Positions 1-37,451 of a stretch of 37,451 nucleotides of DNA are shown here, one piece after another; position 1 is the first letter of the stretch, and every line of letters begins with the position of its first letter. The notes under the pieces are model-generated. The model saw only the letters and a program-made list of their open reading frames with translations. It was not told the DNA's origin and did no database searches. A program made the position numbers and the translations under genes. Source of the stretch: Methanothermococcus okinawensis (GTDB lineage Archaea; AGJL01; Methanococci; Methanococcales; Methanococcaceae); assembly GCA_015662355.1 (NCBI GenBank), contig DQUI01000067.1, positions 1 to 37,451 of the forward strand. Reading direction: 5' to 3'.

Positions 1-22
1 TCTTATAGTATAAACTCTTCCA

Positions 23-75
23 CCCTAGGAGAAATTCGTACCCCCTATATAAATCCCAGGAGGGAATTCGTACCC
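23..75. repeat. Two 21-bp imperfect direct repeats flanking a TATA-like box
   Basis: Two 21-base units lie at 23-43 and 55-75. Both start CCC and end in the identical 11-mer AATTCGTACCC. They are 32 bases apart, about three helical turns. Between them at 45-54 is CTATATAAAT, which reads as TTTATATA on the minus strand and resembles an archaeal TATA box. The arrangement looks like an operator pair around a promoter, possibly for a leftward gene beyond the window edge. That function is inference. The rest of 1-106 shows no recognisable gene. Confidence 0.45.
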
Positions 76-106
76 TGTTGTTTATATAGGTTTATTAAAA
101 ATTAAC

Positions 107-1264
107 TTAGATATTGTTAGAACAGCTGTGATACTCCTCTAACCTCTCCTTCAACTTTTCCACACTTCCATCGTACTTTATCACATACTTATCTAGTTCT
201 TTACTATCCTCTAGAAGTTTTCTATTTAGCATATTCATCTCCCCAAGGGGAAACTCAGTATATATAATAACATCTGAGGATTTAATCTCCTCTAAAGCTC
301 TATTATAACTCTCCTGGGATATGGGATTGTAAGGTTCTTCCTCTACTATATTCAACTCCATAGTTTCAGCAACTGTATAATCTATATCGTTTTTATGGAG
401 TACTCCAACTGCCACATTATATCCATTTTTAACTAGGAATCTCATTACGTTGGCACCTGTACCTCCCCCACATACGAGAAATACCTTACAGTTCTTACTC
501 CCCAAGGACTTCAATTCAAAGTATCCTAACACCTCACTGTAGTTTGCACTTTTCAAATCGTAAAGGCTGTTTACAACTTCCCTTTTCATAACATCCTCAG
601 GGCACCCATAGGCCATAATCTTCCCATCTTTAATAAGGGCCATCTTATCTGCTATCCTCAGGGCCAACTCAATATCGTGTAAAGTAACTACTATTGCCAG
701 GTTGTTCTCTGTTGCAAGTTTTCTAAGTAAAATAGTTAACTCTATCTTATGTTTTGCATCTAAAAAACTTGTAGGCTCGTCTAAGATGAGCACCTTAGGT
801 TCCTGGGCAAGGGCCCTGGCTATCATTATCTTCTGCCTCTCTCCATCACTCATCTCAAAGAAGTTCTTACTTAATAGATGTGTTGCATTTACAGATTTCG
901 CTGCCTGTTCTATAACCTCTCTGTCCCTCTTCCCTAGTCTTCCAAATATATCTGTATAGGGATGTCTTCCTATGGCAACGATGTCATACCCTGTTAGATT
1001 ACCTGGATTAACCTGTTCTGTAAGTACTACAGACATCTCCCTTGCAATCTCCCTGGCAGATAGTTTGTGAATATTTCTACCATTTAAATAGACAACTCCC
1101 TTTTTAGGTTTCAAATATGTGGCAATAGTCTTTAAGAGTGTAGATTTTCCAGCTCCGTTTGGCCCTATTATACACAGTATCTCTCCCTCTCTTATCTCTA
1201 GATTTATACCCTCTACTACAATGTAGTTGTCGTATCCTACAGAGAGATTCTCAGCTCTTAACAT
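107..1264 (-). CDS. ABC transporter ATP-binding protein (iron-siderophore/cobalamin type) with C-terminal extension
   Basis: ATPase subunit of a FecE/BtuD-type importer, which would power uptake of an iron chelate or corrinoid across the membrane. Counting from the ATG at 1264, the Walker A GPNGAGKST is at residues 34-42, the signature MSDGE at about 138-142, the Walker B VLILDEP at about 158-164, and the switch histidine (TLHD) at about 196. Residues from about 250 to the end (about 385) form an extension that typical FecE-like subunits (around 250-270 residues) lack. It contains a glycine-rich LVCGGGTGANV segment and looks like an alpha/beta nucleotide-binding-type fold. An upstream in-frame ATG at 1291 would add nine residues, but the ATG at 1264 fits the family start (MLRAENLSVGY) and follows GGGGAT. 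No permease or binding protein is in this window; they may lie to the left. Substrate unknown. Confidence 0.88.
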   Translation of the reverse strand: MLRAENLSVGYDNYIVVEGINLEIREGEILCIIGPNGAGKSTLLKTIATYLKPKKGVVYLNGRNIHKLSAREIAREMSVVLTEQVNPGNLTGYDIVAIGRHPYTDIFGRLGKRDREVIEQAAKSVNATHLLSKNFFEMSDGERQKIMIARALAQEPKVLILDEPTSFLDAKHKIELTILLRKLATENNLAIVVTLHDIELALRIADKMALIKDGKIMAYGCPEDVMKREVVNSLYDLKSANYSEVLGYFELKSLGSKNCKVFLVCGGGTGANVMRFLVKNGYNVAVGVLHKNDIDYTVAETMELNIVEEEPYNPISQESYNRALEEIKSSDVIIYTEFPLGEMNMLNRKLLEDSKELDKYVIKYDGSVEKLKERLEEYHSCSNNI

Positions 1265-1330
1265 TTTATCCCCATAGAATAAATAAATCAAAAATTAAAA
1301 ATAAAATTAATTAACACTTTAGGTGATACC

Positions 1331-2665
1331 TTGGTATTTAAGGCCTACGACATAAGGGGTATATTTAGAGAACAGCTAGATGAGAACTTTGCATATTCCC
1401 TAGGTAAAGTCCTTGGAGAGAGGTATAAGAGTATACTTGTTGCCAACGACGTTAGAATAGGTTCAAGGGAACTGCTAAAACCATTTATATATGGGATATT
1501 AGAGGCTGGAGGGAAGGTGTCCTACGGAGGTACTATCTCCACCCCCCTCATGTACTTCGGTACTAGGAATAGATATGACTTAGGAGTAATTATAACTGCC
1601 TCCCATAATCCCCCAGAGTATACTGGTTTTAAAATGTGCGATAAAAAGGCCATCCCTATATCTCCAGTAGAGGAGATAGCACCTATATTTAAACTGGAGG
1701 AATTAAAAGATACCCAGAGAAGGGAAATTGAAGAGATAGATCTAGAGGAATTAAAGGTTGACATTGCCTCAGAGTATAAGAGATTCTTTCTAAAGAGGTG
1801 TAAACCTTACGATATAAAGGTGGCAGTTGACTTTGCCAACGGGAGCACCTCCATTATAGAGAGGGAGATACTAGAGGAGTTGTTAAAGGATCATCTATTT
1901 ATAAACGACTATCCAGATGGAACCTTTCCAGCCCATCAACCTGACACGTTGAAGACCTCCTGTTTAAGGGATATAGTAAAGACTGTAAGGGAGAATAGCT
2001 GTGACGTTGGGATAATCTTCGACGGAGATGGGGACAGGATAGGGATTGTGGATGAAAAAGGAGAGGTTCTCCCAGGGGATATACTTACAGCCATGATAGC
2101 CAGGGAGATCCTCAGGGAAAAGAAAGGGGCAAAGATAATATACGATCTCAGATGTAGTAAAGTTGTTCCAGAGGTGATAAAGGGATACGGAGGTATACCT
2201 GTAAAGAGTAAGGTGGGACACTACTTTATAAAGAAGCTTATGCAGGAGATAGATGGGGATTTTGCAGGGGAACTTTCAAATCATTTCTACTTCAAGGAGA
2301 TAGGATACTTTGAAGGCCCCTTAATAGCTCTAGACTATATCCTCTCTACAATGGAGGAGAGGGGGGAGCCCCTCTCGAAAATATGGAGGGAGTATAAGAG
2401 GTACTATCACAGTGGGGAGATAAACTTTAGAGTAAAGGATCAGGGGAAAATACTGGAAAAACTGAAGGAGATATACAGAAACTGTAAAGTGGAGGAGTTA
2501 GATGGACTCTCTGTATACTGTAAAGGTTGGTGGTTCAACATAAGGCCCTCTAACACTGAACCTCTTCTAAGGTTGAACTTGGAGGGAGAGACTGAGGGGA
2601 TTATGAGGGAGAAGGTGGAGGAGATTAAGAAAATCATAAGTAAGTTAGACGGAGAGGTTGTTTAA
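1331..2665 (+). CDS. manB: Phosphomannomutase/phosphoglucomutase family protein
   Basis: Alpha-D-phosphohexomutase that interconverts hexose 1- and 6-phosphates for sugar nucleotide and glycan synthesis. The 444 residues show the four family signatures: the phosphoserine loop ITASHNP with Ser91, the metal-binding DGDGDR at 231-236, the sugar-specificity loop GELSNH at about 313-318, and the phosphate-binding RPSNTEP near residue 404. Translation starts at TTG, placed directly after a strong AGGTGATACC ribosome binding site. No ATG is nearby, so this start is well supported. It is divergent from the ABC ATPase gene, with about 66 bases between them. Its 3' end overlaps the convergent prephenate dehydratase gene by 21 bases. 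The phosphoglucosamine mutase (GlmM) specificity cannot be excluded from sequence alone. Confidence 0.88.
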   Translation: MVFKAYDIRGIFREQLDENFAYSLGKVLGERYKSILVANDVRIGSRELLKPFIYGILEAGGKVSYGGTISTPLMYFGTRNRYDLGVIITASHNPPEYTGFKMCDKKAIPISPVEEIAPIFKLEELKDTQRREIEEIDLEELKVDIASEYKRFFLKRCKPYDIKVAVDFANGSTSIIEREILEELLKDHLFINDYPDGTFPAHQPDTLKTSCLRDIVKTVRENSCDVGIIFDGDGDRIGIVDEKGEVLPGDILTAMIAREILREKKGAKIIYDLRCSKVVPEVIKGYGGIPVKSKVGHYFIKKLMQEIDGDFAGELSNHFYFKEIGYFEGPLIALDYILSTMEERGEPLSKIWREYKRYYHSGEINFRVKDQGKILEKLKEIYRNCKVEELDGLSVYCKGWWFNIRPSNTEPLLRLNLEGETEGIMREKVEEIKKIISKLDGEVV

Positions 2666-3490
2666 ACCTCTGCTAAAAACCTTGTAACTTCCCATATGCT
2701 TTATATAGGCCACATGTCTCTTCAACCTCTCTATCAGCTCTCCCTCCTTTTCAGGTGTTATATAGTCGATATAGAAGATGTAATTTCCCAACTCCTCCTT
2801 TGAGGGCCTTGATTCAATCCTTGTTAAATTGACCTTAAAGTCGTTGAATACCTTCAGTATCTCGTAGAGGGCACCTGGCCTGTCCTCTATAAGTTTTAAT
2901 ATAACTGTAGATTTTTTTATACCTCCCCCCTTTAACTTCATCTTTAATCCCTTTTTTCCAATAAGTATGAACCTTGTAGTGTTGTTTTTATAGTCCTGTA
3001 CCCCCTCCTCAAGGACCTTTAAGTTGTAGAGTTTTGCAGCCTCCTTAGAGGCGATTGCTCCAACTTCCTCACTTCCCATAGATCTAACTAACTTAACAGC
3101 CTCTGCAGTACTAGATACTGGGATAACCTCCCAATTATGTTTTTTAATATACTTCCTACACTGGGCAAGTGCCTGGGGATGGGAGTATATTCTCTTGATC
3201 TTCTCCCTGTTGTATCCCACTAGACAGTGGTTTATGTTTACGTCCAACTCCCCGTATATCTTAATCTTGTCGTAGAACTCTAAAAGGAGATCCTGGGTAA
3301 GGGATACAGACCCCTCTATAGAGTTCTCAGAGGGCACCACCCCGTAGGAGTTACCCTCACTATTCTCCAGGTGCTGGAAGACGTCGTATATAGAGTTGCA
3401 ACACACTATATTATCCTCCCCAAGTATCTTGGAGAATACCTTGGCAGCCATTTCCGAGTAACTACCTTTAGGTCCTAAACAGTAGATCAT
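2645..3490 (-). CDS. pheA: Prephenate dehydratase
   Basis: Converts prephenate to phenylpyruvate in phenylalanine synthesis. The protein begins MIYCLGPKGSYSEMA, the usual family start. The catalytic-domain motif NNTTRFILIG is near residue 175. A C-terminal ACT regulatory domain (from about residue 195) carries the ESRP phenylalanine-binding motif, which suggests feedback inhibition by phenylalanine. The ATG at 3490 is chosen over an upstream in-frame start at 3508 because GGTGAGAGA lies directly before it. It is a monofunctional dehydratase, about 281 residues, without a fused chorismate mutase. The stop codon lies inside the end of the convergent phosphohexomutase gene. Confidence 0.93.
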   Translation of the reverse strand: MIYCLGPKGSYSEMAAKVFSKILGEDNIVCCNSIYDVFQHLENSEGNSYGVVPSENSIEGSVSLTQDLLLEFYDKIKIYGELDVNINHCLVGYNREKIKRIYSHPQALAQCRKYIKKHNWEVIPVSSTAEAVKLVRSMGSEEVGAIASKEAAKLYNLKVLEEGVQDYKNNTTRFILIGKKGLKMKLKGGGIKKSTVILKLIEDRPGALYEILKVFNDFKVNLTRIESRPSKEELGNYIFYIDYITPEKEGELIERLKRHVAYIKHMGSYKVFSRGLNNLSV

Positions 3491-3558
3491 TCTCTCACCT
3501 ATAGACATAAATACTATTAAAAAAATAAAGTATAGTTAAATCTCTTGAGGTTATAGTT

Positions 3559-3876
3559 ATGCCTACTGAGGATAAAAAGAAATTAAGTATAGTTTGCCCT
3601 ATATGTGGAGGAGAGAAGTGTATAAGTAAATCTACTGTAGACCTCTATCTCAATACAGTAGAGTCTTTTTTTAAGTCCACTAGAGACAACTCCTGGGAAA
3701 GGTATCCAACAGCTGGAGATGTTGGGGAATGTGTAAAAACCGCCAAGAGGATATGGCTATGCCCCTACTGTAAGAAACCCTTTGAGGCAAACTTTAGATT
3801 TAAAACACTTAAAGTTCAATGTCCCAACTGTAACAGTACCTTGAATATCCCAGCCTCCCATAGAACCCTATGTTAG
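3559..3876 (+). CDS. Zinc-ribbon protein of unknown function
   Basis: Small 105-residue protein with three cysteine knuckles: CPICGGEKC near residues 14-22, CPYC near 68-71, and CPNC near 88-91, plus a final cysteine at the C-terminus. The knuckles could form one or two zinc ribbons, which suggests nucleic acid or protein binding. I do not recognise a named family. The ATG at 3559 follows GAGGTTATAGTT, an acceptable ribosome binding site. The 3' end overlaps the convergent ATPase gene by four bases. It is transcribed divergently from pheA across about 68 bases. Confidence 0.75.
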
Positions 3877-4544
3877 TACTTGTCAACTAGTTTAGCCTCT
3901 TTGACTATATAGATCCCTGTCATCCCATCCCAGAGGATCTCGTAATCTACTACAACGATCCTCTTTCTAAAGTAAGGGGCATCAAAGACGAAGGTCTCAG
4001 CCTCCCCCCCTTCAAAGGCCTTGTTTATCCCATACTTCTCCATAACCTCTATTAACTCTTGGACGTTATCCTCGTCTATAGTCTTTCCAAGGTACTCCCT
4101 ACCTAACCCGTATGCAGATACACTGACGATCTTAAACTGGAAGAACTTAGCTGCATCTCTAAGTATCAACTCCTGATCCTTGTGCCACAGTGGGGCGAAG
4201 GATCTTATATTTAACTCCTCACATATGTGATCTATCCTCCTCCTCTGATACTCACTTGCAATTGCCCCACTAACTACTCCCTCAATGTCCAACCTCTTTA
4301 GAGCTCTCTTTAGATCTAGCACCTCCTTCTCCTTCTCTCCCTTACTATAAACCTTGACGAGGGGAATACCTGTACTCTTAGAGACTAGCTCTGTCAACTC
4401 CACGTTGGGAACATGGAACATATAACTCTCCCTGTTCTCAGGGACTACGTTAACTAGATATTTAACCTCCCAGCCCTGATGTAGTGCCCACCAGAGGGCG
4501 TATGCAGAGTCCTTTCCCCCAGAGTAAAGTGCTGCAACCTTCAA
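3873..4544 (-). CDS. Diphthine--ammonia ligase family protein (DUF71, adenine-nucleotide alpha hydrolase fold)
   Basis: Member of the ATP-pyrophosphatase-like family that includes Dph6, which amidates diphthine on the elongation factor 2 histidine in the last step of diphthamide synthesis. The N-terminal SGGKDSAYA (about residues 8-16) is the PP-loop that binds ATP. Near the C-terminus, [14 protein letters not shown] is a conserved family block (roughly residues 178-191). The length of 223 residues is typical of archaeal members. The start is TTG at 4544, preceded by AAGGTGAGACC. Archaea modify EF2 this way, so the role fits, but the substrate is not proven by sequence. Confidence 0.87.
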
Positions 4545-4586
4545 GGTCTCACCTTATAACCTTAATACAAGTGTGGAGGTTAAAAA

Positions 4587-4961
4587 ATGACTAAGGTTAA
4601 GGATATAATGAACAGGGATTTTTTAACCTTCTCCCCAGATATGATAGGAGGGGAGGCTATTGAGTTGATGTACAGGAGGAATAAAGCCTACGCCCCTGTA
4701 GTTGAGGAGGGAAAACTTGAGGGTTGGGTTAGAGCCTTAGATCTAATGGTAGGATGTAAACATTCAAAGTTAGAGGATCTTATGCTCTATATAGACGAGG
4801 TAAAGGTGTTAAAGGAGGATGAGGAGATATCTGAGGATTTAATAGAGGAGATGATAAAGGAAGAGGTTATAGCCTATCCAGTAGTTAACGAGGACAGGGA
4901 GGTAGTAGGTACCTTATCAGTTTTCGATCTTTTGAAATACTTTAAATCTCCTTCTTATTAA
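4587..4961 (+). CDS. CBS-domain pair protein
   Basis: A stand-alone Bateman module of 124 residues made of two CBS motifs. The first starts at VKDIMNRDFLTFSP near residue 4 and includes the AYAPVVEEGKLEGWV strand; the second ends with AYPVVNEDREVVGTLSVFDLL near residues 96-116. Such modules bind adenosine nucleotides and regulate partner proteins; the partner is unknown here. The ATG at 4587 follows a good GGAGGT site. It lies 12 bases upstream of nnr on the same strand, so the two are probably co-transcribed. Confidence 0.85.
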   Translation: MTKVKDIMNRDFLTFSPDMIGGEAIELMYRRNKAYAPVVEEGKLEGWVRALDLMVGCKHSKLEDLMLYIDEVKVLKEDEEISEDLIEEMIKEEVIAYPVVNEDREVVGTLSVFDLLKYFKSPSY

Positions 4962-4973
4962 AAAAATTAGAAA

Positions 4974-6497
4974 ATGATCCCTATGGACAATCTAGAGATA
5001 TTCCATAAACTCTTAAAGGGGTACTACAGTAAGAGGTGTAAGGATTACATCACCCCAGAGGAGATGAATATTCTAGATAACAACTGTGAATACCTAGGTA
5101 TACCTAAGATTCTATTAATGGAAAATGCTGGAAAAGCTGTTGCAGAGGAGGTTTCCAAGTATCTCAGAGAGGACTCTAGGAATAGGATATACACATTCTG
5201 CGGTTTAGGAAATAACGGGGGAGATGGATTTGTTGCAGTTCGACATCTAACAGATTACTGTAGTTTTGAAGATACCTTAACAGTTGCACTCCTTGGGAGG
5301 GAGGAGTTTATAAAAACCTACGAGGCCAGGGAGAACTTCAAGGTATTGAAAAATATAGCTCAGTTGGACTTTAGACTGGATATTAAAGAGGTGCCCTGTA
5401 TAGAGGGTGTGTTAAAGGTAGTGGAGGAGATAGAGAAAAACAGGGAGGATAACATTATTGTTATAGATGCCCTCCTTGGGACTGGTATTAAAGGGGAACT
5501 TAGGGAACCTTTCAAAACCTTAGTAGACAACTTGAACAGACTTAGATATAAAGACAATGTTAGGATAGTAGCTGTAGACGTGGAAACTAAGGGGTTAAAG
5601 GGGGATCTAGTAGTAACCTTCCACAGGAGGAAGATAGATTACAGTGACAGCAAGACAGTAGTTAAAAAGATAGGTATTCCTAAAGTGGCCCACTACGTTG
5701 TTGGTTGGGGGGATATGTACGCCCTCTCTAAGAGGGATCCTAACTCCCATAAGGGTGAGAACGGGAAGGTCCTAATAGTAGGGGGCTCTAAGAGATACTT
5801 CGGTGCACCTGTACTCTCTGCACTGGCAGCCTCGAAAATTGTAGATCTAACAACTGTAGTCTCAGTTAAGCCAGTTATAGAGGCCCTGAAAAACTACCCC
5901 CATCTAATAGGATATGAAATTGAGGGGGATTATCTAAGGGGAGATTGTATAGAGGAGGTTGTAGAACTCTCCAGGGACTACCATGTGGTGATTTTAGGAA
6001 GTGGTTTAGGGGTAAATGAAGATACTAGGACCTTTGTTAATGAATATCTAGATGAGATTGGAGATAAAAAAGTAGTTGTAGATGCAGACGCTATAAAGGT
6101 TATAGATTACAGGGATTTTGAGTTTAAGGAGAACTTTATATTCACCCCTCATAGGAGGGAGTTCCAGTACATGGGGATAGATCTAGAGGATCCTAGCTCA
6201 CTGGAGGAGGTGAAATCCACTGTACTCCTAAAGGGTAGATACGATCTTATATTTAACAACGAGAGGATAAAGATAAACAAAACTGGCAATCCAGGGATGA
6301 CTGTGGGAGGTACTGGAGATGTTCTCTGTGGTATAGTAGGTGCCCTCTTCACCAGGAACTACGGATTTATCTCTGGATGCTGCGGAGCCTATATAAATGG
6401 ATATGCAGGGGATATGCTAGTTAATGAAAAGGGGTATTACTACACCCCCCTAGATCTTATAGAGTATATCCCCAAGGTATTAAGTATGTTTAAGTAG
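4974..6497 (+). CDS. nnr: Bifunctional NAD(P)H-hydrate repair enzyme (epimerase and dehydratase)
   Basis: Repairs damaged NADHX/NADPHX. The N-terminal half is the YjeF epimerase domain, with the GLGNNGGDGFVAVRHL motif near residues 76-91. The C-terminal half is the ribokinase-like ADP- or ATP-dependent dehydratase (CARKD/YjeF C-terminal) with GKVLIVGGSKRYFGAP, VVDADAIKVI, FTPHRREF and GNPGMTVGGTGDVL. The 507-residue length matches the fused two-domain form. There is no clear ribosome binding site for the ATG at 4974 or for the second ATG at 4983. Translation may be coupled to the CBS gene that ends 12 bases upstream. Confidence 0.94.
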   Translation: MIPMDNLEIFHKLLKGYYSKRCKDYITPEEMNILDNNCEYLGIPKILLMENAGKAVAEEVSKYLREDSRNRIYTFCGLGNNGGDGFVAVRHLTDYCSFEDTLTVALLGREEFIKTYEARENFKVLKNIAQLDFRLDIKEVPCIEGVLKVVEEIEKNREDNIIVIDALLGTGIKGELREPFKTLVDNLNRLRYKDNVRIVAVDVETKGLKGDLVVTFHRRKIDYSDSKTVVKKIGIPKVAHYVVGWGDMYALSKRDPNSHKGENGKVLIVGGSKRYFGAPVLSALAASKIVDLTTVVSVKPVIEALKNYPHLIGYEIEGDYLRGDCIEEVVELSRDYHVVILGSGLGVNEDTRTFVNEYLDEIGDKKVVVDADAIKVIDYRDFEFKENFIFTPHRREFQYMGIDLEDPSSLEEVKSTVLLKGRYDLIFNNERIKINKTGNPGMTVGGTGDVLCGIVGALFTRNYGFISGCCGAYINGYAGDMLVNEKGYYYTPLDLIEYIPKVLSMFK

Positions 6498-6507
6498 GAG
6501 GGATAAT

Positions 6508-7386
6508 ATGGAGAAGAAGTATTCAAAGGGAGATCTACACATCCACACCAAGTACTCAGGTATAACAAGATATATGGGGTTGAAGTTTCCAGACTCTGTA
6601 GAGGAACCTAGAAACGTTATGAAGTACGCTAAAAAGAGGAATCTCAGTGTTATTGCTGTTACAGATCATAACACCATAAGGGGAGGACTGGAGACTCGAA
6701 AACTTGAGAGGGAGTTTGATGTGGAGGTTGTAGTTGGAAGTGAAATAATGAGTAGGGATGGGGAGATTATAGGGTTATACTTAAATGAGGAGATTCCCAG
6801 GGACCTCTCTGCAGAGGAGACTATAGAGTTAATCCATGAACAGGGAGGACTGGCCATAGCACCTCATCCCTACAGCCCTATATGTAAGGCTTTAGGAGAT
6901 AAGATATTTCAATTAGACCTTGACGGTGTAGAGGTATTTAACGCCTATCACAGGGACAGTATAATAAACAACATCGCCCTTGAGAAGGTGATGAAGAACT
7001 ACCACAGAAAACCTGTTGCCTTTATAGGTAGTAGTGACGCCCACATGGCTAAGATGGTAGGTAACGGGCGTACATACTTCCAGGGCACTACTAAGGATGA
7101 CCTCTACAGTGCTATTGTAAATAGGAAGACTACCTACGGAGGTAGCCCTACTCCACTCTGGGATATAATACTCTGGAGTTATAAGGTTGTCTATGAGTCT
7201 GAGAAAAAGCTTATTAAGTCTCTCATATTTAGGAACGAGTTAAATATCCCCTTCTATAAGAAGCTTCTTGCAATGTTCAGCGGCCTACTGTATATCGGTA
7301 CTCCCTTACCTGTTATTACAGGGATCCTCGGTAACTACTACCTTAAGAGAAAGGCAAAGAGTAAGTTAAAGGAGGAATATATTTAA
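6508..7386 (+). CDS. PHP-domain metal-dependent phosphoesterase with C-terminal hydrophobic segment
   Basis: Polymerase-and-histidinol-phosphatase fold hydrolase of 292 residues. Metal-ligand motifs are visible in order: DLHIHTKYS (about 9-17), AVTDHNT (about 50-56), GSEI (about 76-79), APHPYSP (about 116-122) and GSSDAHM (about 173-179). Residues about 250-280 are hydrophobic (MFSGLLYIGTPLPVITGIL) and end in a basic KRKAKSK tail, which suggests membrane attachment. The substrate is unknown. The start follows GGAGGGATAAT, eleven bases after the nnr stop, so it may share the nnr transcript. It ends four bases from the convergent mtnA gene. Confidence 0.85.
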   Translation: MEKKYSKGDLHIHTKYSGITRYMGLKFPDSVEEPRNVMKYAKKRNLSVIAVTDHNTIRGGLETRKLEREFDVEVVVGSEIMSRDGEIIGLYLNEEIPRDLSAEETIELIHEQGGLAIAPHPYSPICKALGDKIFQLDLDGVEVFNAYHRDSIINNIALEKVMKNYHRKPVAFIGSSDAHMAKMVGNGRTYFQGTTKDDLYSAIVNRKTTYGGSPTPLWDIILWSYKVVYESEKKLIKSLIFRNELNIPFYKKLLAMFSGLLYIGTPLPVITGILGNYYLKRKAKSKLKEEYI

Positions 7387-7390
7387 AAAA

Positions 7391-8380
7391 TTAAAAAGAG
7401 TTTCCTCTATTATCATTCTCGTTGTATATTATCCCCCTCTCTGTGATTATTCCTGTGATTAACTCAAAAGGTGTTATATCAAATCCGTAGTTGTAAGCTC
7501 CTACACCTTCAGGTGCTATCCTCTTTCCCTCTATATACAGTACTTCTCTCTCGTCCCGTTCCTCGATTGTAACGTCCTCTATGGAACTTTTAAAGTCAAA
7601 GGTGGAGGTTGGAGCTGCTACATAGAAGGGTATGTTGTGATACTTGGCAAGTACAGCTAGAGAGTAAGTACCTATTTTGTTGAAAACTGTGTAATCCTTT
7701 AAAATCCTATCTGCCCCAACTATAACCTTATCTATCATCCCTCTACTCATTAAGAAACCTGCTGTACTGTCAGTTATTATCTTCACTGGAATACCTTCAT
7801 ACTTTAACTCGAAACTTGTTAACTTTGCCCCCTGTAACCTAGGCCTTGTTTCATCCACTACAACATTTATACTCTTTCCCCTATAGTGGGCAAACCTTAT
7901 AACACCTAGGGCAGTTCCATAGGCAGAGGTTGCAAGGGCTCCAGCGTTACAGTGGGTCAGTACCGTGTCTCCATCTTCAATAATACTCTCTCCTATCTCT
8001 CCTATCCTTCTACAAGCCTCCATATCCTCTCTATGTATAAGTTTTGCCTCACTGAGGATAGATCTTCTATCCCTGTATGCCCTCATACATCTATCTAGGG
8101 CCCAGAATAGATTCACAGCAGTAGGTCGTGTATTTTTCAATCTATTATATGCCTTCTCAATGTCCTCTCCCCCTATCTCTGCCAGTGCCATTCCATAGGC
8201 TGCACTTATCCCTATTGCAGGGGCACCTCTTACAACCATATCCTCTATGGCAAAGGCCACATCTTCATAGTTGTCACATATGAAGTACTCTAACTTATGG
8301 GGCAGTTTCCTCTGATCTATAAGGACAAGTTGACTGTTCTCCTCATCCCATGTTAGAGACTTTAATGTATCCCTTTTCAT
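7391..8380 (-). CDS. mtnA: S-methyl-5-thioribose-1-phosphate isomerase (eIF-2B alpha/beta/delta family)
   Basis: Isomerises methylthioribose 1-phosphate to the ribulose form in salvage of methylthioadenosine. Family motifs are RGAPAIGISAAYG (about 48-60), the active-site cysteine in THCNAGALATSAYG (near residue 145), the substrate loop DETRPRLQGAKLTSFEL, and the catalytic aspartate in VGADRI. The length of 329 residues is typical. The ATG at 8380 follows AAGGGATAAG. The related ribose-1,5-bisphosphate isomerase shares the fold, but the RPRLQGA loop and the length favour MtnA. It is divergent from moeA over 30 bases. A run of six T follows its stop on the minus strand. Confidence 0.9.
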   Translation of the reverse strand: MKRDTLKSLTWDEENSQLVLIDQRKLPHKLEYFICDNYEDVAFAIEDMVVRGAPAIGISAAYGMALAEIGGEDIEKAYNRLKNTRPTAVNLFWALDRCMRAYRDRRSILSEAKLIHREDMEACRRIGEIGESIIEDGDTVLTHCNAGALATSAYGTALGVIRFAHYRGKSINVVVDETRPRLQGAKLTSFELKYEGIPVKIITDSTAGFLMSRGMIDKVIVGADRILKDYTVFNKIGTYSLAVLAKYHNIPFYVAAPTSTFDFKSSIEDVTIEERDEREVLYIEGKRIAPEGVGAYNYGFDITPFELITGIITERGIIYNENDNRGNSF

Positions 8381-8410
8381 CTTATCCCTTTTTTATTATG
8401 TGGTGAAATC

Positions 8411-9622
8411 ATGCTCCTAAAAAATCTCACACCCTATAGGACAGCTAGAGATATAGTATTTAAAGAGTTGGATAAACTAGTGGAGGATAAGATTGAGCTA
8501 ACCCCTATATATGAGGCTTCTAACAGGATAGCTGCTGAAGATATATTCTCCCCTGAAGATCTCCCTATGTTTAACAGATCTGCCATGGACGGCTATGGGG
8601 TGATAGCAGAGGATACCTTTGGAGCCTCTGAGACAAACCCTGTAATACTGGATCTCCTAGAGGATCCTAACACAGCTGTTAGAAGGGGGCAGTGTGTTAA
8701 ATTATCCACTGGGATGGCAATTCCTAAGGGGGTAGATGGGGTTGTAATGAAGGAGTACTGTATAGAGGGGGAGGGATTTGTAGAGGTTAGAAGAGGGATT
8801 CGCCCCTACGAAAATATATCGAAGATAGGGGAGGATATTAAAAGGGGAGATCTAGTATTGAAGAGGGGGGAGGTTATCACCCCATATCACATAGGGATAC
8901 TATCCTCCCTAGGTATTAAATATGTTAAAACGTATAATTTAAGTGTAGGGATAGTAGCTACAGGGGATGAGTTAGTAGATCTAGAGGATGTTAGCAGTAT
9001 TGAAGAGCTAAAGAAAAAGAGATATATTGTAAACTCTAACACCCCTATGTTCTACGCCTTAACAGGGGAGTTAGGTTTTACTCCAAAGATGTATAAAAGT
9101 GTAAGGGATAATAGGGAAGAGATAGAGGAGGTGCTCCTAAAGGCTATAGAGGAGAACGATGTAGTAGTTACTACAGGGGGCACGTCAGTGGGAGATAGGG
9201 ATTACACCCTGGAAGTTGTTAAAGATATTGGAGAGGTGATAATCCACGGGGTAAAGATAAGACCAGGGAAACCTTTTGGATTTGGAAGATGCTCCCTGGG
9301 GGAGAAGGAGACACTCCTCTATATGCTCTCGGGATATCCAGTTGCTGCAGTGGTACAGTGGGAGCTGTTCTTCAGGGGTTACTTCAGAAGTAGGAGATCT
9401 ATCTATCTACCACTGAAGAGAGGTGTACCCTCTACAGCTGGGAGGACAGATGTAGTGAGGGTGAAGTTAGTCAGTGAAAATAGGAGAACATACGTGGAGC
9501 CCCTGAGGATCAGGGGAAGTGGTGTGCTCTCCTCCCTTAAAGATGGAGACGGGTATATATTAGTAGAAGAAGATATTGAAGGTTATGAAAAAGGAGATTA
9601 TGTAAAAGTTTATCTATTTTAA
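8411..9622 (+). CDS. moeA: Molybdopterin molybdenumtransferase MoeA
   Basis: Inserts molybdenum or tungsten into adenylated molybdopterin, needed for formate and formylmethanofuran dehydrogenases. The 403 residues show MoeA domains: NRSAMDGYGVIAEDT near residue 55, the GATGDEL-type site VGIVATGDELVD near 185, the MoCF-binding core VVTTGGTSVGDRDYT near 250, and the MoeA C-terminal domain from about 325. There is no fused periplasmic-binding domain, unlike a longer paralog found in some methanogens. The ATG follows GGTGAAATC. Its stop codon abuts the convergent FBP aldolase/phosphatase stop without a spacer. Confidence 0.93.
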   Translation: MLLKNLTPYRTARDIVFKELDKLVEDKIELTPIYEASNRIAAEDIFSPEDLPMFNRSAMDGYGVIAEDTFGASETNPVILDLLEDPNTAVRRGQCVKLSTGMAIPKGVDGVVMKEYCIEGEGFVEVRRGIRPYENISKIGEDIKRGDLVLKRGEVITPYHIGILSSLGIKYVKTYNLSVGIVATGDELVDLEDVSSIEELKKKRYIVNSNTPMFYALTGELGFTPKMYKSVRDNREEIEEVLLKAIEENDVVVTTGGTSVGDRDYTLEVVKDIGEVIIHGVKIRPGKPFGFGRCSLGEKETLLYMLSGYPVAAVVQWELFFRGYFRSRRSIYLPLKRGVPSTAGRTDVVRVKLVSENRRTYVEPLRIRGSGVLSSLKDGDGYILVEEDIEGYEKGDYVKVYLF

Positions 9623-10729
9623 TTATTTCTTCTCCTTATCTATAAATCTCTCTTTTAACTTCTCCAGTATTTCAGGTACTGAGGTGTACTCCAGCATACT
9701 CTCAGGTAATCTGTGAGGTTGGAATGGCCCCATACCCCTTATTATATCTGCCATCTCTAAGGCCTTCTCCCTTGCCTTATCGAAGGCCACATCCTCAAAT
9801 AGATCATTTGGTCCTATTAACTTTCCCCGGGAGATCTGGAATCCTAAGGCTATAATCCTTGGAGGCCCGTCAAATCTTGTAGGTCTTGCATCCTCTTCAC
9901 TAACTGGCATCAGAGGTCCCCAGTGACATCCCCTCATCCACCCAGGTACAAAGTGGGGATTTGCAAATGGTTCTAGAATCTCTCCCACTGCAGGCATTCC
10001 ACTCTGGGCCCTGACTATTGCCACTGGGTCGTCCTTACCTACGTACTTCCCTGCTATTAGATTCAACTTCTCAGAACTTACAACTGCTGCAATCTCCTTA
10101 TCCCCTGCCCTATGTACCCTCTTTATACAGTACCTCTCTAGATTACCTATAAGGGCTAACAGCTGATAGGACTCCTCAGGTGTCTTCAAGGTCACCTGCC
10201 TGTTGTCCACTATATCTAAAACGTCAAATTTAAAACCACTTATCATGGATTTGTCGTATACTAGCCCTGCAGTGTTAAAGGGGTCTGCAAACATCTTATA
10301 CAGGGGCAGATTAAATGCAGAGGGATCAGTTTTATCACAGCAGAATACTATTACAGGTTCACTTGGTCTCTCTACAAACTCCATCTCTGCACATCCTGGT
10401 CCCATCCCCCTAACGTTACCACTAAAGGCCTCTGCAAGTAGATCCTGTCCAGCTCCATAGAGTTTTAACTCCTTGGCAACCTTAGTAGCCTCTTCAAAAG
10501 CCCTCCATGCCAATTCATGGACCTTCTCGTTGTCTACACCTAATCTATGGGTCATAATAAGATCTATATCGTCCCCACACCTTGTAACGTAGTAGTCTAT
10601 TAGTATCTCCCCTACTGCCTCCTCAAGGATACACTCACACACCTCCAACAACTCCTCTGGAGCCTCAGTGTGACCACAGAGCCCTCCAACATCTGCTTTA
10701 ATAACACTTATAGTAATCTTTTCTTCCAT
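9623..10729 (-). CDS. fbp: Fructose 1,6-bisphosphate aldolase/phosphatase
   Basis: Bifunctional gluconeogenic enzyme of archaea. It condenses triose phosphates to fructose 1,6-bisphosphate and dephosphorylates it to fructose 6-phosphate in one active site. The N-terminus ISVIKADVGGLCGHTEAP carries the metal-binding family signature. YYVTRCGDDIDLIMTHRLG, GPGCAEMEFVERPSEP, GWMRGCHWGPLMP and RFDGPPRIIALGFQ are further conserved blocks. The length of 368 residues is normal. Two consecutive ATG codons occur at 10732 and 10729; the second has the better spacing from AGAGGGAT. It is the key sugar-forming enzyme for an autotrophic methanogen. Confidence 0.95.
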   Translation of the reverse strand: MEEKITISVIKADVGGLCGHTEAPEELLEVCECILEEAVGEILIDYYVTRCGDDIDLIMTHRLGVDNEKVHELAWRAFEEATKVAKELKLYGAGQDLLAEAFSGNVRGMGPGCAEMEFVERPSEPVIVFCCDKTDPSAFNLPLYKMFADPFNTAGLVYDKSMISGFKFDVLDIVDNRQVTLKTPEESYQLLALIGNLERYCIKRVHRAGDKEIAAVVSSEKLNLIAGKYVGKDDPVAIVRAQSGMPAVGEILEPFANPHFVPGWMRGCHWGPLMPVSEEDARPTRFDGPPRIIALGFQISRGKLIGPNDLFEDVAFDKAREKALEMADIIRGMGPFQPHRLPESMLEYTSVPEILEKLKERFIDKEKK

Positions 10730-10847
10730 CATATCCCTCTTTTTTATTATGATTATTTCTTAGAGACTTTAGTTTTTATATCTTTTTCTGTAATGTTTTT
10801 ATATTCCCTGTAAAAAACAGATAATAATAAAGATTACGATGGATACT

Positions 10848-11648
10848 ATGATACAGATCACAGTAATCCAGATCGATAACTACGGTCCCTGGACTGTAAC
10901 TCCAAATCCTAGGAGGGAGAGTGACCTACAGGCCCTTCAATCAAGGCTCTATGGAGATCTAAACCTTCAATTTGGAGCCCACAGGGGTCTTGTGTTCTAT
11001 ACAAGATTTGACAACTTAATTGCAGTGACTAACGGTATAGATCTGGACACCCATAGGAGAATTCAGGAGAGTATAAAGAATAGATATCCCTTTACAGTGA
11101 GTATGGGTATAGCCTCTGCAGAGACCCCCTACGAGGCTCAGAAGTTAGCCACAGAGAAGATCCAGGAACATGGAAGTGCCCAGGATAAGTACAGGAAGGA
11201 GGTATTAGATGTTGCAAATGACTTTACCTTAGAGGAGGGATACGTCCAACTGGCCCATATAGATGTAAACAATGTCACCAAGACACTGACAGACCTGGAA
11301 AGTGCCTACGACACCTATTTACATATCAACGAGATCCAACTGATACTTATTAAGGAGTTAAAGAGGTACGGTGCTCTGGTATTTTTCATAGGTGGAGATA
11401 ACTTTATGTGTCCCTGTAACGGCATGTCTGAGGAGGATTTTATAGCTATTTTTCAGGACATAAGGGACAAAACAGGTGTTCAGTTAAAGGCGGGAATAGG
11501 TATAGGGAAGACTGCAGAGGATGCGTCCAATATGGCAGATATTGGGTTGGAACTTATTAGAAAGGGTAAGATAGAGGGACAGGTGTGCACCTTGAACTAT
11601 GAGAACTACAATATAAGGAGGAAGTTTAACACCTTATGTCCTATATAG
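10848..11648 (+). CDS. gch3: GTP cyclohydrolase III
   Basis: Opens GTP to the formamidopyrimidine ribosyl phosphate (FAPy) used in archaeal riboflavin/F420-type pathways. The protein starts [20 protein letters not shown], a near-invariant family start. It is built of two duplicated palm-like halves; [10 protein letters not shown] near residue 180 is the metal/GTP-binding GGDN motif. An in-frame ATG at 10839 would add three residues, but the start at 10848 matches the family. The ribosome binding site is weak for either. This is the first gene of a tight rightward run to 16283. AT-rich DNA at 10730-10847 holds TATA-like boxes for both divergent genes. Confidence 0.95.
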
Positions 11649-11659
11649 GTGGAGTGTTT

Positions 11660-12475
11660 ATGGATCTACTTCAGAGATGTAAAGGTAGGAGAGTAGTCCT
11701 CGCCCCTATGGCTGGTATTACAGATGGATCCTTCTGTGGAAAATATAGGGATCTATTTGGAATAGTCACCTTGGGAGCCCTCAACTTAGACAGTGCCACC
11801 TTATCTGCCAGTAAAGAGATAGTGAAGAGGGGAAGGAGAGAGTTTCTCTATAGTTTGAATAAATTTGAGTATTTTGTTAAAAGAGAGATAGTAAAGGCTA
11901 GAGAGAGTAATGCCCTTGTCTCTGTAAATATAAGGTTTAAAGATTTCCACGAGGGGAGAAGGAGGATAGAGTTCCTTGGAGAACACTGTGACATAATAGA
12001 GTTAAACTGTCACTGTCGCCAGGAGGAAATTGTTAATTTAGGAATAGGACAGGAGTTGTTAAAGGGGGAGAATATTGAAACCCTTAAAGACTTTCTAAAG
12101 GGTATACAGGAGTTGGAAATAGGAAAACCTATACTTCTAAAGGTGAGGGCAAACGTTGTACCTGTAGATGAACTGATAGATAATCTGAATAAAGTTAAAA
12201 GATACTTTCACGGGATACATTTAGACTGTTTTAACCCAGGGAAAGACTACCCAGATATGGAATACCTAGAGAAGATTAGGAGATGTTTTAGAGATAAGAT
12301 AGTTATAGGGAACAACTCTATAAACTCTCTCTCAGATGGAGAGAGGATGCTAAAGTATGGAGATCTAATATCTGTTGCAAGATGCCTCTTAAAGGGAAAT
12401 GTTAAATGGATAGCCCAGTTTAATAGAAAGACCTCAAGGGAACTGTCATGCTCTCCGTTAGAAAACCCTCGGTAA
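11660..12475 (+). CDS. DUS/NifR3-related TIM-barrel protein
   Basis: TIM-barrel flavoprotein-like relative of tRNA-dihydrouridine synthases. VVLAPMAGITDGSF near the N-terminus matches the FMN-binding start of the DUS family. IIELNCHCRQEEIVNLGIGQ (about residues 107-126) corresponds to the DUS catalytic-cysteine block, but the usual GCP is replaced by HCR. VIGNNSINSL and VARCLL near the C-terminus fit the phosphate-binding strands. It is shorter (about 271 residues) than typical bacterial DUS (about 320), and I see no clear tRNA-binding helical tail. The ATG at 11660 follows GGTGGAG and is preferred over one at 11636 that would overlap gch3. Whether it reduces tRNA is unknown. Confidence 0.78.
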   Translation: MDLLQRCKGRRVVLAPMAGITDGSFCGKYRDLFGIVTLGALNLDSATLSASKEIVKRGRREFLYSLNKFEYFVKREIVKARESNALVSVNIRFKDFHEGRRRIEFLGEHCDIIELNCHCRQEEIVNLGIGQELLKGENIETLKDFLKGIQELEIGKPILLKVRANVVPVDELIDNLNKVKRYFHGIHLDCFNPGKDYPDMEYLEKIRRCFRDKIVIGNNSINSLSDGERMLKYGDLISVARCLLKGNVKWIAQFNRKTSRELSCSPLENPR

Positions 12476-13116
12476 GGGCCAGTTATGAGTATCTAGTGAG
12501 AGAGGTGCTGGAGAAGGGAGAGGATATGAGGACAGAGGATGGGGATATCTGTAGAGAGATAAGAAATGTTGTGGTGGAGATAACCAATCCAAGGTTAAAG
12601 GGTATAAGTCCAAAGTATCCCCTGGGAAAAAATGCAGTGGAGCAGTACACGAAGAACCTACTATACGGCTCTGAGAATAAGTTCTCCTACGACTATCACA
12701 GTAGACTCTTCAAATACCCTGTAAATGATAGATATATCAATCAGATAGAGTATATCCTGGAAAAATTAAGGGAGGAGAAAAACTCCAGGAGAGCTGTAGC
12801 TATAACCTGGCAACCTCTTATAGATATAGAGGTGAGTAAGAGGAGGAGAGGAAGTGTCCCCTGTCTCCAGTATATCCAATTTCTCATAAGGGATAACAAA
12901 CTCCATCAGACAGTACTCTTTAGGAGTAACGATCTACTCCTGGCCTATCACGCCAACGCCCTAGGATTAATAGCCCTAGGGGAGATGATAGCTGAGAGTC
13001 TTGGAGTGGAGTACGGCACCTATACCCATCATGCTGTAAGTATGCACCTATACATAGAGAGGGACTACGACTACATCTCCAAGTACTTCCCAGAGTGTTT
13101 AAAGTACCTCAGGTAA
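12448..13116 (+). CDS. thyA: Archaeal-type thymidylate synthase
   Basis: Methylates dUMP to dTMP, probably with a methanopterin-type one-carbon donor as in other methanogens. The catalytic-cysteine block is VPCLQYIQFLIRDNKL (near residues 137-152), followed by the nucleotide-binding FRSNDLLLAYHANALG (about 158-173) and a C-terminal YTHHAVSMHLYIERD. The 222 residues match the short archaeal form and are smaller than bacterial ThyA (about 264). Its start overlaps the TIM-barrel gene by 28 bases, so translation is probably coupled. Confidence 0.88.
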   Translation: MLSVRKPSVRASYEYLVREVLEKGEDMRTEDGDICREIRNVVVEITNPRLKGISPKYPLGKNAVEQYTKNLLYGSENKFSYDYHSRLFKYPVNDRYINQIEYILEKLREEKNSRRAVAITWQPLIDIEVSKRRRGSVPCLQYIQFLIRDNKLHQTVLFRSNDLLLAYHANALGLIALGEMIAESLGVEYGTYTHHAVSMHLYIERDYDYISKYFPECLKYLR

Positions 13117-13121
13117 TACCT

Positions 13122-13949
13122 ATGTTTGTCCCAGGGCATATCACCGGGTTCTTTAGTATACATAGAGGGGAGGATCCTCTAAAGACAGGTTCAACTGGGG
13201 CAGGTATAGCTATAAACCTAGGGGTAACTACTGAGGTAAAAAGAGGTAGGGGAAGGATATACTTCAACGGTAGGGAGATGAACCTATGCCCCAGTAGAGA
13301 GGTTATAGATAACTTAAATGTAGGGGGATACGACGTTATACATAGATCTGAGCTTCCCCTAGGGTGTGGCTTAGGTATCTCTGGAGGGTGTGCCCTAGGG
13401 TGTGCCTATCAGTTAGGGAAACTGTTAGACCTAGGAGTAGATGACTTGGAGTTGTTGAAGATCGCCCATATCAGCGAGGTGAGATGTGGAACTGGTCTTG
13501 GAGATGTGATAGGCCAGTACTTTGGAGGGCTCACTGTAAGGAGAAGACCAGGTTTTCCCCTAGATGTAAAGAAGGTTAATATAAGAGACAGGGATAGATA
13601 CTACATAGTTATCCAGGTAATGGGACAGAGAGATACTAAAGCTATTATAGAGGATCCTACCTGGATAGAGAGAATAAATAGAATAGGGGATAAACTGTTA
13701 AAGGAGATGTTGAAAAGTCCAAGTTTGGAAAACTTTATGAAGTTATCCTATATATTCGCAAGGGAGAGTGGCCTTGCATCTGAGGAGATACTCTCCCTAT
13801 GTGAAGATCTAAGATTTAGCAGGGGAGCCTCCCAGGCTATGCTGGGAAATACCCTATTTGTCCTATGTACAGAGGAGGAGATAGAGGACGTGCTCTCTGT
13901 ACTTAAAAACCCTATAATCTGTAGAATATACGAGGGAAAACATGGGTGA
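13122..13949 (+). CDS. Pantoate kinase
   Basis: GHMP-superfamily kinase that phosphorylates pantoate in the archaeal route to coenzyme A. The protein begins [14 protein letters not shown]. The GHMP ATP-binding loop [16 protein letters not shown] is near residues 81-96. The segment [16 protein letters not shown], near residues 124-139, is typical of pantoate kinases. The ATG at 13122 is chosen because AGGTAAT, which includes the thyA stop, sits just upstream; a start at 13095 would overlap thyA. It overlaps metG by eight bases. Confidence 0.9.
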
Positions 13950-15891
13950 GAAGTACTTAATTACAAGTGCTCTAGCATATACTAACGGGCCCCTACACTT
14001 AGGACATGTAAGGAGTACCTATATACCTGCAGATGTTATGAGAAGGTATTTGAAACTAACAGGTAAGGACGTTATACATGTGGGAGGAACTGACAACCAC
14101 GGAGTCCCTATCACTATCATTGCAGAGAGAGAGGGTGTGAGCCCTGAGGAGATTGTAGAGAGATATCACAGGGAGATAAAGGAGGACTTAGACAGTTTAA
14201 GTATAGAGTTTGACAGCTATGGAAAAACCCACAGTGATATCCATATAAAAACTGCCCAGGAGTTCTATCTAAAGTTAAAGGAGAACGGCTATATCTACGA
14301 GAAGGAGATTGAACAGTTCTACTGTCCCCACTGTAAGAAGTTCTTAGCAGATAGATACGTAGAAGGTATCTGCCCCTACTGTAAAGGGGAGGCCAGGGGA
14401 GATCACTGTGAGGTATGTGGAAGACATCTAGAACCTACAAAGTTAATAGATCCCTACTGTGTAATCTGTAAAGGTACCCCAGAGATAAGAAAGACTAAAC
14501 ATAGATTCTTTAAGTTAAGTGCCCTAGCTGAGGAGATAAAAGAGTATATTAAAAACTCTAAGATGCCTGATTACGTCAAAAATATGGCCTACAGATGGAT
14601 CGAAGAACTTCACGACTGGGATATCTCCAGGGATATGGATTGGGGTGTCCCCCTACCAGATGACCCTAGTCAGGTTATGTACGTATGGTTAGAGGCACCG
14701 ATAGGTTATATATCCTTTACAAAGATGTTAGGGGATGTCTGGAAGGACTACTGGTTAAAGGATAGGGGAAAAGATGTAAATATATGGCACTTCATTGGAA
14801 AGGATATAGTTGTCCACCACTCAGTATTCTGGCCAGGGATGCTAATAGCCCATGGTGAGTACAACCTTCCAACATCCATAGTAAGTGGAGGCTATCTAAC
14901 TCTAGAGAAAAAGAAGATGAGTACAAGTAAGAGATGGGTTGTATGGGTGAAGGACTTTATAAAATACTTTCATCCAGATTACCTTAGATACTTCCTAATG
15001 GTTAGTGCCCCTTTGAATAAAGACTGTGACTTCTCCTTTGAAGAGTTTCAGAAGAGAATAAACACAGAGTTAATTGCCATTATTGGAAACTTCATCCACA
15101 GGACCCTTGTATTTAGCCGTAGAAAATTCAAGGGAGTAGTAAAGATAGATGAGGGAAAACTAAAGGAGGAGGATTTAAAATTAATAGAGAAATGTAGAGA
15201 GATAAGGGAGAGGTATCACAGACATATGATGGAGTTTAACTTCAAGGAGGCACTTATGGACGTTATCCACCTTGCCCAGGAGGGTAACTACTACTTCCAG
15301 AGGATGGAACCCTGGAATGTTAAAGATGAGGAGAGACTTAAAGAGATCCTCTACACCTGTGGAGTAACTGTAAAGTATATAGTATATCTCCTCTATCCCT
15401 TTATGCCTAACAAGTGTATGGAACTTTTAGATATTATGAACGAGGAGTTAGATCTCAATATAAGGGGTAACAAGTTGAAGAAAGTAAATGTAGTATTTAA
15501 AAAAATAGAGGACAAAGAGATAGAGGTGGCCAAGAGGGAGATATTAAATATAGAGGATATAAAGGAGGATAACATGATTACTGTTGAGGACTTTGGAAAA
15601 CTTGACCTTAGAATTGGCCAGATAGTAGAGGCAGAGGATATAGCAAAGTCCAGGAAACTTTTAAAGTTGATAGTAGATGTTGGAGGGGAGAAGAGACAGA
15701 TAGTGGCAGGTATAAAAGGTCACTACAAACCAGAGGAACTTATAGGTAAGAAGGTAGTGGTACTCTGTAATCTAAAACCTGCCAAGTTATGTGGTGTAGA
15801 GTCCCAAGGTATGATACTGGCAGGGGGGGAAGATAAAGTAGCACTCCTAGTACCAGATAGGGACCTCCCTGTAGGGAGTAAGGTTAAATAA
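13942..15891 (+). CDS. metG: Methionyl-tRNA synthetase
   Basis: Class I synthetase charging tRNA-Met. The HIGH signature is HLGH at residues 19-22. The KMSKS loop is KKMSTSKRW near residue 330. The zinc-binding insert has four cysteine knuckles (CPHC, CPYC, CEVC, CVIC) between about residues 131 and 177. The C-terminal 105 residues ([18 protein letters not shown] onward) form the fused EMAP/Trbp111 tRNA-binding domain. The total of 649 residues matches archaeal enzymes with this domain. Its start lies within the last eight bases of the pantoate kinase gene. Confidence 0.96.
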
Positions 15892-15908
15892 TTATTTTGG
15901 TGTATCTA

Positions 15909-16283
15909 ATGAGAATAGAGGAAAAAGATCTGTTCAAAAGTTACTTTAAAAATCTCACTCCTAGGGAGAGGGCATTGTTTGAAGGGGGTATTACCTTAGG
16001 GGCACTATTCCATCAGTTTATAGGCACCCCTGTAAGTCTTAAAAACAGAGAGATATTAGAGAGGGCTATAGAGGAATCTATGAAGAATCAACCTTGTGTT
16101 CAAGATATATCTGTTAAAATAGTAGGGGATTTAAAGGAGGAGGAGTATATACCCCTAGATGGGAGTATGCTAGATGTGAAGTTGAAAACAGAGGTGGAGA
16201 ACACAGTTGCCTATCTCAGACTAAAATACATAGAAGACTTAAACTATCCCTTGATGTACGTGGAAAAGATAGAGGAGAGGTGA
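15909..16283 (+). CDS. mptD: Dihydroneopterin aldolase, archaeal MptD type
   Basis: Cleaves 7,8-dihydroneopterin to 6-hydroxymethyl-dihydropterin and glycolaldehyde for methanopterin synthesis. Recognised by the block LTPRERALFEGGITLGALFH, then QFIGTPVS, LERAIEESMKNQPC and LNYPLMYV, which are characteristic of this short archaeal family (about 120-130 residues). It is unrelated in sequence to bacterial FolB. TTG and GTG codons upstream (15897, 15900) are in frame, but the ATG at 15909 has GGTGTAT six bases before it. It is the last gene of the rightward run, and its stop directly abuts the convergent leuS stop. Confidence 0.85.
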   Translation: MRIEEKDLFKSYFKNLTPRERALFEGGITLGALFHQFIGTPVSLKNREILERAIEESMKNQPCVQDISVKIVGDLKEEEYIPLDGSMLDVKLKTEVENTVAYLRLKYIEDLNYPLMYVEKIEER

Positions 16284-19151
16284 TTACTCCAGGTATATTG
16301 CCACCCTGTAAGGTATAGCCTGTCTCTTTTTATTCTTTTTATCCTCACCGTTTATTATAACCTCACATCCAAACTCCCTCTCAATTAGTGCTTTACTGTT
16401 TTTCAGTATCTCCCCTTCATCGATTACAGGTTTCACACCTATCTCCATAAGTTCCCTTACTAGCCTTACTACCTCTTTTCCATATCTTCTAAACTCCTCA
16501 TTCTTCATTATTATCGGTATCAGTTCTTTAACACTTTTGTCCCTGTTTTCATTTAATATCTCTAGCACTTTGTACTTCCATGGATCTGCAGTATAGAGAT
16601 ATATCCTCTTAGGTTTTATCTTTGCTATCTCAACTATTCTCCTTATATCCTCTAAGGTAGAGGCTAAAAATTCCTCCCCTAACTCCAGGGTTTCATCTAT
16701 ATATCTCTCCTCTGCCACTGGGAAGGTCTCCAGGGAGATGTAACCTTCCTTTCCAAAGAGTTCCCATATCTCCTCAGAGAGATGAGGTGTTATTGGTGCT
16801 AGAATCTTTGCCCAGGTCTCTGCAACTAGTCTAAGTAACTTTTTGTTATCTCCACCTCTCCTCCTATACCACTTTAAGTGGTTGAATAGCTGATAGAACA
16901 GAACACCTACCTTTCTAAGTTGGAAGGTGTTGTAGGACTCATCTGCAAGTTTTATACTCTTGTGGAGCCTATGGAGGAGCCACTTATCTATAGTACTTAG
17001 ATCCCTATAGTCTATATCCTCTGGAGAGACATCTGCCACCTCCTGGGCAAACTGATAGAACCTCTCCAAGTTATCCTTAACCTTCTCCATCTCCATAAAC
17101 TTTATATCTGCATCGTGGGGGAGCTCTGCACAGGTGGAGATATAGAACCTTCCAACATCTGGTCCGTATCTCTCTGCAACCTCCTCCATTGGAAGGAGAG
17201 GTCCCTTAGACTTTGAGAGTTTCTTCCCCTCTATAGTAACGTATCCATTTACTACAATACCTCTAGGCCAGAACTCCTCTGGGAAGAGGGCAACATGGTT
17301 GAATATCATAAAGGTTAGATGGTTGGATATAAGATCCTTGGCAGAGCACCTCCAGTCTAGAGGGTAGAAGTAGAGGAACTCCCTCCTCATCTCCTCTATC
17401 AACTCCTTAGGAATCTCAGTTATTTTTGAGAGCTCCTCTATATCCCCCTTACTGTAGAATATGTAGTCGAAGAGCTGGGGAATAAGCTGCTCCGCCCCTA
17501 TGTTGTAAACATTTATAATCTTCCCTATGGTGTAGTAAGCCATATAGATAGTACTGTCTGAGAGACTCTCTATCACCCACTTCCTGTCAAAGGGCAGCCT
17601 CGTTCCAAGTCCCCTCCTCCTTGCACACGCCTTGTCCTTCATCCAGTCTATCTTGTTGTGGAACTCCTTTCTAAGGGATTCTGGAATAAACTCCATTTTA
17701 TCTACACACTTATGGGCTAGTTTTTTCCACTCCTCATCTGAGTAGGTTATAAACCACTGGCCTTTAACTAACTTCACAATACACCTAGATCCACATCTAC
17801 AGATAACGTTAGGTTCTGAGAACTCGTATAGTATCTCCCCTATTCCCCTCTCTAAGAGGTCTTTTATAATAACCTCTTTAGCCTCTCTAACAGGTATTCC
17901 CCTGTATCTATTACAGTTCTCGTTAAGTATACCCTTGTGATACTCCTCCCTATAGATCTTAGCTGTAGCCTCCTCTAACTTCTCCCTCTCCTCCTGACTC
18001 CTTATATCCATCCTCTCCACTATCTCCTTCGCAGGGTACTTCCCGTAGTTCTCCAACTTTATAAGGGGTATAAGGTCCTCCTCCTTTAACTCCCTATCAA
18101 TACTTCTGTAGTAGTCCCTGAGGGCCACGTAGTCGTAGGGTGCATGGGCAGGGACACTCATAACAAATCCAGTTCCTATACTTGTATCTACAAATCTAGC
18201 AGGGTATATAGGTACTTCCCTGTTGTTTACAGGGTTTATCACAGTTTTTCCTACAAGTTCCTCTCCCCTTATCTCCTTGATAACCTCTACAACTCTCCCC
18301 TGATTTCTCAGCTTCTCAGCAGCCTCTTCACTAACTATCCAGATACCACTGTACTCTAAATTACCCTCCTCATCAACTTCCCTATACACCTTAACTATAA
18401 GGTATTTACCCTCTGGATTTACCCAGGCATTAACTACTCCAAAGACAGTCTCTGGTCTAAGGGTTGCCATAGGTATTATACACTCCTCCTCCCTCCCATC
18501 TAACTCTATCTTACCTTTAAACTTGATCACAATATACTCTACAAGGGTTGCGTTCTCCCCCTCTAGGAGGTCGTGATCCTCCACTGGGTTATCACAACTT
18601 GGACAGTATCTAACTGGATGGGAACCTTTCTTTATATAACCTCTCTCCTTCAACCTTAGAAACTGCCACTCTACAAACTTCTTAAATGTCTCGTCATTTG
18701 TTGTAAAGTTCCTCCTCCAGTCGAAGGAGAACCCCATCTTTTTAAAGGCCCTAGTTGCCCTCTTGGAGAAGTACTCCACTATTGCCTCTGGGTTGTCCAG
18801 CTTAAGAAGTTCCTCCATAGGTATTTTATGTAATTTGTTGTAGGCCTTTAGTGTCTTCTCATCCCTCTTCTTTATAAGTTCTGCTAGACCTAGTATAGGA
18901 GTCCCACTTACATGGTATCCCATAGTCCAGAGTACCCTCTTACCCTTCATCCTCTGATACCTTGCAACAACTTCAGGTATAGTGAATGTTCTAAGATGTC
19001 CAGCGTGGAGAACTCCATTAAGGTATGGGAAGGCTGCAGTTATGAAGAACTTGTTTCTATCCTCTAGATCTCCTGCATCTACTTGGAATATCTTATCTCT
19101 CTCCCATCTCTTCTGCCATTTCTCACTAATTTTAACAAAATCCACTGTCAT
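16284..19151 (-). CDS. leuS: Leucyl-tRNA synthetase (archaeal/eukaryal type)
   Basis: Class I synthetase of 955 residues charging tRNA-Leu. HAGH at residues 49-52 is the HIGH motif; KKLSKSKGPLLPMEE near 660 is the KMSKS loop. The CP1 editing domain contains MATLRPETVFGV (threonine-rich editing site) and GTGFVMSVPAHAPYDYVAL. CPSCDNPVEDHD and CRCGSRC suggest zinc knuckles. The C-terminal anticodon-binding and leucine-specific regions are complete. The ATG at 19151 follows GGGATACT. Confidence 0.96.
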   Translation of the reverse strand: MTVDFVKISEKWQKRWERDKIFQVDAGDLEDRNKFFITAAFPYLNGVLHAGHLRTFTIPEVVARYQRMKGKRVLWTMGYHVSGTPILGLAELIKKRDEKTLKAYNKLHKIPMEELLKLDNPEAIVEYFSKRATRAFKKMGFSFDWRRNFTTNDETFKKFVEWQFLRLKERGYIKKGSHPVRYCPSCDNPVEDHDLLEGENATLVEYIVIKFKGKIELDGREEECIIPMATLRPETVFGVVNAWVNPEGKYLIVKVYREVDEEGNLEYSGIWIVSEEAAEKLRNQGRVVEVIKEIRGEELVGKTVINPVNNREVPIYPARFVDTSIGTGFVMSVPAHAPYDYVALRDYYRSIDRELKEEDLIPLIKLENYGKYPAKEIVERMDIRSQEEREKLEEATAKIYREEYHKGILNENCNRYRGIPVREAKEVIIKDLLERGIGEILYEFSEPNVICRCGSRCIVKLVKGQWFITYSDEEWKKLAHKCVDKMEFIPESLRKEFHNKIDWMKDKACARRRGLGTRLPFDRKWVIESLSDSTIYMAYYTIGKIINVYNIGAEQLIPQLFDYIFYSKGDIEELSKITEIPKELIEEMRREFLYFYPLDWRCSAKDLISNHLTFMIFNHVALFPEEFWPRGIVVNGYVTIEGKKLSKSKGPLLPMEEVAERYGPDVGRFYISTCAELPHDADIKFMEMEKVKDNLERFYQFAQEVADVSPEDIDYRDLSTIDKWLLHRLHKSIKLADESYNTFQLRKVGVLFYQLFNHLKWYRRRGGDNKKLLRLVAETWAKILAPITPHLSEEIWELFGKEGYISLETFPVAEERYIDETLELGEEFLASTLEDIRRIVEIAKIKPKRIYLYTADPWKYKVLEILNENRDKSVKELIPIIMKNEEFRRYGKEVVRLVRELMEIGVKPVIDEGEILKNSKALIEREFGCEVIINGEDKKNKKRQAIPYRVAIYLE

Positions 19152-19178
19152 AGTATCCCGTTAATTTTATTTTTTAAA

Positions 19179-19189
19179 GTTTTATAAAC
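19179..19189 (-). promoter_or_regulatory. Putative TATA box of leuS
   Basis: On the minus strand GTTTATAAAAC lies about 32 bases upstream of the leuS ATG. Transcription would start near 19158 and leave a short leader that still holds the GGGATACT ribosome binding site. The assignment is by position and base content only. Confidence 0.45.
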
Positions 19190-19240
19190 ATCTATTAACA
19201 ATAAAAAAATTGTTGATATAACTATCTAATAAGTGATAGG

Positions 19241-19921
19241 ATGAACATTGCAGTAATAAAGTTCCTTGGTACTAACTGTGAGGAGGACGTGTGTCATAGT
19301 ATTAGATTGGCAGGGGGAAACCCAGAGATTGTATGGTTCACAGAGAGGGATTTAAGTAGATTTGAAGGTGCAGTTATACCTGGAGGTTTCTCCTATGGAG
19401 ACTATCTAAGGGCTGGCGCCATAGCTGCAAGAACCCCTGTAATAGAGGGGTTGAGGAAGATGATAGAGATGGGAAAACCAGTTCTAGGTATATGTAACGG
19501 TGCCCAGATTGGATTGGAGGCAGGGTTTTCCAAAGGTGCAATGACTAACAACATCAACTGGAGGTTTGTATGTAAGTGGGTTTATCTGAGGGTGGAGAAT
19601 AACAAAACACCTTTTACAAGGGGATATAAAAAAGGAGAGGTAATTAGGATACCTATAGCCCATAAGGAGGGTAGATTCTATATAGATGAAGATGGACTCC
19701 AGGAGATGTATAGAAAAAACATGGTTGTATTTAAGTACTGTAACGAGGACGGAGAGGTTACAGAGGATGCAAACCCTAACGGTTCCGTAGATAACATAGC
19801 AGGGGTATGTAACGAAAGGGGTAACTGTGTTCTACTGATGCCTCACCCTGAGAGAGCTTCAGAGAAAATACTTGGCTCCACAGATGGACTTAAGATGTTT
19901 AAAAGTATGTTGGAAAAATAA
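19241..19921 (+). CDS. purQ: Phosphoribosylformylglycinamidine synthase subunit PurQ (glutaminase)
   Basis: Small subunit of the PurLQS complex. It releases ammonia from glutamine for formylglycinamidine ribonucleotide synthesis in purine synthesis. It is a class I glutamine amidotransferase: PGGFSYGDYLRAGAIAA forms the oxyanion region, VLGICNGAQIG holds the nucleophile cysteine (near residue 87), and LMPHPERAS supplies the His-x-Glu of the triad. The length of 226 residues is normal for the stand-alone subunit. GTGATAGG directly precedes the ATG. purL and purS are not in the window. It ends eight bases before the convergent CDC48 gene stop. Confidence 0.95.
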   Translation: MNIAVIKFLGTNCEEDVCHSIRLAGGNPEIVWFTERDLSRFEGAVIPGGFSYGDYLRAGAIAARTPVIEGLRKMIEMGKPVLGICNGAQIGLEAGFSKGAMTNNINWRFVCKWVYLRVENNKTPFTRGYKKGEVIRIPIAHKEGRFYIDEDGLQEMYRKNMVVFKYCNEDGEVTEDANPNGSVDNIAGVCNERGNCVLLMPHPERASEKILGSTDGLKMFKSMLEK

Positions 19922-19929
19922 AAGAGTGT

Positions 19930-22143
<2,214 letters not shown>

Positions 22144-22167
22144 CTAATAGAAATATAAAAAAACATT

Positions 22168-22178
22168 TTTTATATAAG
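22168..22178 (-). promoter_or_regulatory. Putative TATA box of the CDC48 gene
   Basis: On the minus strand the sequence AAACTTATATAAA resembles the archaeal BRE/TATA arrangement. It lies about 38 bases before the ATG at 22134, giving a predicted leader of roughly 13 bases that contains AGGTGAT. The rest of the 118-base gap to the next gene is AT-rich and otherwise featureless. Confidence 0.5.
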
Positions 22179-22252
22179 TTTTTGTATAGAGACTATGCCT
22201 TTGGATTTCTATATATAATTTTTGTTTCTGTGTATTAAGATGCACAACTATT

Positions 22253-22606
22253 TTATTCCTCCTTAAATATCACGTAAAACCTGTAGTACCGTGTAAATTT
22301 ACAGTTTCTACATCTCACGTACACACCAGCTACAGTAATAAGAATATCGTGGGTTGTATACTCCTTACAGTTGGAGCACCTATACTCCCCCTCCAGTAGC
22401 CAGTTATCGTATAGATACTTTTTATCCATCTCCTCCTCTAGTGTATTCATCCTGTCAATATAGAGGGTCTTAATAACATAGCACCTTGTAACTTTACAGT
22501 TGGAACACCTGATAAACACCTGGTTAGGATATATCTCTATTATATGGTCTACAAGTTGGTCACAGTTGTAGCACCTACTTCTCTTCTTCAGGATCCAAGG
22601 TTCCAT
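22253..22606 (-). CDS. Protein with two zinc-ribbon repeats, unknown function
   Basis: 117-residue protein consisting of an internal duplication. Each half has one CxxC pair followed about 20 residues later by a second: CYNC and CSNC in the first half, CSNC and CRNC in the second. The halves share a pattern of the form (Y/R)C-x-N-C ... V-(F/Y)-(I/V)-R-C-x-N-C-K-x-T-R-(C/Y)-Y. This suggests two zinc ribbons of about 45 residues joined by an acidic linker. I do not recognise a named family. The ATG at 22606 follows AGAGGGCTCTAT. It lies 38 bases downstream of the SECIS hairpin on the same strand, so it may be on the selenoprotein transcript. Confidence 0.75.
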   Translation of the reverse strand: MEPWILKKRSRCYNCDQLVDHIIEIYPNQVFIRCSNCKVTRCYVIKTLYIDRMNTLEEEMDKKYLYDNWLLEGEYRCSNCKEYTTHDILITVAGVYVRCRNCKFTRYYRFYVIFKEE

Positions 22607-22644
22607 ATAGAGCCCTCTCTTAAAGATTCAATATTAAAAGAGAT

Positions 22645-22682
22645 GCCAAACCTAATCCCATGAGAGGGTTCTTAGGTTTGGC
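22645..22682 (-). promoter_or_regulatory. Archaeal SECIS element in the 3' UTR of the HesB-like selenoprotein gene
   Basis: Read on the minus strand, the 38 bases fold into a perfect hairpin: an 11-bp lower stem (GCCAAACCTAA with TTAGGTTTGGC), an asymmetric internal loop of GAA opposite a single A, a 3-bp CCC/GGG upper stem and a 6-base apical loop TCTCAT. The GAA/A internal loop below a short GC stem is the defining feature of archaeal selenocysteine insertion elements described in Methanococcus species. It starts at the base immediately after the TAG stop codon of the upstream reading frame. Confidence 0.93.
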
Positions 22683-22979
22683 CTAGCAAAACTTCCTCCC
22701 TACATTCCTAAGGGCCAAATATTCGCCGAATAACAGGGATCTTTCCAAAGTTAGATCTACCTCGTTGAGGAGTTCCTTACCTGTCTTGTCTATGTATATT
22801 TTAAAGTCCCCGTCGTAGATCAACTGATCCCCATTAGAAGGTGCTCTTAGACTTATATTGAATTTAGGTCCCCTTCATCCAAAACCTTCAAAGGAGATCA
22901 CCAGGGTATCTATCCCAGTCTCCCTGATCTTTTCTTTTATATATTTTAGGGCCTCTTCAGATATTTTAACAGTTACCAC
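22683..22979 (-). CDS. HesB/IscA-like selenoprotein (selenocysteine at codon 35, TGA)
   Basis: 98-residue A-type (HesB/IscA) fold protein read through an in-frame TGA at 22875-22877. Before the TGA it reads VTVKISEEALKYIKEKI to VISFEGFG; after it, RGPKFNISLRAP to the C-terminus GRKFC. The TGA sits where HesB-like proteins have the first conserved cysteine (GFG-U-x-GP), and a SECIS hairpin follows at once. The only other chalcogen residue is the terminal Cys98. The GTG start at 22979 is chosen because AGGTGGT lies just upstream; there is no ATG. A TATATATA box at 23026-23033 (minus) could give a leader of about 24 bases; the pyrE stop is 65 bases upstream. HesB-like selenoproteins are an established prokaryotic family. 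The role may be iron-sulfur or redox, but is unproven. Confidence 0.9.
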
Positions 22980-23025
22980 TCTACCACCTAAAAGGTGTTG
23001 TAACTTAATATAGGACTCTAGGGGG

Positions 23026-23033
23026 TATATATA
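23026..23033 (-). promoter_or_regulatory. Putative TATA box upstream of the HesB-like selenoprotein gene
   Basis: GCTATATATACC on the minus strand lies 47-54 bases before the GTG start, which would place transcription initiation near 23003. It could give the selenoprotein gene its own promoter in the 65-base gap after pyrE. Based on position and composition only. Confidence 0.35.
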
Positions 23034-23044
23034 GCTACTTATTT

Positions 23045-23581
23045 TCAGCTCCTTAAGTCCTCTACAGTAACTAGAGGTATTAACTTTACCCCTATTTTTT
23101 CCAGATTCTCTCTAGCCCCCTCTCCCCTATCTACAACTACGTATACCCTATCTACAATACCCCCCATAGATCTGATTACCTCTACAGCCTTTATAACACT
23201 TCCACCAGTGGTAGTAACATCTTCAACGAGAATTACCCTATCCCCCTCCTTTAACTCCCCCTCTATCGTACTCCCAGTGCCGTAACCTTTAGGTTTCTTA
23301 CGTATTATTATTAACTCCCTATCTGTTTCAAGAGATACTGCAGTGGCTATTGGTACAGAGCCTAACTCAATCCCTCCAATCTTTCCCTCTAAATCCCCAA
23401 TAAAGTACTTTACTATCTCCCCTATAGTCTTTAATATCCTAGGGTTTGTAATAGCCTTTTTAATATCTACGTAGTAGTCACTCCTCCTCCCAGAGGATAG
23501 GATGAAGTCACCAAACTTTATACATCCACTCTCCTTTAAAGAGTGTATTAAATCCTCCCTCAACTTTTCTACTTTATTCAA
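23045..23581 (-). CDS. pyrE: Orotate phosphoribosyltransferase
   Basis: Transfers ribose 5-phosphate from PRPP to orotate, giving OMP in pyrimidine synthesis. The PRPP-binding motif RVILVEDVTTTGGSVIKA is near residues 113-130. IIRKKPKGYGTGSTIEG is the flexible catalytic loop, and FILSSGRRSDYYVDIK the N-terminal orotate region. The length of 178 residues matches archaeal forms. The start is TTG at 23581, preceded by GGTGAGATA. It is first in a leftward set with the selenoprotein and zinc-ribbon genes, and divergent from a decayed gene. Confidence 0.94.
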   Translation of the reverse strand: MNKVEKLREDLIHSLKESGCIKFGDFILSSGRRSDYYVDIKKAITNPRILKTIGEIVKYFIGDLEGKIGGIELGSVPIATAVSLETDRELIIIRKKPKGYGTGSTIEGELKEGDRVILVEDVTTTGGSVIKAVEVIRSMGGIVDRVYVVVDRGEGARENLEKIGVKLIPLVTVEDLRS

Positions 23582-23659
23582 TATCTCACCATCCCTCTAG
23601 ATAAGAATAATTATAATTTTCAAAATATTATTAAATTATCAGTTAAGATAGGTGATACC

Positions 23660-24087
23660 TTAAGATTTGTCCAGATAGTTAAAATAGCAGTGATAGTTCT
23701 TTTAACCCTTCCCCTAACTTATTCCTATCCAGAACTTTACTCTCCAACCTTGGTAATAGCCAACAGGGATAGCCCAGATGAAGAGTACGCTAAGATGATA
23801 ATAGACAACCTCTATCTAAAGAGGAAGATTGAAGTTTTAAATGCCAGTGAAGTAGAGGTCTTTGAGAGGGAGATAGAGTGTATTCCTAATACTGGACAAC
23901 AACATCTCAGTGGGTTATACAGACTATAGAGAACCCTTACAATCCAGGTTGTTCTATACTAATAGTGGCTGGTTCAGATAGGTGGGGAACTAAAGCCTGT
24001 ATAATGGCATTACTAGATGGTATATACAGGGAGAATAACATTACCTACGTTGAATAGGTGAACAACACCTATAGGATTCTAAGTTAA
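23660..24087 (+). pseudogene. Decayed secreted (S-layer-related?) protein gene
   Basis: The remnant shows three lesions. A ribosome binding site AGGTGATACC at 23649-23658 is followed by TTA where a start codon is expected; compare TTG after the identical site of the phosphohexomutase gene. The frame then reads a signal-peptide-like VKIAVIVLLTLPLTYSYPE and PTLVIANRDSPDEEYAKMI. Near 23880-23905 the sense switches frame, and the C-terminal part reads TIENPYNPGC, then SILIVAGSDRWGTKACIMAL. An in-frame TAG at 24055-24057 interrupts before VNNTYRILS and TAA at 24087. The VAGSDRWGT segment recalls C-terminal regions of methanococcal S-layer-like proteins. The middle is probably deleted too. The 79-residue open frame at 23690-23929 is the N-terminal piece, not an intact gene. 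Confidence 0.68.
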
Positions 24088-25256
24088 TGATTTTCCCTAC
24101 TCTTTTTCTTTAATTGGGCAATCATCTTTTTTAAAACCTCTCTATCTATGTGATCACTGTAGATAACATCGATGAAGTCGTGGAGTAACCTATTTGCAAA
24201 GACCTGTGAAAACTTAACTAAAACTTCCTCTGGATCTTTCCCATGTTTTATTTTTTTCAGGGCCTTCTCCAACTCCCTAGTTCTTATACCCTCTATGTAG
24301 CCCCTGTAGTCTCTTATGAGATACTCCAGGTTAAGTTTTTCCAGTTTCTTCTGGAGGATGGTAAACTCCTCCTCTATGATCCTCTCTACAGCAGGTATCT
24401 CCATCTTTCTCCTCTCCAAGTTCTCCTGAGATACAAGTGTTAAGTGATCTATGGTGTAGAGCTTAATGTTTGGAAGTTCCTTTACGTTGTCGTCTACGTC
24501 CCTTGGATTGGCAATGTCCACAATTATCTTCTCCCCTTTCACATCCTTAAGTATCTCCTTATCCAGTATTTTATGAGGGGATGCAGTTGCACATATAATT
24601 ACATCACAGAAGTTAAGGGCCTCCTTCAACTTGTCAAAATGTACAGCCATACCTCCCAGTTTCTCTGCCAGTCTCTCAGCTCTCTTATAGGTTCTATTTG
24701 CAACAAATATAGCCCTGATATTCTTCTCTATGAGCACCTTAGCTACCAAGGTCCCAATCTCCCCAGCACCTATAACTAGAATATTTTTATTTTTCAATCC
24801 TACAGTTTTCTCCAGGAGTTCTATGGCGGCACTTGCAATAGATACCCTCCCCTTATTTATCCTAGTTTCAGATCTTACCCGCTGACCTATATGGATACTC
24901 TTTAGGAACACTGTATCTAGATACTTTGTAGTTTTTCCATACTTCTTTGCAGAGTGATAACTTTTTTTTATCTGTCCAAGTATCTGATCCTCCCCAACTA
25001 TCATAGATTCAAGTCCTCCAGCTAACCTCAGGAGATGAATAATTGCCCTGTCCCCCTCTATCAATTCAAAGTCTTTAAAGTCCTCCTTTAGGTCTTCCAG
25101 GTTCTCCACATGGGGGTCAAAGTACACCTCCACCCTATTACAGGTTTGGAGTAGTACACAGTGGTTGTATCTCCTGTAGAAGTCTTCCTCCTTGAATCTT
25201 AACCTCTCCAACTGGGGAACAGAGTACTTTTTATAGTCAGCTTTAAAGAGTATCAT
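24084..25256 (-). CDS. hemA: Glutamyl-tRNA reductase
   Basis: Reduces glutamyl-tRNA to glutamate-1-semialdehyde, the first step of tetrapyrrole synthesis (haem, cobalamin, F430). The catalytic cysteine is in LLQTCNRVEVYF at Cys39. GGLESMIVGEDQILGQIK (about 79-96) is the substrate region. ILVIGAGEIGTLVAKVL (about 154-170) is the NADPH-binding Rossmann loop. A C-terminal dimerisation helix follows. The 390 residues are normal. The ATG at 25256 follows GGTGTAACT. Confidence 0.95.
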   Translation of the reverse strand: MILFKADYKKYSVPQLERLRFKEEDFYRRYNHCVLLQTCNRVEVYFDPHVENLEDLKEDFKDFELIEGDRAIIHLLRLAGGLESMIVGEDQILGQIKKSYHSAKKYGKTTKYLDTVFLKSIHIGQRVRSETRINKGRVSIASAAIELLEKTVGLKNKNILVIGAGEIGTLVAKVLIEKNIRAIFVANRTYKRAERLAEKLGGMAVHFDKLKEALNFCDVIICATASPHKILDKEILKDVKGEKIIVDIANPRDVDDNVKELPNIKLYTIDHLTLVSQENLERRKMEIPAVERIIEEEFTILQKKLEKLNLEYLIRDYRGYIEGIRTRELEKALKKIKHGKDPEEVLVKFSQVFANRLLHDFIDVIYSDHIDREVLKKMIAQLKKKSRENH

Positions 25257-25325
25257 AGTTACACCTGTACTTTTTATAGAGAGTGGGACACTTTTATATA
25301 TTTAAATAAAATGATTATAGAAAAC

Positions 25326-25357
25326 TTTATATACTTCTTTGACTTACTAAATCATGC
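25326..25357 (+). promoter_or_regulatory. Promoter of tRNA-Ile: TATA box and ATGC start-site box
   Basis: TTTATATA at 25326-25333 and ATGC at 25354-25357 are about 25 bases apart. This matches the box A/box B arrangement described for stable RNA promoters in Methanococcus. The start site would lie about 13-15 bases before the mature tRNA end. Confidence 0.7.
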
Positions 25358-25369
25358 ACCATTGGACGT

Positions 25370-25444
25370 AGGGCAGTAGCTCAGCCTGGTTAGAGTGCTC
25401 GGCTGATAACCGAGTGGTCCGGGGTTCAAATCCCCGCTGCCCTA
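25370..25444 (+). tRNA. tRNA-Ile, anticodon GAU
   Basis: A full cloverleaf is visible. The acceptor stem is AGGGCAG paired with CTGCCCT. The D arm begins GCTC. The anticodon stem CTCGG/CCGAG encloses the loop CTGATAA, with anticodon GAT. The T arm is CGGGG-TTCAAAT-CCCCG, and A is the discriminator base. No intron is present and CCA is not encoded. It stands alone between hemA and the translin gene. Confidence 0.97.
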
Positions 25445-25449
25445 CTATA

Positions 25450-25455
25450 TTTTTT
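25450..25455 (+). terminator. Poly-T terminator after tRNA-Ile
   Basis: A run of six T begins six bases after the mature tRNA end, followed by AT-rich DNA. This is the usual archaeal oligo-T terminator form. Confidence 0.5.
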
Positions 25456-25496
25456 AACATCCTCTATATCTATTTATTTAAATACAATAAAAAATA

Positions 25497-26090
25497 CTAC
25501 TTCTTTATTTTTTCCAGCTCCTTCCTCAACTTTAAGTTCTCCAGGAACGTAACTAAATCTCCGTAGGTTCTCTCTAAGATACCCCTACACATATCCTGTT
25601 TTTTCCTGAGACCTTCAATTACATAGTAGTGGTCGTACTTTATTACGTCGTCGTATATCTTCTCCATAAATCTGTAGTACTTCTCAGCCCTTTCAACGTC
25701 ATCATTTTTTATAGACTCTAAAACCATCCTCCTCAACTCTCCCACTACATCACAGATACCTAATATGTAATTCTCCGGTTTAACCTCTAAGGGCAGCTCA
25801 TGATAATCTAAATATCTATCTTCAAACACTATACTGTAGAATACCTGAAACTCTACGAACTCCTGCTGGGGAAGATTTAGATACTTTCCAAAATCGTAGT
25901 ACTCCTTTGTTAACTCCTCCAACTTTTTAAGTTTCTCTATCATATCAAAGGATATCTCATCCCTCTTCATCTTCTGGACACGACGGATATTCATAGCACA
26001 GTCCCTTACTATCTCCCTGTAGATCTTTAGTATCTCCTCTCTAGTACTGTCCTTTTTTTCAAAGTACTTCATTAGATCTATTTTTTCCAC
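25497..26090 (-). CDS. Translin-family protein
   Basis: Archaeal relative of translin/TRAX, mostly helical RNA- or DNA-binding proteins that form ring-shaped oligomers and cut RNA when TRAX-like. The recognised block is PENYILGICDVVGELRRMVL (about residues 105-124), which matches the translin D-Y-L-x-G-L-x-D-x-x-G-E-L signature. YREIVRDCAMNIRRVQKM near the N-terminus is the first nucleic-acid-binding helix. The length is 197 residues. The GTG at 26090 follows GGTGAT. A TATA-like TTTATATATT (26106-26115, minus sense AATATATAAA) lies only about 20 bases away, so an ATG at 26072 is an alternative start. Function in archaea is not established. Confidence 0.75.
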   Translation of the reverse strand: MEKIDLMKYFEKKDSTREEILKIYREIVRDCAMNIRRVQKMKRDEISFDMIEKLKKLEELTKEYYDFGKYLNLPQQEFVEFQVFYSIVFEDRYLDYHELPLEVKPENYILGICDVVGELRRMVLESIKNDDVERAEKYYRFMEKIYDDVIKYDHYYVIEGLRKKQDMCRGILERTYGDLVTFLENLKLRKELEKIKK

Positions 26091-26170
26091 AATATCACCA
26101 AAAGTTTTATATATTAAATTTAAATCTATTCTTATGACACCTGTAGGTTATTAATATTTTATGGGTTAAA

Positions 26171-26180
26171 TTTATATATT
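26171..26180 (+). promoter_or_regulatory. Putative TATA box of the ribosomal protein cluster
   Basis: AAATTTATATATTAC resembles a BRE/TATA element about 110 bases before the uL3 start. It would give a leader of roughly 80 bases, long enough for translational control, but I see no convincing structure in it. Assigned by composition and position. Confidence 0.4.
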
Positions 26181-26286
26181 ACAAAACGCCCTAAACATTA
26201 AAGATATCACCACATCTTTTTTAAATCCCTTAAAAACACCTTCAGTAAATTTTTTACAATTTATCAACAATTTTGGAGGTTATATT

Positions 26287-27288
26287 ATGGGTATGAATAG
26301 AAATAGGCCTCGTAGAGGTTCCTTAGCATTTAGTCCAAGGAAGAGGGCTAAGAGACCAGTTCCAAAAATAAGATCCTGGCCAGATGAGGAGAGGATTAGA
26401 CTCCAGGCCTTCCCTGTCTACAAGGCAGGTACTACCCATGCCCTGATTAAGGAGAACAACCCTAAAAGTCCAAACGCTGGACAGGAGGTATTTACCCCTG
26501 TAACTATACTGGAGGCTCCAGATATTAACGTGGCAGGTATTAGAGTTTACGAGAAAACTACAAGGGGTTTAAAGACCTTAACTGAGGTATGGGCTGATAA
26601 TTTAGATAAGGAGTTGTCTAGAAAGATATCCCTTCCAAAGGATAGGGAGTGTGACGTGGACAAGTTAGATAAACTCTTAGACAAGATAGAGGATGTAAGG
26701 GCCATAGTCCATACAAACCCTAAGAATACCTGTCTCCCAAAGAAGAAACCTGAGATACTGGAGATAAGAATAGGGGGTAAGGACATTAGGGAGAGGCTCT
26801 CCTACGCCAAGGAGATACTTGGAAAGTCCCTATCTATAAATGACGTATTCTCAGAGGGTGAGTTTGTAGATACTATAGCAGTTACAAAGGGTAAAGGGTT
26901 CCAGGGGCCTGTGAAGAGGTGGGGTGTAAAGATACAGTTTGGAAAGCATCAAAGGCAGGGAGTAGGTAGACACGTAGGTTCCATAGGACCATGGACTCCT
27001 AAGAGGGTTATGTGGACTGTACCTATGGCTGGACAGATGGGATATCATCAGAGGACAGAGTACAACAAGAGGATATTGAAAATTGGAGATAACGGAGAGG
27101 AGGTAACCCCTAAGGGAGGGTTTCTACACTACGGAGTAATTAAAAACAAGTACGTAGTCCTCCAAGGTTCAGTTCAAGGGCCTCCAAAGAGACTTGTAGT
27201 ACTGAGAAGTGCTATAAGAAGCCCAGAGGACAAGTATGGACTACCTGAGATAACCTATCTAAGTACAGAATCTAAACAGGGTGTTTAA
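26287..27288 (+). CDS. rpl3: 50S ribosomal protein uL3
   Basis: Large-subunit protein that binds 23S rRNA near the peptidyl transferase centre. The 333-residue archaeal/eukaryal form begins [20 protein letters not shown]. The conserved centre reads [20 protein letters not shown] and then [21 protein letters not shown]. The ATG at 26287 follows a strong GGAGGT. It is first in a five-gene ribosomal operon and overlaps or abuts uL4. Confidence 0.97.
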
Positions 27289-27289
27289 T

Positions 27290-28051
27290 ATGATAGCCAA
27301 GGTGTATGGACTAGATGGTTCTGAAAAGGGGGAGATAGAACTACCTCCTGTATTTGAGACAGAGTATAGACCTGATTTAATAAGGAGGGCATTCCTATCT
27401 GCATTTACTGCAAGGTTGCAACCAAAGGGGGCAGATCCTATGGCTGGTAAGAGGACCTCTGCAGAGTCCATAGGTAAGGGGCATGGAATGGCAAGGGTTA
27501 AGAGAACAAAACAAGGTAGGGCTGCCTTTGTACCTCAGGCTGTAGGAGGTAGAAGGTGTCATCCTCCCAAGGTGGAGAAGATACTCCATGAGAGGATAAA
27601 TAAGAAGGAAAGGATAAAGGCGCTGATGAGTGCTATAGCAGCCTCTGCAAACCCTGAGTTGGTGAGAAACAGGGGGCATATTATAGACGGAGTGCCCTCC
27701 CTACCACTAATTGTAGAGGACGAGTTTGAAAATATATCTAAAACTAGGGAGGTATTTGAGGTATTTAAAAACTTAGGCTTAGATAAAGACGTTGAGAGGG
27801 GGAAGGAGGGTATTAAGATCAGGGCTGGAAAAGGTAAGATGAGAGGGAGGAGGTATAGAAAACCTAAGAGTGTGTTAGTAGTTGTAAGTGATCTCTCTAA
27901 TGTTGTAAAAGGTTGTAAGAACTTACCAGGTGTAGATGTGATCACTGCAGACAGTTTAGGGATAATCCATATAGCCCCTGGGGGAGAGGCTGGAAGGTTG
28001 ACACTTTGGACTGAGGGAGCTATTGAGAAGTTGAGGGAGAGGTTTCAGTGA
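27290..28051 (+). CDS. rpl4: 50S ribosomal protein uL4
   Basis: Archaeal uL4 (about 253 residues), an rRNA-binding protein whose extended loop lines the exit tunnel. It begins [19 protein letters not shown]. The family loop [20 protein letters not shown] (about 62-81) and the [15 protein letters not shown] block are present. The ATG at 27290 is chosen because AGGGTGTTTAA precedes it and it follows the uL3 stop directly; an upstream GTG at 27281 overlaps uL3. Second gene of the operon. Confidence 0.96.
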
Positions 28052-28060
28052 GGTGATTAT

Positions 28061-28321
28061 ATGGACGTCTTCGATATTATCAAGATGCCTGTAATAAGTG
28101 AAAAGGCCATGAGACTTATTGAGGAGGAGAATAAGCTAGTGTTCTACGTAGATAAGAGGGCTACTAAGAGGGACATTAAGAGAGCTGTTGAGGAACTTTT
28201 CAACGTAGAGGTAAGTAAGGTAAATGTACTTATTACACCAAAGGGGGAGAAGAAGGCCTATGTGAAGTTAAAGGATGAGTACGACGCTGGAGAGATTGCC
28301 GCCAACTTAGGTATCTACTAA
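28061..28321 (+). CDS. rpl23: 50S ribosomal protein uL23
   Basis: 86-residue protein at the exit of the peptide tunnel, part of the docking site for signal recognition particle. It begins [20 protein letters not shown]; the [20 protein letters not shown] helix and the [18 protein letters not shown] strand pair are typical. The ATG follows GAGGTGATTAT, ten bases after uL4. Confidence 0.96.
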
Positions 28322-28343
28322 TTTAATTTTTTAAGGTGATACT

Positions 28344-29069
28344 ATGGGAAAGAGGTTAATATCCCAGAATAGAGGTAGAGGTACTCCAAAGTATACCTCC
28401 CCTACCCATAAGAGAAGGGGGGTAGTTAAGTATAGAAAATTTGACAGCTTGGAGAAAAATGACAAGATAGTTGGAGTAATAACAGATGTACTTCACGACC
28501 CTGGAAGAAGTGCCCCAGTGGCCACTGTGAAGTTTGAAAACGGTGAAGAGAAACTGATGTTAGTCCCTGAAGGTATGAAGGTTAACGACAGGATAGAGTG
28601 TGGGATAAAGGCAGAGATAAAACCGGGAAATGTACTGCCTATAGGTCATATACCTGAGGGTATACCTGTGTACAACATAGAGACTATACCTGGAGATGGA
28701 GGTAAGTTAGTTAGATCTGGAGGAAGTTACGCCTATATAATTGCCCACGACAGTGAAAAAACCATGATAAAGCTCCCCTCAGGTCAGATAAAACCACTTC
28801 ACCCTATGTGTAGAGCTACAATAGGTGTTGTTGCAGGGGGAGGTAGGAAGGAGAAGCCCTTTACAAAGGCAGGTAAGAAGTATCACGCCATGAAGGCCAA
28901 AGGTGTAGCATGGCCAAGGGTAAGAGGAGTGGCTATGAACGCAGTGGACCACCCATACGGTGGAGGTAGACATCAACACGTAGGTAAACCTAGTACAACC
29001 TCAAGAAATGCACCTCCAGGTAGAAAGGTTGGACATATCGCTGCTAGAAGGACAGGAAGAAGAAGATAA
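28344..29069 (+). CDS. rpl2: 50S ribosomal protein uL2
   Basis: Core large-subunit protein needed for subunit association and peptidyl transfer. The 241-residue archaeal form begins MGKRLISQNRGRGTPKYTSP. The most conserved region, WPRVRGVAMNAVDHPYGGGR, is near residues 191-210 and holds the histidine important for activity (VDHP). The C-terminal tail is basic. The ATG follows AAGGTGATACT. Confidence 0.97.
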   Translation: MGKRLISQNRGRGTPKYTSPTHKRRGVVKYRKFDSLEKNDKIVGVITDVLHDPGRSAPVATVKFENGEEKLMLVPEGMKVNDRIECGIKAEIKPGNVLPIGHIPEGIPVYNIETIPGDGGKLVRSGGSYAYIIAHDSEKTMIKLPSGQIKPLHPMCRATIGVVAGGGRKEKPFTKAGKKYHAMKAKGVAWPRVRGVAMNAVDHPYGGGRHQHVGKPSTTSRNAPPGRKVGHIAARRTGRRR

Positions 29070-29090
29070 AAACTATTAAAAGGTGAAAAG

Positions 29091-29567
29091 ATGGCTAGAA
29101 GAGCTGGAGGGAGAAAGGCAAGGAGAAAAAAGCAGGAAACTCTAAAGAGAAGAGTGGAGTTTAGATACAGAGGTTACACCTTAGAGGAGCTTCAGAAGAT
29201 GCCCCTGAAAAAATTTGCAGAACTTCTCCCAGCAAGACAGAGGAGGAGTTTATTGAGGAGTTTAGCAAGAGGTATCAATCCAAAGCATAGGAAGTTGTTA
29301 AAGAAGATTAGAAGGGCTAGAAGGTTGTTGAATAGAGGTAAAGAACCTAAGGTAATTAGGACCCACTGTAGAGACTTTATAATTATCCCAGAGATGGTAG
29401 GGTTAACTATTGGAGTACATAACGGTCAGGAGTTTAAGGAGGTAAAGATAGTAGAGGAGGGTATTGGAAGATATCTAGGGGAGTTTGCCCTAACTAGACA
29501 GATCGTTAAACATGGTACTCCAGGGGTAGGTGCTACTAGAGGATCTATGTTCGTACCTATCAAGTAA
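29091..29567 (+). CDS. rps19: 30S ribosomal protein uS19
   Basis: Small-subunit head protein that contacts uS13 and the decoding region. The 158-residue archaeal form has a basic N-terminal extension ([13 protein letters not shown]). The conserved block [20 protein letters not shown] is near residues 108-127, followed by VHNGQEF. The ATG follows AAAGGTGAAAAG. It is the last gene of this ribosomal run; uL22 and uS3 do not follow here. Confidence 0.96.
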
Positions 29568-29569
29568 AC

Positions 29570-29582
29570 TTTTTTATTTTTT
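29570..29582 (+). terminator. Oligo-T terminator of the ribosomal protein cluster
   Basis: Two runs of six T separated by one A begin two bases after the uS19 stop codon. A neighbouring gene on the opposite strand ends at 29586, so the convergent units are separated only by this T-rich spacer. Confidence 0.65.
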
Positions 29583-29585
29583 AAG

Positions 29586-30328
29586 TTAAATCATCTCGAA
29601 GAGTTCCCCATAGGTAACTTTTTTATCTGTTTTAACTAACTTGGGAATTCTCCCTACCTTACCTGCATACTCCCCAACAACTACAAAGACCCCCTCAATA
29701 TTCTCTATACACTCTGCCCTTTCCAAAGCCCTGTTTATAGCCTCCTCTGGGGAGCCAACTGCACAGTTTCCTATACTGGTGGCAGCTCCATCTGCAATAC
29801 TACTCTCCTCTGCAAAAACCACTACTGCATCTGCATTTCCAAAACTTATAGAGTGGCCTACAGTTCCAGAGGAGGTACATATACCATAACCTTCAACTCC
29901 CTTATCCCTGTCTATCTTAAATCCAATCTTAGCAGAAAGTGATGAATTCCCAGCGTATAGGCCAACAACAACGTCTCTATCTGACTTCAGTGCTATATCT
30001 CCTCCGTTGTTAGAGATAATATTTTTACATCCGTACTTAGAGATATCCTCTACAATTATCTGGCTTATAGATCCTGCAACTGCAGCCATAGGGCCAACCC
30101 CTGCATTCTCCCCAGAGCGGGCCATAAGTTTTACAACCCTAGGAGCATCCTCTTCAACCTCTAAAGGTTCATAACTTGTTAAGAACTCTGGATGTCTTCC
30201 TATATAGTTCTCAAGGAGGGATCTCTCCCTGAGGATTATACCCCTGGCTATCTCAATATACCCTATATTCTCAGTTTTTATGAGAACATTAGACTCCTTT
30301 ATGGAGATTTTTTTTTAAACGTGAACAT
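29586..30328 (-). pseudogene. UPF0280 family protein (ApbE-like), disrupted by a frameshift at an A9 run
   Basis: Conserved archaeal UPF0280 family. The intact frame holds MARSGENAGVGPMAAVAGS, NGGDIALKS, TSSGTVGHSISFGNADAVVV and AGKVGRIPKLV. Coding similarity extends upstream of the first in-frame ATG (30125): KESNVLIKTENIGYIEIARG and HPEFLTSYEPLEVEEDAPR lie in the same frame, but it has no ATG, GTG or TTG before a TAA at about 30317. The likely true start is the ATG at 30328, with GGTGAAAGAT before it; it reads MFTF and is one base out of frame across nine A (30308-30316). A tenth A or a -1 shift gives a 247-residue protein. It may be a slippage-expressed gene, a fresh mutation or a sequence error. 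It lies 12 bases after the DUF354 gene. Function unknown. Confidence 0.75.
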
Positions 30329-30340
30329 ATCTTTCACCAT

Positions 30341-31363
30341 CTATCTTTTCAGGTATTCACATACCCTTTCAAACATGAGATCTGTAGGATCCTCTAACTT
30401 TATACTGTTGTTCCTCTTTCCAAGGTTATCCTCTATATAGTTAACAATCTCCTTAACAGATACTAGGTGTACCATCCTACCTCTCTCTATCAAGTACTGA
30501 TCTACCCCTAGTATACAGCTGGGATAGCAGGATACAGTAGGTACCCCTATAACTGCAGCCTCCCTATTCATAGTACCCCCTGCCCCAATCATAGCATCTG
30601 CATAGTAAAGTAAAGATATGGAGTCTAAAACCTTAGGTATAGTAACCCCAAGTAGAGAATATATCTTTCTCTGTTCCTTGCTCCTTGGAAACACTACAAT
30701 ATTACAATCTATAATTCTTCTTAGAGCCTTTATTATATAGGGGAGGATATCCCTTTTACCGTTACAGTAGGAGGAGTTTGGACAGGGTCTCATAACTATA
30801 AGGGGGAGATCTCTACTTAACCCTATCTTCTCTACTATCTCCCTATCTAAAGGTAGTACGTTGTTCAACCGGGAGTTTATATGGGCCACCTCACAGGTGC
30901 CATCAAAGGTTAAAAAATCCCTACCCCCCTGTCTCCTTAAAAGATCCCTGTTAGTGCCCTGGGGAGAGATGACCTCATCTACTATAGGTAATGTCAGTCT
31001 GTTCTGAGCCTCTGCATACTCGTTATCTACTACAAATATAGAGGGGATATTTAAGCCAAAGGCTACCCTTGGGAGCTCCACTGAGTGTTTTGCAATAGCC
31101 ACCTGAGGTTTATCCTTTGCCACTACCTTCGTCAGTTTAATAATCCTATCTGCAGAGTTTAGAAGTTTCTCCTCTAAACTTTCTCCATGGGATCCTAGTA
31201 GTAGAGGGGGATTGTTATAGCTGTAAAGTTTAACTATAGACTCTAAATTTTTAAACCTCCTGTAGGTTATAAGGTATTCTAACCCCTCCCTCTCAAACCT
31301 TTTTATAAGTTGGGAAAAATAGTGAACATGGGGTGAATTTGTAAAGTCAATCCATACATCCAT
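30341..31363 (-). CDS. DUF354 family protein, glycosyltransferase GT-B-like
   Basis: 340-residue archaeal protein of the DUF354 family, which resembles GT-B enzymes such as UDP-GlcNAc 2-epimerases. It begins MDVWIDFTNSPHVHYFSQLI. The segment VAIAKHSVELPRVAFGLNIP, IFVVDNEYAEAQNRL and the C-terminal GAGGTMNREAAVIGVPTVSC (near residues 258-277) match nucleotide-sugar-binding loops of the fold. A role in surface polysaccharide or glycoprotein glycan synthesis is plausible but not shown. The ATG follows TAGGTGATAGG. It is directly upstream of UPF0280 and probably co-transcribed with it. Confidence 0.85.
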   Translation of the reverse strand: MDVWIDFTNSPHVHYFSQLIKRFEREGLEYLITYRRFKNLESIVKLYSYNNPPLLLGSHGESLEEKLLNSADRIIKLTKVVAKDKPQVAIAKHSVELPRVAFGLNIPSIFVVDNEYAEAQNRLTLPIVDEVISPQGTNRDLLRRQGGRDFLTFDGTCEVAHINSRLNNVLPLDREIVEKIGLSRDLPLIVMRPCPNSSYCNGKRDILPYIIKALRRIIDCNIVVFPRSKEQRKIYSLLGVTIPKVLDSISLLYYADAMIGAGGTMNREAAVIGVPTVSCYPSCILGVDQYLIERGRMVHLVSVKEIVNYIEDNLGKRNNSIKLEDPTDLMFERVCEYLKR

Positions 31364-31423
31364 CCTATCACCTATACCCTTAGCTAGGATTTTAAATATT
31401 ATTTATAATTTTTAAAATAAATA

Positions 31424-31430
31424 AAAAAAG
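31424..31430 (-). terminator. Oligo-T stretch after the secreted repeat-protein gene
   Basis: On the minus strand a run of seven T starts three bases after the stop codon of the upstream gene, followed by TATTTATTTT. It is a likely terminator or attenuating site before the DUF354 gene on the same strand. Confidence 0.45.
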
Positions 31431-31433
31431 AGA

Positions 31434-33599
31434 TTATTGTTTTATCAAGTAGGAACCTGCTGGGAGATAGAGTACTACTTTGTTTAAATCCCTGTTGTAC
31501 TCCTCAACAGATACATTCCTGGGGTAGACAACATCTTTTGTGTATACAGTTACCTTCAAAGGTATGCCAGTACGTAGGTAGATGGTGTCGTCGTTTTTAA
31601 TAGATATATCACTTCTCATGTAATTATCTACCCATCTGGCGTAGTCTCTAAAAGAGCAGATCCAGGTGTAGTTGTCCTCCCAGTAGTAGAGCATAGTGTA
31701 GTTGTACTCCACTATATCTCCTATATATACCCCAGGATTCTCATCCTCTGGGGCTATATAGCACTCCTTTATATAGGGTACTCCGTATAGGTCCTGGAAT
31801 ATTCCAGGTACCTTCAATATAGTGATATTATCTTCTCTCTCAACTTTTCCCCTCCCAGGTATTACTATATAGTCCACATTACCATCTAACTCCAACCTCC
31901 AATCTATCTCCCAGTTGTATCTACCTAGAATTGCATCTAGGAGGTACTTATCACTTGAAGGTAGTAACAATCCATCTGCTCCCCTGACCAGGGCGTTACC
32001 GTAGTTCTTCACAAACCAGTGGTTGAAGTACTTGTACTTATTCTCGTTTAATTTGAAGTCAGTAGATAAAGGTACAGGATTCCCCTGATAGTACCAGAGG
32101 GTAACTCCCCCCTCTTTCTCAGTGCTAGGTTCATCTTTTACATAGTAGTAGTATTCATTTTCAGAGGTTCTCTCCTTTCTCCAGTATCCCATTTTAACAG
32201 TTCCTACGTAGGACACAGTCTCTGGATAGAAACCTCCAACAGGATCGTTTTTAAAGGTTTCAGGTGCCTTATGGACGTATATACTTGGGTAATAACCCAT
32301 AGATAGTATATCTAGATCCTCTGTATAGTATCCCCGATCCAGGGAACTTACATAGGTGTGGTAGTAGATATCCTTGAATCTCTTCTTAAACCAGTAGTGG
32401 TTTAATAACTCCTTTAACTCCTCCTTGTCTATGTCACTCTCCTGGATAACGTCTAAGAGTTCATCACCTGTAGAGATATAGGTGATATTTATATCGAGGA
32501 GTTTTGAAAGTGCCTTAAAATGTTTTATCTTTTTACTTATTATCTTGTCCTCTCTCCAGTCCACCTTCAATTTACGCCCTGCCACATCTACTACATAGTC
32601 CCCATTATCATCTAATACAGCCTTTTGCACAGCTACCCCTGTTATAAGGGTATGCCTGTACCTTGGAGGTACTTTATTTATGTATGCAAAGGTTCCATTG
32701 TTCTCAGATACGTAGTAACCTACAAAGTCCAGTATCTCCTTACTCTCAGGATCTATGTGATAGGTTATAAGTATTTTCTTCGGTTTAATCTCAAATATCC
32801 CTCTCTCAGGATCTATTACCCTAGTAGTTATGTTGTATACAGCTGTGTCCTCCTTTACCTCTACAGGGGGGTTGTAGATGAGGGTGCCGTCTTCAGTCCT
32901 TACAACGTACTTCTCAGGGTATAGGATAAATATAGCCTCAGTAGGCACTAGAGTGTAGTTGTAGTACTCTGGAACCCTGGCAACTGTATATCCGTAGACC
33001 TCTCGAAGTTCCACACCTTCACTGGCATTCATAGGGGGATAGTAGATAAGAGTACCATCTTCCCTTCTAATTATATACTTCTCTGGATAGAGGATAAAGG
33101 TACCGTTGTGTATCAGGGCATAACCGTCATACCTGGGAATATGGGTTGGCACCTCTACATACGTGGGAGGTACATGCTTTGGGACATATCTTGTATTGTT
33201 TACAGGTTTTGGTGGCCAGTATATCAGTTCCCCCTTGTTATTACGGAAGACATACTTTGTAGTGTTTACTGGGAAACCTTCAGGATACAGTACTATACTG
33301 TTGCCAAGATCTACAAAGATGTAATCTCCGTAATCTGGAATCTTCTCTGGAACAACCCTACTAACATTGAGTTTGTAGAGTTTCCACTCGTCCCTTCTTA
33401 TTTTAAAGTTATGGTCTATGTAAAAGACAACTATATCCTCACTGTTCAGATAGTAGTTCAACTCCTCCTCACTGCTAATAGAGGATAGAGGGACGTAACG
33501 AATAGGTATAGTTGAGACCCACTTATAATCTACATCTAGGGCATAGCAACTTAAAAATGAGATAAAGAGGATTAAAATTAAGATATATCTCATTGGCAT
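31434..33599 (-). CDS. Large secreted protein with tandem LYPE repeats, unknown function
   Basis: About 721 residues. The N-terminus MPMRYILILILFISFLSC is a typical Sec signal peptide, followed by mature sequence from about residue 21. Three related units occupy roughly residues 88-265. Each contains a Y-rich strand, then (I/V)LYPE, a basic-aromatic turn, DGTLIY or KGELIY, and PP. The LYPE motifs are 66 and 56 residues apart. Many NxT/NxS sites suggest N-glycosylation. The C-terminal 450 residues are rich in Tyr, Asp and Trp and have no domain I recognise. The start at 33599 follows AGGTGGGGATA; a GTG at 33608 is the ribosome binding site. It lies 13 bases after the aldehyde dehydrogenase gene on the same strand. 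Confidence 0.78.
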   Translation of the reverse strand: MPMRYILILILFISFLSCYALDVDYKWVSTIPIRYVPLSSISSEEELNYYLNSEDIVVFYIDHNFKIRRDEWKLYKLNVSRVVPEKIPDYGDYIFVDLGNSIVLYPEGFPVNTTKYVFRNNKGELIYWPPKPVNNTRYVPKHVPPTYVEVPTHIPRYDGYALIHNGTFILYPEKYIIRREDGTLIYYPPMNASEGVELREVYGYTVARVPEYYNYTLVPTEAIFILYPEKYVVRTEDGTLIYNPPVEVKEDTAVYNITTRVIDPERGIFEIKPKKILITYHIDPESKEILDFVGYYVSENNGTFAYINKVPPRYRHTLITGVAVQKAVLDDNGDYVVDVAGRKLKVDWREDKIISKKIKHFKALSKLLDINITYISTGDELLDVIQESDIDKEELKELLNHYWFKKRFKDIYYHTYVSSLDRGYYTEDLDILSMGYYPSIYVHKAPETFKNDPVGGFYPETVSYVGTVKMGYWRKERTSENEYYYYVKDEPSTEKEGGVTLWYYQGNPVPLSTDFKLNENKYKYFNHWFVKNYGNALVRGADGLLLPSSDKYLLDAILGRYNWEIDWRLELDGNVDYIVIPGRGKVEREDNITILKVPGIFQDLYGVPYIKECYIAPEDENPGVYIGDIVEYNYTMLYYWEDNYTWICSFRDYARWVDNYMRSDISIKNDDTIYLRTGIPLKVTVYTKDVVYPRNVSVEEYNRDLNKVVLYLPAGSYLIKQ

Positions 33600-33612
33600 T
33601 ATCCCCACCTTT

Positions 33613-35013
33613 TTATTTAATGTTCTTTACTACAACAGTCTTTATCTCACTCATCTCCTCTATGGCGTACTTTACCCCTTCCCTCCCTAGACCACTTCTC
33701 TTGACCCCTCCAAAGGGCATGTTGTCCACCCTGAATGTTGGACTGTTGTTTATTATCACCCCTCCATACTCCAGTTTATCTGCTATCTTAAAGGCCTTAT
33801 CTATATCCCTTGTAAATACCCCTGCCTGTAACCCATATATACTGTTGTTACTTATCTCCAAAGCCTCCTCCATATCCTCCACTCTAACTATAGGTAACAC
33901 AGGGCCAAATACCTCCACCTTACATAGAATATTCTCAGGTTCCACCTCCATAACTGTAGGGTATACTATACTTCCCTCCCTCTTTCCCCCGTAGAGAAGT
34001 TTACCCCCTTCCTCCAACCCCTGTTTTATAAGGTTTTCCACCCTCTCAGCACTTTCAGGTGTGATGAGAGGTCCTACATCTGTCTCCCTAAGCATAGGAT
34101 CTCCCACTTTCAACTTTCTCGTCTCCCTAATTACACCCTCTATAAAGTTATCTGCAACCTCCTCTTCAACTAACACCTTACCTACAGATATACACACCTG
34201 GCCAGCGTTTAAAAACTTCCCCTTAACTATAGACTTAACAGCTGTATCTATAGGGGCATCCCTAAGTACAATGGCAGGGTTGTTCCCCCCTAACTCTAAG
34301 GTTATCTTCTTAAACCCTGCCTTTCTTGTAATAGATTCTCCCACCTCAACACTTCCAGTGAAGGATATCATATTTATCTTTTCATTCCTAACGATCTCCT
34401 CTCCAACTACCTCCCCTCTCCCAGTTAGTAGGTGGAAAACACCTAAGGGTACGTTCCTCTTTCTAAGTACCCTCTCTATAATCTTAGTTAGTTCAACTGC
34501 AGCCATTGGAGCTTTAGGAGAGGGATGGAGCACTACAACGTTAGCAGCTGCTATTGCAGGGGCTACCTTATGGGCCACTAGATTTAAGGGGAAGTTAAAG
34601 GGGGTTATGGCACCGAGGAGGCCTACAGGCTCCCTCTTTGTAAGTATTATCCCATCCTCCAGAGGTATAGTCTCCCCCCTCATCTCCTTGGCGTAGAGAG
34701 CTGCAAGTTTAAATACCCCAATAGATCTATCTACCTCTATGATAGATTGCCTTATAGGTTTCCCTGCGTCTAACGTTATTATCTTTGCCAGTTCCTCCTT
34801 TCTCCTCTGGATCTCCCTAGCTATGTCCATAAGGATAGCATACCTCTTTGAGGGGGATAGCTCCTTCATAGTGTCCCTGTACTCCTGGGCTATAGATATA
34901 GCCTCTCTAACCTCCTCCCTAGTTAGAGCTGGTATATAACCTATAGTCTCCAAGTTGTAAGGGTTGAAAACCTCTAAATCCTTTCTAAGTATCCACTCAC
35001 CATTTATAAACAT
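33613..35013 (-). CDS. cofA: Lactaldehyde dehydrogenase (aldehyde dehydrogenase family)
   Basis: NAD-dependent dehydrogenase that oxidises lactaldehyde to lactate, feeding the phospholactate moiety of coenzyme F420 in methanogens. It begins MFINGEWILRKDLEVFNPYN. GAITPFNFPLNLVAHKVAPA is the cofactor-binding region, ELGGNNPAIVL holds the general-base glutamate, and GQVCISVG the nucleophile cysteine (near residue 282). The C-terminal DNMPFGGVKRSGLGREGVK is conserved. Length is about 466 residues. The ATG at 35013 follows GGTGAAACT and fits the family start; a start at 35037 would add eight residues. A more general aldehyde substrate is possible. Confidence 0.88.
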   Translation of the reverse strand: MFINGEWILRKDLEVFNPYNLETIGYIPALTREEVREAISIAQEYRDTMKELSPSKRYAILMDIAREIQRRKEELAKIITLDAGKPIRQSIIEVDRSIGVFKLAALYAKEMRGETIPLEDGIILTKREPVGLLGAITPFNFPLNLVAHKVAPAIAAANVVVLHPSPKAPMAAVELTKIIERVLRKRNVPLGVFHLLTGRGEVVGEEIVRNEKINMISFTGSVEVGESITRKAGFKKITLELGGNNPAIVLRDAPIDTAVKSIVKGKFLNAGQVCISVGKVLVEEEVADNFIEGVIRETRKLKVGDPMLRETDVGPLITPESAERVENLIKQGLEEGGKLLYGGKREGSIVYPTVMEVEPENILCKVEVFGPVLPIVRVEDMEEALEISNNSIYGLQAGVFTRDIDKAFKIADKLEYGGVIINNSPTFRVDNMPFGGVKRSGLGREGVKYAIEEMSEIKTVVVKNIK

Positions 35014-35079
35014 AGTTTCACCAGGACATTCTATCAATAAAATATTAAGTCTAACAATTAAAAAAACTATTGGGATACT

Positions 35080-35859
35080 ATGTTCGCAATCCTAAAGATC
35101 GGAGGGAGTATACTCTGTAACAAGGACATTCCCTACTCTGTAAAGTGGGATAACTTGGAGAGGGTGGCCATGGAGATTAGAAAGGCCATGGATCACTACC
35201 TAGATAGGGGGGAGGAGTTAAAGTTAATACTTATCCATGGAGGAGGATCCTTTGGTCACCCTGTGGCAAAGAGGTATATGAGAGGGGGAAAATTTAAAAA
35301 TATGGAGAGAGGTTTTTGGGAGATCCAGAAGGCTATGAGGAGGCTAAACACTTTAGTTATAGACGCACTCCATGAGTACAGTATTCCTGGTGTCTCTATA
35401 CAACCTTCATCCTTTGTAGCCTTTAGAGATAATAAGATCCACTTTGACACCTACGTTATAGAGGGGATGTTAAAAAGAGGGTTAATACCTGTAGTCCATG
35501 GAGATGTTGTAATTGCTGACAGGGAAAACTATAGGATATTCTCTGGAGATCATGCACTTCCATATCTCACTAAAAAGTTAAAACCAGATATAAGCCTCCA
35601 CGCCTCTGACGTAGATGGGGTGTTAGATCCAGAGGGTAGGGTTATAAAAAGTATCAACTTAGGGAACATTGGAGAGGTTGTAAAATATATAAGATCCTCT
35701 GAAAAGGAGGATGTAACTGGGGGGATGTATCTTAAGGTAATGGAGGCCTGCAGATTAGGGGTCAAGGTGCTCATATTTAACGGGAACAGAAGGGATAATA
35801 TCTACAGGAGTTTAATAGGAGATTACAGTATTGGGACTAGGATAAATTTTCCCCTATAG
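35080..35859 (+). CDS. ipk: Isopentenyl phosphate kinase
   Basis: Amino-acid-kinase-fold enzyme that phosphorylates isopentenyl phosphate to isopentenyl diphosphate in the archaeal mevalonate pathway for ether lipids. The N-terminal LKIGGSI binds phosphate. ILIHGGGSFGHPVAKRYMRG (near residues 50-69) contains the catalytic histidine in GGGSFGH. VVHGDVVIAD and ASDVDGVLD are further family blocks, and EDVTGGMYLKVMEA is the C-terminal ATP-binding segment. Length is 259 residues. The ATG at 35080 follows TTGGGATACT. Its 3' end overlaps the convergent beta-propeller gene by 23 bases. Confidence 0.93.
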   Translation: MFAILKIGGSILCNKDIPYSVKWDNLERVAMEIRKAMDHYLDRGEELKLILIHGGGSFGHPVAKRYMRGGKFKNMERGFWEIQKAMRRLNTLVIDALHEYSIPGVSIQPSSFVAFRDNKIHFDTYVIEGMLKRGLIPVVHGDVVIADRENYRIFSGDHALPYLTKKLKPDISLHASDVDGVLDPEGRVIKSINLGNIGEVVKYIRSSEKEDVTGGMYLKVMEACRLGVKVLIFNGNRRDNIYRSLIGDYSIGTRINFPL

Positions 35860-37451
35860 TTATCTCTTTGACAATATCCCAATCTCTCATATCTATTATA
35901 TGGATCTGGGAGTTTGAAAGGGTGTAGAGGTAGGAGTTAATATAGAGGGATCTTAGAACGTTCCCCTTATGGATATCCTCCATCTTCAAGGATATCCTAT
36001 CCCTATCTATCTTAAATATATAGCAGCTATTCCCCCCAGGGATTATTAACACCTTGTTGTCCCTGTCCCATAGGAAGGAGTGGGGATTGTATAAAGCAGG
36101 GGAGTAGTACTTAGGGAGTATATATCTATCTACTTCAACAGGTTTAGTTTTATCCTCTAACTTAAAGAGAGATATTTTCAACCTATTTCTCTCATCCCTC
36201 CCTATACCCACTAGTCTTTTCTCATCGATAGGATGGAGATAGGTTGAATAACCAGGTATCTTCAACTTTCCAAGGAGTTTTGGATTTTTTGGATCACTGA
36301 GGTCTATTACAAAGAGGGGATCCTTCTCCCTGTAGGTAACTAGATAGGCCACATCTCCCATAAATCTTACTCCGTAGATCCTCTCCCCTCTCCCAAGACC
36401 TGTAAGTTTTCCATACACCTTTAAGTCCTTAAGTACGTAGATGTTGTTAGTACTTATGTCCCTGTACTTCCAGTAGTCCCCTATTGTAGTGGCAACCCTT
36501 AGATAGCCTCTGTACTCATCCATGGCGTAGGAGTTTATCAGTCTCCCAGGGACACTGCCACTTTTAACATGGAAGTTATCCCTATCTATAGCTACTATAC
36601 CTGTTTTCTCCAGGTCCTCCCAGTGCTCCTCTAAATACTGATGGAAATCCTCCTCCATAGTATTCTTCAGGTTTAGAGCCTCCTCTCTCCCCAAGGTCTT
36701 TAAATAACTATTTATTACCCTGTTGACCTCTAGGAACTTAGCCTCATCGCTGAAGTACTGGGAGTTTATTATATTCTTAAGTAGGTCCCTTACATCCTCT
36801 GGAAAGTATCTGTCTAAGTTCTCCTCTATGAACTGGAGATACAACCTCTTAATATTAGATCCTAGATAATAGGCCAGATATATCCTGTCCTTGGACATGT
36901 AAATAACTGTATCCCTAGAGCCAGGGAGTGCTACAACCTTGGAGATATTTCCCCTATCTACATCTATAGCTGCCACTACATAGGAGCCCTGGAAGTTGTG
37001 AGATACTTTAGGAGGTAAAACAGGGATGTAGTAATTTTTAATTTCTACATCTCCCCAGGGAAGGGGGTATTTCATCTCCTCCTTCATTACTATTAAATAC
37101 AGCTTTCCGTTATACAGCCGGGAGTCTACATAGGTGCCGTTTATATCCATCTTCCACTTTAATCTAGGGTTTTCAGGGGTGGAGAGGTTATAACTTAGTA
37201 TCTCCCTCCCATCTATAACAATTAAGGTGTTGTTGTAGAGGTAGAGGATCCCCCCATAGGATATATTACCTACTACCTCTGCAGATGCTGGAGGGAAGGC
37301 CTTTACTATATAGGTATTTCCTGTCCACCTAGGGGGATAGACATAATACATTATCTTTACCTCAGCCTCTGGGGAGAAGTAGATATATCTACCGTCAGTT
37401 TTTACAATATCTCCCTCCTCTGCCCCCTCCACCTGGACGTTAGTTTTAGAA
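35837..37451 (-). CDS. Secreted beta-propeller domain protein, 5' end beyond the window
   Basis: The last 537 or so residues of a larger protein; the frame stays open to the window edge. Starting TNVQVEGAEEGDIVKTDGRY, it matches the prokaryotic family of secreted proteins with a C-terminal beta-propeller distantly related to WD40. Repeating blade-like strands include GNTYIVKAFPP, YNGKLYLIVMKEE, YVVAAIDVDRGNISKVVALP, IYGVRFMGDVAYLVTYREKD and PLFVIDLSDPKNPKLLGKL. The signal peptide must lie to the right of the window. The function is unknown; a surface role is likely. An internal GTG at 37432 is not the true start. Confidence 0.85.
   Translation of the reverse strand, partial: SKTNVQVEGAEEGDIVKTDGRYIYFSPEAEVKIMYYVYPPRWTGNTYIVKAFPPASAEVVGNISYGGILYLYNNTLIVIDGREILSYNLSTPENPRLKWKMDINGTYVDSRLYNGKLYLIVMKEEMKYPLPWGDVEIKNYYIPVLPPKVSHNFQGSYVVAAIDVDRGNISKVVALPGSRDTVIYMSKDRIYLAYYLGSNIKRLYLQFIEENLDRYFPEDVRDLLKNIINSQYFSDEAKFLEVNRVINSYLKTLGREEALNLKNTMEEDFHQYLEEHWEDLEKTGIVAIDRDNFHVKSGSVPGRLINSYAMDEYRGYLRVATTIGDYWKYRDISTNNIYVLKDLKVYGKLTGLGRGERIYGVRFMGDVAYLVTYREKDPLFVIDLSDPKNPKLLGKLKIPGYSTYLHPIDEKRLVGIGRDERNRLKISLFKLEDKTKPVEVDRYILPKYYSPALYNPHSFLWDRDNKVLIIPGGNSCYIFKIDRDRISLKMEDIHKGNVLRSLYINSYLYTLSNSQIHIIDMRDWDIVKEITIGENLS

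Follow-up and report, generated by a model that had tools for sequence, protein, structure and literature searches.

Does a TGA within a coherent reading frame bring that frame to an end, or does it encode selenocysteine (Sec)? The question arises on the minus strand of a 37,451-nt stretch of DNA from Methanothermococcus okinawensis (henceforth the window), where a frame running from 22979 to 22683 is interrupted only once, by the TGA at 22877-22875, in the motif FEGFG-U-RGP. A sequence-only reading had placed here a hidden HesB/IscA-like selenoprotein gene with a SECIS element behind it, and its coordinates for frame, TGA, stop codon and hairpin proved exact to the base (Table 1). The frame opens with GTG at 22979; in relatives it is ATG that aligns there. 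The analyses below indicate that the UGA is almost certainly read as Sec by the archaeal SelB pathway, guided by a SECIS element in the 3′-UTR, and that the gene (hesB) encodes a TIGR01911 HesB-like selenoprotein.

Table 1. Features at the hesB locus (positions in the window).
Feature	Positions	Strand	Basis
HesB-like selenoprotein gene, GTG start, 98 codons plus TAG stop	22683..22979	minus	TIGR01911 match, order-wide conservation, constraint past the UGA
In-frame TGA, codon 35, read as Sec	22875..22877	minus	same codon in 33/33 homologues; aligns with first IscA-type Cys
TAG stop codon of hesB, abutting the SECIS	22683..22685	minus	read from sequence
3′-UTR SECIS element: 11-bp basal stem, GAA/A kink-turn-like bulge, CCC/GGG apical stem, 6-nt loop	22645..22682	minus	fold, shuffles, uniqueness, covariation
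Downstream gene, 117 aa, two similar CxxC zinc-ribbon-like repeats	22253-22606	minus	no Pfam family reaching its cut-off
Open frame of 79 codons lying between pyrE and hemA, in the reverse orientation to its neighbours	23690-23929	plus	open frame only

A further member of a known family

HesB-like proteins are already listed among the prokaryotic selenoproteins (TIGR01911, motif UxGP; PMC13188914), and in M. maripaludis the orthologue was recognised as one through mutagenesis and labelling with 75Se (PMC11097638). The earlier statement that such proteins occur in the Methanococcales is supported by a documented family with a labelled member. The window gene resembles that family and its M. maripaludis representative (MMJJ_08070) in family score, UxGP motif, Sec at the first HesB Cys, size, 3′ SECIS and taxonomic order; it departs from them by ordinary divergence only, including the GTG start and U-R-GP where U-G-GP is commoner. 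It is an additional member of the known Methanococcales HesB-like selenoprotein family: one more well-supported case, real but ordinary. The word ‘hidden’ is apt for gene callers that take TGA as a stop, but not otherwise, since TIGR01911 is curated and the family catalogued. What the locus does illustrate is that bare sequence can be enough to recognise a recoded gene that gene callers break in two.

Conservation of the gene and of its UGA

Homologues of hesB were found in 33 of the 36 genomes of the order, spanning five genera, and each match contains exactly one in-frame TGA. The UGA falls at the identical aligned codon in 33/33 (28 by alignment, the rest read one by one); no Cys version at codon 35 was found among the hesB homologues of the 36 genomes. 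The homologue alignment that the earlier reading had proposed as a check thus returned UGA/Sec at codon 35 throughout. A scan of the genome contigs with the single protein found no relatives; an alignment-based scan of the contigs found nine named relatives. Both the Sec and a C-terminal Cys are invariant in the 28-row alignment; at one locus outside the alignment (L027) the C-terminal residue is Tyr. Near-universal retention of hesB with Sec, and never with Cys, suggests that the selenol matters.

Three genomes of the same genus (G025, G031 and G032) gave no hesB match, though SepSecS was found in them. G025 is 99% complete but in ~120 contigs; loss of hesB and an assembly gap are both possible.

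Comparison of the window gene with three sister loci gave dN/dS values of ~0.09-0.15 for the codons past the UGA and an excess of synonymous changes over the same codons (P 5e-6 to 9e-5; simple binomial on site counts, applied to codons with a one-base difference). Judged from these substitutions, the codons past the UGA are under purifying selection, that is, constraint at the level of the protein. Coding through the UGA at codon 35 is demonstrated by comparison of sequences, because 33/36 genomes carry the gene with one in-frame TGA and because synonymous changes are in excess after it.

The SECIS element

The hairpin begins directly after the TAG stop. The 3′ flank of hesB has a folding energy of -22.1 kcal/mol, whereas shuffled versions average -11.8 (z -3.9; 0/200 shuffles as good). 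A whole-window scan for hairpins of the archaeal SECIS shape, covering the two strands, returned a single site, the hesB SECIS, with a score of 25; first-order Markov resamplings of the window (n=60) gave 0.2 sites per window at a score of at least 17, and a best score of 20. An Rfam scan of the window at curated thresholds gave no SECIS family match. The element agrees with the archaeal SECIS as defined in M. maripaludis (PMC11881835) in its basal stem, GAA/A kink-turn-like bulge, C-G apical clamp, loop of 4-6 nt and location in the 3′-UTR, which bears out the ‘archaeal-type SECIS’ of the sequence-only reading. To function in vivo, the M. maripaludis SECIS requires both As of its GAA bulge (PMC11881835), and the window element has both. 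The window element differs in having A-U pairs beside the bulge, where the M. maripaludis-defined element has G-C: a change of bulge-adjacent pairs of this kind left ~60% activity in vivo (PMC11881835).

A SECIS follows the hesB stop in 30/33 homologues (27/30 loci plus three further loci). In a 25-row alignment of these elements the core AACC and GGA are invariant, and 10/11 pairs of the basal stem show changes on both sides; the covariation score is 0.62 and falls to 0.16-0.29 when the pairing is shifted by one column. Across loci the UGA-to-bulge distance is 190-214 nt, the value for L013 reading low as the pattern matched early. In the loci of genus g5, L022 and L024 included, the hesB stop and last codon lie inside the basal stem (GCTAACCGG...CCGGTTAGC), so that coding and RNA structure overlap. 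The covariance model (R1) was built from hesB SECIS elements only and is too specific for listing whole selenoproteomes. At L037 (G018) the bulge is AAA/A, not GAA/A, a variant reported to be active but weaker in M. maripaludis (PMC11881835).

Relatives with a UGA and no adjacent SECIS

In G007 (L034), G008 (L023) and G014 (L021) hesB keeps the UGA and an intact frame, and the adjacent SECIS has been lost. At L034 a lower stem (GCTAAC/GTTAGC) is left, ~16 bases including the apical arm being missing relative to G004; at L021 and L023 there is no SECIS remnant. No SECIS-shaped hairpin with a score of at least 15 was found on the gene strand within ~6 kb of the three genes, in a scan for which the G004 locus, as control, scored 25. 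A scan near the same genes at a lower threshold returned a coding-sequence artefact only; it recovers the weakest known SECIS (score 12) but missed the genuine L015 element, which has a basal mismatch, and its sensitivity is therefore imperfect. A GAA/A-like fold around the UGA in L021 and L023 was rejected as a candidate: it is protein-fixed coding sequence, weak (score 14) and absent from L034.

Behind vhuD-like genes, all three genomes have SECIS elements of the normal kind. A comparison of G014 with G008 shows 7 synonymous changes past the UGA against 0 non-synonymous ones (P 1e-5), and in these two the frame past the UGA looks constrained. The SECIS-less genes may have an atypical or distant SECIS, may have lost theirs too recently for decay, or, in G007, may reflect an assembly deletion. 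That Sec is inserted in these relatives, a natural archaeal gene relying on an element that is distant or has escaped recognition, or on no SECIS at all, seems to us unlikely. The three relatives make it possible to test, in nature, how far Sec insertion in archaea depends on a SECIS close by; a SECIS reporter assay for Sec insertion is established in M. maripaludis (PMC11881835).

Selenocysteine machinery

The genome to which the window belongs (1.02 Mb in 90 contigs, 97% complete) contains SelB, SepSecS, PSTK and a tRNA-Sec with anticodon UCA. SelD in this genome is likewise encoded with an in-frame UGA (HGUSC), and its SECIS starts at the stop codon of selD. The Sec machinery that the sequence-only reading had predicted is therefore present in full. 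SepSecS was found in 36/36 genomes of the order.

Family assignment and predicted fold

For the family searches the UGA/Sec was handed over as Cys. The match to TIGR01911 (NCBIfam HesB_rel_seleno) is barely over its cut-off (68.9 bits against 66.35), and just under it (64.7) in a six-frame search of the genome, which was unable to read TGA as Cys. With PF01521 the translated window protein scores exactly at the cut-off and a search of its own genome missed hesB; all 28 aligned homologues (28/28) match the family. A profile search of the PDB reached IscA-type chains weakly (HI1723, E 0.006) and placed the UGA position on the Cys that is conserved first in these chains, in agreement with the place that had been assigned to the TGA of FEGFG-U-RGP.

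Structure prediction without an alignment was unusable (pLDDT 44). An AlphaFold model from ten aligned sequences reached a pLDDT of 89, and its structural matches were IscA, AQ_1857 and SufA (1x0g E 1.7e-5; 1r94; 2d2a TM 0.69); the last four residues, Cys98 among them, are placed without confidence. The predicted fold is of the IscA type. The window protein thus has the predicted fold and the first-Cys position in common with the A-type Fe-S carriers IscA, SufA and ErpA (PF01521), and differs from them in having Sec for Cys and in its weak sequence similarity. It differs also at the C-terminus: the ligand set of these carriers is an internal Cys plus a C-terminal Cys-x-Cys, whereas here Sec35 is accompanied by one conserved C-terminal Cys. 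The description ‘IscA-like’ therefore stands for fold and first Cys, but not for the C-terminal pair.

Decoding of the UGA and role of the product

A single TGA does split the frame, and gene callers would call it a stop. If it were a true stop, the product of a nonsense mutation, a sequencing error or a pseudogene, with the hairpin a terminator or a matter of chance, one would have to set aside the same-codon UGA of 33 genomes and five genera, the constraint past that codon, a hairpin that covaries around an invariant AACC/GGA core, and the full Sec machinery; this we consider extremely improbable, and pseudogene, sequencing error and terminator are rejected in view of the conservation. Readthrough of the UGA as some other amino acid (e.g., Cys or Trp, by near-cognate decoding), no Sec being involved, would draw on the three relatives that keep the UGA in the absence of an adjacent SECIS and on the constrained frame between two of them. 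It is nevertheless a very unlikely reading of the window gene, whose SECIS is intact with the adenines that are essential in vivo, whose genome has tRNA-Sec(UCA) and a SelD that relies on UGA plus SECIS, and whose M. maripaludis orthologue was labelled with 75Se. We infer that Sec is indeed inserted in the window organism. SelB would deliver Sec-tRNA-Sec to the UGA at codon 35, the SECIS directly past the stop codon instructing the decoding. The product would then take the fold of an A-type iron-sulphur carrier (IscA/SufA), in which Sec35 would stand in for the first of the cluster-binding ligand Cys residues and the single C-terminal Cys for the Cys-x-Cys pair.

The same gene and the same decoding could also yield, in place of an iron-sulphur carrier, a redox protein that uses Sec35 and Cys98 as its pair. 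The Sec and the C-terminal Cys are invariant over 28 rows while the Cys-x-Cys of IscA is absent, and a disruption mutant of the HesB-like gene in M. maripaludis still fixes nitrogen (PMC11097638), both of which favour such a protein; its fold and family are, however, those of iron-sulphur carriers, L027 ends in Tyr, and the tail at the C-terminus is modelled without confidence, so that the model gives no Sec-Cys distance. We regard a redox protein as possible, if somewhat doubtful. Returning to the SelB-decoded HesB-like selenoprotein, its role is, by inference, most likely that of a small protein handling iron-sulphur or metal, with Sec35 and Cys98 as a reactive or ligating pair. The marginal family score, the three relatives that have no adjacent SECIS and the missing Cys-x-Cys of IscA count against the account of a SelB-decoded, IscA-like selenoprotein as a whole.

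Neighbourhood of hesB

The genes around hesB gave no functional clue: its neighbour is pyrE in one sister genome and the zinc-ribbon gene in another. As in the window, the zinc-ribbon gene adjoins hesB in G028 (64% identity). In the interval that separates the SECIS of the window from the zinc-ribbon gene, a second hairpin is predicted, CTCTTTTAA...TTAAGAGAG, at about 22613-22643 on the minus strand. L024, L032 and L035 share an imperfect inverted repeat, GGTTGTGTTAAGTATTGACATAACC, that is conserved upstream of hesB and immediately precedes a TATA-like box; it is possibly the site of a regulator.
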